Below are positions 1-64,000 of a stretch of 64,000 bases of DNA, piece by piece. The translations under genes and the position numbers were made by a program. Position 1 is the stretch's first letter. The number at the start of each line of letters is the position of its first letter. Under the pieces are notes generated by a model that was given only the letters and a program-made list of their open reading frames with translations, was not told the origin of the DNA and made no database searches. This stretch comes from Bacteroidia bacterium. Lineage in GTDB: Bacteria > Bacteroidota > Bacteroidia > J057. The stretch spans positions 7,502,001 to 7,566,000 of the forward strand of contig JAWPMV010000001.1 in NCBI GenBank assembly GCA_033391075.1, given 5' to 3'.

Positions 1-13
1 TCGATTTAAGACC

Positions 14-619
14 ATGAAGTTCTTTTTAGTTTCTATCGCATTCCTTGTATGTTCTTTTACTTTTCCTAAATACATAATAGCCCAACAAGGACCTGCACAG
101 AATCTACCGGATTCTGAGGTAGAGGAATTGCTGGAAACAGAACTCGCGTACCAGCCTGAAATGCAAGATTTTGGGCAGGCTAAAGCTGTTTTTGTTGACT
201 TTTTGCGAAATTCTGACACCCTCTCTCTAGAATTGAAAGAGCTAACTCGCATGTACCAACAACTGGAACTGTCGGGAAGGTTGGTGATTGCCTTTGCAGA
301 CCCTCAAAAAGCAGACCTTATCAGTCTGGAAAGTCAGTGGATTGATTTCCGGAGTCAGGTGCAGTCTTCCTTCGATCGCTCCTGGGATCAAAGTGAGGGA
401 AGAATGAGTAGGGGAAAGTTTCTTTTTTACGAAACCCTTATTGCCGAGTTTTCTCCGAAAGCAGAGGTGCTTATAGAAGCGATGTGGGCGGAGGAAGATG
501 ACTTTTTGGAAAAACACCGAGAAGATACGGTGATTGATCTGAAGATTATTTTCAGAAAAGCTTATGGGCAGTTAAGAAAGCTTGAAAACGAAGCCGCCTT
601 TTTGGTAATGGATGAATAA
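14..619 (+). CDS. Secreted protein of unknown function
   Basis: The 201-residue product starts with a typical signal peptide: a short basic start, a hydrophobic stretch to about residue 20, and a likely cut after the Ala at residue 23. The mature part is charged and probably mostly helical, rich in Glu, Leu and Phe. I recognise no family, catalytic motif or lipobox. The ATG at 14 is the only start that keeps the signal peptide; DNA upstream lies outside the window, so an operon partner cannot be judged. It converges on the TonB-family gene, with only 3 bp between the two stop codons and no obvious terminator. Secretion is well supported; function is unknown. Confidence 0.75.
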   Translation: MKFFLVSIAFLVCSFTFPKYIIAQQGPAQNLPDSEVEELLETELAYQPEMQDFGQAKAVFVDFLRNSDTLSLELKELTRMYQQLELSGRLVIAFADPQKADLISLESQWIDFRSQVQSSFDRSWDQSEGRMSRGKFLFYETLIAEFSPKAEVLIEAMWAEEDDFLEKHREDTVIDLKIIFRKAYGQLRKLENEAAFLVMDE

Positions 620-622
620 GAA

Positions 623-1954
623 TTAGTCGATGAGCTTGAAGGTGATACGAACCACTGTATAGACGGGGACGCTCACCCCGTTTTGAACACCGGGAATCCA
701 GCGTGGCATTTTCGAAACCAGTCGCAATGCCTCATCATCACATCCATATCCCAGGCCTTTTAATACTTTTAAGTCTGAGAGACTTCCATCAGCTCTTACC
801 ACAACACGTACATGAACAGTACCTTCTATTCCTGCGCGACTAGCACGCTCCGGATAGACAGCATTCTTTCTCAGATAACGTCCCATGGCTTTCACCCCTC
901 CCGGAAAATCGGGTTTCATTTCGGCATTAAAATAGGCTTTGCCCAGAGGTTCCTCATTTTCTACAGAGGTACCCACAAATTCTTCTGGCTCGCGTTTGGG
1001 CTTTTCTTCATTAAGATCCTCTACTGAAGTTTCAGACTCTGTATTTCCTCCGTCATTCCCACCGAGGTCAGAAATCAACAGTTCATCATCTTCTTCTTCT
1101 GAAGTTTCTTCTTCTTCCAGCTCTTTGAAATCAGGATCTACCAGCCCAAGTTCTTCATCAGCATCAAATACTGGCTTATTGATCAGGCCTTCATCTTCTT
1201 TCTCAGTAAAAAGATCAGAGATGGTATTTTGATTTTGAGGTCGGCTGACTGCGGCACTTTTATTAGAAGGAGAAATGCGTAAAACTTTAGAGTATGAGTC
1301 GTAAAGGTTTTTATCTGCTATAGATGCATACAAATGCAGGGTAAAGGTCCCTGATCGAGAATAGGTAAAGACACTATTTCTGTCCACCTTTCTCCTGTAT
1401 CCATCTCCAAAGTCCATGTAATAAAAAACCTCGGGATCGTAGTCTTCGATGAGGAATTCCAGTTTGCTTCCTGCTTCCCTTGAACCTGCAATGTCCACAC
1501 GCAAAACGGGCAGACTTCCTTCTGCTTCCTGATTGCTGGTTTCTTCCTCCCAATTTGTAAATTCCTGATTCCCGTGATCCGCAACAGTTGTTGCCCCGGA
1601 TTCAATCTGATTAGCAATCTTATCTCTTAGTAAAATATAATCGGAATCATTACGCAGCGTATCCATGCCAAAGGGATGGGAAACGATGATCTCAGGAGCC
1701 CCATGATCAAAGAGATTGATCACTTGCGAATAACTCAATTCTTTCAGAGAAAATTTTTGCTGCTTCTGTGGCGCGCGGAAAATATTGGCCAATGACACAC
1801 CCAGGCCTAATACTGCCAGAATCAAGGCAATATAATAACTCCGCCTCTGGAGGCGTGCAGGGCGAAAGTCAGAGCTTGGGGGAGTTATACTGTTCTCTCT
1901 GTCGAAAGAAGGCCGATTATGTGTCATGTTAGAATTGAACCCAAAATCATTCAA
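623..1954 (-). CDS. TonB-family C-terminal domain protein with PKD-like domain
   Basis: The 443-residue protein has a cytoplasmic N-terminus, one membrane segment at about 40-59, a PKD-like beta-sandwich at about 150-228 (DFGDGYRR, then a FTYSRSGTFTLHLYA strand), an acidic Glu/Asp linker at about 265-330, and a TonB C-terminal domain at about 345-443 (PDFPGGVKAMGRYL, a YPERASRAGIEGTVHVRVVV strand, and a final VPVYTVVRITFKL strand). TonB domains pass proton-motive energy from ExbB/ExbD to outer-membrane receptors, but Bacteroidota carry many TonB-like proteins of unknown partner, and no exbB or exbD lies nearby. The PKD-like insert is unusual for a plain TonB and suggests a cell-wall or protein contact. 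Two starts fit, 1954 and 1927; the longer is given. It is transcribed away from typA. Confidence 0.85.
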   Translation of the reverse strand: MNDFGFNSNMTHNRPSFDRENSITPPSSDFRPARLQRRSYYIALILAVLGLGVSLANIFRAPQKQQKFSLKELSYSQVINLFDHGAPEIIVSHPFGMDTLRNDSDYILLRDKIANQIESGATTVADHGNQEFTNWEEETSNQEAEGSLPVLRVDIAGSREAGSKLEFLIEDYDPEVFYYMDFGDGYRRKVDRNSVFTYSRSGTFTLHLYASIADKNLYDSYSKVLRISPSNKSAAVSRPQNQNTISDLFTEKEDEGLINKPVFDADEELGLVDPDFKELEEEETSEEEDDELLISDLGGNDGGNTESETSVEDLNEEKPKREPEEFVGTSVENEEPLGKAYFNAEMKPDFPGGVKAMGRYLRKNAVYPERASRAGIEGTVHVRVVVRADGSLSDLKVLKGLGYGCDDEALRLVSKMPRWIPGVQNGVSVPVYTVVRITFKLID

Positions 1955-2033
1955 ATATAGAAAATATTTTGCGGAAATGGAATATTATTTGACTCAATAT
2001 ATCGTTCCTACTCAACAAATGAATTGAAATAAA

Positions 2034-2065
2034 TTCGCTTATCCTGTTTAGATACAGTACCTTTG
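2034..2065 (+). promoter_or_regulatory. Candidate promoter of typA
   Basis: A TTCG box at 2034-2037 and a perfect TAnnTTTG box (TACCTTTG) at 2058-2065 are separated by 20 bp, matching the Bacteroidota primary sigma factor consensus except for one base in the -33 box. Transcription would start near 2070, giving a short leader that contains an AAGGAG-like site 8 bp before the typA ATG at 2088. Confidence 0.5.
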
Positions 2066-2087
2066 CAGCCGATTTGAAGGAGTATAT

Positions 2088-3887
2088 ATGCAAGAACTGA
2101 GAAATATAGCAATTATTGCCCACGTTGACCACGGAAAAACAACCTTGGTTGACAAGATGCTTGTCCATGGACAGTTGTTCAAAGCCCACGAAAAAGTAGG
2201 CGAACTCATCCTGGATAGCAATGACCTCGAGCGTGAACGAGGTATCACCATTTTGTCTAAAAATGTGTCGGTCCGGTATAAGGATGTAAAGATCAATCTT
2301 ATCGATACCCCGGGTCACAGCGACTTTGGTGGTGAGGTGGAGCGTGTCCTCAATATGGCGGATGGCGTTTTGCTCCTGGTTGATGCATTTGAGGGACCTA
2401 TGCCCCAGACCCGTTTTGTTTTGCAAAAAGCATTGGAACTGGGACTCAAGCCTATCGTGGTGATCAATAAAGTAGATAAGCCCAATTGCCGTCCGGAAGA
2501 AGTACAGGAAGCTGTATTTGACCTGATGTTTGAATTGGATGCTACAGAAGAGCAGTTGGATTTTCCTACGGTTTTCGGTTCTGCTAAAAACAATTGGATG
2601 GGAGAAGGCTGGGAAGAACCTGCTGATGATATCTCCTATTTGATGGATCAGATTCTTACGCATATTCCTGCTCCTGTGAAAAAAGAGGGGATTCCACAGA
2701 TGCAAATCACTTCTCTGGACTTCTCTTCTTATGTAGGAAGGATCGCCATCGGTCGTGTGGTGAAAGGTGCTTTGAAGGAATCTATGCCGGTTGCTCTGAT
2801 GAAAAGAGACGGTAGTATGAAGAAGACCCGTATAAAAGAACTTTTTGTTTTTGAAGGCCTGGGTCGTCAGAAAGTATCTCAGGTTGAGTCGGGGGAAATT
2901 TGTGCCCTGGTTGGTTTGGAAGATTTTGAGATTGGGGATACTGTTACAGATCAGGAAAGCCCTGAGGCACTTCCTCCTATAAAGATCGACGAGCCGACCA
3001 TGAGTATGCGCTTCACGATCAATGATTCTCCTTTCTTCGGAAAAGAAGGAAAGTATGTGACCTCTCGACACATCAAAGAGAGACTGGACAAGGAGCTGGA
3101 GAGAAATCTGGCTTTACGTGTAGAGGCCACAGAATCCGCGGATTCTTTCCGGGTATATGGAAGAGGGGTACTTCACCTTTCTGTCTTGATTGAAACCATG
3201 CGTCGCGAAGGCTATGAACTTCAGGTCGGACAACCGCAGGTAATTATAAAATTGATCGAAGGAAAGAAACACGAACCTTTCGAGGAATTGACGATTGATC
3301 TGCCTGAGCATGTATCAGGAAGAGCCATTGATTTGGTCACTCAGCGGAAAGGTGAGTTGGAAAATATGGAATTGAGAGGAGAAAGAGCCATCCTGAATTT
3401 TGGAATTCCTTCCAGAGGAATCATCGGTCTGAGAAGTGAACTGCTGACTCAAACTGCTGGAGAAGCAATCATGTCTCATCGCTTTCGCAGCTTTGAGCCT
3501 TTGAAAGGAGAGGTAGAAAGAAGAAGAGTTGGTTCCTTGATTGCTCATGAAACCGGAACTTCTTTTGCTTATGCATTGGATAAACTACAGGACAGAGGAA
3601 AATTCTTCATTGGTCCTCAGCAAGATGTATATGAAGGACAGGTGATAGGGGAAAATAACCGTGCGGATGATCTTGTCGTAAATGTAACTAAAGCGAAAAA
3701 ACTGAGTAACGTCCGGGCTGCCGGATCAGATGATAAAGCCAAGCTTGCACCCCCCATCAAGTTTACCCTGGAAGAAGCCCTTGAGTACATCAAAGGAGAT
3801 GAATATGTAGAAGTGACCCCGGAATCAATTCGTCTTCGAAAGATATATCTGAAGGAACACGAAAGAAAAAGACTGAAGCCCGCTTAA
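2088..3887 (+). CDS. typA: Translational GTPase TypA/BipA
   Basis: The 599-residue protein is a ribosome-binding GTPase of the EF-G/LepA group, involved in 50S assembly and stress adaptation. The G-domain motifs are complete: AHVDHGKTT at 11-19, RERGITI near 49-55, DTPGH at 73-77 and NKVDKP at 127-132. EF-G-like domains follow (KGEVERRRVGSLIAHETG region) and a C-terminal domain ending with EYVEVTPESIRLRKIYL, typical of the family. Length is normal (about 600). The ATG at 2088 follows a good promoter and an AAGGAG-like ribosome site. It stands alone; the next gene, on the same strand, begins 118 bp downstream. Nothing is broken or missing. Confidence 0.97.
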   Translation: MQELRNIAIIAHVDHGKTTLVDKMLVHGQLFKAHEKVGELILDSNDLERERGITILSKNVSVRYKDVKINLIDTPGHSDFGGEVERVLNMADGVLLLVDAFEGPMPQTRFVLQKALELGLKPIVVINKVDKPNCRPEEVQEAVFDLMFELDATEEQLDFPTVFGSAKNNWMGEGWEEPADDISYLMDQILTHIPAPVKKEGIPQMQITSLDFSSYVGRIAIGRVVKGALKESMPVALMKRDGSMKKTRIKELFVFEGLGRQKVSQVESGEICALVGLEDFEIGDTVTDQESPEALPPIKIDEPTMSMRFTINDSPFFGKEGKYVTSRHIKERLDKELERNLALRVEATESADSFRVYGRGVLHLSVLIETMRREGYELQVGQPQVIIKLIEGKKHEPFEELTIDLPEHVSGRAIDLVTQRKGELENMELRGERAILNFGIPSRGIIGLRSELLTQTAGEAIMSHRFRSFEPLKGEVERRRVGSLIAHETGTSFAYALDKLQDRGKFFIGPQQDVYEGQVIGENNRADDLVVNVTKAKKLSNVRAAGSDDKAKLAPPIKFTLEEALEYIKGDEYVEVTPESIRLRKIYLKEHERKRLKPA

Positions 3888-4005
3888 TAAATAGCTATTG
3901 GCAAATAATCTGAACAAAGACTCCTTTCCTCAAAGCAAACTATGGGATAGTTTGGATTTGATATATTGGTTTGTTTAGAGAAAATTTATTGCGAAATTTA
4001 GAAAT

Positions 4006-4605
4006 ATGAAACTCTTCACTATTCTCCTCGCTAGCTTGATCAGTATTCCTATGGTCCAAGGACAAGGCTTTGGCGACAAAAAAAGCAAAGCTCGTGAATT
4101 GTACTATAAGTACGAAAGAGAAGATGTGAGCATGTTTCGGGATCGGGTAAGCTTCCAGATGCCAGAGCCTGAAATTGAGCGGGAGAAAGAACCTCTCTTA
4201 GATGAAAATGGGGAGGCTTTGCCAGAGCCACAAAGCTTGAGTTATGTGTTTACACCCGGCAAAAAGGTGCATGTTGAAGCGGACTATCGCCTGGAAGCCC
4301 TGGTAAATGCAGATATAGCGATCAAGTCAAGAATTGAAACACTCAATGGATATCGCATCCAATTATATGCCGGTAGAGGAGAATCAGGGGCTCAGCGGAT
4401 CAAGGGTCGTTTCTACAATCTTTTCCCTGATTATGCAGCTTATCTTACTTTCAAATCTCCCAATTATGTGGTTAGGGTAGGGGACTTTCTGGATAAAGAA
4501 GATGTAACCATATTTACCCGCCAGATCAGGGAGCACTTTCCCGGTGCATTCCCGGTGCCGGATCGGGTAAAAGTACCCAAATACCGGCCGGGAATGGAAG
4601 ATTAG
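4006..4605 (+). CDS. SPOR domain-containing secreted protein
   Basis: The 199-residue product has an N-terminal signal peptide (hydrophobic to about residue 19) and a C-terminal SPOR domain at about 112-185: GYRIQLYAGRG as first strand, a helix around GAQRIKGRFYNLF, then YVVRVGDFLDKEDV and a second helix. SPOR domains bind denuded septal peptidoglycan and are common in division and envelope proteins. The middle part is charged with a Pro/Glu-rich linker and no known domain. The Bacteroidota consensus '(Y)RIQLYAG...P.YKVRVGDF' is closely matched, so the call is good, but the cellular task is unknown. The stop overlaps by 4 bp the stop of the convergent gene on the other strand. Confidence 0.88.
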   Translation: MKLFTILLASLISIPMVQGQGFGDKKSKARELYYKYEREDVSMFRDRVSFQMPEPEIEREKEPLLDENGEALPEPQSLSYVFTPGKKVHVEADYRLEALVNADIAIKSRIETLNGYRIQLYAGRGESGAQRIKGRFYNLFPDYAAYLTFKSPNYVVRVGDFLDKEDVTIFTRQIREHFPGAFPVPDRVKVPKYRPGMED

Positions 4606-6539
4606 GACCTATTGGCCAATACGACCTGTAGTCGGTCCAGTTTGTTTATTTTCTTATAAAAATCTCTGTACTCATTGTAGCGTGCTGCGGGCAGAATCAT
4701 TTTCTGCATGCGCATCTTACGGGTGTACCTAAGGGTTTGAGGATCCAGAATTTCGATATTCACCTCATAGCTGCCAAAATCTTCTTCAACTTTGACCGGT
4801 ACTTCAGGCATGCCTTCGATATAAAAATTTTCAGGAATATGATAGATCAAGGTATCGGTATCCAGATATGGATAGCTCAATTCTATGTCCTGACTTCGGT
4901 TCTTATCGGATTTGGGAATCGAAAAAGGCGCTTCTACCTCTCTCAAAGGAAGGAACAATCTGTTTCCGGATAAGGATGCCATATTTCTGGCCCGTATATC
5001 TGCATGTACCATCATGCCCGGTCTTTTTCTTTGGGCCTGGTCTTCAATGTTGAAACCATTGATGTCATAGCTCCCCAAATCAATGGTATTTCTCAACCAA
5101 TCCTTTTGGTCGGATTCAGATAGGGCCATGACACCTCCCCGAATTACTTCCTGCTGATAACCACTGTATAATACATCAATTTTGGCATTGGCATTTCCTT
5201 CTTTATCCAGGTGAAATTCTGCACGTCTGAGTTGCCCATTTTGGTCGGGTGTACTGGAAGGTGTTTTTACCAAACGTCCTCCTTCTGGAGTAAAGAGAAG
5301 AATGTCTCTATCCTCCGTAGAACGTCCCAGATAACCAGTGGGATTATAGCTGCTTGTACATTCCAGCCAGGTTGTGTCCTGCTTTTGAGGAATACAAAGA
5401 ATGACATGATTGAACTGAGGGGCACTGAAATCCCTGTAAAAAGGAGGTGGATTCTTGGCCGCATAGATAGAACCAACATAAGAAGTAATGCCAATTTCCT
5501 TTAGCATACTTTTCATATAATTGCTCAAAGCTTTACAATCCCCATAGCCATTTTTGTACACATAGTTGGCATCAAAGGTTTGTAGCCCTCCTATACCGAG
5601 TTGTACGCTGACGTAACGGGTGTTTTTCTGCATATACTCGTAAAGGACTTTGATCTTCTCCTCCGGGTCCTGGATGTTGTCCGTCAGTTGGTGGACTTTT
5701 ACTTTCATTTCCTCCGGCAATACATCTCTGTCTTTATTCAACTCATAATAAAAAGTCCCCAGATCTTCCCAACTTTTATAACTCCCTTTCAGGTCTCCGG
5801 CTGAAAAAGACTCGGGAACCATGCGAATAAAAGGATTGTTTCCACTGGGAGCATAAGCTTCATTTTCATAAGGTTTCCTCTTCTCAAAAGTCCATGAGAA
5901 AGTCTTATTTCCCCCATTCTCTCCGGTAACGGGTTCTTGCTCTACTTTATGGGTTTTGTAAAGCAAACCCACTTCTGGACTTACTTCTACAAAAAGTCTT
6001 GAATAAAGGACCGATACATATTCATCCGGATACAAACCCCAATAAGGAGGAAGGATATAGAGGTCGCGAGAATTTTGTCTGCTGTGATAAACGATGGTAT
6101 AGGGATAGTCCGTATGTCGTAAATCCAGATATAGGATCTTATCATCCTCATAGATGGAAAAATCACTGATAGCACTTCGAACCAACTGATCCTTCTTTTT
6201 GAGCTTTTTGACCAGCTTCCCACGGGAATTATAGACTTCTCCACTGATATCCGGTTTGCTGTAAAAGCTTTTGTCAAAACCTTCTCCTTTCACAGCCAAA
6301 TGAGCTGCTTTTTCATTGAGAATGGTGATCACCTCGGTTTTCTCGATGACTGATTGCCTGGCAGAATTCACATAGATATTGAAGCGTCTGTCCTGAACAA
6401 TGGCATTGGCATCTTTCTTCAAATCCTCGGGGATTTCATCCAGACTTTTGATATCCTGACCGAAAACAGAAGTACAAAGACTTGCTGTGAGGAAGAGAAA
6501 GAAAACTAATTTCTTATTCATCATAAATTTAAAAGTCAA
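4602..6539 (-). CDS. DUF3857 / transglutaminase-like secreted protein (catalytic Cys present)
   Basis: The 645-residue product has a signal peptide at about 1-28, a DUF3857 N-terminal region (including a YTIVYHSRQNSRDLYILPPY segment) and a transglutaminase-like core. The core has the family's nucleophile region GYGDCKALSNYMKSML (Cys335) and FNHVILCI with His378; the third position, usually Asp in DATxxxx, reads WLECTSS, so Asp is replaced by Glu393. A beta-rich C-terminal domain follows. Such proteins are common in Bacteroidota and probably act in the periplasm, but substrates are unknown. It begins 4 bp after the stop of the paralogous gene upstream, so the two form an operon. A start at 6521 would give a shorter signal peptide and is also possible. 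Confidence 0.88.
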   Translation of the reverse strand: MTFKFMMNKKLVFFLFLTASLCTSVFGQDIKSLDEIPEDLKKDANAIVQDRRFNIYVNSARQSVIEKTEVITILNEKAAHLAVKGEGFDKSFYSKPDISGEVYNSRGKLVKKLKKKDQLVRSAISDFSIYEDDKILYLDLRHTDYPYTIVYHSRQNSRDLYILPPYWGLYPDEYVSVLYSRLFVEVSPEVGLLYKTHKVEQEPVTGENGGNKTFSWTFEKRKPYENEAYAPSGNNPFIRMVPESFSAGDLKGSYKSWEDLGTFYYELNKDRDVLPEEMKVKVHQLTDNIQDPEEKIKVLYEYMQKNTRYVSVQLGIGGLQTFDANYVYKNGYGDCKALSNYMKSMLKEIGITSYVGSIYAAKNPPPFYRDFSAPQFNHVILCIPQKQDTTWLECTSSYNPTGYLGRSTEDRDILLFTPEGGRLVKTPSSTPDQNGQLRRAEFHLDKEGNANAKIDVLYSGYQQEVIRGGVMALSESDQKDWLRNTIDLGSYDINGFNIEDQAQRKRPGMMVHADIRARNMASLSGNRLFLPLREVEAPFSIPKSDKNRSQDIELSYPYLDTDTLIYHIPENFYIEGMPEVPVKVEEDFGSYEVNIEILDPQTLRYTRKMRMQKMILPAARYNEYRDFYKKINKLDRLQVVLANRS

Positions 6540-6543
6540 CTGA

Positions 6544-8514
6544 TTAGGTCTTTTTAACTAGAACAATTTGCTCTCCGTGCTTTTTGATTACCTGATCGTA
6601 AAAAGCCTTGATCTCTTCATATTGTTGAGGAGCATAAACATTGTCTTTGATCTCCATAATAAACTGGACCTGCAACATATTTCCCATGGCCTGAGCCTGA
6701 TATTGAAAGACCATTTTTTTATCTGAGGTAAGCATACGGATAGGCTGGGGAGTGCTTTCCACCTCAAAGCCCTCGGGCAAAATGTAGGAATATGTCACCA
6801 TTTTGTGGCGTCCGTATCCAAAGTCGATGGGATAAACTCTTTTCTCCGATGTAAAAGGATTGTCAGTAATGGTTTCATCCAGGAGAGGTTTCAAATAAAT
6901 CTTCCCTCCGATTGATCCGGCAACATTATCATTGATTTCAAAGTCTGATATGGTAGTGAAAGCCTGGTAAATGGCTTCTTCATCCCTTACTTCATAATCA
7001 ATCAACTCTGCATCCTCAAAGCCGGAAGTCAAATCTTCTTTGAAGTATTCGTCCCTGTCTTCTACTTCTTTTAGTGTGTTCCTTTCAATCAAGGCACTAT
7101 ATTCTTCATGCTTACAGGTAATATTCCCTTCAATACTGCCATCTGCAGCGAGTTTCAGGTTTGCAGATTTGATGGACTTATACCGATGTTTAGGAGTCAA
7201 GGAAAGCCATTTATATCCATCTTCTCCTATCATGAATCCTTCTTGATTCAGGTCGCGAAAAGGAAGCATCCCCAGCGGCAAAGATTCTCCTGTAGCATCG
7301 AGGAGCAGATATTCCTCTCCTTGCTTTACCGCAACAATGATGTGGTCGAACTGACGAATGGTGGCAAAAAGTCGTTGAACATTTCCATTGCCACGAGTAG
7401 AGATAAGCATAGGATTCGCTTCAAAGCCTGCATCCCGCAATAAAGTCAGGAGCAAATAATTGATCGCTGTTCCATTGCCTTTTTTGTCTTTGATGAGGTT
7501 TTTGCTTTCCGGATAAGGATAAAGGCTGAGACCGCCACTCCATTCGAATTTTTTCTGAACGTGATGGAAAATTTCGGACAATGCTTTGGCTTCATCTCCA
7601 GACAATTCTACAGAAGCCAATTCATTTTTGGTGGCTCCATTAGTTTTATAATAATCTCCCATATCACGGTTCCACGCAAAGGAGATCTGTCCCCAGGTTC
7701 TGACATAATCTTTATACAGTCCTCCGGGTATGCTGATATTTTGTAGCTGGAATGTCAAATGAGAGGCATAGTCGCTCATATTGGCTACGAAAGCCTCTTC
7801 TTTTAAGGGAGCGATTTTTTCTGCCTTAAAAGTTTCCTTGACAAGATCAAGGGTACCCTGAGCAGTAGTTTTAGAAGTCCGTTGGTTGCTTCTGTCAACT
7901 CCTACCAGATTCCCTTTTGAAGTAGTTTGGTACCTGAAACCTTCAATTACTTCTTTCGAAAATTCAGAATAGAGGACCGGGATATCTTTTTGGAAATACC
8001 AATCGCGGATAAAGGTAAAATCTTCAGAAGTCAGGAGGTAGCGGATTTCAATAACGGAGCCCGGTTTGACATTGGGCATGGAAAACTTCTTCTGCCTCCA
8101 GTATCCGTCAACGTCTTCATCAAAAATGTCAGCATTTTTAATCTTCTGTTCAATCACTTTGCCATTTTCTTCATAATAAGTCATGGCTTTGATGGAACTG
8201 ATGTATTGGGTGCGGCCTTTGGCGAAATAGGGGAGCTCAATGTCAGCATGCTCCTGGCCAGACTCTGTCAATACTTTTATCCGGAAATGTCGCTCTTCAG
8301 CCAGTTTCAGGCCTGCAGACATGGTTACGTAGGTATGCCCGACATTCATTAAGTATACAGCATCAGCTTCGGGAAAAGCCTCAATGCTTTGCATTTTTAC
8401 CTCTGCAGTAGAAACTTTCCCAAACTTCATGTTGTTGGGCTGTTGTGCGAACGAAAAAGTGAATAGGAACAAGGAAAAACCGATACTGAAAATCAGTCTA
8501 CGTGTGGTTTGCAT
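6544..8514 (-). CDS. DUF3857 / transglutaminase-like secreted protein (catalytic Cys missing)
   Basis: The 656-residue product has a clear signal peptide (cut after about residue 23), a DUF3857 domain over about 40-270 and a transglutaminase-like core. At the position of the usual GDCKD motif it reads KGNGTAINYLLLTLL (346-360), without the nucleophilic Cys, while FDHIIVAV (His391) and LLLDATGESLP (Asp406) remain. That pattern is found in a known Bacteroidota subfamily, so this is probably a non-enzymatic scaffold or binding protein and not a recent mutant. It is the first gene of a two-gene operon with the Cys-containing paralogue 4 bp downstream. The ATG at 8514 gives a proper signal peptide. 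Confidence 0.88.
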   Translation of the reverse strand: MQTTRRLIFSIGFSLFLFTFSFAQQPNNMKFGKVSTAEVKMQSIEAFPEADAVYLMNVGHTYVTMSAGLKLAEERHFRIKVLTESGQEHADIELPYFAKGRTQYISSIKAMTYYEENGKVIEQKIKNADIFDEDVDGYWRQKKFSMPNVKPGSVIEIRYLLTSEDFTFIRDWYFQKDIPVLYSEFSKEVIEGFRYQTTSKGNLVGVDRSNQRTSKTTAQGTLDLVKETFKAEKIAPLKEEAFVANMSDYASHLTFQLQNISIPGGLYKDYVRTWGQISFAWNRDMGDYYKTNGATKNELASVELSGDEAKALSEIFHHVQKKFEWSGGLSLYPYPESKNLIKDKKGNGTAINYLLLTLLRDAGFEANPMLISTRGNGNVQRLFATIRQFDHIIVAVKQGEEYLLLDATGESLPLGMLPFRDLNQEGFMIGEDGYKWLSLTPKHRYKSIKSANLKLAADGSIEGNITCKHEEYSALIERNTLKEVEDRDEYFKEDLTSGFEDAELIDYEVRDEEAIYQAFTTISDFEINDNVAGSIGGKIYLKPLLDETITDNPFTSEKRVYPIDFGYGRHKMVTYSYILPEGFEVESTPQPIRMLTSDKKMVFQYQAQAMGNMLQVQFIMEIKDNVYAPQQYEEIKAFYDQVIKKHGEQIVLVKKT

Positions 8515-8717
8515 AGAATAGGTGTTAATGTGTTAACATGACGGCTTACTAAGCCTTTCAAAAAAAGACAATCATGTGATCAGGTTTCCATAAAAAATAT
8601 AAAAGGGAAATTGAGCATGGTTGTGCGATGGTTGTGTAAGCATGATTTAAATATACTGATTATTCTATAAAAAAGATTCGAACATTAAACTATTTATCAG
8701 TTTGTTGAGAGTTTGGT

Positions 8718-8748
8718 AAAAAAAGAGTCCTGTCAGTATTGACAGGAC
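8718..8748 (-). terminator. Rho-independent terminator of the sigma factor operon
   Basis: On the minus strand a perfect 9-bp stem (GTCCTGTCA/TGACAGGAC) with a 4-base loop is followed by a run of seven T. It lies about 30 bp after the stop of the coiled-coil membrane protein gene. Confidence 0.9.
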
Positions 8749-8777
8749 CCATCATCTATGTATAGTAAGAATGTTGT

Positions 8778-10394
8778 CTAAAGGGATGTTGGCTCAATTT
8801 TCTCCAGCCAGTTTTGAAGGTGTTTTTTGAGCGAAGCATGATCCGAGAAACTACTTTCCCGTTCCTGAAACTTCATGCGGAGATCGGAAGGTATCTGGCG
8901 AAAATCCAATAGGTAAAGATTTTCTTCCTGATCCGATACACAAAGTAGATTTTGGGATGTTGGATCAAAACGAAGCATATATTTTCCTTTTTCAGCTTCA
9001 ATATGTTGACAGCTGAAAACGGTATTGATGCCGGGATGGATCAGCGAAATTCTACGATTGTCCTCTGCTAGTTGTTCTCCAAAAGCAGTATCCTCTTGAA
9101 AATTGAGATCAACTTTGATTTGCATCATCGGATAGTCAAGCTTTCGTCCCAACTGATTTATCCCGAGTTTTTTGATAATAAAGCGGCGATAAACCCCACG
9201 AGTAGCCAGGCTATCACTTTTTCTGTTTTTAGCTTCCCATTCGGCCAATTCTTCTTCATAGGCTTTCAGAGCAGTTTCTCGTTCAGCCAGTTTCTTTTTT
9301 GCCAATTCCTTTTGAGCATTGTACTCCGCCAGGGCTTTTTTATAAGCGGCCAGTTTTTCCTCATAGGCTGCATGAGCACTTTCAAAATTGCGAGCATTCA
9401 ATAATGGTCTGGCCACAAATTCCCCTCCGCCTTTTAATTCCAATAAAAATACTCCGGCGGCACGATAGGGTTTGACATGAGCGATTGCCGCTTCGCCAGG
9501 CAAAAGACCTTCTTGCCAGGGGTCGGAAAAAGCAGGCAGTTGGATGTATTCCCAGATGAGGTTTTCTTTTCCAGAAAGCAAGGCATAATCTTCCGCATTG
9601 CTCAGTGCTATTTGAAAGACGCGTCCCGGCTTTTGGTTGGGAATGCGAACATTGCGCGTCAGGAAGGTATCTGCTTCTCTATCGAGGATATATTCTAACT
9701 CTGGCTTATCCGGTACTTCACTTTCTTGCTGACTTTCTCTCAACAAATCCTCTCCTTCAAAATTCCAGTTTCTGGCTAGGGTATCTAAATGATAAACATT
9801 ATAATCCGCTCCTTTATAGGGAGAGAAATATTCTACTTCCAGGGTTTTTCCTTCTTTCAGGTAGACGGGCTTGCCTTCAGAATATGCCAGAATTTCCAAC
9901 ATACCGGCAGATTCCAGGGTATAGGATTTTCCAGCCGAATCATAGTCCATAGGAATTCCTGCGATAAAAATATCTGCCGCATCTCTGAATTCTCTATATC
10001 TGAGTTCTACTTTGCCCGAAACCTCCTCATTATTTTCATCCACAAAAGCCTGAACCGGAACATGGATTTGAGTTCCATTTTCATAGGTGAAACTTCTGGG
10101 CTGTTCAGGATTCAGTCCTTCTTCGAGTAAAGGGATATCTTTGGGAGGGATAGGGGGTAAAATAAAAGCTGCTTCCGATGAAGGAGTTTTCAGGGAACTC
10201 TGATAAACGAGCACACTTACGGAAATCAATGCAACGAGGACCGCGAAATACCTGGGATTGCGATACAGATTTCTCCAGAACTCATAGCGAGACTGAAGCT
10301 GGTATTGCTTATGCAGGCTATCGAAATCCTTGTAAGCATCTATGCGAGCTTTTGAAGGAGGATTGTTGTCTATATGTATTTTATATTTAGACAT
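8778..10394 (-). CDS. Membrane-anchored coiled-coil protein, candidate anti-sigma partner
   Basis: The start is taken at the ATG at 10394, 4 bp after the sigma factor stop, giving 538 residues; a further upstream reading frame overlaps the sigma gene and lacks support. The N-terminal 47 residues are cytoplasmic and charged, one membrane segment lies at about 48-65, and the large remainder is exported. It includes a beta-rich part (about 90-320), a long Ala/Glu/Lys coiled coil at about 330-385, and a C-terminal part of about 150 residues. I recognise no named family. Position directly behind an ECF sigma gene, with a single membrane pass, is the standard arrangement of an anti-sigma factor, but no FecR or zinc anti-sigma motif is visible, so this is inference. 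A strong terminator follows. Confidence 0.7.
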   Translation of the reverse strand: MSKYKIHIDNNPPSKARIDAYKDFDSLHKQYQLQSRYEFWRNLYRNPRYFAVLVALISVSVLVYQSSLKTPSSEAAFILPPIPPKDIPLLEEGLNPEQPRSFTYENGTQIHVPVQAFVDENNEEVSGKVELRYREFRDAADIFIAGIPMDYDSAGKSYTLESAGMLEILAYSEGKPVYLKEGKTLEVEYFSPYKGADYNVYHLDTLARNWNFEGEDLLRESQQESEVPDKPELEYILDREADTFLTRNVRIPNQKPGRVFQIALSNAEDYALLSGKENLIWEYIQLPAFSDPWQEGLLPGEAAIAHVKPYRAAGVFLLELKGGGEFVARPLLNARNFESAHAAYEEKLAAYKKALAEYNAQKELAKKKLAERETALKAYEEELAEWEAKNRKSDSLATRGVYRRFIIKKLGINQLGRKLDYPMMQIKVDLNFQEDTAFGEQLAEDNRRISLIHPGINTVFSCQHIEAEKGKYMLRFDPTSQNLLCVSDQEENLYLLDFRQIPSDLRMKFQERESSFSDHASLKKHLQNWLEKIEPTSL

Positions 10395-10398
10395 GTTA

Positions 10399-11019
10399 TC
10401 AATGCTGAGAATCTTGTTTCGGCAGGCTGAGATCAAAATCTCCCTGCTTCGTTTTCAGGTCCAACATTAGCTTTTTCATTTTATTGATCAGGCGATACAT
10501 TCGCACTTTCGCATTGTTTTCTGTGATACTATAAACCGCTGCAACTTCCTTGAAAGACATTTTTTCAAAAAACCGCAGTTCAACGAATTGAATCTCATCC
10601 GGACTCAATCGCTGAAAAGTTTTCAGCAAAGCCTGCAGATTGGCTTCGCTATGATCCTCTTCCACTTCCTCTGCCATATCAATCAAATCTTTCCCTTCCA
10701 TGCTGATCACACGTTGGGATTTAGTGTTTCTGAAAAACTGGTTGATTTCATTGATGGCTATTCGATATAGCCAGGCTGAGAAAGGAACCCCTTGAAATTT
10801 GTACTTCTTCAGACTCAGCATAGCCTTGAGAAATACCTGCGAACATATATCTGCCGTGTTCTCTTCATCAGCAACTCTCTTATACACAAAGAGGAAAATT
10901 TGCTGATAATAGCGCTCATATATCACCCCAAAGCGAGCTGGATTTTTCTTCGCTTCCTCGATTTGCAGGTATTCTTCCTGCATCTCTTGTTGGGATATAC
11001 TTCGTTTTCTTAGCGCCAA
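10399..11019 (-). CDS. ECF-type RNA polymerase sigma factor
   Basis: The product (206 residues from a TTG at 11019) has sigma-70 region 2 (RFGVIYERYYQQIFLFVYKR, then ADICSQVFLKAMLSL and FSAWLYRIAINEINQFFRN) and region 4 (LSPDEIQFVELRFFEKMS, FKEVAAVYSITENNAKVRMY), with no region 1 or 3, as in extracytoplasmic-function sigma factors. An ATG at 10983 would give 194 residues starting MQEEYLQIEEA and is an equally good start. It heads an operon with a membrane-anchored protein 4 bp downstream, so it is probably controlled by that protein. Its target genes are not evident. The intergenic region upstream contains an inverted-repeat element shared with other loci. Confidence 0.93.
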   Translation of the reverse strand: MALRKRSISQQEMQEEYLQIEEAKKNPARFGVIYERYYQQIFLFVYKRVADEENTADICSQVFLKAMLSLKKYKFQGVPFSAWLYRIAINEINQFFRNTKSQRVISMEGKDLIDMAEEVEEDHSEANLQALLKTFQRLSPDEIQFVELRFFEKMSFKEVAAVYSITENNAKVRMYRLINKMKKLMLDLKTKQGDFDLSLPKQDSQH

Positions 11020-11084
11020 GCTTACGTGTGCTTTTTTTGTCTTAATGCAAGAACCGTGAAAGGTTACAAAGTTTTTTGAAAAAT

Positions 11085-11178
11085 GTGTTAGTGTGTTTGC
11101 GTTTTAGGGTTCCAGAGTAGATAGAAATGCTTCCATTCTCTACCTCTAACACGCCAAAACCCTAAAACCCTAACACAC
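11085..11178. repeat. GTGTTAG-type intergenic inverted repeat (copy 1)
   Basis: The left arm is made of G/T-rich units (GTGTTAGTGTGTTTGCG, TTTTAGGG), the right arm of complementary C/A-rich units (CTAACACG, CCAAAACCCTAAAACCC, CTAACACAC), around a core containing ATTCTCTAC. Related elements occur at 26372-26434 and 46563-46717. It lies between the divergent sigma factor and helicase genes. Confidence 0.65.
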
Positions 11179-11192
11179 ATATCCGCTTTGCG

Positions 11193-11223
11193 TTGTTTAA
11201 TCCTCTCCTTTCCCCTAATTTTG
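11193..11223 (+). promoter_or_regulatory. Candidate promoter giving a leaderless helicase mRNA
   Basis: TTG at 11193-11195, a 20-bp spacer, then a perfect TAnnTTTG box (TAATTTTG) at 11216-11223. The helicase ATG is only 4 bp after this box, so the transcript should begin at or next to the start codon. Confidence 0.55.
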
Positions 11224-11227
11224 CAGC

Positions 11228-12676
11228 ATGAGATCGAAAAGGGGATTTAGCAGATACGAACTGGATGAAAGAGTTTTGGCGGCTTTGCCTAAGCTGGGGT
11301 ACAAATATCCTACCCTGGTGCAGGAGAAGGTAATCCCTTTATTTATCCAAAAGAAAAATCTACTGGTTGAAGCGCCTACAGGCACAGGGAAGACGGCTGC
11401 TTATGGCCTTCCGCTGATATCCCGCCTCAATCTTTTGAAGAATAGTACACAGGCTTTGATACTGACTCCCTCCCGTGAATTGGCAGTACAGGTACAGAAA
11501 GCTTTGCAGTCTTTCTATTCAGGAGATAAACTAAAGGTGGGAATTGTGGTAGGAGGGACCAGCATGAAGGAGAGTTATGACACCATCAAGTCTTCCCCTC
11601 ATATCCTAGTTGCTGTACCGGGAAGATTGAAAGATGTGATGTCTGAAAAAAGCTATGACTTTTTATGGCGAGATATCAAGTTCCTCATTGTGGATGAAGG
11701 AGATAAAATGGTAGAAGCCGGATTTCAAAAAGATTTTGATGAAATCCGTGAACGTATCAGAGGGACTGCACAGGTGGGATTTTTCTCCGCGACCATTTCT
11801 CCTGACAGTCAGCTGCTCATCAAGGAGCGGGTGAAAAAACTGGAGATCGTGAGATTGAGCCCCAAGCAGATGCTGAAGAATATTCAATTCAGTTTTCTCA
11901 AGGTGCAAAGAGGTAAGCGGGAATCCTTTTTGGTTTCCATGCTCAAACAGGAGAAAGTAGAGAAAGCCCTGATCTTTGCAGGTAGAAGACAGGACATAGC
12001 CCCTCAATTGGGATTCCTGCGAAACTGTGGACTAAAAGCTGAGGCTTATCATGGAAACCAGGAGCAAAAGGAGCGGGAACATATCCTCAAGCGTTTCAAA
12101 GAATCCTCCATCAATTATCTATTGGCAACTGATTTGGCAGCCAGAGGACTTGATATAGAAGACCTCCCGGCTGTGATCAATATGTCCATCCCTTCTGAGT
12201 ACGATTACTATTTGCATCGTGTGGGCCGTACAGGGCGTGCAGGAAACAAGGGAAAGGTTTTTAATATAGTAAGTGGCGAAATGGAATTGGTGCGCTTAAA
12301 ACGCCACCATAGAGTTATGGAGTTGCGGATTCAGGAAATGCAGGTTGAGCTCCTCGATAAAAAAGATCTCATCCAATCGAAAAAAGAAACCTGGGTCAAA
12401 TACCATTTTTCCCGCGGCAAAAAAGATAAGATCCGTAAAGGAGATGTGGTAGGCTTTCTTCTGAACCATACAGCGCTATCCAGTGAGCAAATCGGTACCA
12501 TCAGTACCTTTGATAGCTATACCGTTGTTGATATGCCGCAAAGCGCTTTCCACGAACTCAAGGATCAGGAAGGATTGAAAATCAAAGGCAAAAGCCTGAA
12601 AATCCGTAAATACTCTCGCGGTGAGGAAGAGAAGAAGGCGAAGGCAATTAAGAAGTTGAAGCAGGATCGGAAATAA
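11228..12676 (+). CDS. DbpA-like DEAD-box-family RNA helicase (motif II is DEGD)
   Basis: The 482-residue protein has both RecA-like domains of a DEAD-box helicase: APTGTGKT at 49-56, PSRELA at 81-86, PGRL at 131-134, motif II DEGD at 156-159 (the usual Ala is Gly), SAT at 187-189, then ATDLAARGLDIE and HRVGRTGRAG. The C-terminal 70 residues (KKDKIRKGDVVGFLLNH to KIKGKSLKIRKY) match the RNA-binding domain of DbpA, which recognises hairpin 92 of 23S rRNA, so a role in 50S assembly is likely. The Ala-to-Gly change keeps the metal-binding Asp-Glu and the final Asp. The ATG at 11228 directly follows a -7 box. There is no Lys-rich disordered tail beyond the last 20 residues. Confidence 0.92.
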   Translation: MRSKRGFSRYELDERVLAALPKLGYKYPTLVQEKVIPLFIQKKNLLVEAPTGTGKTAAYGLPLISRLNLLKNSTQALILTPSRELAVQVQKALQSFYSGDKLKVGIVVGGTSMKESYDTIKSSPHILVAVPGRLKDVMSEKSYDFLWRDIKFLIVDEGDKMVEAGFQKDFDEIRERIRGTAQVGFFSATISPDSQLLIKERVKKLEIVRLSPKQMLKNIQFSFLKVQRGKRESFLVSMLKQEKVEKALIFAGRRQDIAPQLGFLRNCGLKAEAYHGNQEQKEREHILKRFKESSINYLLATDLAARGLDIEDLPAVINMSIPSEYDYYLHRVGRTGRAGNKGKVFNIVSGEMELVRLKRHHRVMELRIQEMQVELLDKKDLIQSKKETWVKYHFSRGKKDKIRKGDVVGFLLNHTALSSEQIGTISTFDSYTVVDMPQSAFHELKDQEGLKIKGKSLKIRKYSRGEEEKKAKAIKKLKQDRK

Positions 12677-12870
12677 GACCCTTTATTTTTCTTACCCTTT
12701 GGATTAATTTTTCTCTCGATGATTCTTCTTCTTTTCCCTTAGAAGAAATCCTTCAGTATAATTCAGGACAGGCATCGCAAAAGATCAAGCTGCTGCAAAG
12801 TCGCCCGCAGTCCGGCCGCCGCACCCGATGCAGTAGCCTGCTCCCGGCGCGCATAGGGAACTGTAGGCAT
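12677..12870. other. Gene-free stretch after the helicase, with a GC-rich palindromic patch
   Basis: No convincing ORF, terminator or RNA gene is visible. The part at 12797-12855 is much richer in G and C than its surroundings and contains a loose variant of the GC-rich repeat seen at 12930-13047 (CCGCACCCGATGCAG, CGGCGCGCAT). It begins an approximately 900-bp region (12677-13576) that holds at least three different repeat elements. Confidence 0.4.
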
Positions 12871-12901
12871 ATTAGTGTGTTTGGGGCTTAGAGTGCTAGC
12901 G
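12871..12901 (+). repeat. GTGTTAG-type repeat, single arm
   Basis: A G/T-rich arm (ATTAGTGTGTTTGGGG, CTTAGAGTGCTAGCG) resembles the left arms of the elements at 11085 and 46563, but no matching right arm follows; instead a copy of the GC-rich repeat begins about 30 bp later. It may be a truncated element. Confidence 0.45.
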
Positions 12902-12929
12902 TTTTTTGTATTCGAATCTACCTATTCCA

Positions 12930-13047
12930 CTCCCCATGCGCGCAGGCCCTGTAGAGCCCATCGGGAAAAGGGGCGGCATGTAGGGTTGGTTCTGGGCGCT
13001 GCGATTTTTGACTCCATCTTCTTCTAAAAAAGAGGGAAAAGACCCCC
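12930..13047 (-). repeat. GC-rich dispersed repeat, copy 1 (inverted)
   Basis: Read on the minus strand it runs from GGTCTTTTCCCTCTTTTTT through CAAAAATCGCAGCGCCCAG and CATGCCGCCCC to CCCGATGGGCTCTACAGG and GCCTGCGCGC. The same series of motifs, in the same order, occurs twice in tandem at 56027-56323. Short ORFs across it are only shared because the repeat is shared. Confidence 0.75.
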
Positions 13048-13110
13048 CAATAAAATCTGAAAAAAGGAAATTCAGAATAAGGAACAAGGAATGGAGAAGT
13101 AAGAATGAAC

Positions 13111-13262
13111 GTGTTCTTGGGCGCTAGTGTTCTTGTTGGAGCAAGGAACTATTCTGAAGATCTCCAACACATAAGCCATCTCCCTCGCCTTGTGCAGCGC
13201 CTTAGCCCCTTTGTACATTTATCACAAAATAACCAGAACACAAGAATACCAGAACAAGTTCC
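13111..13262. repeat. GTGTTC-type intergenic inverted repeat
   Basis: The left arm (GTGTTCTTGGGCGC, TAGTGTTCTTGTTGG) and right arm (CCAGAACACAAGAATACC, AGAACAAG) are complementary in repeated GTGTTC/GAACAC units around a core of about 90 bp. The element at 57187-57259 and part of 46563-46717 are built the same way. Confidence 0.5.
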
Positions 13263-13429
13263 TAACTCATAAACCCCCGCCAACCTTCCTCAGCAATAAT
13301 CTCTTTTACATCCTTATGATTCAAGACTTCCTCTTTGGGGGAAGGCTCAAATTGAAGCAGAAAAATCCCGAGGAAAAGAAAACTTGCCGGATAGCAAATA
13401 TCCAGCATCAGGCGGAGAGTGATCCGCAT
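13262..13429 (-). CDS. Possible small membrane protein
   Basis: A 55-residue frame starts at the ATG at 13429: a basic N-terminus, one hydrophobic segment (about residues 10-27, LDICYPASFLFLGIFLLQF) and a charged C-terminal helix (EEVLNHKDVKEIIAEEGW). A promoter-like pair of boxes lies about 50 bp upstream. Nothing else in this 900-bp region is a convincing gene. No family is recognised; it could be a real small membrane protein, a relic of a larger gene, or chance. Its end touches the right arm of a repeat. Confidence 0.3.
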   Translation of the reverse strand: MRITLRLMLDICYPASFLFLGIFLLQFEPSPKEEVLNHKDVKEIIAEEGWRGFMS

Positions 13430-13476
13430 TTTGGGAGCAAGCCGTGTCGATTGTGAAAGTCGGTTTCGGCCCAAGA

Positions 13477-13507
13477 AAAAATTACTTTACTATAAGCTAG
13501 GCAGAAA
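13477..13507 (-). promoter_or_regulatory. Candidate promoter for the small minus-strand ORF
   Basis: On the minus strand, TTTC (13507-13504), exactly 19 bp, then TAATTTTT (13484-13477), each one base from the TTTG and TAnnTTTG consensus. Confidence 0.35.
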
Positions 13508-13566
13508 TAGCGGAAATGTCGAGGCAGTTTTTATAGCGCCATAACATGGGACTCTGTTCAATTTCC

Positions 13567-13574
13567 TATCTTTG
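13567..13574 (+). promoter_or_regulatory. -7 box directly before the nuclease-fold gene
   Basis: A perfect TAnnTTTG box (TATCTTTG) ends 2 bp before the ATG at 13577. No good -33 box is seen. If used, the transcript would be leaderless, or translation would begin at the later Met 11 or 14. Confidence 0.4.
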
Positions 13575-13576
13575 GC

Positions 13577-14701
13577 ATGAAAAAAAAGCACCAAGCAAGC
13601 TGCACTATGAAATGGATGAAAAAAGTCTTTTGGGTTTTACTGGCTGTGTTCGTCGGCTTTCTACTTTATCTGGGAGGGATGATTTTTTATGCTAGCAGTA
13701 CTGACTATGTACCAGAAGCTGTCGAAATTCCCCAATTACATGGAGAGGCTATTAAAAGCTCTGTTCCGGATACCCTGAACTTCCTCAATTGGAACATCGG
13801 ATATTGTGGCCTGGGAGAGGAGTCTGATTTCTTCTATGATGGTGGAGAACTGGTGCGAACGCCCGAAGCCTGGGTAGATAAAAATGCAGAAGGGATCAGA
13901 GAATATCTGAGAAGTTTGTTGGGCGAAACAGATTTCTATCTGTTACAAGAAGTAGATGTAGAAGCAGACCGAAGTAATAATAAGGATCAGATGAAGTTTA
14001 TTTCGGAAGGTCTGAACGCTTATGTTTCTGCTTTTGCCCCCAATTATAAAGTCGGTTACATCCCCATTCCGCTTACTGAGCCTATGGGAAGTGTGTTGGG
14101 AGGTCTGGGCATGTGGAGTAAATATTATCCTGGCAAAACCAGCCGTCATGCCTATGAAGGTAATTACGACTGGCCGACCTATCTCTTTTTTCTGGATCGC
14201 TGTTTCCTCCAAATGAGATTTCCCACTTCTCATGGCAAAGAACTGGTGCTTATAAATACCCACAATTCAGCCTTTGATGATGGAAGTTTGAAGGCCGCAC
14301 AAATGGCGATGCTTAGGGAAGTAATCCTTGCCGAGTATGCCTTAGGTAATTATGTGATTGTAGGAGGGGACTGGAACCAGTATCCACCGCATTATATGGG
14401 GGTAGGGGAAATGGGCCTGAGAAAAGATCAACAGGACGAAAAACTCTTTGTTTCTCCTCAATTTCTGAGCCTGGACTGGACCTGGGCATTTGATTCTGAA
14501 GTAGCAACAAACAGAAGCCTGATATCACCCTATGATCCGGATACGACCAAAACGGGCATCATTGATTATTACCTCTTGTCGCCAAATGTGGAATTGCTGG
14601 AGGTGAAAACAGATGATTTGGACTTTGCCTATTCTGACCATCAACCAGTACGTTTGAAGGTAGCTTTGAAGGGAAAGGCAAAAGAAGAAAATCCCGAATA
14701 G
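13577..14701 (+). CDS. Membrane-anchored endonuclease/exonuclease/phosphatase family protein
   Basis: The 374-residue protein has a basic N-terminus, one membrane segment at about 16-38, and an exported EEP (exonuclease III-like) domain. The motifs are in order: LNWNIGYCGLG (metal and Asn region), LLQEVD (catalytic Glu), LINTHNS, VGGDWNQ (Asp/Asn pair) and the final SDHQPVRLKV (Asp-His). All catalytic positions are therefore present. The fold covers DNases, phosphodiesterases and sphingomyelinases; the substrate cannot be told from sequence. Met 11 is an alternative start. The last codons form one arm of the minus-strand terminator of the convergent TPR gene. Confidence 0.88.
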   Translation: MKKKHQASCTMKWMKKVFWVLLAVFVGFLLYLGGMIFYASSTDYVPEAVEIPQLHGEAIKSSVPDTLNFLNWNIGYCGLGEESDFFYDGGELVRTPEAWVDKNAEGIREYLRSLLGETDFYLLQEVDVEADRSNNKDQMKFISEGLNAYVSAFAPNYKVGYIPIPLTEPMGSVLGGLGMWSKYYPGKTSRHAYEGNYDWPTYLFFLDRCFLQMRFPTSHGKELVLINTHNSAFDDGSLKAAQMAMLREVILAEYALGNYVIVGGDWNQYPPHYMGVGEMGLRKDQQDEKLFVSPQFLSLDWTWAFDSEVATNRSLISPYDPDTTKTGIIDYYLLSPNVELLEVKTDDLDFAYSDHQPVRLKVALKGKAKEENPE

Positions 14702-14719
14702 CCTTTCGCTATCCGGGAT
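14680..14719 (-). terminator. Terminator of the TPR gene, overlapping the nuclease-fold gene end
   Basis: On the minus strand a 12-bp stem with one mismatch (ATCCCGGATAGC/GCTATTCGGGAT), a 5-base loop and a T-rich tail (TTTTCTTCTTTT). The stem includes the last codons and stop of the convergent gene. Confidence 0.7.
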
Positions 14720-14727
14720 CATGAGGA

Positions 14728-16644
14728 TCATTCTTCACAAAATCCATCGATCAATTTTAGACCATCTTTCTTGTCCAGATACGCCTGGTCGATGGATTTC
14801 ATTTGGTCTAAATAGGGTTTGGCCGCCTGGCAGTCATTGATTTGCTCTCCTTGCGGATCAAAGCTGTAAATAGCCATACTTTCCAAGGCAATCAGTACAG
14901 ACTTTTGCTGCCTTTCTTTTAACTCATCTACCTTAGGCAAAAAGATGCGGATGATGTCCTGAGATACAGGTACCGCTCTTTCCAGGCCCGGTCCGTCTGT
15001 CCCATCTGTTCGGGCAAGGCGGAGAGCAATTTGCAAACGTCTTTCATAGGGATAGAGATAATCCTCTTTCAGTTCATGGATGTCGCTGTAGGCACGTTCT
15101 GCGAGTTCATAGTTTCGGGAATTGAATAAAGCATCGGCGTATTTTCTTTGATTGCGTAGACTGAGGTTATCCTCAAAACGGAGGGCTTTCTCCCGATAAA
15201 AAGCTTCTTTTTCATAAACAGCCAGTACTTTCTCATCCAGTTCCTGGCTGTCTTTGCTAAATATTTCCATTTGATCCTGAAGCAGCTGAATTTCGTCTTT
15301 CAAGTCCGCAGCTTCTTTGAGTTGCTCCTGTGTAGGATTTTCTATCTGGGCCAGCTGATTGTAGGACGCTATAAATTTTTGCAACTCTTTATAGGAGGTC
15401 TTTCCAGAACTTTTCAACTCTTTCAATTTCTTTTCGATTCCTTTTGCCTCAGCAAAATATTCATCAGCAATTTCTCCATACAGGCTTACTCTTTCTTCAT
15501 TCAAGTCAATAGCCAACTGATAGTAATCCTGAGCAGCCTCGGGTGATTGTAGCTGCCTGAGGATATCACCATAGGTTTCATAGTCTAGGCTAATTCGGTA
15601 TTCGGCTTTGACTTGTTCAAAATATGCTTCCATAGCAACTTTGGCCTTGCCCCATTTCTTAACTTTACTCAACCCAATCCCTTTGAGTCTTTTCAAAACC
15701 TTATCCTCAATACCTTCCCCTTCCAGTTCGCTAATCAGTTTTAAGGCAGGCTGATATTCTTCTGCGAGAAAGAGGAACTTTGCGTAACGAATTTTTGCTT
15801 CCCGATCATTTTGACGGAGTTTCAGATAGGTGGCCATGTCATTTTTGGCCTTTTCATATTTATCGGGGAAGCTTGACCTAAGGTAAATCTCAGCCCTGAC
15901 ACGGAAGGCATCCGGATATTTTGGATCATCTGCAAAGGCTTCCTGGATATATCGATAGGCTGTTTTGAGAGAACCCTCCCTGTTGAGGTGTTCATAACTG
16001 CTGTTCCATCGATCCAGGTAGAGTTCGGCAATGTCCACATAGATCTTGGGACTTTTGCTTAAAAGCCTGCTCAGTTCAAGTCCTATTTCTTCTGCAGGTT
16101 CGACCACGCCCAATTTTTGGTAGAAATCAAAAAGGATCAGGCGAGGGGAAATGTCTTCGGGTCTTTTTTCAGAGATATTGCTAAGGATGGCGCGTGCGCC
16201 GGCATTGGATTTTTGTTTGCCTTCCAGGTTTAGCCGCATGATGGCCAGTTCCAATTCCAGGTCTCGTGCTTTGCCGTACTTGATGGCTTTATTGAGCTGG
16301 GATTGGGCGAAAGAAAGATCCCCTTTCAATTCATAATAGTGTGCAAGGCCCACCCAGGCATAGGGGCTTTTTTCTTTGAGTTCAATTTTTTGCTGAAAGA
16401 GGGCTTTTGCCTCTTCTGTTTTTTGGGTTTTGAGCAGGATTAATCCCTGCCAATAATGAGCGAGATCCTGTTTTTTGGGATCTTCATTCAGAATTTTTTG
16501 GAGTTGGATTTGGGCAGCGGGAAAGTCCTTATTAAAGACCAACCATTCGATCTGGTCCCAGCTATTTAACTTTTTTTGTGCGAATAAGGCATCCGGAAAT
16601 ACCCAAAGGATACAGATACAGAGTAGGGAGCTAAAATGTCTCAT
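14728..16644 (-). CDS. Secreted TPR repeat protein
   Basis: The 638-residue product has a signal peptide (cut near residue 22) followed by TPR-like helix pairs along most of its length, for example AHYWQGLILLKTQKTEEAKA, YAWVGLAHYYELKGDLSFAQ and YGDILRQLQSPEAAQDYYQL. A Lys/Glu-rich coiled-coil stretch lies at about 400-480. It is paralogous over its whole length to the next upstream gene (16772-18691), sharing motifs such as YPYERRLQIALRLAR versus LPYQYRMRCASLM, and the same Cys near the C-terminus. TPR scaffolds of this size in Bacteroidota envelopes hold protein complexes; the partner is unknown. A terminator separates the paralogue's transcript from this gene, so it probably has its own promoter. 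Confidence 0.88.
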   Translation of the reverse strand: MRHFSSLLCICILWVFPDALFAQKKLNSWDQIEWLVFNKDFPAAQIQLQKILNEDPKKQDLAHYWQGLILLKTQKTEEAKALFQQKIELKEKSPYAWVGLAHYYELKGDLSFAQSQLNKAIKYGKARDLELELAIMRLNLEGKQKSNAGARAILSNISEKRPEDISPRLILFDFYQKLGVVEPAEEIGLELSRLLSKSPKIYVDIAELYLDRWNSSYEHLNREGSLKTAYRYIQEAFADDPKYPDAFRVRAEIYLRSSFPDKYEKAKNDMATYLKLRQNDREAKIRYAKFLFLAEEYQPALKLISELEGEGIEDKVLKRLKGIGLSKVKKWGKAKVAMEAYFEQVKAEYRISLDYETYGDILRQLQSPEAAQDYYQLAIDLNEERVSLYGEIADEYFAEAKGIEKKLKELKSSGKTSYKELQKFIASYNQLAQIENPTQEQLKEAADLKDEIQLLQDQMEIFSKDSQELDEKVLAVYEKEAFYREKALRFEDNLSLRNQRKYADALFNSRNYELAERAYSDIHELKEDYLYPYERRLQIALRLARTDGTDGPGLERAVPVSQDIIRIFLPKVDELKERQQKSVLIALESMAIYSFDPQGEQINDCQAAKPYLDQMKSIDQAYLDKKDGLKLIDGFCEE

Positions 16645-16711
16645 GTCGTTTCGTTTAGAAGTGATAGCCTTCCGGTGGTATCTATAAGATAGGGGATTTG
16701 GAAAAATTCCA

Positions 16712-16747
16712 TAAAAAAAGTCGGGCCTGACAAAAGCCAGGCCCGAC
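16712..16747 (-). terminator. Rho-independent terminator after the upstream TPR gene
   Basis: On the minus strand a perfect 10-bp GC-rich stem (GTCGGGCCTG/CAGGCCCGAC) with an 8-base loop is followed by seven T, 24 bp after the TPR stop codon. The stem is symmetric. Confidence 0.92.
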
Positions 16748-16771
16748 GGGACAAATATTTTTTCTATTTAC

Positions 16772-18691
16772 TTACTGCGCGCAGTACTCTGAAACAGACT
16801 TCAGAGCGGCACGAGATTGTACATACTCAGGCTTAATCGCACTGATTTTTGCAATGTACTCTTGTGCTCCAGAGCAGTTGTAATCATCAGGATTGTTGTC
16901 TCCTACTGGATCAAAAGCTTTCAAAGAAAGTGCTTCTAGAGCTACCAATACCGTTTGTTGCTGTCCAGGCTTAAGGTTTCCTGCATTATCAGCAAATACG
17001 CGAACGATGTCTTCAGCTACAGGAAGAACCAACCAGTTGTTTACTTCTGGCTCCATTTCTTTATCCATCAAAGAAGCACAACGCATTCTGTATTGATAAG
17101 GAAGCATATAATCTTCTTTCAGACCGTGCATTACTTTGAATGCTTCGTCAGCAGCTTTGTAATCTTTGGCTTTATAGTGAGCCATAGCGAGCTGTCTGTA
17201 AAGACTCATAGTAACCGGGTCAGCCATTTCTATAGCTTTTGCACGATAGTGAGCTTCCATTTTATATTCTGGAATCGCACTGTCTTTTACTTTGTTAGAC
17301 TCATTCAATTTAGTTTTGGCTTCTGCCTGAGCTTCTGCAATCATAGGCTTCAGGGCTCCAGCTCTATCGGCATCTTCCTGTGTGATGGTTCCCGCTTGTT
17401 GCTTAGCCAGGATCTCACGATATTCTTTTGTCAGTCCTCTGCTCTTTGCATCTGCAGCTTTAGCAGCATCTACAATAGATTTTCCGTCTTCCAGAATCTT
17501 TTCTGCATTTCCAGCATAGGATTCAGCGATGTCCTCGAAGATATTTCCTCTTTCAGAATCTTTCTGCATTGCTTTTACATAATTAGCATCTGCATTTTCC
17601 AGATCTTTCATAGATCTGTAGATATCTCCCATAGCCTCATAGTCAAGACCGATGGTGTACTGCTCTTCGATATTGGCAAAGTAGTCATCCATTGCAGCTT
17701 TTGCTTCTGAAGATCTTCCGAGTTTGTTCAGAGACATTCCTTTCAGACGACGAAGTACACTGTTTTGAACACCTTCTCCCTGCAGATTATTGATAAGTCC
17801 CAAAGATTTCTCATAATCTTCAGTTAGGAAGAGGAACTGAGCGTAACGGATACGTGCAGTTTGATCTTCACCTGTAAGCTCGAGGTATTTCTGGATGTCA
17901 TTTCTGGCTCTTTCATAACGATCACCAAGCGCAGAAATCAGGTAAAGCTCAGCACGTACACGGTAAGCAGAAGCGTAGTTAGGATTGGTTTCAACCGCTT
18001 TGTTGGCGTAATCATATCCTACTTTGAAAGCTCTTGCTTTATCTTCCGGAGTTTCAGCATTCTTTCCTTCTGTATAATATAGCTCTCCAAGAGAAGCCAT
18101 AGCAGGTACATAGGTAGGAACTTTTTCTAAAGCAATTTCATATTCTTTAGTCGCCAGTTCGGGTACCCCTTGAACTTTGTAATAGTCAGCAAGTTTGATG
18201 TAGGTACGTGGGTCCTCATCATTTACTGTTCTATAATCATAAAGAATAACTTTTGCTTTGGCAGCTTCTTCTGATCCACCCAGAAGATAGGCATCAGCAA
18301 TAGCAAATACCACATCGGGGTCTTTCATTTTACTTACTTGCTGAGCTTTTTCCAACAAGGCATACGCATCTGTATACTTGTTGTTTCTCATGTTCATCAT
18401 CCCTTTACCAGCCATATTGATCGCACTATTCTTTTTATTGGAAAGTGCATCATCAAAAGCGGCTTCGGCACCGGCATAGTTGCCAGATAGGTATTCGATC
18501 ATCCCCAGCCAGTAGCGGATATGATCCTCGTTCTTTTGCTTGGATCCCAAAAAGCCATTCAGCTCTTTTTTTGCATCTTCATATTTCTCTTGAAGAATGA
18601 GGTCCTTTGCATTACTTAGGTCAGCTTGTGCAAGTAGTCCTGTTTGGATCAGGCCCAGAATAGCACAAACAATCATTACACGTTTCAACAT
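16772..18691 (-). CDS. Secreted TPR repeat protein (paralogue)
   Basis: The 639-residue product has a signal peptide (cut near residue 22, LLAQ) and TPR-like helical repeats (HIRYWLGMIEYLSGNYAGAE, YIKLADYYKVQGVPELATKE, YAQFLFLTEDYEKSLGLINN). A charged coiled coil near 395-460 interrupts the repeats, at the same place as in the downstream paralogue. The two probably arose by tandem duplication. It follows the PstS-like lipoprotein gene with only 44 bp between, so these two are likely co-transcribed; a strong terminator ends the unit. The arrangement PstS-like protein plus TPR protein is often seen near TonB/ExbBD genes in Bacteroidota, but none of those is here. Confidence 0.88.
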   Translation of the reverse strand: MLKRVMIVCAILGLIQTGLLAQADLSNAKDLILQEKYEDAKKELNGFLGSKQKNEDHIRYWLGMIEYLSGNYAGAEAAFDDALSNKKNSAINMAGKGMMNMRNNKYTDAYALLEKAQQVSKMKDPDVVFAIADAYLLGGSEEAAKAKVILYDYRTVNDEDPRTYIKLADYYKVQGVPELATKEYEIALEKVPTYVPAMASLGELYYTEGKNAETPEDKARAFKVGYDYANKAVETNPNYASAYRVRAELYLISALGDRYERARNDIQKYLELTGEDQTARIRYAQFLFLTEDYEKSLGLINNLQGEGVQNSVLRRLKGMSLNKLGRSSEAKAAMDDYFANIEEQYTIGLDYEAMGDIYRSMKDLENADANYVKAMQKDSERGNIFEDIAESYAGNAEKILEDGKSIVDAAKAADAKSRGLTKEYREILAKQQAGTITQEDADRAGALKPMIAEAQAEAKTKLNESNKVKDSAIPEYKMEAHYRAKAIEMADPVTMSLYRQLAMAHYKAKDYKAADEAFKVMHGLKEDYMLPYQYRMRCASLMDKEMEPEVNNWLVLPVAEDIVRVFADNAGNLKPGQQQTVLVALEALSLKAFDPVGDNNPDDYNCSGAQEYIAKISAIKPEYVQSRAALKSVSEYCAQ

Positions 18692-18735
18692 AATCGTAAC
18701 TGTTATAGAATCTATACTACTTTTGGTCTTAAAAT

Positions 18736-19788
18736 TTATTTTTTTGATTTCAATGGATTACGGGCTCCTTCTTTAGGTGGTAGTTTCACCCTCCGGGGGA
18801 TACCGTGGAATGCGCTGAGTCCTGCTTTGTGAACGATTCTCTGTCCCACAGGGCCGTCAAGAAAGGAGACCAATCCTGTCCCGAGCCCAAAACTGGTCTC
18901 GCGCAATATCGTAAATACCGGTCTTCGTAGGGGATAGCAACCCTGATTGAGGAAACTCTGCCAGGGCCCGAAAAACTGCTCTTCATAAGCACATGGAACC
19001 CCGGAATCAGGCTTTTCTATTCTTAAGACGTTTACATTGGATAAAAAGTCTCGCATTTCTTCATCATCTACGTCACTTATCCAAGATACGCCTATTACCC
19101 CGATGGAATTGGTATTTTCTGCGACATATTCCAAGACCGAGGGGCTGTTTTTCAACGCATAAACGTTGTCTTGTCGTATATTTTGCCCTACAAGGACCGA
19201 ATCTTTCAAAAAACGAATGGTACCGGAAGCTGCATGGTCAAATACGATTCTTATCTCGTCGGTGAGGTTGGAACCAGTAATATCTGTCCATGATTTATAA
19301 TCTCCTAAAAGAATCTTTCTCATGGCATCCCGAGTGAGATCCTTGGCACTATTTTCTTTATGGCTAATTAGGGTGACGCCTTCTGTGAATATCTGACTAT
19401 GACGAGGAGCGATAGTTTTACTCTCCAGGATTTCTTCCTCCTCTTTCGTAAGCATGCGGGTTGCTATGGTCAGTCTGATTGAATCCCCGGTGATCATAGA
19501 ACGAATAGCCTCTTCTCCTGGCATATACAGGGGATGTACACTAGCATTCGGGTAAAGGCCCTGAAATTGCTCTATTTCTGCTTCAATAATCGGTAGTAGT
19601 GATTCGTCCACAGTAATGTAGATTTCTCCGGAAGTTCCAGTTTCACTTGCCGGGGGTACATAGGTCTTTTTGCGTGTTTCTTTTTGTGGATTTTCCGTCC
19701 CAACCCTTTCATCGGGTGCACCTGCCTGAGAACAGGAGAATATCCCGAGTGAAAATCCCACAACCGTAAGCACAAGAAGAGATTTCAT
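18736..19788 (-). CDS. PstS-like substrate-binding lipoprotein
   Basis: From the ATG at 19788 the product has 350 residues and a lipoprotein signal (lipobox GIFSC, Cys about 18). The longer frame to 19857 adds 23 residues that would bury the signal, so it is rejected. The body resembles the PBP-like domain of PstS phosphate-binding proteins: a GEIYITVDESLLPIIEAEIE strand-helix, IRIVFDHAASGTIRFLKD and a NSIGVIGVSWISD segment. No pst transporter genes are adjacent; in Bacteroidota such stand-alone PstS-like lipoproteins often accompany TPR and TonB-system genes and may not bind phosphate. It leads the transcript into the TPR gene 44 bp downstream. Confidence 0.82.
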   Translation of the reverse strand: MKSLLVLTVVGFSLGIFSCSQAGAPDERVGTENPQKETRKKTYVPPASETGTSGEIYITVDESLLPIIEAEIEQFQGLYPNASVHPLYMPGEEAIRSMITGDSIRLTIATRMLTKEEEEILESKTIAPRHSQIFTEGVTLISHKENSAKDLTRDAMRKILLGDYKSWTDITGSNLTDEIRIVFDHAASGTIRFLKDSVLVGQNIRQDNVYALKNSPSVLEYVAENTNSIGVIGVSWISDVDDEEMRDFLSNVNVLRIEKPDSGVPCAYEEQFFGPWQSFLNQGCYPLRRPVFTILRETSFGLGTGLVSFLDGPVGQRIVHKAGLSAFHGIPRRVKLPPKEGARNPLKSKK

Positions 19789-19904
19789 CTTTTTGCTGGG
19801 ATGTAAATCGCTTATGGTAAACAAAGATAACAAATTTTCCTGATAAAATGCTGTCAATATTACTTCTCAAATCATTGACTTCCTAGAAAAAAGAGGGTTT
19901 CATT

Positions 19905-21404
19905 CTATGAATTCCATAAAATTTCCTGCATAAGATTAAGGAATTTATCAAAACCATAAGTCCCTAATACTAAAACAGGTATGGAAATAATTGCCGGAAG
20001 GAGTAGGAAGCGTTGATTCTGTGGGAGTATTTTTTCCAGTTTTTGTTTGCGAAAAAAGAGGTAAATGAGGGGAAGTAAGTAGTAATAAATAGAAATCAGG
20101 GTATTGATTATAGCACCCAAAAGCAGGATTATCCAAAAGGAAGTTTCGGCTCCCTGGCTTTGCTCAAATAAAGAGACAAAAACATACCACTTTGCTGTAA
20201 ATCCAGCCGTAGGTGGTAAACCTATCAAGCCAGCCATTGCTATAGCCAGTAAAACCCCTGCAAAGCTCGCATGTTTTCCCAATTGCCCCCAATCGATAAA
20301 TTCCTCACTTCCGCCTAGCTCACTGAAATGATCCGCCAGGATAAAAGCAGAGAGATTTAGAAGGGTGTAAACGAATAGATAGAAAAAAAGACTGGGACCT
20401 CCCAAACCTTTAAGGCAAATCAGTGCCATGATCATAAAACCACTATGGGCAATCCCCGAAAAAGCCAGGAGCCGCTTGATGTTTTTTTGCCGTAAAGCGA
20501 GCAAATTCCCAACAGTCATGCTCAATAAAGCTAAACTGCCGAGTATGTATAGGAGGTAATCATAAAATGTGGCCTCCTGAAAAAGTTCGAGGAATCTGTA
20601 AAGGGCAATAAAAGCCGCAGCTTTAGGAGCGACTGAAAAGAAAGCTGCCAATGAATAAGGAATGCCTTCGTAAATATCTGGAGCCCAGAAATGAAAGGGA
20701 AAGGCTGCCAGTTTGAATAAAAAGCCCGCAAAGATGAGACTGAAACTCAGGATCAGGGCCTCTACAGGGATTTGTTCTAAAGCAGTGAGGAAGCCTTCAG
20801 AGGCCGGATTGAGAGAGCCGGTAAATCCATAGAGCCATGAGATGCCGTAGAGCATAATTCCCGAAGCCGTTGCACCAAAGATGATATACTTTAAAGCCGA
20901 TTCGGCTTGTTTGCTTCCTCGGTCCTGCCAGGCTGCAAGGATATAGGAACAAATAGAAACTACTTCCAGTGATAAATAAAGATAGAGCAGGTTTTGGGCC
21001 ATGCTCAGAAAATTGAGGCCCAGTATCAGTCCTAGTAATAGTAGGGGATATTCGGCTCCTTTATCCTGAACCTCCTTTCTCCTCCTCTCCACAAATAAAA
21101 AAAGCAAACAGATGATCCCGCTTCCTGCAAAGAGGAATTTGCCAAAGGAACTCAGGGCATCTTTTTTAAGGTTTCCTTCAAAGAGGAGGGTATTCGTTTC
21201 GAAGTCCTGAAAAAGCAGGCTACCAGCCAAAGCAGCCATAGCCAGCAATACAAAGAGAAGATTGTGTTCTTTTTTTCGAAGGATTTCCAGGAAAAGCAGG
21301 ACTAATATGATCGCAAGCAGGCTGTATTCTCCCCAGAGATATGAAAGACTCTGGCCAAGATCTGCTAGTTGATACTGGATGATTTCCTGAAATTGCTGAT
21401 CCAT
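19905..21404 (-). CDS. nuoN: NADH-quinone oxidoreductase subunit N
   Basis: The 499-residue protein is highly hydrophobic with about 14 membrane segments, the size and pattern of NuoN, an antiporter-like proton-pumping subunit of complex I. The conserved core is seen: YLYLSLEVVSICSYILA, SALKYIIFGATASGIMLYGISW (TM5-6 Glu/Lys region), AAFPFHFWAPDIYEGIPYSLAAFFSVAPKA and KRLLAFSGIAHSGFM. It stands alone: the other membrane-arm genes in this window (nuoK, nuoL, nuoM) are about 30 kb away and the remaining nuo genes are not here. It is divergent from purC with a short shared promoter region. Similar to antiporter MrpD, but the isolated context and length favour NuoN. Confidence 0.88.
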   Translation of the reverse strand: MDQQFQEIIQYQLADLGQSLSYLWGEYSLLAIILVLLFLEILRKKEHNLLFVLLAMAALAGSLLFQDFETNTLLFEGNLKKDALSSFGKFLFAGSGIICLLFLFVERRRKEVQDKGAEYPLLLLGLILGLNFLSMAQNLLYLYLSLEVVSICSYILAAWQDRGSKQAESALKYIIFGATASGIMLYGISWLYGFTGSLNPASEGFLTALEQIPVEALILSFSLIFAGFLFKLAAFPFHFWAPDIYEGIPYSLAAFFSVAPKAAAFIALYRFLELFQEATFYDYLLYILGSLALLSMTVGNLLALRQKNIKRLLAFSGIAHSGFMIMALICLKGLGGPSLFFYLFVYTLLNLSAFILADHFSELGGSEEFIDWGQLGKHASFAGVLLAIAMAGLIGLPPTAGFTAKWYVFVSLFEQSQGAETSFWIILLLGAIINTLISIYYYLLPLIYLFFRKQKLEKILPQNQRFLLLPAIISIPVLVLGTYGFDKFLNLMQEILWNS

Positions 21405-21411
21405 AGCTGGT

Positions 21412-21419
21412 CAAAGATA
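21412..21419 (-). promoter_or_regulatory. -7 box for nuoN
   Basis: On the minus strand a perfect TATCTTTG lies 7 bp before the nuoN ATG, so the leader would be only a few bases. No clear -33 box is visible. Confidence 0.45.
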
Positions 21420-21450
21420 CACATTCACTTATTTTATTCGCTAGAAGAAC

Positions 21451-21458
21451 TATCTTTG
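21451..21458 (+). promoter_or_regulatory. -7 box for purC
   Basis: A perfect TATCTTTG 33 bp before the purC ATG, facing away from the nuoN box 31 bp to the left; the two genes share an intergenic region of only 87 bp. Confidence 0.45.
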
Positions 21459-21491
21459 CCCTAAACAAAACATACAAGACTAATAGGCTTT

Positions 21492-22442
21492 ATGGCAAAA
21501 GCGATCAAATCCACTGATTTTAATTTCCCCGGACAAAGAGGAAAGTATGAAGGCAAAGTAAGAGATGTCTATAACATTAGCGAAGAATACCTGGTAATTG
21601 TTGCCAGTGATCGTATTTCCGCTTTTGATCATATTTTGCCAAGAGCTATTCCTTTTAAAGGACAGGTACTCAATCAGACCTCATCTTTCTATTTTGATGC
21701 TGCCAAAGACCTGGTGCCCAGTCATGTGGTTTCCGTACCTGATCCCAATGTTACGATCGGTTTGAAATGCAAACCCATTCTGATTGAAGTGGTCGTCAGG
21801 AACTATTTGGCAGGACATGCCTGGAGAACCTATAAATCCGGTTTGCGGGAACTTTGTGGAGTTGCTTTGCCAGAAGGACTCAAAGAAAGCGACAAACTTC
21901 CAGAGCCCATCATTACGCCTGCTACCAAATCCATGATCGGACATGATGAGGATATCAGCGAAAGAGAAATCCTGAAAAGTGGTTTATTGGAAGCAGAAGA
22001 ATGGGCGCAGGTAAAACATTATGCCCTTGAGCTTTTCAAGAAAGGAACTGAACTGGCTGCCCAGCAAGGATTGATTCTCGTGGATACCAAATATGAATTT
22101 GGAACCCATGATGGAAAAATCTACCTCATTGATGAGATTCATACCCCTGACTCTTCCCGTTATTATTACTCGGATGGATATGAGGAAAGACAAGCACAGG
22201 GGGAGCGCCAAAAACAACTCTCCAAGGAATTTGTGAGAGAATGGCTTATGGCCAATAACTTTCAGGGGCTTGATGGCCAGACCATGCCAAATATGCCAGA
22301 TGATTTCGTCGGTCAGATCACGGACAGATACATCGAGCTATTCGAGACGGTTACAGGACGAGGCTTTGAGAAAGCCGATACCAGCAATATTGAAGAGCGC
22401 ATCATGGACCATGTAATACCCGCTTTAAAAGACCTGACCTAA
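21492..22442 (+). CDS. purC: Phosphoribosylaminoimidazole-succinocarboxamide synthase
   Basis: The 316-residue enzyme joins CAIR and aspartate with ATP in purine synthesis (SAICAR synthase). Typical motifs are GKVRDVYNI near the N-terminus (ATP site), VASDRISAFDHILP, EVVVRNYLAGHAW, GLILVDTKYEFG and IDEIHTPDSSRYYY with the substrate-binding Asp-Glu. It belongs to the longer form (about 300 residues) found in yeast and many Bacteroidota. It stands alone, without other pur genes. Its stop lies 3 bp from the stop of the convergent barrel protein gene. The ATG at 21492 gives the usual N-terminus. Confidence 0.96.
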   Translation: MAKAIKSTDFNFPGQRGKYEGKVRDVYNISEEYLVIVASDRISAFDHILPRAIPFKGQVLNQTSSFYFDAAKDLVPSHVVSVPDPNVTIGLKCKPILIEVVVRNYLAGHAWRTYKSGLRELCGVALPEGLKESDKLPEPIITPATKSMIGHDEDISEREILKSGLLEAEEWAQVKHYALELFKKGTELAAQQGLILVDTKYEFGTHDGKIYLIDEIHTPDSSRYYYSDGYEERQAQGERQKQLSKEFVREWLMANNFQGLDGQTMPNMPDDFVGQITDRYIELFETVTGRGFEKADTSNIEERIMDHVIPALKDLT

Positions 22443-22445
22443 GGC

Positions 22446-23039
22446 CTATAATTTTATCAGTTTAGTCGATAGATAAACACCCAATTGGTATTGATTGCCT
22501 TCAAAACTATTATGGCGTGAAGCAGAGGTTAATGCCTGGTAATAGCGTATACCTATCTTATTACGACTCCCCAGTGCAAAAGCGCTTCCTATTTCCATGC
22601 CTGCTTCCCATTTTGCCAATCTTACAGGCCTGTAAGAGGTCGGAATAATTCCTTCGATACTTACCACCTCATCCCTTTGCGCGAGTTTGTATCCGATACT
22701 GGGTCCAATATGTAACTCCAGCCAACTAGTAGGACCATAAATCAATTCGATGGGCATTCTAATCATTTGAGTATTCATGTTTATCGCCCCAAATCCCTGA
22801 GTATTTTGTAATCTTTCATAACTGTACCTGAGTTCAGCCTGAGTAGCTAATTTGCCCCCCAGAGATTTTTTGATAAAAATTCCTCCATGAAAGGAAGCCA
22901 AAGGACTTACGGTGATATCATCACTCATAATTTCTGGAAGCATGCTTCCAAGTTTCAGGCCCAAATGTGTTTGGCCCATGAGGAAGCCGCTGGAAAGAAG
23001 AAGACTCAGACAGCAAAGGATCTTAGGTAGAATTTTCAT
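22446..23039 (-). CDS. PorT-like outer-membrane beta-barrel protein
   Basis: The 197-residue product has a signal peptide (cut after about residue 22, FLMGQ) and then about eight amphipathic strands with alternating hydrophobic residues, ending with an aromatic/Leu-rich final strand (YQLGVYLSTKLIKL). Such small barrels are classed as outer-membrane beta-barrel domain proteins in Bacteroidota. The exact function is unknown. It is divergent from the RNA/glycosyltransferase unit, with about 185 bp between its start and the promoter of that unit. Confidence 0.78.
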   Translation of the reverse strand: MKILPKILCCLSLLLSSGFLMGQTHLGLKLGSMLPEIMSDDITVSPLASFHGGIFIKKSLGGKLATQAELRYSYERLQNTQGFGAINMNTQMIRMPIELIYGPTSWLELHIGPSIGYKLAQRDEVVSIEGIIPTSYRPVRLAKWEAGMEIGSAFALGSRNKIGIRYYQALTSASRHNSFEGNQYQLGVYLSTKLIKL

Positions 23040-23223
23040 AGCCTTGGTTTTGTTGAAGGTTTTCTAAAAAACGTTTCGGAATAAAAATTCGCTGCTTTGT
23101 ATGCAATTAACATTTTTGTAAAAAAGCCCCCCTCCTTATATAAAAAATGAAATGAATGAATGGGCTCGAAATCGACCTTATATTTAAGTGAGGATATATT
23201 TTGTACAAAAAGTCAAAAAATCC

Positions 23224-23254
23224 TTTGATTATTCAAATGCTTCATATAGATTTA
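23224..23254 (+). promoter_or_regulatory. Near-consensus promoter for the structured leader
   Basis: TTTG at 23224-23227, exactly 19 bp, then TAGATTTA at 23247-23254: only the last base differs from TTTG-N19-TAnnTTTG. It is the best promoter match I found in the window. The predicted start is about 23258-23261. Confidence 0.75.
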
Positions 23255-23264
23255 GGTTAATAAA

Positions 23265-23423
23265 TTGATAATAAGATCATTTATTTCGTTCTGTATAAAA
23301 TCTCGGGCGACCGATTTAAATAGCCCCCGAAATCGTCTGGGTTGCTATTGTCGATTACTACTTGCAACCAGAACGACGACGATTAGGATTACTACTACTC
23401 TAGTGTTATACCCCTCTATCTGA
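23265..23423 (+). CDS. Possible Thr/Ile-rich leader peptide
   Basis: A frame from TTG at 23265, just after the predicted transcript start, stays open for 52 codons and stops inside the terminator stem. Near its end it has eleven codons reading T-R-T-T-T-I-R-I-T-T-T (23367-23399), like the Thr/Ile codon runs of threonine-operon attenuators. There is no ATG, and the downstream gene is not a threonine gene, so this is weak. Confidence 0.2.
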   Translation: MIIRSFISFCIKSRATDLNSPRNRLGCYCRLLLATRTTTIRITTTLVLYPSI

Positions 23424-23436
23424 GGGGTTTTATTTT
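23410..23436 (+). terminator. Terminator in front of the glycosyltransferase
   Basis: A perfect 7-bp stem (ACCCCTC/GAGGGGT) with a 5-base loop and a TTTTATTTT tail, 30 bp upstream of the next start codon. Confidence 0.88.
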
Positions 23437-23466
23437 GCCTGTTTTATTACCACAAATTTTCTCGTT

Positions 23467-24573
23467 TTGGCTGATAAATTTCGTGTCTTGGTGGCTCCTC
23501 TGGACTGGGGGCTGGGACATGCAAGCAGATGTATACCCATCATCAGAGAACTTCTGTATCAAGACTTTGAGCCTGTACTTGGAGGGACTAAAGAAAGCCT
23601 TTATTTGTTGAAAGAGGATTTTCCCGAGCTAGAATATCTGGACTTGCCTGCTTATAATATCCATTATTCGGAATCTGAGAATCAACTTCGGGAATTGACT
23701 ACCCAGGCACCGCGAGTATTGGGAGTTAAATATTTGGAAAAGCGTTTATTTAAAAAACTGATACAAGCTAGAAACCTTGATGCAGCCATCTCTGACAATA
23801 GATATGGTATTTATACTCAAAAGATTCCCTGTATTTTCCTTTGTCATCAATTGAGCATTCAATCTCCTGCTACACCCAAATGGTTTCTAAAAGCATCTAA
23901 TCGGCAACACAGAAAAATGATCCAGAAGTTTGCCGAATGCTGGGTCCCGGATTATGCAGGCGAAAATAGACTGGCGGGCGATTTATCCAAAGCGAACCTA
24001 AAAATCCCGCTCCGATACCTGGGGCCATTGTCCAGATTTCAGGCCCTTGAGGCTAAGAAGGGAAAAGCTGAAGGAAAAATCGATGTCCTGATCGTCTTAT
24101 CAGGCCCAGAGCCTCAAAGGAGCTTGCTAGAGGCAAAGCTTTTGGAGCAAATACAGAAGATTGATCGGCATTTTACCCTTGTGCAGGGCAAAGCGGGAGA
24201 AGGCAAGGAGCAGCAGAGAGAAAATTATAGGATACTAGCTTTTATGAATACAAAGGAATTACAAAGAGCTTTTCAGCAAGCAGCTTGTGTGATTTCCCGT
24301 ACGGGCTATAGCAGCCTCATGGATTATGAAGCTTTGGGACTCAATCGATTGATTCTTATTCCCACTCCCGGCCAACCTGAACAAGAATATTTGGGAGAAA
24401 TCTGGCAGAAAGAAAGAAAGGCTATTGTTCAGTCTCAGAAGGAACTTGATTTGGGAATAGCCCTGAAAGAAGTACATGACTTAGCTGAAAGGCCAGCGAA
24501 TGTAAATGCAGGCAAAGCATTGAAGGAGGCTGTATCAGCTTTAAAAGAAAGCCTAATTTCCTTGAAAAAATGA
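23467..24573 (+). CDS. MurG-like (GT28-type) glycosyltransferase
   Basis: The 368-residue protein starts RVLVAPLDWGLGHASRC, the glycine-rich N-terminal loop of GT-B glycosyltransferases such as MurG and GT28, and has the C-terminal nucleotide-sugar region CVISRTGYSSLMDYEALGLN followed by LILIPTPGQPEQEYLG, which resembles the donor-binding GG..S..E and P...QE pattern. Donor and acceptor are unknown; true MurG differs in the membrane-binding part. It starts with TTG at 23467: no ATG is available that keeps the first beta strand. A structured leader and terminator lie immediately upstream. Its 3' end overlaps the convergent small zinc-ribbon-like gene by 21 bp. Confidence 0.82.
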   Translation: MADKFRVLVAPLDWGLGHASRCIPIIRELLYQDFEPVLGGTKESLYLLKEDFPELEYLDLPAYNIHYSESENQLRELTTQAPRVLGVKYLEKRLFKKLIQARNLDAAISDNRYGIYTQKIPCIFLCHQLSIQSPATPKWFLKASNRQHRKMIQKFAECWVPDYAGENRLAGDLSKANLKIPLRYLGPLSRFQALEAKKGKAEGKIDVLIVLSGPEPQRSLLEAKLLEQIQKIDRHFTLVQGKAGEGKEQQRENYRILAFMNTKELQRAFQQAACVISRTGYSSLMDYEALGLNRLILIPTPGQPEQEYLGEIWQKERKAIVQSQKELDLGIALKEVHDLAERPANVNAGKALKEAVSALKESLISLKK

Positions 24574-24834
24574 TTTCAGACGATTAAAAAGTCCTGTTTT
24601 TTTTAGGATATGACTTTTCGCTTCCGACCAGTGGAGGTGCTTATATTTTCTCGCTTTCTCAATATGATTCTCGCAAAACCAATGATAGCCCGGTGGATGG
24701 CCTATCATTCTTCGCTCTTTCATTCGATCCTTTTCCGCCTGTTGTTCCTTAGTCAATTTGAAATACACACCTGATCCGCCACTTTTGGAAGGGCTGAACT
24801 TTTTGCGACAGATCGAACATAGAGGAGGTTTCAT
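24553..24834 (-). CDS. Small zinc-ribbon-like protein
   Basis: The 93-residue basic protein has a CSIC pair at residues 6-9 and CENH further on, which could form one zinc site, around a Lys/Arg/Glu-rich helix (LTKEQQAEKDRMKERRM). The rest is basic and aromatic. I do not recognise a named family. The start ATG and the Cys pair right after it look genuine, and nothing else competes on this strand, but it overlaps the end of the glycosyltransferase gene by 21 bp. Function unknown; nucleic-acid binding is possible. Confidence 0.65.
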   Translation of the reverse strand: MKPPLCSICRKKFSPSKSGGSGVYFKLTKEQQAEKDRMKERRMIGHPPGYHWFCENHIEKARKYKHLHWSEAKSHILKKTGLFNRLKSFFQGN

Positions 24835-24888
24835 GAAGAATTTGATTAAAGGAGGTGTCTAGCTTGTTTTGATATCCTGAACATTTGA

Positions 24889-24986
24889 GTCATTGCGGGC
24901 CTGTATTACAGGCGAAGCAATCTCTTTGACTCTCAATTGTTTTTAGCGAAGGAGATTTCTTCGCCCGAATTTCTCGCTCGCAATGA
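24889..24986. repeat. TCATTGCG-type palindromic repeat
   Basis: Terminal inverted repeats TCATTGCG (24890-24897) and CGCAATGA (24979-24986) enclose inner complementary segments (GCGAAGCAATCTC and GAGATTTCTTCGC). It belongs to the type of non-coding palindrome (cattgcgagcgaagcaatctc) found scattered in many bacterial genomes. It takes up a third of the 336-bp gap before hflX; the rest holds only a short inverted repeat GCTACAT/ATGTAGC (25127-25162) just before the hflX start. Confidence 0.75.
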
Positions 24987-25170
24987 GAACTTTGCTGTGC
25001 GCTCACATCTAAATCTTAGTTACACAAATCTTCGGAATCGTAACCAATAATTGGAGGGGAAATTTCCAGCTTTGACCAAAGCCTCAAGAAATACCCTTTC
25101 TGGCTTCTTTTTTGTAACTTGCGCATGCTACATCCGTAGGCAAAAAGGCACAAGCATGTAGCCAATTTAT

Positions 25171-26355
25171 ATGATAGAAAAACAAAAGATAGGCACGCAG
25201 GTCGGCGTAGAAAAGGCGATTCTTGTAGGGGTATGTACAAGAGAAATGACATTTGAGCAGTCGAGAGACTATTTGGATGAACTGGCTTTCCTTGCCATGA
25301 CTGCAGGAGCAAAGGCTGTGAGGAGCTTCATTCAGAAACTGGATAAGCCTATCAATTCTACCTATGTAGGCACAGGTAAACTGGACGAAATAAAAGAGGC
25401 CATCGAAGAAAATGAGGCCGATATGGTCATTTTTGACGATGACCTGAGTCCTTCTCAAATGAGGAACCTCGATAAGCATCTGGGAATAAAAGTCCTGGAT
25501 CGCTCCTCTCTTATCCTTCATATTTTCTCCGAAAGAGCGCAAACCTCCCAAGCCCGGGTACAGGTAGATTTGGCCCAATACCAATATCTTCTCCCCAGAC
25601 TGACAGGGATGTGGACTCACCTTTCCCGTCAAAAAGGGGGTATCGGTTTGAAAGGTGCGGGTGAAAAAGAGATCGAGACAGACCGTCGAATCATTCGCCA
25701 GAAAATCTCCCAACTAAAAACGCAGCTAAAAAAGATCGACCGGCAGGATGCCATACGTCGCAAAAACCGTTCGGAATTCGTACGTGTAGCATTGGTAGGA
25801 TATACCAACGTAGGTAAGTCCACCCTGATGAATATCCTGGCGAAAGCACAGGTGAAAGCTGAGGATAAACTCTTCGCAACTTTGGATACAACTGTGAGAA
25901 AAGTCTCTATCAATGGGATTCCTTTTCTCCTTTCCGATACCGTTGGTTTTATCCGTAAACTGCCTCATCACCTGGTAGAATCTTTCAAAAGTACCCTGGC
26001 TGAGTCTCAGGAATCTGATATCCTGATCCATGTAGTTGACGCCTCCCATCATCAATTTGAATCTCATATTGAAAATGTGAAGCAGACCCTTCGCGATCTG
26101 GACTTTAACAAAAAGACCGTGCTCACGGTTTTTAATAAGATCGACCTCCTTTCCGAAGAAGAGCGCAAAGCCCTTCAATCCAGCTTCTATGCACAGGAAA
26201 ATGCTCCCGTGTTATTTGTTTCAGCTGGCGCCAAGATGAATATCGATCAACTGAGAGAGACCCTGACCGACTTGCTCGTTGAGAAATACAATGAAAAGTC
26301 GCACAATGGACAGCATTATCTGCTGCAGAATTATCAGTATTACAGGATGGAGTAG
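25171..26355 (+). CDS. hflX: GTPase HflX
   Basis: The 394-residue protein matches HflX, a ribosome-splitting GTPase of the Obg-HflX group. The N-terminal HflX domain (NSTYVGTGKLDEI, VIFDDDLSPSQMRNL, QVDLAQYQYLLPRL, GGIGLKGAGEKEIETDRR) precedes the G domain with GYTNVGKST (210-218), DTVGFIRKLPHHLVESFKSTL (switch II and family signature) and NKID. Length is normal. It sits alone; the next gene is separated by a repeat element. The ATG at 25171 is preceded by a short inverted repeat. No defect is seen. Confidence 0.96.
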   Translation: MIEKQKIGTQVGVEKAILVGVCTREMTFEQSRDYLDELAFLAMTAGAKAVRSFIQKLDKPINSTYVGTGKLDEIKEAIEENEADMVIFDDDLSPSQMRNLDKHLGIKVLDRSSLILHIFSERAQTSQARVQVDLAQYQYLLPRLTGMWTHLSRQKGGIGLKGAGEKEIETDRRIIRQKISQLKTQLKKIDRQDAIRRKNRSEFVRVALVGYTNVGKSTLMNILAKAQVKAEDKLFATLDTTVRKVSINGIPFLLSDTVGFIRKLPHHLVESFKSTLAESQESDILIHVVDASHHQFESHIENVKQTLRDLDFNKKTVLTVFNKIDLLSEEERKALQSSFYAQENAPVLFVSAGAKMNIDQLRETLTDLLVEKYNEKSHNGQHYLLQNYQYYRME

Positions 26356-26371
26356 GAGGTGCTGGCGTGCG

Positions 26372-26434
26372 TGGGTGTTAGCCTGTTAGAGTTAATGCCC
26401 CACTTAAACGCAAACACCCTAAAACCCTAACACC
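26372..26434. repeat. GTGTTAG-type intergenic inverted repeat (copy 2)
   Basis: The ends GGTGTTAG (26374-26381) and CTAACACC (26427-26434) are perfectly complementary; inside are GTTAGAG and AACACCCTAAAACC units. It lies between hflX and the DUF2480 gene. It resembles copies at 11085 and 46563 and is the smallest and cleanest example. Confidence 0.65.
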
Positions 26435-26448
26435 TTAAAACGTTCACT

Positions 26449-26967
26449 ATGTCCGAGATCGTAAATAGAATAGCCAATAGCCCCATCATTACCTTCAAGT
26501 TGGAGAATTATCACGCAGAAGGTGAGCGGGTTTTAGTTGATATCAAGGATCAGCTTTTTCATGGGATGATTCTGAGAGAAAAAGACTTTCGAGCCTGGGT
26601 TCGTGAGCATGACTGGTCTCAATATCAGGACAAGCATGTGGCGATTGGTTGCTCTGCAGAAGATGTAATCATACAGGTTTGGGCATGGATGCTCCTGGAA
26701 GTAAAACTCCAACCTTTCGCCAAAAGCGTAGTCTTTGGTACGTTGGAGGATCTGGAAGTCTATTTGTATATGCAGGAGCTGGATAAAATAGATTTCAGTG
26801 AATACCAGGACAAGCCAGTAGTGATCAAAGGTTGTAGCGATGTCAAGGTGCCGGATGCCATTTATGTGGAGGCTACCAGACGCATGCAGCCCTATGTAAA
26901 AAAGCTGAGTTATGGAGAGCCTTGTTCGACCGTTCCCGTCTACAAAAGACCAATAGAAAAGAAATAA
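26449..26967 (+). CDS. DUF2480 family protein
   Basis: The 172-residue protein starts SEIVNRIANSPIITFKLE and contains VAIGCSAEDVIIQVWAWMLL and VVIKGCSDVKVPDAIYVEAT, features of the Bacteroidota-restricted DUF2480 family. It is cytoplasmic, with no signal peptide or membrane segment. Function is unknown; the two conserved Cys in GCS contexts are worth noting. The SPFH gene follows 62 bp downstream on the same strand and may be co-transcribed. An inverted repeat lies directly upstream. Confidence 0.9.
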   Translation: MSEIVNRIANSPIITFKLENYHAEGERVLVDIKDQLFHGMILREKDFRAWVREHDWSQYQDKHVAIGCSAEDVIIQVWAWMLLEVKLQPFAKSVVFGTLEDLEVYLYMQELDKIDFSEYQDKPVVIKGCSDVKVPDAIYVEATRRMQPYVKKLSYGEPCSTVPVYKRPIEKK

Positions 26968-27029
26968 TATTCATAAGAAAAACCTTATATTTAGATTCAC
27001 ACGATAACATTTCATTAGAAAGCAAAAAC

Positions 27030-28037
27030 ATGGGACTATTTGATTTTATCAAAGGGCAATTTATAGACATCATTGAGTGGGTAGACTTCTCACGTGATAC
27101 CATTATGTGGAAGTTCCCTGATCAGGATAAAGAAGTGAAAATGGGGGCTCAACTGACTGTTAGAGATTCCCAGGCAGCAGTTCTGATCAATGAGGGAAAG
27201 ATGGCAGATGTTTTTGAAGCAGGTCGTCACGAACTGACTACCCGCAACATGCCAATCATGACAACCATCAACTCCTGGAAATATGGATTTGATTCACCTT
27301 TTAAAGTAGATGTCTACTTTTTCAACACGCGTCAATTCACGGACAACAAATGGGGAACTCCCAGTCCGGTAACTATACCTGATAGCAAATTTGGTCAGGT
27401 GGAATTTAGAGCCTTTGGTTCCTACAATTTCCGCATAAACAACTTTGAAAACTTCTTTAAAGAAATAGCAGGCACAACGCCTAAAGTTAGCCTGGACTCC
27501 GTAGAAGGAATGCTGAGAGGTAAACTCGTAGATCGCTTTACGGAGATTGTTGCTGAAATGGCTGAGAACGATTTCTCTTTCGTTCAAATGCAGGCCAATA
27601 AGACCGAGTTTGTACAAGCTCTTTTGCCTCGCATTAGCGATTTCTTCGATCAGTTTGGAATTGAAATTACAGACTTCTCTATTCAGAGCATTACCCTCCC
27701 ACCAGAATTGCAGGAATTCCTCAGAAAGGATACCCAAATGAATATGGTAGGAGATCTGGATCGTTTTATGAAATTTCAGGCTGCAACTTCCATGGAAAAA
27801 TCTGCCGAGAATCCGGGCGGAAGCTCTGGGATGGATATGGGAGCAGGATTGGCAATGGGACAAATGATGATGAATCAAATGAACCAAAGCAATAACAGTG
27901 GGGGAGGAGACTCTTCAGCTCAAAGCAGCGATGAGATCATGTCTCTCCTGGAAAAGCTCGGGAAACTCAAAGAGTCAGGCATTCTGACAGATGAAGAGTT
28001 CAACGCCAAGAAAAAAGAATTACTCGACCGCCTCTAG
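27030..28037 (+). CDS. SPFH domain protein with C-terminal SHOCT domain
   Basis: The start is taken at the ATG at 27030, giving 335 residues (MGLFDFIKGQFIDIIEW); a frame extending to 26922 overlaps the DUF2480 gene. The protein is of the 'virion core protein' type of SPFH protein (YdjI-like): SPFH/band-7-like domain at about 30-240 with WKFPDQDKEVKMGAQLTVRD and FGSYNFRINN, then a Met/Gln/Ser-rich linker, and a SHOCT helix pair at the end (SLLEKLGKLKESGILTDEEF). These proteins form membrane-associated ring assemblies. Despite the virus-derived family name it is a normal bacterial gene. A good terminator follows. Confidence 0.9.
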   Translation: MGLFDFIKGQFIDIIEWVDFSRDTIMWKFPDQDKEVKMGAQLTVRDSQAAVLINEGKMADVFEAGRHELTTRNMPIMTTINSWKYGFDSPFKVDVYFFNTRQFTDNKWGTPSPVTIPDSKFGQVEFRAFGSYNFRINNFENFFKEIAGTTPKVSLDSVEGMLRGKLVDRFTEIVAEMAENDFSFVQMQANKTEFVQALLPRISDFFDQFGIEITDFSIQSITLPPELQEFLRKDTQMNMVGDLDRFMKFQAATSMEKSAENPGGSSGMDMGAGLAMGQMMMNQMNQSNNSGGGDSSAQSSDEIMSLLEKLGKLKESGILTDEEFNAKKKELLDRL

Positions 28038-28065
28038 GTCTCAAGATATTTTCAGATTTTTGGAG

Positions 28066-28097
28066 AAGCGTAGCGCGAAAGTGCTGCGCTTTTTTTC
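28066..28097 (+). terminator. Rho-independent terminator of the SPFH gene
   Basis: A stem with G-U pairs (AAGCGTAGCGC/GTGCTGCGCTT), a GAAA tetraloop and a run of seven T, starting 28 bp after the stop. Confidence 0.85.
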
Positions 28098-28264
28098 ATG
28101 GGTAGCAAGACCGGAAAAGCCTTTAGCTATTTTTCCATCTATAAAATGCGAATTGAGACCTTTGTAGCTGAAGATAGAAGAGATAAATATTTTATATTGA
28201 TAACTAGAATCGAGTCTCCTGGATGATATGCCGATTTATATCATCTACCTAAAGCTTGCAAACC

Positions 28265-31200
28265 ATGAAAAAAATCTTGAGCCTTCTCTCCATCCTTTTT
28301 TTTTGGTATTCAAGCTATGCCCAGAACCTTGGCCTGGCCTGGGGATACACCCTGGACAATCAATTGGAATCATTAGGTCAGTCGGTCCTTGTGGATCCAC
28401 TTGGCAACTCATATATAGAAGGAGTTTATAACGGAAGCCTGGACCTGGACCCGGGACCCGGGATTCAAATGACAAGCAACGATACTGCAAATTATTCTTT
28501 GTTTATAAAAAAGATGGATGCTTCAGGGAATTTTCTTTGGGGTCATAGTTTTGGAACAGGAATCAATCCGATTTTAGCGGGAGTTGTATCAGGGAAAAAT
28601 ATGGCAATTGATGGGTATGGGAATGTGTTTTATACAGGGATATTTACGGGCACTATAGATTTTGACCCAGGGCCCAATGCCTTCAATATGACAGCCAATA
28701 GCCCGGATGGCTTTGATCATTTTATTCTGAAATTAGATCCGAATGGTAATTTTCTTTGGGCCAGGTCAATGGAGCGAAATTCCCATGAACAGATTGCGAA
28801 AATTAGTGTTGATGGGAGGGGAAATGTTTACCTGGGAGGTCAATTTTGGGGAAATGTGGATTTTGATCCGGGGCCCGCTACTTTTTTTATGAATGCCAGA
28901 TCTAGTGGAAGCTTCTTTATGCTCAAACTGGACCATAAAGGAGACTTCTTGTGGGCAAAATCCATAGGGAATAGCCGCAGAAATAAATTGGGAGCAATAG
29001 AGGTAGATAAGCAAGGCAATCTGTATATGTGTGCGGGTTTTAATGGAACCCTGGATGTAGATCCAGGTACGGGTGTTTTTGAGCTTATGTCTCATAACAA
29101 CTCTCAGAACATTGATGTTTTTGTGTTAAAACTGGATACTTCCGGGGATTTTCTCTGGGGATCTATTGTAAGAAAGGGGGGAGGTACCTGGAATAATATT
29201 TTTAATCTCGTGATTGATCCTGACGAGAATGTGATTGTTGGAAGTTCTTATTATGGAGCGGCAGATTTTGATCCCGGGCCAGGCCAGTTTTCGATGGCTA
29301 CCAGCGGAAATGGCACAGGTTTTACTGTGAAACTAAATAAGCGGGGAGAATTTATCTGGGCAAAACAATTGGAAAGATTTCCGAATAGTAATTCCTCTGA
29401 TTATGCTACTATAGATATTATTCATTCGGATCCTTTAGGCCATATTTACCTGATTGGGACTATGCTTGGAGAAATGGATGTTGATCCGGGACCAGCTGTA
29501 TATCGGCTGGGCGCTACACATGTCAGAGGCGGTTTCCTCATAAAATTAAGTCCTTCAGGTGATTTTATATATGCCATTAATCGCCAACCTGTACCTGGAT
29601 TCGATATATCTGATATGGGCATGGATCCCCTGAATAACCTGTATTTCACAGGACGTTTATTTGAACGTATGGATATTGATCCTGGCCCGGATTCGCTTTT
29701 CCTGGGTCCAGATAGTTTAAATGGCGCTTTTTACCTGCTAAAATGGACGCAAGATTCCTGCTCGGATATGCTTGCGATTATTGACAGTTTAGAAGCATTA
29801 AGTTGCAATAATGGACAGGGCTATGCCTCAGGGCATGCGTTAGGAGGAAAGGCTCCCTTTTCTTATGAATGGAATAGCAGCCCTCCCAGTACAGATAGTT
29901 TCGCAAGCTTCAATATAGGAGGAAGCTATGAGTTTAGTGTGACAGATAGTAGAGGCTGCAATAGCACTTCCCAGGTGCTGCTAAATGGACCGACTAGCCA
30001 AAACGGTCAGGATTTGGTCGTCAATATTACTTCTACTCCCTTCCGAACAGGTTTTCCTGCTACGATTTGGCTAGACGCCTTCAATGATGGATGCCAGCCC
30101 GTAACTGGAGAAGTGGTACTTGTACTCGATCCATTCTTAAGCTATAATTCTTCTTCGCCTCCTCCGGATACAATCATCGGAGATAGCCTGATCTGGTATG
30201 TCAGTAATATGAACTTTGACAGCCCTCATTTTATGGCTGCCGTAGATGTGACAGTTAGTCTGAATGCTGGCATTGGAGAAAGGATATGTCTGGATGCAGA
30301 TATCAGTCCCAAAACCAATGATACCAACACAAAAAACAATAGCCGTGATTATTGCCGGGACGTAATCAATGCCTTTGATCCTAATGATAAGTTGGCTTCT
30401 CCACAGGGATTGTGTGAGGAAGGCTACATAGAGGCAAATGAACGTCTGACCTATACGGTACGTTTTCAGAATACCGGAAATGCTAATGCGATCAATATTT
30501 TCATCCTCGATACCCTGGATCAGGATTTCGATATCAATAGCCTCAAAGTTGTAGGCCAAAGTCATAAACCTATGATCACTGAGATCCTTTCAGATCGGGT
30601 GCTGAAATTTCGCTTTGACAATATTTATCTGCCGGATAGCACTACGGATGAAAAGAATAGCCATGGCTATGTGATGTTTGAAGTAGCTCCATTGGCTGGG
30701 CTTCCTGTGGGAACAGAACTCACCAATGCTGCCGGGATATACTTTGACTTTAACGAGCCGGTGATTACCAATACGGTACTCAATACTATCACCGATGTTC
30801 TTCCTTCTTTGGACACCTCTTATGTAAGTGCAAGCAGTTGTAACAGCTATACCCTCAATGGGAGGACCTATATGCAATCCGGAAGTTTCGTTCAGCAACT
30901 ATCCGGAATGGGGCCCTGTGATAGTGTTGTCATACTGAACCTTAGTCTCCAGCCGCTGGATACGAGTGTGACTTTGATTAGCAAAACTTTGACAGCTAAT
31001 GAAGGAGGTGCACATGGCCTCAATGTGAGTTACCAATGGGTGGATTGTGATAACAATAATTCGCCTATCAACGGAGCTACCCAACAAAGCTTTACCCCTC
31101 AAAGAAATGGAAATTATGCCGTAATTATTAGCCGGGATAACTGTTCCGAGTTATCTGCCTGCACCAATGTCTCCGTACTAAGTATTGACTCGGACTTTCA

Positions 31201-31435
31201 GGCTCAGTTGAAGTATTATCCAAACCCCACCCAGGCCAGGGTGATATTTGAATTAGGAGGATTTTATCAAGAAGTAAGCCTGAGTATCCAAAACGCTACG
31301 GGACAAAGAGTAGGAGGAGAAAGACATTTTGGGATAAGTACCTTAGGATTGGATCTCGCTCATCCTGCGGGTATTTATTTTGTACAGTTAGTGGCAGATG
31401 GGAAACAAGCAATAATAAAATTGATAATTAATTGA
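28265..31435 (+). CDS. Giant secreted protein: 7 DxDPG repeats, SprB-like, DUF7619-like, T9SS tail (paralogue 1)
   Basis: From the ATG at 28265 (a TTG at 28256 is rejected) the product has 1056 residues. After a signal peptide come seven repeats of about 55-65 residues, each with a G-NxYxxG-F-G strand, a DxDPGPG-like motif (DLDPGPG, DFDPGPN, DFDPGPA, DVDPGTG, DFDPGPG, DVDPGPA, DIDPGPD) and a KLDxxGxFLWAKS strand; this resembles SBBP-type repeats. Then an SprB-like domain (APFSYEWN, SYEFSVTDSRGC), a conserved-repeat/DUF11-like part, a DUF7619-like domain (TYTVRFQNTGNA, GIYFDFNEPVITNTV), a Cys-rich linker and a T9SS type A sorting domain (YYPNPT, ending GIYFVQLVADGKQAIIKLI). Exported and probably cell-surface; ligand unknown. 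First of three tandem paralogues. Confidence 0.92.
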   Translation: MKKILSLLSILFFWYSSYAQNLGLAWGYTLDNQLESLGQSVLVDPLGNSYIEGVYNGSLDLDPGPGIQMTSNDTANYSLFIKKMDASGNFLWGHSFGTGINPILAGVVSGKNMAIDGYGNVFYTGIFTGTIDFDPGPNAFNMTANSPDGFDHFILKLDPNGNFLWARSMERNSHEQIAKISVDGRGNVYLGGQFWGNVDFDPGPATFFMNARSSGSFFMLKLDHKGDFLWAKSIGNSRRNKLGAIEVDKQGNLYMCAGFNGTLDVDPGTGVFELMSHNNSQNIDVFVLKLDTSGDFLWGSIVRKGGGTWNNIFNLVIDPDENVIVGSSYYGAADFDPGPGQFSMATSGNGTGFTVKLNKRGEFIWAKQLERFPNSNSSDYATIDIIHSDPLGHIYLIGTMLGEMDVDPGPAVYRLGATHVRGGFLIKLSPSGDFIYAINRQPVPGFDISDMGMDPLNNLYFTGRLFERMDIDPGPDSLFLGPDSLNGAFYLLKWTQDSCSDMLAIIDSLEALSCNNGQGYASGHALGGKAPFSYEWNSSPPSTDSFASFNIGGSYEFSVTDSRGCNSTSQVLLNGPTSQNGQDLVVNITSTPFRTGFPATIWLDAFNDGCQPVTGEVVLVLDPFLSYNSSSPPPDTIIGDSLIWYVSNMNFDSPHFMAAVDVTVSLNAGIGERICLDADISPKTNDTNTKNNSRDYCRDVINAFDPNDKLASPQGLCEEGYIEANERLTYTVRFQNTGNANAINIFILDTLDQDFDINSLKVVGQSHKPMITEILSDRVLKFRFDNIYLPDSTTDEKNSHGYVMFEVAPLAGLPVGTELTNAAGIYFDFNEPVITNTVLNTITDVLPSLDTSYVSASSCNSYTLNGRTYMQSGSFVQQLSGMGPCDSVVILNLSLQPLDTSVTLISKTLTANEGGAHGLNVSYQWVDCDNNNSPINGATQQSFTPQRNGNYAVIISRDNCSELSACTNVSVLSIDSDFQAQLKYYPNPTQARVIFELGGFYQEVSLSIQNATGQRVGGERHFGISTLGLDLAHPAGIYFVQLVADGKQAIIKLIIN
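29990..31095 (+). repeat. Near-identical block shared with paralogue 3 (copy 1)
   Basis: From the end of the SprB-like domain to the linker before the sorting domain, the DNA matches 36615-37725 almost base for base, with long unbroken runs including silent positions, while flanking parts of both genes differ clearly. Paralogue 2 is diverged throughout. Confidence 0.85.
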
Positions 31436-31541
31436 GTCCTGCGCTTTTTCTATTTAGCCCGATGGAATACAAATTTCGCTTGAGCTAATAAGGTAAAGGA
31501 ATCTTATATTAAGGCAAATCCCTGTTTTTGATTCCCCAGGC

Positions 31542-34500
31542 ATGAAACGCTATACCATTCTTCTCAAACTGTTTTTTATCATCTGTTATGCCTTTCCGCA
31601 GTCCCCACAATTGGGATGGTCCCGAGCTTTTGGAGGTTCGGAGGTTGATTTCGCTCGGGCCGTTGAAGTTGATACCTCCGGAAATATTTATATGGCAGGC
31701 TTTTTTGAGGGAAGTGTAGACTTTGATCCTTCTGCAGGCGCAAATATTCTCAGTGCAGCGCCGGGAGAACGAGATATTTTTATTCAAAAACTCACGCCTT
31801 CCGGAGATTTACTGTGGGTAAAGCAAATTTCTGCAGGAAGTCGGATTGATACTGTCATAGATAAAATCATTCAAGTTGATCTTGCGGGCAATGTTTACCT
31901 AAGTGCTTCTTTCAGAGGAATGGTAGATTTCGATCCAGGCCCCGGAAATTTTATCCTCAATAGCACCACAGCTTTTGACTATGATTTTTTCTTGCTAAAA
32001 CTGGATAGCTCCGGGAATTTCCTCTGGGCTACACAAACGGGAGCTCAGCAGAATGAAATTTTCTCCACGATTGCCCTGGATGACTCCTCCAACATCATCC
32101 GGATGGGATATTTTTATGGTACCCTAGATTTTGATCCTGGGCCGGGGGATTTTTCCATTACGGCTTCAAGCGGAGGAGATATCTTTTTTCAGAAATTGGA
32201 TAGTGCGGCTAATTTCCTTTGGGCTAAAAGTCTGGGAAATTCAGAACAGAATTATATAGGTGCTCTTCGAACAGATGCAAGAGGGAATATTATTGCTTCG
32301 GGGAGTTTCAAAAACAGTATGGACTTCGATCCTGGAGTGGGAACTTTTATGTTGAATGCCCTCAACCTGAGCTATGATATTTTTACCCTAAAACTGAGTC
32401 CGGAAGGGAATCTTCTCTGGGTCAGTCAAATTCAAAGCGAAAATTCGGAATTTCACAGCAATCTTGAAGTAAATGCGCAAGGGGAAATCTATTGTACGGC
32501 GAGCTTTAGTGGATCGCTCGACCTTGATCCTGGCCCTGCGGTGTATGGGCTGACTTCCTCAAATAACGGATTGAATTTCGATGGCTTTCTGCAAAAAATC
32601 GATAGCCTGGGGAATTTCATCTGGGGAAAGCAGTTCTCCGGTACATCCGGCAACTTCAGTTCCTTCTATCCTCAATTTATACGATTTGATGCAGATGAAT
32701 ATATCTACCTGAATGGCTATGTCTGGGGAGAGGTTGATTTCGATCCTGGCCCGGGGATGAGTATAGCGGGAGGCCCCAATGATAAAGCAAATTTCCTCTT
32801 GAAATTAACCGATAATGCTGATCTCATTTGGAGCAGGACCTTTGGAAAAGATATTCCTGAACTGGTCAAGGATTTAGTAATTGATAAAGAAGAGGCCATC
32901 TATTTGGCGGGAAGATTAGGCGCTGCCTGGGATATCGATCCCGGCCCTGGAATTGCCTACTTGAGAAGCCCGAATCAAAATTCGGATATCTTCCTACTAA
33001 AATGGGAGCAAGACAGTTGCTCAGGCTTTCGCCTTGCCATAGATAGTGTCAATAATATTCAGTGCGGAATTTCGGGTTTGATAGCTAGTCATGGAGAAGG
33101 AGGCTTAGCCCCTTACACCTATATATGGAATCCCAACCCTCTGGGACAGGATTCAATCCTGCGAAGTTTTGATCCGGGCATTTATGCGCTCATGATTTCG
33201 GATTCCTTAAACTGCTCCACGGGAACGAATGTATACCTTCCTGGTCCGGAATATCAAAATCAGCGGGACATGGGAGTAAATTTGATACTCCCTCCCTTAC
33301 GAGCAGGAAGGAGGCAGACCGCATTTCTGGAGGCCCGAAATAATGGATGTGTATCTGATAGCCTGAGCCTGAAATTTGTGATGAGCGACCCGAGAATCAG
33401 TATCCATTCAGTTTCTCCTCCAGCCCAATTTATACAAGGTGATACCCTGATCTGGACGAAGAATGACTTTGACTATGATGAGGGGCTTTTGAGAATTGCC
33501 CTGAATCTGGATGTTTCTGTCCCGCTAAGCAATTTATCAAATGCTTGTTTTTGGGCGAAAGCTGAGGCCTTTAGCGGCGATGTCGATCCCTCCAATAATG
33601 AACAAATGATTTGTAAGCCGATCCTTAATTCTTATGATCCCAATGACATACAGGTGTATCCAGCAGGTCATTGTGAGCAAGGTTATATTCTCAATGATCA
33701 ATTACTGAGCTATAAGATTCGATTTCAAAATACAGGCAATGCCGATGCTCTGGATATTTTTATTTTGGATAGCCTGGATACAGATTTGGATTTGGAAAGT
33801 TTTCGCTTACTTGGCCAAAGTCATGATCCTTTGATTGTGGAACTACTTCCGGATCGGGTATTGAAATTCAGCTTTGACAATATACATCTCCCTGATAGTA
33901 GCAGTGATGAGCCCAATAGTCATGGCTATATCCTTTATGAAATCGCTCCCGAAGACAGCCTATTAGCAGGAACAGAAATCTTCAATCGTGCAGGGATATA
34001 TTTTGATTTCAATGAGGTTGTCCTTACCAATACCGTTCGAAATACAATTATAGATCAGCTTCCCAGATTGGATACCGCTTATTTAGAGGTGAATAGCTGT
34101 GATAGTTTTAGATTAAATGAAATCAGCTATGAGCACTCGGGCTTATTTTACCAATACCTCAGCGGCATGGATAATTGTGATAGCGTCCTGGTATTAGACC
34201 TGCAAATTGAGCAGATAGAAAACGGGATAGAACAGATTGGAGGAAGCCTTCAAGCCATAGAAGAGGGAGCCAGCTATCAATGGCTGGATTGTGATCAGGG
34301 AAATCTCCCTATCGCAAATGCGACAAATCGAAGTTTCAGTCCTTCTCAGAACGGAAACTATGCTGTTCAAATAATAAAGGGAGCATGTTCGGAGATTTCG
34401 GACTGCATCAATATGACCCGCCTTGCTATTGATAAGGATTTTCAGGAACAGCTCAAGTTATACCCCAATCCGACCCGAGACGAGCTTAGACTGGAATTTC

Positions 34501-34682
34501 TTAGCATACAAAAAGAGCTGGAAATCAGGATTTATAATTATGCAGGTTTGTTGCTGCAAAAGGAAATTTTTGAAGAAATCGAAAGTACCCGAATTAGCTT
34601 GCCCCGGGCAGCTGGCATATATATAATTGAATTAATAGGAGAAAATCAAAGAAGTCTGCACAAGATCTGGAAGCAAAAGTAG
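31542..34682 (+). CDS. Giant secreted protein: 7 DxDPG repeats and T9SS tail (paralogue 2)
   Basis: The 1046-residue product has the same plan as its neighbours: signal peptide (cut near residue 19), seven propeller-like repeats with DFDPSAG, DFDPGPG, DFDPGPG, DFDPGVG, DLDPGPA, DFDPGPG and DIDPGPG, an SprB-like segment (LAPYTYIWNPNP), a DUF7619-like domain (YKIRFQNTGNADALDIFILD, AGIYFDFNEVVLTNTVRNTI) and a T9SS type A sorting domain (LKLYPNPTRDELRLEF). At DNA level it is clearly more distant than paralogues 1 and 3 are from each other. It begins 106 bp after paralogue 1, with no terminator seen between, so the cluster may be transcribed together. The role of the secreted protein is unknown; adhesion or surface binding is a guess. 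Confidence 0.92.
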   Translation: MKRYTILLKLFFIICYAFPQSPQLGWSRAFGGSEVDFARAVEVDTSGNIYMAGFFEGSVDFDPSAGANILSAAPGERDIFIQKLTPSGDLLWVKQISAGSRIDTVIDKIIQVDLAGNVYLSASFRGMVDFDPGPGNFILNSTTAFDYDFFLLKLDSSGNFLWATQTGAQQNEIFSTIALDDSSNIIRMGYFYGTLDFDPGPGDFSITASSGGDIFFQKLDSAANFLWAKSLGNSEQNYIGALRTDARGNIIASGSFKNSMDFDPGVGTFMLNALNLSYDIFTLKLSPEGNLLWVSQIQSENSEFHSNLEVNAQGEIYCTASFSGSLDLDPGPAVYGLTSSNNGLNFDGFLQKIDSLGNFIWGKQFSGTSGNFSSFYPQFIRFDADEYIYLNGYVWGEVDFDPGPGMSIAGGPNDKANFLLKLTDNADLIWSRTFGKDIPELVKDLVIDKEEAIYLAGRLGAAWDIDPGPGIAYLRSPNQNSDIFLLKWEQDSCSGFRLAIDSVNNIQCGISGLIASHGEGGLAPYTYIWNPNPLGQDSILRSFDPGIYALMISDSLNCSTGTNVYLPGPEYQNQRDMGVNLILPPLRAGRRQTAFLEARNNGCVSDSLSLKFVMSDPRISIHSVSPPAQFIQGDTLIWTKNDFDYDEGLLRIALNLDVSVPLSNLSNACFWAKAEAFSGDVDPSNNEQMICKPILNSYDPNDIQVYPAGHCEQGYILNDQLLSYKIRFQNTGNADALDIFILDSLDTDLDLESFRLLGQSHDPLIVELLPDRVLKFSFDNIHLPDSSSDEPNSHGYILYEIAPEDSLLAGTEIFNRAGIYFDFNEVVLTNTVRNTIIDQLPRLDTAYLEVNSCDSFRLNEISYEHSGLFYQYLSGMDNCDSVLVLDLQIEQIENGIEQIGGSLQAIEEGASYQWLDCDQGNLPIANATNRSFSPSQNGNYAVQIIKGACSEISDCINMTRLAIDKDFQEQLKLYPNPTRDELRLEFLSIQKELEIRIYNYAGLLLQKEIFEEIESTRISLPRAAGIYIIELIGENQRSLHKIWKQK

Positions 34683-34908
34683 AGCCTTGCAGACCCAAAA
34701 TCTTTTCTCCCTTTTATAGGTATTTTTTTTATCCGTGTGTAGATTAAATAAGTACATTAACTTAAGCTAAATCGATCGCGCTCATTTCTTCCCTCAGTTC
34801 TCCTCTCCTTTCTGATCCTCATCCTTTTACTGAAAGAAGAACCAGGCCCCAACCTTTGATGGGTTGATATACGTCATCTATTATAACCACACTTCAAATT
34901 TTTTAACC

Positions 34909-37900
34909 ATGAACAAATTCCTACACTTCCTCGTCCTCTTTTTTTTATGCAGCCTCAGCTATGGTCAATATGTCGGCCTGGATTGGGGATATGCCCTGGA
35001 TAATCAACAATACACGACTGGAACAGCTATTCAGGCCGACCAGGCAGGCAATACTTTTATCGCTGGGCTTTATGAAGGAAACCTCGACCTGGATCCCGGA
35101 CCGGGAACCCATATAGTCAATTCCGGATCAGGATTTACTTCCTTATTTATCAAAAAAGTGGATGCCTCAGGAAATTTTCTCTGGGGGCATAATTTTGATC
35201 TCGGACTTTTTACAGATTCTTTAGCAGGGAAGAGTATCGGAATAAATGGAAACGGAGATCTCTACCTTACCGGCCTTTTTAGTGGTACAGTGGATTTTGA
35301 TCCAGGCCCGAATACTTTCAACCTTACGGCAAATAATACCAATTGGGGCGACTTTTTTGTTCTAAAGCTGGATGGGAATGGCAATTTTTTATGGGCAAAG
35401 AACTTCGGAGGAACAGATTATAGCGAGCGGGCAAGCCTAAACGTTGATGCTTCAGACAATGTGATTCTGGCAGGCTATTTCTACGGAACTATAGATTTCG
35501 ATCCGGGGGCAGGTTCTAGCGTCTTGAATGCGGGCAATAATGGCAAATTTTTTATTCAAAAGTTGGATAGTAATGGGGATTTTCAATGGGTAAAAGAAAT
35601 TGGGAATGGGAGTTATAATAGTTTGGGAGGATTTCAAATGGATTCCCAAGACAATCTTTTCTTATCTGGAAGGTTTAGTGGAACTCTTGATTTGGATCCT
35701 GGTGCGGGGACTTCTAATGTAGTTAGTCTGGGAAATGGAGCGGATGTCTTTGTTCTAAAACTTGATAACGCAGGAGATTTTGTTTGGGGAGTAAATGCTG
35801 TGTCGGGAGGAAGCCCCTGGGGAACCAATACCCTGGACGTAGATCAGGCGGGCGTTGTCTATCTTGCAGGAGATTTTCAGGGAAGCCCGGATTTTGATCC
35901 GGGAACAGGCGTTTTTACTATGACTTCCTCTAGCAATGGTAGCCGCAATGACGGTTATCTGCTAAAGCTAGACAATCAGGGAGCTTTTGTCTGGGCGAAA
36001 CAATTTAGCGGAGTATCTATTCCTGGTAACAATAGCTATGTCAATCCGCAAATCATCCGGCTAGACCAATCCGGCCAAGCCTATATGTTTGGGTATTATC
36101 AGGGGACGATCGATTTTGATCCCGGACCGGGAAGTACAAATCTCACTCCTCCAAACCGGTCAAGCTTTTTTATTGTTAAATTGAATCAGAGCGGAGACCT
36201 TAACTGGGCCTTAAGCCTTGATTCTGATGCTTACAACCTTATTCGTGATGTAAGCATTGATACCCAGGATAATATTTATGTAAGTGGAGGCTTTTTCCAA
36301 AGCCTGGACATTGATCCGGGGCAGGGGAGCTTTACCCTGAATAACAGTGGAAATACTTCTATGTTTGCCTTCAAATGGACCCAGGATTCCTGTTCCAATC
36401 TTGCTGCAATTATTGATAGTGTGGCGGATGTAACTTGTGGAGGAACAGGCTTTGCATCAGGCTATGCTTCGGGGGGAACAGCTCCCTATATGTATTCCTG
36501 GAATAATACTCCTGCGAGTACAGATACCTTTGCAAATTTCACTACTGCAGGGACCTATGAGTTTACCGTTACTGATGCGAGCGGATGTAGCAGAACTTCC
36601 AATATTTTGGTAAATGGACCTACCAGCCAAAATGGGCTGGATTTGGTCGTCAATATTACTTCTACTCCCTTCCGAACAGGTTTTCCTGCCACGATTTGGA
36701 TAGACGCATTCAATGATGGATGTCAGCCCGTAACGGGAGAAGTGGTACTTGTACTCGATCCATTCTTAAGCTATAATTCTTCTTCGCCTCCTCCGGATAC
36801 AATCATCGGAGATAGCCTGATCTGGTATGTCAGTAATATGAATTTTGACAGTCCGCATTTTATGGCTGCCGTAGATGTGACAGTTAGTCTGAATGCTGGC
36901 ATTGGAGATCGGATTTGTCTGGACGCAGATATCAGTCCCAAAACCAATGATACCAACACAAAAAACAATACCCGTGATTATTGCCGGGACGTAATCAATG
37001 CTTACGACCCTAATGATAAGCTAGCTTCTCCACAAGGATTGTGTGAGGAAGGATATATAGAGGCAAATGAACTCCTGACCTATACGGTACGCTTTCAAAA
37101 TACGGGAAATGCAGATGCGATCAATATTTTCATCCTCGATACCCTGGATCAGGATTTCGATATCAATAGCCTCAAAGTTGTAGGCCAAAGTCATAAGCCC
37201 ATGATCACGGAGATTCTTGCAGATCGGGTGTTGAAATTTCGCTTTGACAATATCCATCTGCCGGATAGCACCACAGATGAAAAGAATAGCCATGGCTATG
37301 TGATGTTTGAAGTAGCACCATTGGCTGGACTTCCTGTGGGGACAGAACTTACCAATACTGCCGGGATATACTTTGACTTTAACGAGCCAGTGATTACCAA
37401 TACCGTATTCAATACTATCACGGATGTTCTTCCTACTTTGGACACTTCTTATGTAAGTGCGAGCAGTTGCAACAGCTATACCCTCAATGGGAGGACTTAT
37501 ACGCAATCCGGAAGTTTCGTTCAGCAGCTATCCGGTACTGGTGCCTGCGATAGTGTAGTCATATTGAATCTTAGTCTCCAGCCGCTGGATACGAGTGTGA
37601 CCTTGATTGGCAAAACCTTGACAGCTAATGAGGGAGGTGCACATGGCCTCAATGTGAGTTACCAATGGGTGGATTGTGATAACAATAATTCGCCTATTAG
37701 CGGAGCTACCCAACAAAGCTTTACCCCTGAAGTTGATGGAAACTATGCTGTCATCATTAGTCGGGATAATTGCTCTGAAATTTCTGCCTGTACCAATGTA
37801 TCTATAGTCGGAATTGATCCGGATTTTCAATCACAAGTGAAGTACTATCCCAATCCTTCGCAGGGAAGGGTAGAGGTGGAATTGGGAAGCCTGTACCAGG

Positions 37901-38064
37901 AAATCAATATGAATGTACTCAATGCTTTGGGACAAAAGCTGATGAGTGAGACATATAGGGCTGAAAGTACGCTGACCCTTGATCTACCACAACCTAAAGG
38001 AATTTATTTTGTGCAAATTGAAGCGGATGGGAAGCAGGCGGTGATAAAAATCATAAGAAATTAA
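34909..38064 (+). CDS. Giant secreted protein: 7 DxDPG repeats and T9SS tail (paralogue 3)
   Basis: The ATG at 34909 is preferred because the signal peptide starts there (NKFLHFLVLFFLCSLSYG); a frame to 34864 would add 15 residues. The product has 1051 residues and the same domain order: seven repeats with DLDPGPG, DFDPGPN, DFDPGAG, DLDPGAG, DFDPGTG, DFDPGPG and DIDPGQG, an SprB-like domain (APYMYSWNNTP), a DUF7619-like domain, and a T9SS sorting domain (KYYPNPSQGRVEVELG). The middle-to-late region is nearly identical in DNA to paralogue 1. A strong terminator follows the stop, consistent with the end of the cluster transcript. Confidence 0.92.
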   Translation: MNKFLHFLVLFFLCSLSYGQYVGLDWGYALDNQQYTTGTAIQADQAGNTFIAGLYEGNLDLDPGPGTHIVNSGSGFTSLFIKKVDASGNFLWGHNFDLGLFTDSLAGKSIGINGNGDLYLTGLFSGTVDFDPGPNTFNLTANNTNWGDFFVLKLDGNGNFLWAKNFGGTDYSERASLNVDASDNVILAGYFYGTIDFDPGAGSSVLNAGNNGKFFIQKLDSNGDFQWVKEIGNGSYNSLGGFQMDSQDNLFLSGRFSGTLDLDPGAGTSNVVSLGNGADVFVLKLDNAGDFVWGVNAVSGGSPWGTNTLDVDQAGVVYLAGDFQGSPDFDPGTGVFTMTSSSNGSRNDGYLLKLDNQGAFVWAKQFSGVSIPGNNSYVNPQIIRLDQSGQAYMFGYYQGTIDFDPGPGSTNLTPPNRSSFFIVKLNQSGDLNWALSLDSDAYNLIRDVSIDTQDNIYVSGGFFQSLDIDPGQGSFTLNNSGNTSMFAFKWTQDSCSNLAAIIDSVADVTCGGTGFASGYASGGTAPYMYSWNNTPASTDTFANFTTAGTYEFTVTDASGCSRTSNILVNGPTSQNGLDLVVNITSTPFRTGFPATIWIDAFNDGCQPVTGEVVLVLDPFLSYNSSSPPPDTIIGDSLIWYVSNMNFDSPHFMAAVDVTVSLNAGIGDRICLDADISPKTNDTNTKNNTRDYCRDVINAYDPNDKLASPQGLCEEGYIEANELLTYTVRFQNTGNADAINIFILDTLDQDFDINSLKVVGQSHKPMITEILADRVLKFRFDNIHLPDSTTDEKNSHGYVMFEVAPLAGLPVGTELTNTAGIYFDFNEPVITNTVFNTITDVLPTLDTSYVSASSCNSYTLNGRTYTQSGSFVQQLSGTGACDSVVILNLSLQPLDTSVTLIGKTLTANEGGAHGLNVSYQWVDCDNNNSPISGATQQSFTPEVDGNYAVIISRDNCSEISACTNVSIVGIDPDFQSQVKYYPNPSQGRVEVELGSLYQEINMNVLNALGQKLMSETYRAESTLTLDLPQPKGIYFVQIEADGKQAVIKIIRN
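36615..37725 (+). repeat. Near-identical block shared with paralogue 1 (copy 2)
   Basis: Counterpart of 29990-31095. The boundaries are abrupt: the upstream propeller repeats and the downstream sorting domain of the two genes share only ordinary paralogue similarity. Confidence 0.85.
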
Positions 38065-38082
38065 GAAAAAAAGATAGATCAT

Positions 38083-38113
38083 AAGGGCAGCTTTTGGGCT
38101 GCCCTTTTTTTTT
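38083..38113 (+). terminator. Terminator of the paralogue cluster
   Basis: Stem AAGGGCAGC/GCTGCCCTT with a 6-base loop and nine T, 19 bp after the stop of paralogue 3. Confidence 0.93.
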
Positions 38114-38179
38114 ACGTTTAACCAATTTAAAGAGAAGGCGTAAATTAGAGGAGATAATTACTACACACTACACTTAGCG

Positions 38180-40039
38180 ATGAAACGCCTACTACTATTA
38201 GTTACCCTATCATTCTTTTCTTTTTTCTCCTTTAGCCAAAGCCCTATAGACAGTGCTGCTCTGGATGCCTTCATGGATGGTCAGATCCAAACCCTGATGC
38301 AGGAATTGGACATCAATGGAGTGACAGTTTCTGTTGTAAAAGGGCAGGAACTTTTCTGGAGCAAGGGCTACGGATGGGCAGATGAAAAAGCAGGAATAAA
38401 AGTTGACCCTGCCGAAAGCCTGTTTCGTATGGGATCTATTTCTAAAATGTTTGTCTGGACGGCTGTCATGCAGCTCTATGAAGAAGGAAAACTAAATTTG
38501 GATGCCGATATCCGAAGCTATATCGAGGATTTTGAAATAGATGATAGCTATGAGGAAGTGATCACGATGAAGCATCTGATGAGCCATTCGGCAGGATTTG
38601 AGGACTACTACATTCAGTTATTTTCTTCTGATAGCCTTCCTCCAAATTCTCTGGGTGAAGAACTCAAAAAGCATAATCCGGGCAGGATAAGGCCGCCGGG
38701 GGTCCATTCTTCCTATTCAAATCATGGGACGGGAATGGCCGCTTATATTGTGGAAAGGATTTCAGGATTGAAATGGGAAGATTATGTACAGGAGCGGATA
38801 TTTGATCCGCTTGGGATGACGAAAAGTACCTTTGCCTATAATCTCCCCCCAAAATTTAAGCAAGCACATTCGCAGGGATATACCCATAGCGAGGGGAAAT
38901 ATAGCAGCCATTCTTTCAAAGGAGTTCCCCTTGCACCTGTAGGGATTGCTTCGACGACAGCAGAAGATATGGTGCCCTTTATGGTCGCTCACATGAATCA
39001 TGGGAAGTATGAAGAGGTAGCGCTACTCGATTCTACCACTTCCGGACTTATGCAAACTCCATTGCATGTTCATGCAGAAGGATTGAGAGGCATATGCTAT
39101 GGCTTTTTCGATCATAGCAGAAATGGCTATAAGATTGTAGGACATGGAGGAGCTACCGAATACTTCTTCAGCTATATGTTGCTCATGCCAGATGAAGATG
39201 TAGGGATTTTCATTTCGACCAATACCCAGGGAGGAGTTGATTTGATCCGGAAAGCTACAGATGCATTTTTTGATCGCTTTTACCCTAATACTACTGAGCT
39301 GAATGAAATAGAATTGTCTGAAGAAGAACTCAAGGCATTTAGTGGTTCTTATCTCAGCAACCGCAGGCCTCACAATCGCTTTACCAAAATCATAGGTTTG
39401 CTCAATACACCTACAGAAGTTTCGGTTCGAAATGGAAAGCTCTGGACAGATGGTTCGGATCCCCAGAGCTGGATACCGATCGGCCCAACTTTATTCCAGA
39501 ATAGCCAAAGCACGGCAAGACTGGCATTCGAGAAAGATGATTTGGGAGAATATGCATACATGTATATGGATGCTTCGCCTCATGTCGCTATGGAAAGGGT
39601 CAGTGGGATTGAATCCCGCTCGCTCAACATTTTCATATTGATCATGAGTTTGGGGCTGGGAATTTTTGCCCTTATCCTTTGGCTCATCAACTTCTTTCTC
39701 AAGCGATCTTATGGCCTGAGTTCAGAACGGCAATTGCCCATTGCTTCCAAATTTATTACGATGGTGAATGTCTTGCTCTTGCTAGGATTCGCCTTTGCAT
39801 TCGGACTGACTTTGGATTCCATTTTTGAAGAAGGCGTAAAAGACAGCCACTATCTCACCTTTGTGATTTCTGCGATTTTTGGACTCTTTACCCTATTTCA
39901 ATTTGTCCTTGCTTTAGGGCATTTCCGGAAAGATGTGAAAATTCGTTCGAGTATTTTCTACCTCATCCTTTCTCTGGGGATGCTGGGCTTGCTCTTTATG
40001 ATGAATTATTGGAATCTCATCGGCTTCCAATTGACCTAA
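38180..40039 (+). CDS. Class C beta-lactamase-like serine hydrolase with C-terminal membrane segments
   Basis: The 619-residue protein has a signal peptide (cut near residue 20) and a beta-lactamase/DD-peptidase-fold domain: SISK (nucleophile Ser86, Lys89) in FRMGSISKMFVWT, the YSN motif (SSYSNHGTG) and the HGG motif (VGHGGATEYFF). All three catalytic motifs are present, so activity is likely. After a short beta-rich segment, about four membrane helices lie in the last 150 residues (NIFILIMSLGLGIFALILWL and following). This architecture is seen in Bacteroidota serine hydrolases (PbpE/EstB type) of unknown substrate; peptidoglycan peptides or esters are possible. It stands alone, with terminators before and after. 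Confidence 0.9.
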   Translation: MKRLLLLVTLSFFSFFSFSQSPIDSAALDAFMDGQIQTLMQELDINGVTVSVVKGQELFWSKGYGWADEKAGIKVDPAESLFRMGSISKMFVWTAVMQLYEEGKLNLDADIRSYIEDFEIDDSYEEVITMKHLMSHSAGFEDYYIQLFSSDSLPPNSLGEELKKHNPGRIRPPGVHSSYSNHGTGMAAYIVERISGLKWEDYVQERIFDPLGMTKSTFAYNLPPKFKQAHSQGYTHSEGKYSSHSFKGVPLAPVGIASTTAEDMVPFMVAHMNHGKYEEVALLDSTTSGLMQTPLHVHAEGLRGICYGFFDHSRNGYKIVGHGGATEYFFSYMLLMPDEDVGIFISTNTQGGVDLIRKATDAFFDRFYPNTTELNEIELSEEELKAFSGSYLSNRRPHNRFTKIIGLLNTPTEVSVRNGKLWTDGSDPQSWIPIGPTLFQNSQSTARLAFEKDDLGEYAYMYMDASPHVAMERVSGIESRSLNIFILIMSLGLGIFALILWLINFFLKRSYGLSSERQLPIASKFITMVNVLLLLGFAFAFGLTLDSIFEEGVKDSHYLTFVISAIFGLFTLFQFVLALGHFRKDVKIRSSIFYLILSLGMLGLLFMMNYWNLIGFQLT

Positions 40040-40073
40040 AAGGAAAATTTAAAAGATTATTTAAAAATAATTT

Positions 40074-40103
40074 GCCTCATTTCAGGATGAGGCATTTTTT
40101 TTT
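40074..40103 (+). terminator. Rho-independent terminator of the serine hydrolase
   Basis: Stem GCCTCAT/ATGAGGC with a 6-base loop and nine T, 34 bp after the stop. Confidence 0.9.
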
Positions 40104-40170
40104 GCTTGAAATATTCAGGATAAGAAAGATTTCGTTAGAGTAACAATATCAGACCTATCTCTACTCGCCT

Positions 40171-40217
40171 ATTCTGATTATTGCAGAGGAACCTCTGTGA
40201 TTTTTCCCATTCAGAAT
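40171..40217. repeat. Short palindromic element
   Basis: ATTCTGA (40171-40177) and TCAGAAT (40211-40217) flank an inner perfect hairpin CAGAGG-AA-CCTCTG (40184-40197). It resembles common intergenic REP-like elements ending in ATTCTGA/TCAGAAT. Nothing else is seen in the 270-bp gap except an AT-rich stretch before the cytochrome gene. Confidence 0.5.
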
Positions 40218-40309
40218 GACCCAACCTATAGCTTACTGTGCAGACCTATGGATGTTGTGAATAAAACACAGTTTTCTTTTCACTAGATATACAATTAATC
40301 ACTGCACTT

Positions 40310-40921
40310 ATGAGAAAGTTGGAACTGATTGCGGCCCTTCTTTACCTATGCCTGGTATATCTCTTTACGTCTTGTGGACAGGTTTCTCCTGACCATAATT
40401 CACCCTACAGCACAGAGCCTGAAGTTTCTGATATAGAAGCTTCTATTGAGAGAGGTCGATACCTTATCACCCTTATGGATTGTAATTCATGCCATACGCC
40501 CAAAATAATGACTGAGCAAGGTCCGGTTCCTGATCCTGCTCGCATGCTTTCAGGGCATCCGGGCGATCAACCTTTTATAGGATTTGAGAAAGAGGATGCG
40601 CCAAAGGGAAATTGGCTTTTATTCAATTCGGATTTGACAACTGCCATAGGTCCTTGGGGAGTTTCTTTCTCTGCCAACCTAACGCCTGATCCCAGCGGAT
40701 TGGGGAATTGGACTTATGAACAGTTTAAAATGGCTATCACAGCGGGAAAACACAAAGGGATGGAGAATGGCAGGAGTTTATTGCCGCCCATGCCCTGGCA
40801 GTCTTATGCAGAGCTCAAGGAAGAAGATATTAGAGCGATCTTCGATTATTTACGGATCATAAAACCCATCGAAAATATCGTTCCACCTCCGATTCCCCCT
40901 GCGGATCTGACAATGAATTGA
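40310..40921 (+). CDS. Cytochrome c lipoprotein
   Basis: The 203-residue product has a lipoprotein signal (hydrophobic N-terminus and LFTSC, lipid Cys22) and one heme c site, CNSCH at residues 58-62 (DCNSCHTPK). A Met in LLPPMPWQSY near residue 163 is the likely sixth ligand. The sequence between (GPWGVSFSANLTPDPSGLGNW, YEQFKMAIT) matches the cytochrome c family that accompanies alcohol or sugar dehydrogenases and is anchored to the membrane. Electron donor and acceptor are unknown; no dehydrogenase gene is adjacent. The terminator after it overlaps the end of the convergent gene. Confidence 0.87.
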   Translation: MRKLELIAALLYLCLVYLFTSCGQVSPDHNSPYSTEPEVSDIEASIERGRYLITLMDCNSCHTPKIMTEQGPVPDPARMLSGHPGDQPFIGFEKEDAPKGNWLLFNSDLTTAIGPWGVSFSANLTPDPSGLGNWTYEQFKMAITAGKHKGMENGRSLLPPMPWQSYAELKEEDIRAIFDYLRIIKPIENIVPPPIPPADLTMN

Positions 40922-40939
40922 ACATATGAGGCTGAAGTG

Positions 40940-40972
40940 AGGCTGGGTCTTCGGACTCAGCCTTTATTTTTC
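40940..40972 (+). terminator. Terminator of the cytochrome gene
   Basis: Stem AGGCTG-G-GTC / GAC-T-CAGCCT closed by a TTCG tetraloop, then TTTATTTTT. It overlaps the stop codon of the minus-strand ceramidase-like gene. Confidence 0.9.
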
Positions 40973-42541
40973 TACTCCCAGTATCTTTTTCATCTCCCGG
41001 TATAAAATAGGCCCGGTTTCCGGCCCGAGAGAATTGACTTCTCCGTAGGGAGGATCTTCGTATCCATAGATATGTGGAGGCTCTTCATCCCATTCACTTT
41101 TGGGTATCGCATAGCCAATCATATCATTTGAGAGACCCATGACAAATTTGAACTCAGATTTCATATAACTCCTGACTGAGGGAGTTTCTATAGCGTCAAT
41201 GAGGAAATCTCTTCCCTCCGGTGCTTCGACACCTCCATTAACAATTTCGGGATATATTTCTGCGGGATGATGAAGAAATTCGGCCGGGCCCAGTCGCCAG
41301 TAAGCGAGTTCAGAGCGCATGGTCCAGAAGCTAGTGAGTCCTCTGTCGAGGACACCGAGGCTCAGCGCCAGTTTATATAAGGGATTGCTCAGCGGAAGCT
41401 CGATACTATTTGCCTTTACATAAAGAGCTGCTTCTTCAAGCCCTTCTTTCTCCCGACTTCCTGCTACCGCTTTCAGAACCAGTTCGGCAATAGCTATCCC
41501 CTGTGCCTCCGTTTTTTCATATCCGGGAGCTTTGAGGCTATCAGCAGTATGAGGATGAGGTATACTAAAGGTCGGATGGGTAGTCATCAATCCTCCTATA
41601 GATCCATTTGCGAAAATGGCTATTCCTCCCAGGCCTTCCATGACCAGAGAATCCTGATAATAAGTTCCTTTCTCCACCCCTTCCCGAATGTAGTGTGGAA
41701 AATCTGAGCTGATTAAAAGGTTTTTGTTCCAAAGAGTCTCCGGATGATTGGCCCAACTGATGAGCGTGCCAAGGGTCGTATCCTGTACTGCATCACTGAC
41801 ATGCATCACTCGTATTCCGGGATCGAGTACCAAAGGCTTGCGAGTGTCGGTTACATAAGGAATGGCTCCCTCCAGATCCTGAGAGAATTGAATGCGGGCA
41901 GCTTGCCTGTTTTCATAAGCCCTGATGATAGAATTTACCGTTTGCTCAATTACAAATTGTCGATACACCGGATCTACGCCGGATTTAGTATAGCTCTCTC
42001 CCCAAAGTCCAATCAGGTCAGGTCCTTCATGCGTATGTGTACTGGAAACAATGATGTAGTCTATCTTTAAAGAATCCTGGACTCGTTTTCTTACTTCAAT
42101 GATATCATCATTGCCATAACCTATCATGTCCAGAACCGCCCATGCAAGGACAAAATCTCCATCATCAATGACCATAGCCCTGCTCCATAAAGGATCATGA
42201 ATGCCCTGGGCCGGTCGCTGATTCTGAAATCCTGCCATCCATACTGGATCAAATTTCCCATTTCCATTTTTGTCTTCATAGCTGTCCCCATCTTCCGGAT
42301 TGTAACTGGCATCCTCGTTTTTGTCTTCCCAACTATCGGAGACAAGTGGACTAATCTCAAGGGCAGAAAAGCCAACCCTAAGTGGTTGAGGCTTTTGACT
42401 TTGATGTTGAATATCTATGCTATAGCCCGTATGTCGATCTTTGGTTTGCTGTTTAACCCAAAGAAAAGTCGTCAGGAGGAGACTTAGGAGAATCAGTACT
42501 GAGTAGATCAGCACCTTTTTCCATGTAGCAGTTTTTTTCAT
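40964..42541 (-). CDS. Neutral ceramidase-like secreted or membrane-anchored hydrolase
   Basis: The 525-residue protein has an N-terminal membrane segment at about 9-28 (uncleaved anchor or signal), then RVGFSALEISP, the usual start of neutral/alkaline ceramidase-like proteins, and the strongly conserved SSTHTHEGPD (166-175) with histidine ligands for zinc. Further His positions are in WANHPE and SSDFPHY. Unusually, an acidic insert of about 28 residues at 69-98 carries two EF-hand-like loops (DKNEDASYNPED and DKNGNGKFDP), suggesting calcium binding. True ceramide hydrolysis is not assured; the family also includes proteins of unknown substrate. It converges on the cytochrome gene, sharing the terminator region. 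Confidence 0.8.
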   Translation of the reverse strand: MKKTATWKKVLIYSVLILLSLLLTTFLWVKQQTKDRHTGYSIDIQHQSQKPQPLRVGFSALEISPLVSDSWEDKNEDASYNPEDGDSYEDKNGNGKFDPVWMAGFQNQRPAQGIHDPLWSRAMVIDDGDFVLAWAVLDMIGYGNDDIIEVRKRVQDSLKIDYIIVSSTHTHEGPDLIGLWGESYTKSGVDPVYRQFVIEQTVNSIIRAYENRQAARIQFSQDLEGAIPYVTDTRKPLVLDPGIRVMHVSDAVQDTTLGTLISWANHPETLWNKNLLISSDFPHYIREGVEKGTYYQDSLVMEGLGGIAIFANGSIGGLMTTHPTFSIPHPHTADSLKAPGYEKTEAQGIAIAELVLKAVAGSREKEGLEEAALYVKANSIELPLSNPLYKLALSLGVLDRGLTSFWTMRSELAYWRLGPAEFLHHPAEIYPEIVNGGVEAPEGRDFLIDAIETPSVRSYMKSEFKFVMGLSNDMIGYAIPKSEWDEEPPHIYGYEDPPYGEVNSLGPETGPILYREMKKILGVEK

Positions 42542-42727
42542 AGCGAGAATATAGGGATAAGTTTTCTTTTCGCTTAGAATATAGGGCTTATTCTATGTAG
42601 GGGGCAATTTTCTTGAACTATTTCCATTTGATTACATCTAGAGGCAGATGCAATGTGAAACTATTTTTTGAAGTGGAATATCCATATTTCTGCCTTAGTT
42701 TGGGGTGTATAAACAAAACATACAGCT

Positions 42728-43267
42728 ATGAAAGGAATCGTTTTTACAGAATTTTTGGAAATGGTAGAAGACAAGTTTGGTTTTGAAATCGCTGATAGCA
42801 TTGTCAGTGAATCCAAACTGGAGTCAGGGGGAGTATATACGGCTGTGGGAACTTATCATCACCGTGAAATGGTACAATTGGTAAGCAAGCTGAGTCAGAA
42901 GTCTAAAGTGCAAATCCCTGAATTGCTCAAAACCTTTGGAAGGCACCTATTTGGTCAGTTTGTAAAGGGCTACGGGCGTTTCTTTACCAAGACGCAAAAT
43001 TCCTTCGAATTTTTATCGGGAATCGAAAACTACATACATGTAGAAGTTCGCAAGCTATATCCTGATGCTGAACTCCCCAAATTTGAAGTAGGGCTGATAG
43101 GAAGAGATCATATGGAATTGATCTACAAATCAGAGCGTGGGATGGCAGATTTTGCAGAAGGATTGATCGAGGGTTGCATCGCGCACTTTGGAGAAGATAT
43201 TAGCATTAGAAGAGAAAATATAAATAGAAGCCAGGAAGTTAAATTTTTGCTGGATAGAAAAATGTAG
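42728..43267 (+). CDS. H-NOX heme-NO/O2-binding sensor
   Basis: The 179-residue protein is an H-NOX (HNOB) domain standing alone. The heme-ligating histidine is His104 in NYIHVEVRKLYPDAELPKF, and the porphyrin-propionate motif Y-x-S-x-R is present as Y133-K-S135-E-R137 (YKSERGMADFAEGLIEG). Length and N-terminus (MKGIVFTEFLEMVEDKFG) fit the family. H-NOX proteins bind NO (sometimes O2) and change the activity of a partner kinase or cyclase. The partner here is evident: a hybrid histidine kinase begins 3 bp after the stop, so both are made together. No distal-pocket Tyr prediction can be made reliably from sequence alone, but facultative/aerobic H-NOX proteins are usually NO sensors. Confidence 0.95.
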   Translation: MKGIVFTEFLEMVEDKFGFEIADSIVSESKLESGGVYTAVGTYHHREMVQLVSKLSQKSKVQIPELLKTFGRHLFGQFVKGYGRFFTKTQNSFEFLSGIENYIHVEVRKLYPDAELPKFEVGLIGRDHMELIYKSERGMADFAEGLIEGCIAHFGEDISIRRENINRSQEVKFLLDRKM

Positions 43268-43270
43268 TAT

Positions 43271-44629
43271 ATGGAATCTCCGGAAATACTCAAGAATATA
43301 ATACGTAGGGAAAGATTGGCCCGAAAATCGGCTGAGCAGATCATAGAGCAAAAAGCCCTTGAGATTTTTTTGGCCAATGAAGAACTCAAGGCACTCAATC
43401 AGTCTCTGGAGGAAAAGGTCATGGTCCGAACCCAGGAAATTGAAGCTTCATATCAAGCCCTGCAAATGGCCAAGATTCAGGCAGAGCTGGCAACCAAAGC
43501 AAAGTCCGAATTTCTCTCAAATATGAGTCATGAGATTCGTACTCCTTTGAACGCTATTTTGGGCTTTACGGACCTGATTATTCAGCAAAATGAGGATGAT
43601 ACCACCGGAGAATTTGCCAGCACGATTAAATACGCTGCGGAAAACCTGATGAAGGTGATCAATGAAATTCTTGATTTTTCGAAAATTGAAGCCGGGAAGG
43701 TGACCTTCGAACAGATTGATTTTGATTTCAATAAATTGATCGATGGCTTGAAAAAGATTTTCGCTACGAGAGCAGAGGAGAAGTCCCTGGATTTTTCTAT
43801 TGAAGTAGATCCCTCTGTTCCCAATGTCTTGGTAGCAGATGGGACTAAGCTGAATCAAATTTTGATAAACCTGATTGGAAATGGCTTTAAGTTTACCGAG
43901 AAGGGGCATATCAAGGTTAAAGTAAGTTCAGAGCAAAACCTGGGCTTACCTCTGATGCTTCGTTTTGAGGTAGAAGACACCGGTATAGGGATTCCCAAGT
44001 CCAAGCAATTGGAGATTTTTTCAAATTTTACTCAGGCAAATAGTTCCACTACCCGGGTATATGGAGGTACCGGTCTGGGATTGAGCATTACCAAGAAGTT
44101 TATCGAACTGCAGGGGGGTAAAATATGGTTGGAAAGCGAAGAAAATAAAGGCTCTACCTTCTTCTTTGAGATTCCGGTAAAGGTGGGGAAACAGGATAAG
44201 CTGGTTGGGAAGAAGTCTATTCAGTTTGACAACAACTTATTTAAGGACATAAAAATTCTTGTAGTCGAGGATGTTGCGGTCAATAGAAAACTTATGCATC
44301 AGATCTTTCGGAGGAAAAATATCGAGGTTGATTTTGCAGTTGATGGAAAGGATGCGGTCAAATCACTTGCTGAGAAAGCATTTGACCTGGTTTTTATGGA
44401 CTTGCATATGCCGATCATGGATGGAAAGCAAGCGACGCAAATCATCCGAAATCCGGTTTCTCCTGTACTCAATCACGACATTCCTATCATTGCTTTGACA
44501 GCAGATGCTTTTGAGGATACAAAGACGGAAGTTCTGGAGGTCGGGATGGATGGCTTTTTGACCAAGCCGATTGATGTGGAGAAGCTTTATATGACTCTTT
44601 ATGATCTTTTCGTCCTGAATCAGGATTGA
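43271..44629 (+). CDS. Hybrid histidine kinase partner of H-NOX (HisKA-HATPase-REC)
   Basis: The 452-residue cytoplasmic protein has a coiled coil (about 15-80, LEEKVMVRTQEIEASYQALQ), HisKA with NMSHEIRTPLNAI (His87), HATPase_c with NLIGNGFKF, DTGIGIPK and GGTGLGLSI, and a C-terminal receiver with DLHMP (Asp377) and a KPID loop. There is no membrane segment and no other sensor, so the input most likely comes from the H-NOX protein encoded 3 bp upstream (the HnoX/HnoK arrangement). As a hybrid kinase it should pass phosphate to its own receiver and then an HPt protein or other regulator; none is encoded nearby. It converges on the ABC-F gene with a 3-bp gap. Confidence 0.95.
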   Translation: MESPEILKNIIRRERLARKSAEQIIEQKALEIFLANEELKALNQSLEEKVMVRTQEIEASYQALQMAKIQAELATKAKSEFLSNMSHEIRTPLNAILGFTDLIIQQNEDDTTGEFASTIKYAAENLMKVINEILDFSKIEAGKVTFEQIDFDFNKLIDGLKKIFATRAEEKSLDFSIEVDPSVPNVLVADGTKLNQILINLIGNGFKFTEKGHIKVKVSSEQNLGLPLMLRFEVEDTGIGIPKSKQLEIFSNFTQANSSTTRVYGGTGLGLSITKKFIELQGGKIWLESEENKGSTFFFEIPVKVGKQDKLVGKKSIQFDNNLFKDIKILVVEDVAVNRKLMHQIFRRKNIEVDFAVDGKDAVKSLAEKAFDLVFMDLHMPIMDGKQATQIIRNPVSPVLNHDIPIIALTADAFEDTKTEVLEVGMDGFLTKPIDVEKLYMTLYDLFVLNQD

Positions 44630-44632
44630 TTA

Positions 44633-46522
44633 TCAGGCAGATTCGATGATCTCCATCAGCTCCAGCCAGCGATCTGATTTTGTATCAAGATCTGCATTGA
44701 GCTTTTCCAGTTCCTGGGAGAGTTCCGCCAATTTCTCAAAATCGCTACCGCCCGCATTCATCAATTGTGTGATCTCTGCTTTGCGAGATTCCATTTGATC
44801 GATATCTCCTTCCAGCTGTTCAAATTCCCTTTTTTCATTAAAGGAAAGCTTACGTTTGTTGTTATTCTTGGGCTTTTCCGAACTATTCTTTTCAACTTTT
44901 ATCGTCGCCTCTTCTTTTTCCGCATCCTGGATAGCTTTCCATTCCCGATATTGAGAATAGCTACCAGGATAATCTTTAATCTGCCCTTCTCCCTGAAATA
45001 CAAAAACATGGTCCACCAGTCTATCCATAAAGAATCGATCATGGGTAACGACTAGTAGGCAGCCTTCAAAATTTTCCAGAAATTCTTCCAATCGCCTCAA
45101 GGTGATCAAATCAAGATCATTGGTGGGCTCATCCAGGATGAGGAAATTTGGATTGGTCATCAGGATACGCAGCAAGTGAAGCCGCCTCCTTTCTCCTCCG
45201 CTCAGGGTCTCAACAAAATTTGAGTGCATGGAGCGGGGAAAGAGAAAATGCTCCAGTAAAGTAGCCGCAGAAACGGTCTGACTTTTACTCAATTCTACCT
45301 GCTCTGCAGCTTCAGTAACTACCTCGATGACACGCTGATTATCCTTAAAAGCAAATCCGCTTTGCTTGTAATATCCATAAACAATGGTATCGCCCAATCT
45401 GATTTTGCCCGAGTCTGCCGCTTCTTCTCCCGTGATCATACGGAGGAAGGTGGTTTTTCCGACTCCATTGGGACCAATGATGCCTATTCTATCTCTTCGG
45501 GCAAAGGTATAGGTGAAATTGTCCAGGATATTGAGCTCTCCGTAATTCTTGCGCAGATTTTTGATCTCCAATACTTTTCCGCCGATTCGTCTTCCCTTTA
45601 CTTGCAGCTTTACATCCTGATTGGGAGCTCGATATTTGGTTTTTTCTCCCAAATCAAGGGCAGCACTTATGCGAGATTTTGATTTGGAAGTTCTGGCCTT
45701 TGGAGAACGGCTGAGCCACTCAAGTTCTGTTTTGAAGAGACTTTTCGCCTTCTCAGTCTCAGATAATTTCAGAGAATCTCGTTCTGCTTTCTTTTCCAGG
45801 AAGTAGGCATAATCCCCTTTATAAGAATACAATTGTCCCTGATCCAGCTCAACAATCTCATTGGTGATGCTATCGAGGAAATAACGGTCGTGAGTCACCA
45901 GAAATAGACTTTGCTTACTGGTCGAGAGAAATTGCTCCAGCCATTCGATACTTTCGAGGTCAAGGTGGTTGGTGGGCTCATCCATGATCATGAGGTGAGG
46001 GTCTCCCATTAGGGCCTGAGCCAGAGCTACTCGCTTTCTTTGTCCACCTGAAAGTTCGGATATGTAGGTATCGAGGAAATTTACTTCCAGTTTCCCCAGA
46101 ATCTGCTTGATCTTTACTTCATAATCCCAGGCATTGAGGGCATCGATTTCTGCCATGACTTTACTCAAGGCTTCTTGTTGCGCTTCATCCTGAATATCTG
46201 CATTGAGCAACTTCTCATATTGCTCAATGAGTTTTAGTTCCGGTAAGTCAGCGGAAAAAACACATTCAGCTACAGTAAGGTGTTCGGGTAGATCTGGTTC
46301 CTGGGGTAAAAAGGCTACTCGTATCCCTTTCCTCACACTCACCTTACCTGAATCTGGCGCTTCCAGTCCCGCAACAATTTTCAGGAGCGTTGATTTACCA
46401 CTTCCATTGACTCCAATCAGGGCGATTTTCTGGCCCTGGGCAATCCCAAAACTCAAATCCTCAAATAAGAATTTATCCCCAAAGGATTTCGAAACTTGCT
46501 CTATGGAAAGGTAATTGATCAT
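44633..46522 (-). CDS. ABC-F family ATPase (Uup-like)
   Basis: The 629-residue soluble protein has two ATP-binding cassettes, GVNGSGKST (37-45) with LSGGQRKRVALAQALM, and GPNGVGKTT with LSGGERRRLHLLRILM; both have Walker B aspartates (LMIMDEPTNHLDLES, FLILDEPTNDLDL). It has no membrane part. The linker between the cassettes and the C-terminal coiled coil (about 560-629, Glu/Lys rich) are as in Uup/EttA-type ABC-F translation factors, which act on the ribosome. Resistance subtypes cannot be excluded but are less likely. The gene is preceded by a repeat element and a candidate RNA gene on the same strand. Confidence 0.93.
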   Translation of the reverse strand: MINYLSIEQVSKSFGDKFLFEDLSFGIAQGQKIALIGVNGSGKSTLLKIVAGLEAPDSGKVSVRKGIRVAFLPQEPDLPEHLTVAECVFSADLPELKLIEQYEKLLNADIQDEAQQEALSKVMAEIDALNAWDYEVKIKQILGKLEVNFLDTYISELSGGQRKRVALAQALMGDPHLMIMDEPTNHLDLESIEWLEQFLSTSKQSLFLVTHDRYFLDSITNEIVELDQGQLYSYKGDYAYFLEKKAERDSLKLSETEKAKSLFKTELEWLSRSPKARTSKSKSRISAALDLGEKTKYRAPNQDVKLQVKGRRIGGKVLEIKNLRKNYGELNILDNFTYTFARRDRIGIIGPNGVGKTTFLRMITGEEAADSGKIRLGDTIVYGYYKQSGFAFKDNQRVIEVVTEAAEQVELSKSQTVSAATLLEHFLFPRSMHSNFVETLSGGERRRLHLLRILMTNPNFLILDEPTNDLDLITLRRLEEFLENFEGCLLVVTHDRFFMDRLVDHVFVFQGEGQIKDYPGSYSQYREWKAIQDAEKEEATIKVEKNSSEKPKNNNKRKLSFNEKREFEQLEGDIDQMESRKAEITQLMNAGGSDFEKLAELSQELEKLNADLDTKSDRWLELMEIIESA

Positions 46523-46562
46523 AGGTAGGTAATTCAGGCGCTAAGTTAGGGAAAGATTGGGA

Positions 46563-46717
46563 GTGTTAAGGCGTTAGCGTGTTTGGGTGTTTGGGTGTTA
46601 GAGTGTTAGTGTTTTAGAGAGGGTGTGTTCAGGTGTTCTCGTGTTCTGGTATTCTTGTTGGAGAATTGGATTCTCTACTTTACCCTAACACACTAGAACC
46701 CTAAGCCCCTAACACAT
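46563..46717. repeat. Composite GTGTTAG/GTGTTC inverted repeat (copy 3)
   Basis: The left side is a long run of GTGTT units (GTGTTAAGGCGTTAGCG, GTGTTTGGGTGTTTGGG, GTGTTAGAGTGTTAG, then GTGTTCAGGTGTTCTC), the right side CCCTAACACACTAG and CCCTAAGCCCCTAACAC, around a core with ATTCTCTAC as in copy 1. It is the longest member and joins both unit types. It lies between the ABC-F start and the RNA gene's terminator. Confidence 0.65.
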
Positions 46718-46746
46718 AAAAAAAGGCCGATGAATACTCATCGACC
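46718..46746 (-). terminator. Terminator of the candidate RNA gene
   Basis: On the minus strand GGTCGATGA/TCATCGGCC (one mismatch) with a 4-base loop, followed by seven T. Confidence 0.85.
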
Positions 46747-47032
46747 TTCTGGTTTTTGGTAAGTTCTAACGATAGGTTTTTTCCTTGATGTGTCCTGCTA
46801 AATCCCCATTGAATAGCAGACTCTGACACATTCCCCGAATATTATTATGGTGTTTTAGCTACAAAGGTTACCATTGAACGGGGGGTTTAGACCGCAAATA
46901 AGAATGAGCGCTTTCAGGTCAGGTTTGAATAAGAACGAGTCATCTCGTCTTATCAGATTTGCTGTCGGTGTCAATACAGCAGGTCGTGAATGCTTGGGGA
47001 GTCGATCTTGCTTAGAACAAGCAATTGTAAAC
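46718..47032 (-). ncRNA. Candidate non-coding RNA gene of unknown class
   Basis: This stretch lies between two minus-strand terminators and has no ORF on that strand. Read 5' to 3' on the minus strand it can fold: a 6-bp hairpin (TTGCTT/AAGCAA, about 47020), GCTGT/ACAGC (about 46980-46961), an 11-bp stem GATAAGACGAG/CTCGTTCTTATT with one bulge (46954-46927), and a double stem ATGTGTC/GACACAT with inner CTGCTA/TAGCAG (46832-46788), plus the terminator hairpin. The 5' end is uncertain; TTTG and TATAAC boxes 19 bp apart (47063-47033) are a poor promoter match. It does not show the hallmark sequences of tmRNA, RNase P RNA or SRP RNA. A leader for the downstream ABC-F gene is an alternative. Confidence 0.5.
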
Positions 47033-47179
47033 AGGTTATAGTGTTTGTGATCGTTATTACAAAGGAAAGCCAGAGCGATGGGAAATTCAATCTGTTATTC
47101 AAATATTATTAACATTCAAAATATTTGGTTTATTGCGAAATATCGTATTGATTCCCTGCGATTCAGGCAGATATAGCGT

Positions 47180-47223
47180 AAAAAAGTGACGAAGGCGGGC
47201 CTTGTCTTACAAGGCCCGCCTTC
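47180..47223 (-). terminator. Terminator of the amidohydrolase operon
   Basis: A perfect 15-bp stem (GAAGGCGGGCCTTGT/ACAAGGCCCGCCTTC) with a 3-base loop; on the minus strand GTCAC then six T follow. It starts 18 bp after the last amidohydrolase stop. Confidence 0.9.
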
Positions 47224-47241
47224 TGTAAGGTTTCAGAATAA

Positions 47242-48549
47242 TTATTTCTTTGTACCTGGGTCTCTTTCAAGGAATTCATCATATAGCCTGATTTGGCGGC
47301 TATCGATAGGAATATTCCATCCCTCGATGAAGAGGTGAGATATTGTCGTTTTTGTCTCAAAAGGATCTCCATCTGATACAAAGAGGGTAGCACTCTTACC
47401 AACTTCAATGGAACCTAATTGCTCGGAAACGCCAAAGATCTCAGCAGGAATTATAGTTACTGCTTTGAGCGCTTCTTCGGTACCCATTCCATAAGCTGCA
47501 GCAAAACCCGCATTGAAAGGGAGGTTACGAACGTTCTCCGAATCATCGGTACGGATAGCCACTTTCACTCCGGCTTTCTGCATGAGTCCCGCATTTGCAT
47601 ATGCTTTGTCATATCTATCAGAAGAACGGCGTGGAGTCTGAAGTACAGGACCTGTGATTACCGGGATTTTGGACTCTGCCAATTTTTCGGCTACTCTCCA
47701 TCCTTCAGCAACTCCGGTAAAGATGGCATCTACTCCTTTATCCGTACACCAGCTAATGGCAGAAAGAATATCTGAGGCAGAATTTACTTCGATCAGCAAT
47801 TTGGCTTCTCCTTTTACAACAGGAACTAAAGCTTCCATTTCCGGATAATAAGCAGGCTCTTCAGCTTTGCCGGCTTTATGTGCATCTGCAACTTCAGCAA
47901 ATGCCTTGGCCTGATCCCAGACTTCATTTAGCTTTTTGAGCTTTTTATCGAGATCTTTTTTCATGTCCTCTTCACTTCTCCTGTCAAAACGACTTCTGCG
48001 ACCCGTTGCAGGGAAGAGAAGGCGTACCGCTTTGAAGCCGGCATACATTTGCTTTGGCGTATATCCATGAAGATTGATAAGAGCTGCTGTACCGGGAAAA
48101 ATCCCACCTGTTGGCTGAGCCAAAACAGTTGTAACTCCATTTACACGGGTAACCGGAATAGCTACTGCATTAGGATTCACAGCCGTCAGTGCCTGCATAT
48201 GTGGATTAAGATCTCCTACTTCTCGGAAGTCATTGGTCAAAGAGATAGAACTAATTTCCGATAGACCCAGGGTAGTACCACCATCGATCATACCTGGATA
48301 AATATGCTTTCCACTGCAATCAATCTCTTCAGCTCCTGCAGGAATTGAAACAGAAGCACCCATAGCAGTGATCTTTCCATCCTGAATAATAAGGGTTCCC
48401 GTTTGCGTACCATTGGTAACTGTATGAATGGTGGCATTCTTAAGGGCGAACGTTCCATTCTTCCCTTTGCTCATCTGAGCCTGCAGACCTCCCATGCCGA
48501 GCATGAGCAGACTGCAAAGAAGGATATATGTATATGATATTTTTCTCAT
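47242..48549 (-). CDS. Secreted amidohydrolase-family protein, metal-binding HxH absent
   Basis: The 435-residue product has a signal peptide (cut near residue 24) and the overall amidohydrolase sequence pattern: ATIHTVTNGTQTGTLIIQDG (small N-terminal beta domain), IYPGMIDGGTTLG where the enzyme family has GxIDxHxH, and the late VAIRTDDSEN and LGSIEVGKSATLFVSDGDPF motifs. The HxH pair is replaced by GGTT, so the first two metal ligands are missing; the late Asp (TDD) is kept. It is therefore probably not a normal metal hydrolase. It is the last gene of a three-gene operon (16 bp after the previous stop) and is followed by a strong terminator. Confidence 0.85.
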   Translation of the reverse strand: MRKISYTYILLCSLLMLGMGGLQAQMSKGKNGTFALKNATIHTVTNGTQTGTLIIQDGKITAMGASVSIPAGAEEIDCSGKHIYPGMIDGGTTLGLSEISSISLTNDFREVGDLNPHMQALTAVNPNAVAIPVTRVNGVTTVLAQPTGGIFPGTAALINLHGYTPKQMYAGFKAVRLLFPATGRRSRFDRRSEEDMKKDLDKKLKKLNEVWDQAKAFAEVADAHKAGKAEEPAYYPEMEALVPVVKGEAKLLIEVNSASDILSAISWCTDKGVDAIFTGVAEGWRVAEKLAESKIPVITGPVLQTPRRSSDRYDKAYANAGLMQKAGVKVAIRTDDSENVRNLPFNAGFAAAYGMGTEEALKAVTIIPAEIFGVSEQLGSIEVGKSATLFVSDGDPFETKTTISHLFIEGWNIPIDSRQIRLYDEFLERDPGTKK

Positions 48550-48565
48550 GATTTCTTCTGACTGA

Positions 48566-49900
48566 TTATTTATTCACCATAGTTGAACCTTCCATACAGG
48601 CATCACGATCTCTTTCAAAATATAGGATCGGCATAACCTTTTCTTCTGGATTGACAGAAAGACGCATGTCATCCGCATCTTTGTTGATGTCAAATCTGAT
48701 TACTCCATCTACAATGGTTTTTTGTGGAATGGCATAGATAGAAAGCGGATGGTTCTTGAAAATAGCGATATCTCCATCTTTTCCTTTTTCGATAGATCCA
48801 ACACGACTGTCAATACCCAATTGAATTGCGGGATTGATCGTAATCAGTTTGAGGGCCTCATTATCTGTCAGGTTTCCATAACGCTGAGTTTTGGCAGCTT
48901 CATGATACAGATGGCGAATCAATTCTCCTGAGTCAGAGTTGATAGAAGTTACTACACCATTTTTTGTCAAAATAGCAGCATTGTATGCAGTTGAGTAGTA
49001 TACCTCAAACTTGTAGGCCCACCAGTCTGCAAATACAGAGGCATGTGCCCCAAACTCTGCCAATTCAGGAGCTACTTTGAATCCTTCATTGGTATGTTGG
49101 TAGGTGATGTTGTTTACCCCAAAGTCTTTGAGCACATTCATCAACATCAAAATCTCATCAGCCCTATAACTATGGCAGTGGATGAGAATTTTTCCGTCAA
49201 GGATGTCAGCCATTGTTTGGAGGCGAAGAGAATATTCAGGAGCATCCATTTCAGGATTGGCTTCATACTTTTTCCAGGCCGCCTTGTATTGCTGAGCTTT
49301 GGCAAAAGCCTGGCGAATTACCTGCTCAACTCCCATACGTGAACTTGGATTTACACCACTTCTCTCTCCATGACTTCTCATGGGATTTTCTCCCAGCGCA
49401 AATTTGATGGTTCTGGGGGCTCCTTCCATGCGAACATTGTCAGGATCCATCTCACCCCAGCGGTGCTTGATCGTTTCGCATTGTCCTCCGATAGCATTGG
49501 CAGAACCGTGCATGGCATGAGAAGCGGTAACTCCACCTGCCAGCGCTCTGTACAGGCTAATGCTGGTTGGTTCTACTGCATCTTCTGTAGACACTTCGGG
49601 TGTGATAGGATTAGAGCCTTCATTGACGGCACTCAATCCTGCATGGGAATGTGCATCAATGATTCCTGGCATTACATACATGCCAGTAGCATCGACCGTT
49701 TCAACTCCCTTGGGAGCTCTCAGGTTTTTTCCAATACGATTGATCTTTCCATCTCTGATCAGGACATCCGTATTTTCCAGATCCCCTCCTGTGATGGTGA
49801 TAACCGTTCCGTTCTTTATAAGTAAGCTTCCTTTCTTTGGTTGAGCCTGAAGACTCACAGCCATGAGAAAGCAAAGGGCAAATATTATATGCTTATACAT
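48566..49900 (-). CDS. Secreted amidohydrolase with intact metal site
   Basis: The 444-residue product has a signal peptide (cut near residue 19) and an amidohydrolase domain with a good first metal motif: MPGIIDAHSHAGLS (HxH), later ILIHCHSYRADEI, YQHTNEGF, and SINSDSGELIRHLYHEAAK with the catalytic Asp. The final part, IEKGKDGDIAIFKNHPLS, is typical of imidazolonepropionase/dihydroorotase-like enzymes. The substrate is unknown; peptides or cyclic amides are possibilities. Of the three amidohydrolase-family proteins in this operon it is the only one with a complete set of motifs, so it probably supplies the chemistry. It is the middle gene, 29 bp from the upstream and 16 bp from the downstream neighbour. 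Confidence 0.9.
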   Translation of the reverse strand: MYKHIIFALCFLMAVSLQAQPKKGSLLIKNGTVITITGGDLENTDVLIRDGKINRIGKNLRAPKGVETVDATGMYVMPGIIDAHSHAGLSAVNEGSNPITPEVSTEDAVEPTSISLYRALAGGVTASHAMHGSANAIGGQCETIKHRWGEMDPDNVRMEGAPRTIKFALGENPMRSHGERSGVNPSSRMGVEQVIRQAFAKAQQYKAAWKKYEANPEMDAPEYSLRLQTMADILDGKILIHCHSYRADEILMLMNVLKDFGVNNITYQHTNEGFKVAPELAEFGAHASVFADWWAYKFEVYYSTAYNAAILTKNGVVTSINSDSGELIRHLYHEAAKTQRYGNLTDNEALKLITINPAIQLGIDSRVGSIEKGKDGDIAIFKNHPLSIYAIPQKTIVDGVIRFDINKDADDMRLSVNPEEKVMPILYFERDRDACMEGSTMVNK

Positions 49901-49929
49901 GATTTTCTTTTTTGTTTAGCTAAATGAGT

Positions 49930-51657
49930 TTATTCAGGCGTGGAAGTTCTTTCCCCTTTGATCGGAAAGGAGCCAAATGATCCCACTTCCATATCTCCTT
50001 CAAAGCTTTCGCCATCCAATACTACAGATATTTCAATGGTGATGTTTTGCCCACCTCCATCAATGCTCATGCTAAAGCTGAGGTCATTTCCGTCCAGGAT
50101 GACATTGTCCAAATCCTGTACTTCTCCAGGCCCCTGGTCACTTTCAAGTGTTCCAACAATGCTTCCATTTTCTTCTGTGAAAGTAATGGTACCTGTTCCG
50201 CTTTGACCGGGAGTTTCTGCTTCAAAGCTCCATTCTCCAAGTACAGCAGCCATATTGCTTTCCCCACTAGGTTCAGCACCTCCTTTAGACTTTTTCTTCT
50301 TTTTGGCCTTAGCTTCATATTTGTACATGCTACCATCAACAAAGACATAGCGAACCTGTGATTTCTCATTGAAATAAGGCATATCCGAAACAACCAAATT
50401 GGCCATTTTTCCCTTTTCAACAGTTCCCATGACAGAAGATAGTCCCAGCAGTTCTGCCGGTCCGGTTGTCAAGGCAGCCAAAGCGGCATCTTCGCTCAGT
50501 CCATGCTCGATCATGGTTCGAAGGTTACTTTTTATATCCTTTCCGCTTACTTCCAGGTTTGAAAGCCCAAAGGTGATTCCTGCTTCCTGAAACATAGCTG
50601 CCTGAGCTGCATATTTTTTATACCATTCAGCTTTTCGGGCTTCAAGAGCTTCAACCTCTTTTTCACCCATAGTCATCTCTTTGCCTTCTTCCTTATCTTC
50701 CTTCTTTGCTTCTGGCTTTTTGGGCAGGTCGGTGGAAAGAAAAACAGTGGTTCCACTGCTCTTGATTTTGTCAATCAGTTCCCAACCCTCTTTCAGTTCA
50801 ACCAGGGTCAAATTGAAGCCCAGTTCTTTTTGCAGTTTGAGGGCACGGAAGGCAGTTGAAAGATTTTGTGTGTGGAAAAAGATGTTTTGCTTTTTATCAA
50901 TGCTGGGATAAAAGGCAGTCAATACGCGGTCATTGTTTGGACGAGCTTTGCCGATGGGATTGCTGGTATATTTTTCGGCATGCGATTTACTGAGCTCTGC
51001 ATTTCTGTAGAGGTCTCTGAATTTCGCCATAACTCCAATGACGGTTCCCGGATAAACTCCCCTGTTTCCCTGTAAGGTGCTAAACAAAGAGGTGTTTTCC
51101 ATGAAGATCATATCATCAGCACTTTTGCCATCCAACAAGATGACGGCTCCCTGACCCGGAAGCGGGTTTCCATGGGGTACTGTATGAGAAGCTGTAAATC
51201 CCAAAGCTCTCATCGCAGAAATAGATTTGTCATCTGCCTTGAGCAATTCCTTCACACTTCTCTCAGGCATAATTCCCGCGATATTATTCGGGGGATTTCC
51301 CGGTACTTCTACGCGTGGACGATTTCTGTCTGCTTTGGGTTTAGGTACTCCCGTATGCGAAACACCTTCAATAAATCCGGCATAGACATACATAGAGTCA
51401 GCCTTGATGCGCTGTGCATCTGCAGGGATGGATACATTGGTCCCTACTGCCATAATAAGACCGTCCTTGATTACTACAGTCCCCATGCCCAGGCTTTTGC
51501 CGGGTGCTTGCATGATATTTACATTGGTGAGGGCGTAGGTACGATTGACGGGTTTAAGATTGCCGCTACCTTGAGCAACAAGCTGCTGGACCGGTAACCC
51601 CAGAAATAGGCATAAGGCCAAACTGAGGAAACAGGTGCTACGTAGCAATAGTTTCAT
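49930..51657 (-). CDS. Secreted amidohydrolase-family protein, metal site lost, with C-terminal beta domain
   Basis: The 575-residue product has a signal peptide (cut near residue 28) and an amidohydrolase-like sequence in which the HxH becomes IEGVSHTG and the late catalytic Asp region reads GLSNLEVSG, so most metal ligands are absent; the end motif MGTVEKGKMANLVVSDMPYF is kept. A Lys-rich stretch (EAKAKKKKKSKGG) leads into a C-terminal beta-rich domain of about 120 residues (VLGEWSFEAETPGQSGTGTI, LSFSMSIDGGGQNITIEISV) that looks like a lipocalin/avidin-type sandwich. Probably a non-catalytic partner of the middle gene. It is the first gene of the three-gene operon and is divergent from nuoK. 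Confidence 0.85.
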   Translation of the reverse strand: MKLLLRSTCFLSLALCLFLGLPVQQLVAQGSGNLKPVNRTYALTNVNIMQAPGKSLGMGTVVIKDGLIMAVGTNVSIPADAQRIKADSMYVYAGFIEGVSHTGVPKPKADRNRPRVEVPGNPPNNIAGIMPERSVKELLKADDKSISAMRALGFTASHTVPHGNPLPGQGAVILLDGKSADDMIFMENTSLFSTLQGNRGVYPGTVIGVMAKFRDLYRNAELSKSHAEKYTSNPIGKARPNNDRVLTAFYPSIDKKQNIFFHTQNLSTAFRALKLQKELGFNLTLVELKEGWELIDKIKSSGTTVFLSTDLPKKPEAKKEDKEEGKEMTMGEKEVEALEARKAEWYKKYAAQAAMFQEAGITFGLSNLEVSGKDIKSNLRTMIEHGLSEDAALAALTTGPAELLGLSSVMGTVEKGKMANLVVSDMPYFNEKSQVRYVFVDGSMYKYEAKAKKKKKSKGGAEPSGESNMAAVLGEWSFEAETPGQSGTGTITFTEENGSIVGTLESDQGPGEVQDLDNVILDGNDLSFSMSIDGGGQNITIEISVVLDGESFEGDMEVGSFGSFPIKGERTSTPE

Positions 51658-51828
51658 ACACTTTGATAGTTTTTGTGGTCAATTCGAATTAGATATAGAC
51701 TATAATAGATAGAATATAGATTAGCTATCCTCAGAAAATTAGTTAACACAATACGGGCTTACAAGGTTTAAGAGTAATCGGCAGTATTTTTTATGCATAA
51801 GCTCGTATATTGTCGGCAAATCAACACA
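51658..51828. other. Divergent intergenic region with TATAGA repeats
   Basis: Between the amidohydrolase operon and nuoK. It is AT-rich and contains several TATAGA/ATAGAT repeats (51690-51725). No convincing -33/-7 pair was found for either side. Nothing else is seen. Confidence 0.35.
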
Positions 51829-52134
51829 ATGCTTTCACTGCCTGCATTTTTGATAATAAGTATCCTGATATTCTCTCTGGGCATCTTTTTGGTCCTGAGT
51901 AGAAGGAATGCGATCATGGCACTCATGGGGGTTGAGCTTATCCTTAATGCTGCCAATATAAATTTCGTGGCTTTCGCCCAATATGATCGTATCGACCTGG
52001 ATGGGCAGATGGCTGCTTTATTTGTGATGGTGCTGGCTGCTGCCGAAGTTGCTGTAGCACTAGCGATCATTTTACAAGTGTATCGCAAGTATGGAAATAT
52101 TGACCTGGGAAAAATCAGCAAACTTAAAGGATAG
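51829..52134 (+). CDS. nuoK: NADH-quinone oxidoreductase subunit K
   Basis: From the ATG at 51829 the protein has 101 residues, the usual size; a frame to 51793 would add 12 residues not found in the family. It has three membrane segments and the conserved Glu positions: LMGVELILNAANINFVAF (TM2) and LAAAEVAVALAIILQVYR (TM3), both part of the proton path of complex I. It is the first gene of nuoKLM; nuoJ, normally just upstream, is missing, the upstream neighbour being divergent. MnhC/MrpC is similar, but the NuoL and NuoM neighbours favour NuoK. Confidence 0.93.
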   Translation: MLSLPAFLIISILIFSLGIFLVLSRRNAIMALMGVELILNAANINFVAFAQYDRIDLDGQMAALFVMVLAAAEVAVALAIILQVYRKYGNIDLGKISKLKG

Positions 52135-52160
52135 GTCCGCTTGAAGCAGGATTTTGCTCT

Positions 52161-54311
52161 ATGAATCAAAGCTATTCAGAATTGACAGCTGCATTAGGCG
52201 CTAGTACAGAAAGCCTACTGGCCTTTGTCGCTTTAGTTTTGCCTCTGATTAGCTGCATGCTGTTGCTTTTCTTTTCAGAGAAGCTTCCCCGCAAAGGTGA
52301 TTTTCTGGGAATTCTCACTATCGGCAGCTCCTTTCTTATTTCTCTTTTCATTCTGTTTCAAACTTCTTCAGATGGGCTTCATCATGTTCGATTGAACTGG
52401 TTTGAGTTGATGTCACAGGACCAGCTATATAGATTTACCCTGGGACTGCGCATAGACTGGCTGGGAGCTATGATGATGAGCCTGATCAGCGGGATTGCTT
52501 TGCTTGTACATATTTTTTCTCTGGAGTATATGAAAGGAGATCCCAATTATGGGAGATACTGGGCCTATTTAGGGCTCTTTTGCTTTTCTATGCTCGGTCT
52601 GGTCATGGCCGATAATCTGCTCCTCATTTTTATGTTTTGGGAAGCAGTAGGTCTGAGTTCCTATTTTTTGATTGGATTTTGGTATGGGAAAGATGCGCCA
52701 GCACAAGCAGCTCAGAAAGCCTTCATTGTCAATAGAGTAGGGGATGCGGGTTTCTTATTGGGCCTGATGGTGCTTTTTAGCATGTTTGGAAGCCTTGACC
52801 TGGAAGCTTTATCACAGCTTTTTCTGAATAGCAGTTTTGAAAATGGACTATGGCAGAGTCAGATTTTATTGGAGAATGGAGAAAGTATTCAGCATTCCCT
52901 TCCGATCATTTGGCTAAGTATTTCGGGCTTACTACTCTTTTTGGGAACAGTCGCGAAATCCGCTCAGTTTCCCCTGCAAATCTGGCTACCGGATGCGATG
53001 GAAGGTCCCACTCCCGTTTCAGCCCTTATTCATGCGGCTACCATGGTTGCTGCAGGCGTTTACCTATTAGCCAGAATTTTCATATTTCTTAGTTCAGAAG
53101 TCTTACTAATTGTAGCCTTGGTCGGAGCAATAACCGCCTTTATGGCTGCCATTGCTGCTATGACTCAATGGGATATCAAACGGGTATTGGCATATTCAAC
53201 TATTTCCCAATTGGGATATATGGTGATGGGCATGGGATTGGGGGCTTATGACATGGCTCTTTTTCATCTTTTTACCCATGCCTTTTTCAAAGCTGCCCTC
53301 TTCCTCTTAGCCGGAATAGTCATACATCAATTGGCCCACAGCAATAGGAAATTACTTTCCGTAGGATTTATTCCCCCTGCCCAGGATATGCACAATATGG
53401 GAGGGTTGCGTAAAAGCATGCCTCGCACATTTATTTTATATATGATTCCTATGCTGGCTCTGGCCGGTGTTCCTTTCTTTTCTGGATTCCTATCCAAGGA
53501 TGGGATTCTGCTGGCTGCCTGGGAAGAAGCCCTTCGTTTGGGAGGAATTTATTACCTGATTGCAGCTTTAGGATTTATAAGTGCGGGATTGACAGCCTTT
53601 TATATGGCAAGGCATGCGATTCTGATTTTTGGAGGCGAAAGCCGGGAAGGAGCTCCCAAAGATCCGGGTATGCTTATGCTCTTTCCGGTAGCAGTTTTAG
53701 CGATAGGCTCCTTGGGGTTTATTTTTTCCCTCAATCCCTTTGATGGCAATTCTTCCTGGTTTATACAAAATCTGACTGTTCCTGCTTCTGTGCTTCCTCA
53801 AGGTTTTGGAACCCTCATGCAGGCTTCTGGAGAGGGCCATCTATTTATAGGAATGATCTCTACTTTTATTGCTTTCGCAGGTCTTGGCTTGGGATATTGG
53901 CAGTTCCACAAGAATCAGGCTAAGGATCTTTTTCCGATTGGAGAAAGGCTGAAGAATATTTCTTTCAATCATTTTTATCAGGACAGAATCTACAATCTTC
54001 TCATTATCCGACCAACCTTATGGCTGGCGAAATATATCGATCTGTTTGATCGGAAATTGGTGGATGGAGTGGTGAAAGGAATTTCAGTTGTTCAGATTCA
54101 TGAAGAAAAAGAATTGCCCTCTATTTCTGCTCTTGCCCGAAAATTTGATGAGGGGATAATTGATGGAATTGTAAAAGCTATTGTCTCGCTTTTCGCCGGA
54201 TTGGCTAGAAGACTGAGGCATTTCCAAAGTGGGCAAGTGCAGCAATATTTAATCTGGGGAATGGTGCTGATGGGACTGACTTTTGTTTTAAGCTATTTTT
54301 TTATTCTCTGA
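52161..54311 (+). CDS. nuoL: NADH-quinone oxidoreductase subunit L
   Basis: The 716-residue membrane protein is NuoL, the most distal proton-pumping subunit of complex I. Conserved segments include FMFWEAVGLSSYFLIGFWY (TM5 Glu), FIVNRVGDAGFLLGL, AKSAQFPLQIWLPDAMEGPTPVSALIHAATMVAAGVYLLAR (split in two motifs, with the Lys and His positions) and MTQWDIKRVLAYSTISQLGYM. It is longer than the E. coli protein (613), with extra C-terminal residues (about 600-716) containing the long lateral helix and a final membrane segment (YLIWGMVLMGLTFVLSYFF). It follows nuoK by 26 bp and precedes nuoM by 56 bp, clearly one operon. Confidence 0.95.
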   Translation: MNQSYSELTAALGASTESLLAFVALVLPLISCMLLLFFSEKLPRKGDFLGILTIGSSFLISLFILFQTSSDGLHHVRLNWFELMSQDQLYRFTLGLRIDWLGAMMMSLISGIALLVHIFSLEYMKGDPNYGRYWAYLGLFCFSMLGLVMADNLLLIFMFWEAVGLSSYFLIGFWYGKDAPAQAAQKAFIVNRVGDAGFLLGLMVLFSMFGSLDLEALSQLFLNSSFENGLWQSQILLENGESIQHSLPIIWLSISGLLLFLGTVAKSAQFPLQIWLPDAMEGPTPVSALIHAATMVAAGVYLLARIFIFLSSEVLLIVALVGAITAFMAAIAAMTQWDIKRVLAYSTISQLGYMVMGMGLGAYDMALFHLFTHAFFKAALFLLAGIVIHQLAHSNRKLLSVGFIPPAQDMHNMGGLRKSMPRTFILYMIPMLALAGVPFFSGFLSKDGILLAAWEEALRLGGIYYLIAALGFISAGLTAFYMARHAILIFGGESREGAPKDPGMLMLFPVAVLAIGSLGFIFSLNPFDGNSSWFIQNLTVPASVLPQGFGTLMQASGEGHLFIGMISTFIAFAGLGLGYWQFHKNQAKDLFPIGERLKNISFNHFYQDRIYNLLIIRPTLWLAKYIDLFDRKLVDGVVKGISVVQIHEEKELPSISALARKFDEGIIDGIVKAIVSLFAGLARRLRHFQSGQVQQYLIWGMVLMGLTFVLSYFFIL

Positions 54312-54367
54312 GATAGATAAATTTGAACTATGAAGATTGAGGTTCATATAAGGAAAGGAGGAAAAAG

Positions 54368-55993
54368 ATGTCAATGATATCTTTACTCGTATTCTTGCCT
54401 CTAATGGGTATGCTGCTGATGGCGGTATTGCCAAGATCTGCTTCCTCTTCTCATAAGTGGTTGGCACTTGGTATTTGTGTGGCCCAACTGTTGGTCGCTG
54501 CTGGATTTATTTTACCCGCTTTTCTTGCCAGTCAGGCTGCTGAAAATGGGATATCGAGTTCTGCAACTACTTATCATCTTATTGAATCCCTCAATTGGCT
54601 TGACATAAACCTAGGTACAATTGGGCGAGTGGACATCGATTTTTCGCTCGGCCTGGATGGGTTGGCCATGATGTTGGTCCTGCTTTCGTCTTTTGTCTTT
54701 CCCATTGCTATTCTTTCTTCCTGGAAAACTGAGAAGAATCCCAAGGGCTATTTTATGCTCTTCATGCTGATGAATCTCTCCACCTTTGGAGTGTTTACAG
54801 CCATGAATTTTTTCCTCTTTTACCTCTTTTTTGAGTTCATGCTCTTGCCCATGTTCTTTTTGATTGGTTTGTGGGGGGGAAAGCGCAGAGAATATGCAGC
54901 CCTAAAATTTTTCATCTATACCCTGCTCGGTTCTCTGCTAATTCTGCTTGTCATGGTGGGCCTTCTCTTTAGCTTCCAGACAGGAGCGGAAGTATATACC
55001 CTGGACTTTATCCAACTCGCCCAATTAGATGCGAATGCGAATTGGTTGAATTTGGTTCCTGATGCGATCTTTTCAGTGGATAATGAAATTCTGGGATTTC
55101 CAGCCAGAAGCTTCGCTTTTGTATTCTTGCTGATTGGCTTCGCGATTAAGATTCCTGTTGTGCCGCTGCATACCTGGTTGCCGGATGCACACGTAGAATC
55201 GGGAACTCCTATTTCGGTAGTTTTAGCGGCTTTATTGTTGAAAGTCGGTGGCTATGGTTTCTTCCGTATTATATTCGGCATTTTTCCGGATGCTGTGATT
55301 GAATTTTCATGGTGGATAGGTCTGCTGGGATTAGTTTCACTAATCTATGGAGCCTATGTTGCTATGGGACAAGAGGATTTGAAACGGATGATTGCCTATT
55401 CTTCTGTATCACATATGGGTTTTGTCTTATTGGGGATGGCTTCTTTGGAAAGCATTGGCTTGCAAGGAGCCGCTTTTCAATTATTTACACATGGAATCAT
55501 CTCTGCTTTATTGTTCCTGATCGTGGGAGTTCTATATGAGCGTGTAGCGGATCGACAAATCGAAAATTTTCAAGGACTTTGGGATTTGATGCCTCGCTAC
55601 TCGGTAGTCGTTATCATTGCCTTCTTTGCTTCTTTGGGATTGCCCGGTTTGGCCGCTTTTATTTCTGAAGTATTGGTCTTTATGGGAGCTTTCCAATCAG
55701 AATCTTCTATGGGAGGAATTCCTCGATGGATGGCTATCGTAGCTGTACTCGGTGTGATCCTCAGCGCTGTTTATTATCTGAGGACTTATCGAAAGATGTT
55801 TTTTGGAACCTTCGATGAGGGAGATACCAGTAATTGGGAGACGAAATTGCTGGATTTAACTACCCGAGAATATCTAATGCTCATTCCCTTGGCTATAGCT
55901 ATTATTTATTTTGGCTTATTCCCCTCTGGTATGCTTGACCTATTGGATGAGGATATGGCGAGATTGAGTGAGTTTTTAGGGAGGTTTAAGTAA
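54368..55993 (+). CDS. nuoM: NADH-quinone oxidoreductase subunit M
   Basis: The 541-residue protein is NuoM, an antiporter-like subunit with about 14 membrane segments: FLFYLFFEFMLLPMFFLIGLWG (Glu on TM5), AIKIPVVPLHTWLPDAHVESGTPISVVLAALLLKVGGYG (two conserved pieces), and LKRMIAYSSVSHMGFVLLG. An unusually good ribosome site (AAAGGAGG) lies 7 bp before the ATG. It ends the nuoKLM unit; nuoN is not downstream but at 19905-21404. After it comes a repeat region and no terminator hairpin is evident. The gene is complete and intact. Confidence 0.95.
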   Translation: MSMISLLVFLPLMGMLLMAVLPRSASSSHKWLALGICVAQLLVAAGFILPAFLASQAAENGISSSATTYHLIESLNWLDINLGTIGRVDIDFSLGLDGLAMMLVLLSSFVFPIAILSSWKTEKNPKGYFMLFMLMNLSTFGVFTAMNFFLFYLFFEFMLLPMFFLIGLWGGKRREYAALKFFIYTLLGSLLILLVMVGLLFSFQTGAEVYTLDFIQLAQLDANANWLNLVPDAIFSVDNEILGFPARSFAFVFLLIGFAIKIPVVPLHTWLPDAHVESGTPISVVLAALLLKVGGYGFFRIIFGIFPDAVIEFSWWIGLLGLVSLIYGAYVAMGQEDLKRMIAYSSVSHMGFVLLGMASLESIGLQGAAFQLFTHGIISALLFLIVGVLYERVADRQIENFQGLWDLMPRYSVVVIIAFFASLGLPGLAAFISEVLVFMGAFQSESSMGGIPRWMAIVAVLGVILSAVYYLRTYRKMFFGTFDEGDTSNWETKLLDLTTREYLMLIPLAIAIIYFGLFPSGMLDLLDEDMARLSEFLGRFK

Positions 55994-56026
55994 TTCTTTT
56001 TTTGTAAGATTTAAAGCTTATTTACT

Positions 56027-56167
56027 GGGTTCTCTTCCCACTTTTTTAGAAAAAGTGGGGCAAAAATCGCAGAGCCCAAAGCCAGCCGCACTTTCCGCCC
56101 CGTCTCCCGATGGGCTCTGCAGGGCCTTCGCGCTTGGGGTGCGGGAGGATTGTTATTTGGGAGAGAT
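56027..56167 (+). repeat. GC-rich dispersed repeat, copy 2
   Basis: It runs GGGTTCTCTTCCCACTTTTTT, CAAAAATCGCAGAGCCCA, CCGCCCCGTCTCCCGATGGG, CTCTGCAGGGCC, CGCGCTT, GATTGTTATT and GGGAGAGA. The next copy begins 10 bp later. Together they fill the 317-bp gap between nuoM and the hydrolase gene. Copy 1 is at 12930-13047, inverted. Confidence 0.8.
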
Positions 56168-56177
56168 CGCTTTTTAT

Positions 56178-56323
56178 GGGTTCTTTTCCCACTTTTTTAA
56201 AAATTGGGGCAAAAATCGCAGAGCCCAGAACCCAGAACCAGCCCCACATGCCGCCCCGTCTCCCGATGGGCTCTGCAGGGCCTACGCGCTTTGGGGGGCT
56301 AGGAAGATTGTTATTCTGGAGAG
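56178..56323 (+). repeat. GC-rich dispersed repeat, copy 3
   Basis: Same order of motifs as the preceding copy, with a doubled CCCAGAA unit (GAGCCCAGAACCCAGAACC). Its last 13 bp form the stop and final codons of the minus-strand hydrolase gene, so the repeat end has become coding sequence. Confidence 0.8.
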
Positions 56324-57159
56324 ACCATATCTTTTCCTTTCAGTTCTAAAAACTGATTTAATAGCTTGCGGACCTCCTTTGGTTTGAGGTCTACGACGAG
56401 GTGACCGGTTTCGATGAAGTCGCCCTGGGCTTCTGGAATGAGTTTCTGAAATCTCTGGATGCCTTTGGAACTGATGATTCCGTCTTGTCTTCCCCAGATG
56501 ATTTGCCATTTAATCTGATGCTCCTGTGTTCGTTTTTGCAGTTTCTTTAGGGGAACTTTTAATCCGGAATAAACCAGCATATAAGTTCGTAGTGCTTTCC
56601 TCAATTTAGCAGAGCCGAAATTCCCATACATGAAATCATGGGTAAAGCGATCGATAAGTTTGAGTCGATAGGCAAATCTTGAAGCATAGATGATAGGAGC
56701 CGGGAAGCGTAAAAATCCTTTCAGGACCTGCTTACCCAAGGGATTGAACATGGCAAAATTTTGTAGGACGTTTCTACTAATCCCATCCGGAGAGATCAGA
56801 ATGACATTTTCAGGGGGATCTTTTACCATGCCAACCAGATTCATAGCCATTTTCCCTCCCATACTAAAGCCCAACAAATTCAACTCTTTATTGGGATAGC
56901 GTTGGCGAAAAGAGGCCCACATTTTCCGCAAAAACTTCTTGTTCATGGGCTTATGCTTTTTCTTCCATTCTGAACGCCCGAATAAAGGCATATCAATGCA
57001 GACGATAATCCAGTTATCGGGTACCTTTTCCCAAAGCCTGTCAAAAAGATGCTTGTCCTGCAGATAGCCGTGAATACAGATGAGTACATGCTCGCCTGAT
57101 CCTTTTTCTTTCCCCGATATTTTTGCTTGAGTTAGCGCTATCTCAAAGGATTTCCACAT
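56311..57159 (-). CDS. Alpha/beta hydrolase
   Basis: The 282-residue cytoplasmic protein has the alpha/beta-hydrolase pattern: HVLICIHGYLQDKHLF (oxyanion region), nucleophile elbow GFSMGG (Ser99), GRQDGI near residue 229 (catalytic Asp) and TGHLVVDL near 258 (His). No signal peptide. The substrate is unknown; the sequence is nearest to the mixed esterase/MhpC-type group. The last few codons lie within the end of a GC-rich repeat, so the natural C-terminus may have been changed slightly. A promoter-like pair of boxes ends 4 bp before the ATG. Confidence 0.85.
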   Translation of the reverse strand: MWKSFEIALTQAKISGKEKGSGEHVLICIHGYLQDKHLFDRLWEKVPDNWIIVCIDMPLFGRSEWKKKHKPMNKKFLRKMWASFRQRYPNKELNLLGFSMGGKMAMNLVGMVKDPPENVILISPDGISRNVLQNFAMFNPLGKQVLKGFLRFPAPIIYASRFAYRLKLIDRFTHDFMYGNFGSAKLRKALRTYMLVYSGLKVPLKKLQKRTQEHQIKWQIIWGRQDGIISSKGIQRFQKLIPEAQGDFIETGHLVVDLKPKEVRKLLNQFLELKGKDMVSPE

Positions 57160-57163
57160 AGGA

Positions 57164-57194
57164 CAAATTTCATAGAAATTTGGATAGTGTTCAA
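57164..57194 (-). promoter_or_regulatory. Candidate promoter of the hydrolase
   Basis: On the minus strand TTG (57194-57192), 20 bp, then GAAATTTG (57171-57164), one base from TAnnTTTG. The ATG is 4 bp further, so the transcript would be leaderless. The -33 end lies in the left arm of the 57187 repeat. Confidence 0.4.
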
Positions 57195-57259
57195 GTATTC
57201 ATGTATTCTGGCGTTAAAGATTGATTGTGTTTAACTTGAGGACTGAAATACGAGAACAC
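57187..57259. repeat. GTGTTC-type intergenic inverted repeat
   Basis: The ends GTGTTC (57187-57192) and GAACAC (57254-57259) are complementary; inside are TATTC/GAAATA and TTAA units. Between divergent genes. It resembles the element at 13111-13262 in unit type. Confidence 0.5.
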
Positions 57260-57272
57260 CAGACCACCTCAT

Positions 57273-57752
57273 ATGACTTCCTCCCACAAAATACTTTCTC
57301 TTCCCGATCTGCTTCGCAAGCTCAATACCTGGCGGATCAGAGGAGATAAGGTCGTCTTTACTAATGGCTGCTTTGATCTGGTTCATATGGGGCATGTGCA
57401 GTATCTGGAAGCTGCCAGGAGTTTGGGGGATCGTTTGGTTTTGGGCTTGAATTCGGATAGCTCGGTGCGGGAATTGAAAGGAGATTCTCGGCCCATTGTA
57501 GATGAATGGGCTCGTGCAGGTGTATTAGCTGGACTGACAGCCATAGATGCGATCTGTATTTTTTCGGAGGAAACGCCTGCGAAATTGATCGAAGCAGTAG
57601 GTCCGGATATTTTGGTAAAGGGGGGCGATTATCAGATTTCAGAAATTGTAGGAGCTGATTATGTCTTGGCGAATGGGGGAGAAGTACAACGAATTGATTT
57701 TTTGCCCGGTCATTCGACGAGCAGGATCGTGGAGAAGATTAAGAAGGAGTAA
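57273..57752 (+). CDS. rfaE2: D-glycero-beta-D-manno-heptose 1-phosphate adenylyltransferase
   Basis: The 159-residue protein is a cytidylyltransferase-fold enzyme: FTNGCFDLVHMGHVQYLEAA (HxGH motif at 38-41) and VKGGDYQISEIVGADYVLAN, which match the C-terminal half of HldE/RfaE. It attaches AMP to heptose 1-phosphate in the ADP-heptose pathway for LPS core or S-layer glycans. Here it is a separate gene without the kinase half, a common arrangement. No other heptose genes are nearby. An alternative is another nucleotidyltransferase of the same superfamily, but the GGDY and NGGEV motifs fit RfaE2. Confidence 0.93.
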   Translation: MTSSHKILSLPDLLRKLNTWRIRGDKVVFTNGCFDLVHMGHVQYLEAARSLGDRLVLGLNSDSSVRELKGDSRPIVDEWARAGVLAGLTAIDAICIFSEETPAKLIEAVGPDILVKGGDYQISEIVGADYVLANGGEVQRIDFLPGHSTSRIVEKIKKE

Positions 57753-57799
57753 ATAACTTCGCCTGAAGGCCCAAGCTCCATCACCCTAAAACATGTTAT

Positions 57800-57827
57800 A
57801 AAAAAAACGGGAGCCCAAAGGCTCCCG
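57800..57827 (-). terminator. Rho-independent terminator of pdhA
   Basis: On the minus strand a perfect 8-bp stem CGGGAGCC/GGCTCCCG with a 4-base loop and eight T, 23 bp after the pdhA stop. Confidence 0.93.
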
Positions 57828-57850
57828 AGTAATCTGGATTGTGGTTGTGA

Positions 57851-58882
57851 TTAGTCCATGATATAGGGATACTCACCCACATATACATCTTCGTACAATG
57901 CGCTGGGATCTGGATAAGGAGATTCTTCGGCAAAAGCTACACTTTTTTCCACTACCTCTTTTATCCTGTCAGCGATATCGTCAATTTTCTTTTTGTCAAC
58001 CTTGGCTTCCTCAATCATGTATAGGTGAAGCTTGGCAATAGGATCGCGATCGCGGTATTTATTCAACTCTTCACGAGTCCTGTATTTCATTGGGTCAGAC
58101 ATGGAGTGTCCTTTGTAGCGGTAGGTTTTCATTTCTACCAGATAAGGACCCTTTCCACTACGGACATGCTCAACTACTTCTTCCATTTCTTCCATGACAG
58201 TCATCAAATCCATAGCATCGATGGGCTTGGATGGCATATCGTAAGAAAGACCTAGTTTATATAGTTCCGTTACGTTGGAGGTACGTTCTACAGAAGTACC
58301 CATCGCGTAATTGTTGTTCTCAATCACAAAGATCGTAGGAATTTTCCAAAGCATGGCCAGGTTGAAAGCTTCATGCAAAGCTCCCTGACGAGTTGCTCCA
58401 TCTCCCATCATACATACACAAAGGGTATCTTTTCCTTTATACTTCTCAGCAAAACCAATACCTGCACCTAAAGGAATCTGGCCACCTACAATTCCGTGTC
58501 CACCTACAAAGTTGTGCTCCTTGGAGAAGAAGTGCATAGAGCCTCCTTTACCTTTAGAACAACCTGTAGCCTTTCCATAAAGCTCTGCCATGCAAGCATC
58601 AGCAGAAACTCCACGAGCCAATGCCGGACCGTGATCGCGATAAGCTGTGATCATATGATCATCGGGACGGATAACTTCCTGCAAGCCAGTAGAAACGGCT
58701 TCTTGTCCTATATATAAATGACAAAATCCCCTGAATTTTTGCTGCATGTACAGCTGGCTGGCTTTTTCTTCGAATTTCCGCTGAAGGAGCATGGATTCAT
58801 ACCACTCCAACAACTTCTCTTCACTATACTTAGCTTTGGTAGATTTAGAGCCTTTTTTGGCTCTGGCTTTCGTTGTCGCCAT
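57851..58882 (-). CDS. pdhA: Pyruvate dehydrogenase E1 component, alpha subunit
   Basis: The 343-residue protein is the thiamine-diphosphate-binding alpha chain of the E1 heterotetramer: FCHLYIGQEAVSTGL, DHMITAYRDHGPALARG, GKGGSMHFFSKEHNFVGGHG, and the TPP motif GDGATRQGALHEAFNLAMLW to IENN. The phosphorylation-loop region YRYKGHSMSDPMKYRTREEL is conserved. The N-terminus (TTKARAKKGSKSTKAK) is a basic extension. The beta subunit gene (pdhB) and E2/E3 are not next to it in this window; it stands alone and ends at a strong terminator. Branched-chain 2-oxoacid E1 alpha is similar but pyruvate fits best. Confidence 0.93.
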   Translation of the reverse strand: MATTKARAKKGSKSTKAKYSEEKLLEWYESMLLQRKFEEKASQLYMQQKFRGFCHLYIGQEAVSTGLQEVIRPDDHMITAYRDHGPALARGVSADACMAELYGKATGCSKGKGGSMHFFSKEHNFVGGHGIVGGQIPLGAGIGFAEKYKGKDTLCVCMMGDGATRQGALHEAFNLAMLWKIPTIFVIENNNYAMGTSVERTSNVTELYKLGLSYDMPSKPIDAMDLMTVMEEMEEVVEHVRSGKGPYLVEMKTYRYKGHSMSDPMKYRTREELNKYRDRDPIAKLHLYMIEEAKVDKKKIDDIADRIKEVVEKSVAFAEESPYPDPSALYEDVYVGEYPYIMD

Positions 58883-59040
58883 ATTTAATATGGAATTGAA
58901 TTTCTCTCTAAAATCAGAACGTGAAATTGCCTATTCTTGCCATGAATTACAAATAAATTCGCCATTTTTGGAATCGAAGTCGGCCAGGCTACATGAGGCT
59001 TTGTCGATTTTGATCTGACATATCAAAATCCTGAATACCT

Positions 59041-60174
59041 TTGTATATCCAATCCCTATATCTCAACAATTTTAGAAATTACGAGGAGCTAAAACTGGAC
59101 TTTAGTTCGGGGATCAATTGCTTTTGCGGACCCAATGGTGCAGGTAAGACCAATATCCTGGATGCAATCCACTATTTGGCACTTACCCGGGGATTTAGAA
59201 ACAATCAGGACAGGCAAGCAGTCAAGAAAGGAGAGCAATACTTTCTGGATCAGGGAGAAATACAGCAAGGGGAGCATAGTTGGCAGGTGCAATGTAATTT
59301 TGCTCAGGGAAAAGGAAAGCGGCTTATCGTCAATAAAAAGACTCTTCGGAAATTGAGTGAGCATATCGGACGTATCCCTTTAGTAGCCATTTTGCCACAT
59401 GATACCGAACTTATAAATGGCCCCTCCGCCGGACGCAGGCGGTTTCTTGATGTTCTCATCTCACAGTATGATTCGGCTTATCTCAGGCATCTGATTCAGT
59501 ATGATAAGATTTTGGCCCAAAGGAATGCTTTGCTCAAGCAATTTGCAGAAGATAGACGCTGGGATGAGGAACAAATGGAGCTATGGGATGCTCAGCTTAT
59601 CCCACATGGGATAGGAATTCATGGCGGACGCTCTCAATTCATCGAGGATTTTCAACCGATTTTTGCTGAGTATTTTAAAGAAATTGTGGCTGAAGATGAA
59701 GTGCCTCGTTTGACTTATTATTCACAATTGGAAGAAAATACAGAGGCCGGCTGGATCGATTTGTTGAAAAACAATCGCATGAAGGATCAGGTCAATCAAT
59801 ATACAGGTGTGGGAGCGCATCGGGACGATCTAAGGTTTTATATCGATGAGCAATCGGTCCGCAATTTTGGATCACAAGGACAACAAAAGACCTTTATTAT
59901 TTCTCTTAAACTGGCTCAATATCAGTTGCTGGAAGCGCATAAAGAGATTAGTCCTGTCCTCTTGCTGGATGATATTTTTGATAAACTGGACGATCAAAGA
60001 TTGGGGAGAATTGCAGCGATACTGGATCAAAAGTTGAAGGGACAAACCTTTATCACGGATACTTCTTATGAGCGGCTCGCAAAAGTATTTGATACAAAAT
60101 CATCCGGCGAGTTACGATTTTTTTCAGTAAATAGCGGAGAGGTAGAATACCTGGATCAAGCAGAAACATCTTAG
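59041..60174 (+). CDS. recF: DNA replication/repair protein RecF
   Basis: The 377-residue ATPase of the SMC/RecF type loads RecA at gaps. Walker A CGPNGAGKTN lies at 32-41, the signature FGSQGQQKTFIISLKLAQY and Walker B VLLLDDIFDKLD near the C-terminus. The start is TTG at 59041: it gives the family N-terminus (YIQSLYLNNFRNYEELKLDF), and no ATG serves. A TACCTTTG box overlaps this TTG. The DUF721 gene follows 5 bp after the stop, the usual recF neighbour. Confidence 0.95.
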   Translation: MYIQSLYLNNFRNYEELKLDFSSGINCFCGPNGAGKTNILDAIHYLALTRGFRNNQDRQAVKKGEQYFLDQGEIQQGEHSWQVQCNFAQGKGKRLIVNKKTLRKLSEHIGRIPLVAILPHDTELINGPSAGRRRFLDVLISQYDSAYLRHLIQYDKILAQRNALLKQFAEDRRWDEEQMELWDAQLIPHGIGIHGGRSQFIEDFQPIFAEYFKEIVAEDEVPRLTYYSQLEENTEAGWIDLLKNNRMKDQVNQYTGVGAHRDDLRFYIDEQSVRNFGSQGQQKTFIISLKLAQYQLLEAHKEISPVLLLDDIFDKLDDQRLGRIAAILDQKLKGQTFITDTSYERLAKVFDTKSSGELRFFSVNSGEVEYLDQAETS

Positions 60175-60179
60175 GGCAA

Positions 60180-60467
60180 ATGGCAGATAAATATATGAGC
60201 CTCGGGGAGGCGATACAGGCTTTTCTGGATACACATGGTATCAAGGATCAAACCAGTGTACAGACCGTGATCAATGAATGGGAACAGATCATGGGGAAGC
60301 CTATTGCCCAGAATACAGAAAAGATGTGGTTCAATAGAAATACCCTTTACATCAAGATGAAATCCCCGGTTTGGCGAAATGAACTTCAAATGGCCCGATT
60401 GAAAATAAAGAAAATCGTCAATGAGAAGATGAAGAAGGAGTTGATTAAAGAAGTGAAAATCATGTAG
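60180..60467 (+). CDS. DUF721 family protein (DciA-like)
   Basis: The 95-residue protein has the DUF721 pattern: YMSLGEAIQAFLDTHGIKD, VNEWEQIMG-like VINEWEQIMGKPIAQNT, and WFNRNTLYIKMKSPVWRNEL, ending in a Lys-rich helix. In several bacteria this domain occurs in DciA, a helicase-loading factor that assists DnaB, and the gene is usually beside recF, as here, 5 bp downstream. Its exact function in Bacteroidota is not proven. The ATG is well placed. Confidence 0.9.
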   Translation: MADKYMSLGEAIQAFLDTHGIKDQTSVQTVINEWEQIMGKPIAQNTEKMWFNRNTLYIKMKSPVWRNELQMARLKIKKIVNEKMKKELIKEVKIM

Positions 60468-60739
60468 ATTCTCGCCAGTTTTTTAGGGGAAAGCCCAGCA
60501 TACCTAAGTGCTGAAATATGATCGCTGTATAAAGATTGAAAAAAAACTCCTACTTCGTTTGTCGAAGCGAACAATCATCCTCTAAAAAGCAGAATTAGCA
60601 TCTTCAATTCTGCTCAACAAATTTCCCCACCCATTCCGACTTTCTGAGAAAAAGTGTCTCCTTTCAATGAAGTAGTTCAAATCTGTACTACAGCAAAGAC
60701 CTGCATTACTATAAATTAAATACTCGGAAAAAGAAGAAG
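60468..60739. other. Gene-free stretch before the cytochrome/dehydrogenase gene
   Basis: AT-rich, with one short hairpin (TTCG/CGAA around 60560) and no recognisable terminator, promoter or repeat. Confidence 0.3.
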
Positions 60740-62284
60740 ATGAAATTTCTCAGATTGATTCTGTGGACTCTAATGCTTGTGAGTTTGGGTAGGCTTTCTG
60801 CCCAAACCGAGGATCCCTATCGAGATTTGTATACAGAGCATTGTGCGGCTTGTCATGGCAAAAATATGGAAGGAAGTGCACATGCTTCTCGACTTCTGGG
60901 TGCACAACTCAGGCATGGGGAGAAATTGGAGGACTTAAAGAGAGGGATAGGAAAGGGATATTTGGATAAAGGTATGCCTGCCTATCAGGAAATGCTTTCG
61001 GAAGGGGAAATCAGTGGGATTGCCATTTATATCTCGGAAAAGAGGAAGTCCTTTTCTATGAATGATTATAAGATCAAAAAGAAATTACAGATTCCGACAA
61101 AGACTTTTGAAAGTGAGAAGCTAAACTTTCGACTAAAAACCATGATCAAGGATCTGGATCCATGGCCTTATTCAATTGCCCCATTGCCTGATGGCGGATT
61201 TTTGCTTTCAGAAAAAATGCGAGGACTGAGTATCATTTCCCCTGAAATGAAACAGTCTCAACTCATTGAAGGGCTTCCGGAATTTTCTTCTCAGGATGAA
61301 GCAGAGAAAGATAGCCTTGGACTGGTGTATGGCCTGGGGTATATATTAGATGTCGCCCTCCATCCTGACTATAAAGAAAATGGATGGGTGTATATCAGCT
61401 ATGGAGATCGCTGTAAAAAGTGCAACAATCTGAGCAGGTATTATTATGATGGATATGTCTCCATGCTTCGCATAATCCGGGGACGTATCGAAGACCATAG
61501 ATGGGTGGATCAGGAAGTGATTTGGGAGGTGAAAAAGGAGTTTTATACGCCGATGGCAGAAACAACTTTAGGAGGAAGGCTGACTTTTGATGGGAAAGGG
61601 TATCTGTATTTCAGTTTGGGAGCCAAACTTTACCTTCCTCACAATCCTTCGACCGTAGAGTCTTTCAATGGGATTCAAAGTCTCAAGCAACCTTACGGCA
61701 AAATTTACAGAATACAGGAGGATGGTCGCGTACCGAGGGACAACCCCTTTGTGGGAACAAAAGATGCTATTGAAAGCATTTGGACCATCGGTCATCGATC
61801 TCCGCAAGGGCTTGAATATGATCAGCAAACCAACAGTTTATGGGGAACAGAAATGGGGCCTCGTGGAGGAGATGAAGTAAATTATTTACAGAAAGGGCTC
61901 AATTATGGATGGCCACTGGTATCTCAGGGAGTAAATTATACAGGGACGAAGGTAGAGTTTGGGAAATTGATGAAAATGAATCCCGATGAAATGGAGCTCG
62001 AGGAGCCTGTAGTAGATTTGACTCCTTCACCAGCTGTTTCCAGTTTTGCGATTTGTCGTTCGGATAAATATCCTTTCTGGGAAGGGAATTTAATTGTAGG
62101 AAGCCTGAAAGCAACTCAATTATATCGTATGGAAGTTCAGGAGGGAAAACTCATACAACAAGAGCTATTACTCGATGAACTTGCCCGAATCCGGGATGTG
62201 GAAATGGGCTTTGATGGCTATCTCTATCTTTTGTTAGAGCATGTTAATGGCGGTCAGATTCTGAGAGTGGAAGCGGTAGAGTAG
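60740..62284 (+). CDS. Cytochrome c fused to a PQQ glucose/sorbosone dehydrogenase-like domain
   Basis: The 514-residue secreted protein has a signal peptide (cut near residue 21), a cytochrome c domain with CAACH at 35-39 and a Met ligand in KGMPAYQEM, and then from about residue 130 a six-bladed GDH-like propeller: DPWPYSIAPLPDGGFLLSEK, LGLVYGLGYILDVALHPDY, TTLGGRLTFDGKGYLYFSLG, WTIGHRSPQGLEYDQQT and WGTEMGPRGGDEVNYLQKG. This resembles soluble aldose-sugar dehydrogenases that use PQQ. A built-in heme domain would pass electrons directly onward. The sugar substrate is unknown, and PQQ genes are not present in the window. It converges on rsmA with a 2-bp gap. Confidence 0.88.
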   Translation: MKFLRLILWTLMLVSLGRLSAQTEDPYRDLYTEHCAACHGKNMEGSAHASRLLGAQLRHGEKLEDLKRGIGKGYLDKGMPAYQEMLSEGEISGIAIYISEKRKSFSMNDYKIKKKLQIPTKTFESEKLNFRLKTMIKDLDPWPYSIAPLPDGGFLLSEKMRGLSIISPEMKQSQLIEGLPEFSSQDEAEKDSLGLVYGLGYILDVALHPDYKENGWVYISYGDRCKKCNNLSRYYYDGYVSMLRIIRGRIEDHRWVDQEVIWEVKKEFYTPMAETTLGGRLTFDGKGYLYFSLGAKLYLPHNPSTVESFNGIQSLKQPYGKIYRIQEDGRVPRDNPFVGTKDAIESIWTIGHRSPQGLEYDQQTNSLWGTEMGPRGGDEVNYLQKGLNYGWPLVSQGVNYTGTKVEFGKLMKMNPDEMELEEPVVDLTPSPAVSSFAICRSDKYPFWEGNLIVGSLKATQLYRMEVQEGKLIQQELLLDELARIRDVEMGFDGYLYLLLEHVNGGQILRVEAVE

Positions 62285-62286
62285 AT

Positions 62287-63048
62287 TTAGCTTAAATTCC
62301 TTGTAAGCATTAAATACTCCTCTACGGAAAGAGTCTCTGCTCTTCGGGTAAATAGTTCATCAAATTGTTCCCGATTCTTAAACTCAATCGTTTTTAAGGC
62401 ATTTCGCAGGGTTTTTCTACGCATGCTAAAGGCCTGTTTGACTACTCGTTTTAGCTGAGGAAATTCAATTTCCGGCAATTCATCTTTCCTTTTCAAACTC
62501 AAAACCCCACTCATCACTTTTGGGGGCGGACGAAAAACTCCCGGCGGGACTTTAAATTCATATTTGAGGTCAAAATAAGCGCCTAGTAATACACTCAGTA
62601 TCCCATAGGTTTTGCTCCCCGGACCTGCGCAAATTCTCCGTGCAACCTCATCCTGTATCATAAAGGCCCCACTTTTGACATAGGGCAGGTTTTCTAATAA
62701 TTGAAAAAAGAAGGGAGAGGAAATATTGTAGGGCAAATTACCTACAAAATGGCTATCAGCCGGAATGTCCTCCTGCATCTGCCACTTGAGTACATCCTTG
62801 TGGATGATTTGCTCTTCTTTCATCCCCAGCTGACCCAAAAGATATGTTACTGCATCCGGATCTATTTCTACGACTTTAAAAGCGGGATATTTAGGCAGAA
62901 GAAACTGGGTCAGTACCCCTTGCCCCGGACCGATTTCTATCACGGTATCCGTCGAATCTGCGGGACAGAGATCAACGATCTTTTGAGCGATTCCCAGATC
63001 GGTGAGGAAATGCTGTCCCCAGAATTTCTTTGGTTTTAGATTATGCAT
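62287..63048 (-). CDS. rsmA: 16S rRNA dimethyladenosine transferase
   Basis: The 253-residue methyltransferase (KsgA) dimethylates the two adjacent adenosines near the 3' end of 16S rRNA with SAM. It shows KKFWGQHFL near the N-terminus, VIEIGPGQGVLTQFLL (SAM-binding motif I), VEIDPDAVTYL, and the catalytic NLPYNISSPFFFQLLE. The C-terminal part (FRPPPKVMSGVLSLKRK) is normal. It is divergent from pdxA with a 102-bp gap and overlaps no other gene. Confidence 0.96.
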   Translation of the reverse strand: MHNLKPKKFWGQHFLTDLGIAQKIVDLCPADSTDTVIEIGPGQGVLTQFLLPKYPAFKVVEIDPDAVTYLLGQLGMKEEQIIHKDVLKWQMQEDIPADSHFVGNLPYNISSPFFFQLLENLPYVKSGAFMIQDEVARRICAGPGSKTYGILSVLLGAYFDLKYEFKVPPGVFRPPPKVMSGVLSLKRKDELPEIEFPQLKRVVKQAFSMRRKTLRNALKTIEFKNREQFDELFTRRAETLSVEEYLMLTRNLS

Positions 63049-63150
63049 GGGATATTGTAATTTGCCTGAATAGTCAGGAAGCTGGACAAAAATACAATTT
63101 GATCCTGCTCAATGACAAAATGGAGCGCTATATTTTAAGCCAAAAGCCTA

Positions 63151-64000
63151 ATGAGTAAAAATCAACAGAAACTGAAAATAGGATTTACCATAGGAGATGT
63201 GAATGGAATCGGTCCTGAATTGATTCTAAAGGCCTTCGTAGATTCGAGATTGAAAGAGTTTTGTGTGCCGATCCTGTATGGTTCTTCTCGTGTGATCAAT
63301 ATATATCGCAAGGTACTGGATATCCCCAAATTCCATTATGTGGTGGTACCTGGTCCCAAGCAGGCGCAGTACAATAAATTTAATATCATAGAGTGTGTAC
63401 CTGATCTTGAAAGAATTGAGATTGGGAAACCTTCTGCCAATGGGGGAAAGGCTGCTTATCTATCTTTGAAAAGAGCCGTAGAAGATGCCCAGCATCAGGA
63501 AATAGATGCCATCGTTACTTTGCCCGTTGATAAAGCTACCTTCCAGAAAAATGATCCTGAGTTTTCTGGCCATACGGAATTATTGGGGAAAGCTTTCAAT
63601 GTAAAGCAAAACCTGATGTTTATGGTGTCGGAGGATATCAAAGTAGGAACCGTTACCAATCACTTACCTCTAAGTGCTGTGGCGGGAGCTTTGACAAAAG
63701 AACGCATCATGGAGAAGGTTGAGCTTATGCACAACTCTTTGAGCAAAGACTTCAATATCCAGCGTCCGATGATAGCTGTATTGGGATTGAATCCTCATGC
63801 TGGTGATGATGGATTGATTGGACCGGAAGAGCAAGACATCATTAGCCCGGCGATTATGGAGTTGGGGAATAAAGGAATCCGGGCATACGGCCCTTATCCT
63901 GCAGATGGCTTTTTCGCTTCTGCCAATTACAAAAAATTTGATGGCGTCATGTCTATGTACCATGACCAGGGCTTGATTCCCTTTAAACTCCTGACGGGAT
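63151..64000 (+). CDS. pdxA: 4-hydroxythreonine-4-phosphate dehydrogenase, 3' end outside the window
   Basis: The first 283 residues of PdxA are visible, with the reading frame still open at the window end; the family length is about 330-350. PdxA oxidises 4-phosphohydroxy-threonine in the DXP-dependent route to pyridoxal phosphate. Motifs seen are IGFTIGDVNGIGPELILKA at the start, IVTLPVDKA, FSGHTELLG with metal-binding His, LGLNPHAGDDG, and YGPYPADGFF followed by MYHDQGLIPFK with the final ligand region. The ATG at 63151 gives the usual N-terminus after MSKNQQKLK. No break or frameshift is present in the visible part. Confidence 0.95.
   Translation, partial: MSKNQQKLKIGFTIGDVNGIGPELILKAFVDSRLKEFCVPILYGSSRVINIYRKVLDIPKFHYVVVPGPKQAQYNKFNIIECVPDLERIEIGKPSANGGKAAYLSLKRAVEDAQHQEIDAIVTLPVDKATFQKNDPEFSGHTELLGKAFNVKQNLMFMVSEDIKVGTVTNHLPLSAVAGALTKERIMEKVELMHNSLSKDFNIQRPMIAVLGLNPHAGDDGLIGPEEQDIISPAIMELGNKGIRAYGPYPADGFFASANYKKFDGVMSMYHDQGLIPFKLLTG

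Follow-up and report, generated by a model that had tools for sequence, protein, structure and literature searches.

The window, a 64,000-nucleotide stretch of DNA, corresponds to positions 7502001-7566000 in the 9.5-Mb genome of a Bacteroidia bacterium. Three consecutive amidohydrolase-family genes, recognized as open reading frames (ORFs) with matches to Pfam Amidohydro_1/3, occupy positions 47242 to 51657 of the window on the minus strand (49930-51657, 48566-49900, and 47242-48549). The top-scoring matches of the amidohydrolase among named genome contigs are from Saprospirales and other Bacteroidota, which makes the organism a probable Saprospirales-type bacterium. The next gene downstream, also on the minus strand (ORF 44633-46522), encodes an ABC-F ATPase, in which Pfam identifies two ABC domains and the ABC_tran_CTD domain. 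The DNA between the amidohydrolase and ABC-F genes contains two hairpins. The first (47180-47223, minus strand) has a 15-bp stem and is the presumed, possibly leaky, terminator of the amidohydrolase operon. The second (46721-46750, minus strand) is a predicted intrinsic terminator, positioned 491 nt from the nearest upstream same-strand gene and 198 nt upstream of the same-strand ABC-F gene. The hairpins are separated by a non-coding gap (46751-47190, minus strand), the candidate body of a short transcript, and folding of the minus strand predicts an interrupted rod-like hairpin within it (46804-46884).

An imperfect palindrome of 8-nt repeats is located between the second hairpin and the ABC-F gene (46545-46715). 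It is built from the units GTGTTAGN / GTGTTCTN, which are followed by reverse-complement units, and similar arrangements of 8-nt units are present at other loci (L002-L007). The genome contains 79 exact matches of GTGTTCTNGTGTTCTNG, overlaps counted, compared with seven of the reversed control pattern, and there is no exact match in 12 other genomes of the family. The element resembles a dispersed hairpin repeat particular to this lineage; a limited literature search listed no title on it. The repeat element is more unusual than the gap in front of the second terminator, and its genome-wide occurrence may deserve separate attention.

Structure of the two hairpins

The first hairpin has a perfect 15-bp stem (47223-47191) with a 3-nt loop, and its folding energy of -29.2 kcal/mol is equal on both strands. 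A tract of six U residues follows the stem after a 5-nt spacer (GTCAC TTTTTT). An initial sequence-only reading of the locus had described this feature as a perfect 15-bp terminator ending the amidohydrolase operon; the perfect stem is indeed present, but the U-tract is set off from it by five bases. The same reading had placed a second minus-strand terminator at 46718-46746, and this hairpin is confirmed at 46750-46721. It is formed of 13 pairs, including G-U pairs, with a 4-nt loop and a U-tract directly adjacent to the stem on the minus strand. Its energy is -17.1 kcal/mol on the minus strand as opposed to -11.3 kcal/mol on the plus strand. The hairpin favours the minus strand, since a plus-strand RNA would have A.C mismatches in place of its G-U pairs; the asymmetry therefore points to a minus-strand transcript. 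By sequence, the locus has the predicted same-strand intrinsic terminator and the lack of a coding ORF that are expected of an intergenic small RNA (sRNA). Terminator-like sites as such are not enriched in the region, as a 3-kb scan found two, with 2.5 expected from shuffled sequences.

Coding potential and folding of the gap

The distance between the terminators, previously given as about 430 bp without an ORF, was measured as about 440 bp and carries no coding signal. The best ORF of at least 30 aa in the gap has a codon score of 3.2 on the plus strand and 1.0 on the minus strand, compared with 25-157 for seven nearby called genes. Fourteen stop-to-stop frames of at least 25 aa are present in the gap. 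Nine were scanned against Pfam and gave no match, and two more were scanned as start-codon ORFs, with a sub-cutoff match of ORF 46701-46829 to DUF6075 (E 0.04) as the only result; the three frames outside the Pfam scans mostly overlap the first hairpin or a gene. A search of 31 genomes with the two longest frames inside the gap (79 aa and 60 aa) gave only self-matches below E 0.04. The conserved ORF that would speak against an RNA gene was thus found neither by Pfam in the nine frames nor by the protein search in the 31 genomes. A hidden or decayed ORF has no support from codon scores, Pfam, or protein matches and was rejected.

The 343-nt stretch originally proposed as the RNA is more stable than expected (z -3.7, with none of 100 shuffles equally stable). 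Without the terminator, the values are z -1.9 on the minus strand (6 of 200 shuffles) and z -1.8 on the plus strand (9 of 200). Among pieces selected post hoc, region 46800-46890 has z -2.7 on the minus strand (0 of 200 shuffles) and z +0.4 on the plus strand, the double stem described below and an 11-pair stem each reach z -2.8 when folded alone (3 and 5 of 200 shuffles, respectively), and 46756-46890 has z -0.75, matched by 48 of 200 shuffles. The control set consisted of 104 intergenic strands from 52 regions with at least six windows each (825 of 1423 windows). Of the 104 control strands, 51 have a 90-nt window at least as low as the best minus-strand one of the gap (z -2.6), and 24 have a mean window z at least as low as its minus-strand mean of -0.96; the gap's best plus-strand window (z -2.9) is lower than its best minus-strand one. 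The folding between the hairpins is ordinary in comparison with control intergenic regions.

The individual stems noticed in the sequence-only reading can be located in the gap. Its 11-bp stem at 46954-46927 was recovered as 11 pairs with one bulge at 46954-46928. The double stem of ATGTGTC/GACACAT (46831-46825/46794-46788, minus strand) with the inner CTGCTA/TAGCAG (46819-46814/46800-46795, minus strand) exists, as does the closing pair GGTAA/TTACC (46872-46868/46762-46758), but neither structure forms in the 343-nt RNA. In a folding series with the RNA 3' end fixed at 46718, the double stem and the closing pair each have a probability of 0.99 for starts at 46873-46878. The values are 0.85-0.98 for the double stem and 0.61-0.74 for the closing pair at starts 46880-46882, and 0.17 and 0.02, respectively, at 46884. 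The double stem is back up to 0.35 for a start at 46900; for starts at 46960 or further upstream it does not exceed 0.04, and the closing pair has a probability of 0.00. From 46884 on, the rod-like hairpin 46884-46804 wins over both elements. When 46756-46880 is folded, its minimum-energy structure also contains the GGTAA/TTACC pair. If only 5-mers whose starts are 40 nt or more apart are counted, the 343 nt contain 57 perfectly complementary pairs.

No match above the gathering threshold was found in the window by the Rfam search that had been suggested as a check, with the 6S/SsrS families included. A scan of the gap up to E 10 gave 12 matches, none of them to a 6S family; nqrA-II, the L20 leader, SdsR, and the others (best E 0.13) are below threshold, at chance level, and were rejected. 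The best match of the 6S model RF00013 in the genome scores 14 bits and lies outside the gap, and RF01685 has no match in the whole genome. RF00013 matches 8 of 14 control genomes, four of them over the cut-off. Of 119 genomes in the class, RF01685 matches three, each below its cut-off, and it matches 0 of 14 controls; because it detects so few genomes of the class, the silence of Rfam on 6S RNA is weak evidence.

The second terminator in the genome and in relatives

Terminators were surveyed in 784 kb of the genome, comprising the window and 36 other 20-kb stretches. The counts are approximate because the genes in the sample were called with a crude codon-score script. There are 120 strong intergenic terminators in the sample, 80 of them within 150 nt behind a same-strand gene and 12 at more than 150 nt; for 25 the next upstream gene is on the opposite strand, and three are at edges. 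Five of the 12 distant terminators, including the second terminator of this locus, are more than 400 nt behind the gene, which makes it uncommon but not singular. Some of the far-off terminators could follow undetected small genes. The four others beyond 400 nt (L177 14587-14547, L157 11870-11837, L153 2755-2786, and L175 19103-19134) may mark overlooked small genes or sRNAs.

The placement of U-tracts was compared in the 89 strong hairpins found behind gene ends in the same sample. A T-rich tract starts 0-2 bases after the stem in 37 hairpins, at three bases in one, and at four or more bases in 15, and is absent by the same rule in 36. By our own count, 11 of the 15 late-tract hairpins contain a run of at least four T in the 3' arm of the stem, and the first hairpin is one of the four that do not. 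It may leak because its U-tract is late and its 3' stem arm has no T run. The efficiency of a terminator is not readable from sequence in this genome, however, as a T-rich tract is missing from 36 of the 89 hairpins.

Conservation was examined in 60 genomes, the studied genome and 59 relatives, of which 12 belong to the same family and none to the same genus; the 13 genomes of the family, the studied one included, fall into 10 genera. The gap DNA is single-copy in its own genome at E 0.001; the own-genome matches of a wider stretch come from the neighbouring repeat and from the first hairpin aligned with its own reverse complement. A gap match at E 1 or better was obtained in 47 of the 60 genomes, the studied one included, and the matches in relatives, among those listed, span 16-51 bases with a best E per genome of 0.0014, none of them convincing. 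An nhmmer search of the gap against the collected loci, minus five containing the window region, gave nothing below E 0.1. Permissive blastn matches in L010 and L014 (E 0.001; 45 and 59 bases) were taken as chance, these loci having been preselected by similarity, and in the 300 bases inspected of locus L011 there is just the 26-base match. The comparison with relatives proposed alongside the initial reading thus yielded no convincing conservation among the 59 relatives or the collected loci.

Amidohydrolase orthologues were collected at 36 loci, 34 of which extend at least 300 nt downstream; several resemble copies of one another (L071/L075, L079/L080, and L103/L104). A terminator is present 18-36 nt after the gene in 10 of the 34. 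A second one within 800 nt downstream was seen at none of the 34 loci (L089 is visible to 318 nt). A hairpin 313 nt after the amidohydrolase of L072 is inside another ORF. At 29 ABC-F orthologue loci, the amidohydrolase of this cluster is absent from the up to 1.5 kb covered upstream. At five of the 29, the 200 nt upstream of the gene contain a same-strand hairpin that is not inside any listed ORF. These hairpins fit the upstream gene's own terminator, because each is 23-85 nt behind an upstream same-strand ORF.

Origin and possible function of the second terminator

The most likely role of the second hairpin is to terminate a short non-coding transcript that is lineage-specific and begins in the 440-bp gap, a reading to which we assign a probability of roughly 0.4. 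The lean is weak, and backup termination of the amidohydrolase operon is a close rival. A promoter inside the gap would start a minus-strand RNA, which the second hairpin would terminate. Such a transcript, possibly of 110-200 nt, would be an ordinary intergenic unit of the sRNA type. Any regulatory role is conjectural, with base-pairing to mRNAs as the default guess. The short transcript is favoured by the 13-pair hairpin with its adjacent U-tract, stabler on the minus strand than the plus-strand fold, by the 491 nt that separate the terminator from the nearest upstream same-strand gene, and by the lack of an ORF with coding signal in front of it. It is disfavoured by the absence of an Rfam family and of convincing conservation, by the ordinary folding between the hairpins, and by the number of terminator-like sites in the 3-kb scan, which is not above that in shuffles. 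There is also no clear promoter in the gap. The best Bacteroidota-type match, at 46865, agrees in 8 of 10 specified bases, and a match of the sigma-70 type (47051-47024) agrees in 9 of 12; sigma-70-type sites in the 3-kb scan number seven, not clearly above the 4.9 (sd 2.1) expected from shuffles. Motif learning from 293 upstream regions of the genome gave no usable promoter motif.

Short RNAs of this kind have been described in the phylum. For Bacteroides thetaiotaomicron, PMC7366714 describes 49 mapped intergenic sRNAs, each with its start site and terminator; 27 of these are strain-specific. The absence of conservation therefore does not exclude an sRNA; conserved sequence was not found in the relatives, which include none of the same genus, and it is not required for a transcript to be counted as one. 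In Flavobacterium psychrophilum, the account in PMC9723704 lists 85 new independent RNAs, 40 of them antisense. The gap resembles the terminator-ended sRNAs of both reports in being a non-coding intergenic stretch with an intrinsic terminator, and the often strain-specific ones of B. thetaiotaomicron in that no conservation was found. The RNAs of both reports were mapped, whereas the candidate described here is a prediction from sequence.

It is possible, although less probable than a short transcript, that the second terminator catches readthrough that has leaked past the first hairpin, and that the gap is an extended 3' UTR of the amidohydrolase operon. The initial reading had argued that a second terminator needs its own transcript. 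That conclusion is not compelled: if the first hairpin leaks, as it may, transcripts reading through it would use the second terminator as well. A leak is suggested by the U-tract that begins five bases after the stem and by the membership of the first hairpin among the 4 of 15 late-tract hairpins without a T run in the 3' arm. The tract-less 36 of 89 hairpins make tract placement little informative about efficiency. A precedent is provided by the Flavobacterium transcripts attributed to partial termination ('3'-PT'), described in PMC9723704 as located beyond a 3' region with a predicted intrinsic terminator at its end. The gap likewise follows a gene with a predicted terminator at its 3' end, but it differs from that class in that another terminator comes after about 440 nt and in being a prediction from sequence. 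In our judgement 440 bp is long for a backup role, and none of the 34 amidohydrolase orthologues, one visible to 318 nt, has a second terminator within 800 nt. As judged from these two reports (PMC7366714 and PMC9723704), a short RNA and backup termination would both be ordinary for the phylum.

An improbable alternative to these explanations is that the terminator is a functionless hairpin left from a gene or mobile insert whose decay has made it unrecognizable. The gap adjoins a dispersed repeat element and gave no convincing match in relatives, as such a remnant might. The absence of Pfam matches in nine stop-to-stop frames, the search of 31 genomes in which the 79-aa and 60-aa frames matched themselves alone below E 0.04, and the finding that the gap DNA is single-copy in its genome at E 0.001 argue against it.

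Some antibiotic-resistance ABC-F genes have attenuator leaders. The position of the terminator 198 nt upstream of the same-strand ABC-F gene would suit such a leader, in which an RNA started in the gap either stops at 46721 or continues over 200 nt into the gene, depending on an alternative fold. This is very unlikely. The terminator has a pair probability of 1.0 in three folded contexts, the best complementary upstream stretch reaches -14.1 kcal/mol and is matched by 21 of 200 shuffles, and the palindromic repeat occupies most of the 200 nt between the terminator and the ABC-F gene. The upstream hairpins at 5 of 29 ABC-F loci are each placed as would be expected of the upstream ORF's own terminator. 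With no antiterminator beyond chance and no recurring leader in orthologues, the attenuator was rejected. Similarly unlikely is a lineage-specific riboregulator in which the start site picks the fold, acting as a free sRNA or a switchable ABC-F leader; longer RNAs would form the rod 46884-46804, and those starting at about 46873-46882 would form the closing pair and the double stem.

That the gap encodes the 6S RNA of this lineage is the least credible explanation: the GGTAA/TTACC pair, said earlier to recall 6S architecture, does close around the double stem with probability 0.99 in RNAs running from 46873-46878 to 46718, giving a short closing pair around a bubble within a narrow range of starts, but unlike 6S RNAs (RF00013 and RF01685) the gap has no model match (RF00013 scores best elsewhere, at 14 bits), its closing stem is of 5-6 bp in place of a long one around a central bubble and is lost for starts at 46884 or further upstream, and relatives, in which a 6S RNA should have been retained, gave no convincing match. 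The short, conditional closing stem and the missing match in relatives weigh more than the silence of Rfam.

The locus is probably an ordinary case of an orphan second terminator in an unconserved gap. Of the separate minus-strand RNA gene that was first proposed, the strand-biased terminator and the lack of coding signal before it hold, but a transcript of its own is not compelled; an RNA gene in the gap is possible and unproven. A distant second terminator, when the hairpin before it has its U-tract displaced, does not on its own count as evidence for an RNA gene. An RNA from the gap would change little, because dozens have already been mapped in the two Bacteroidota covered by PMC7366714 and PMC9723704. 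Such a transcript would be another unassigned small RNA, in a large-genome bacterium that has been little studied.
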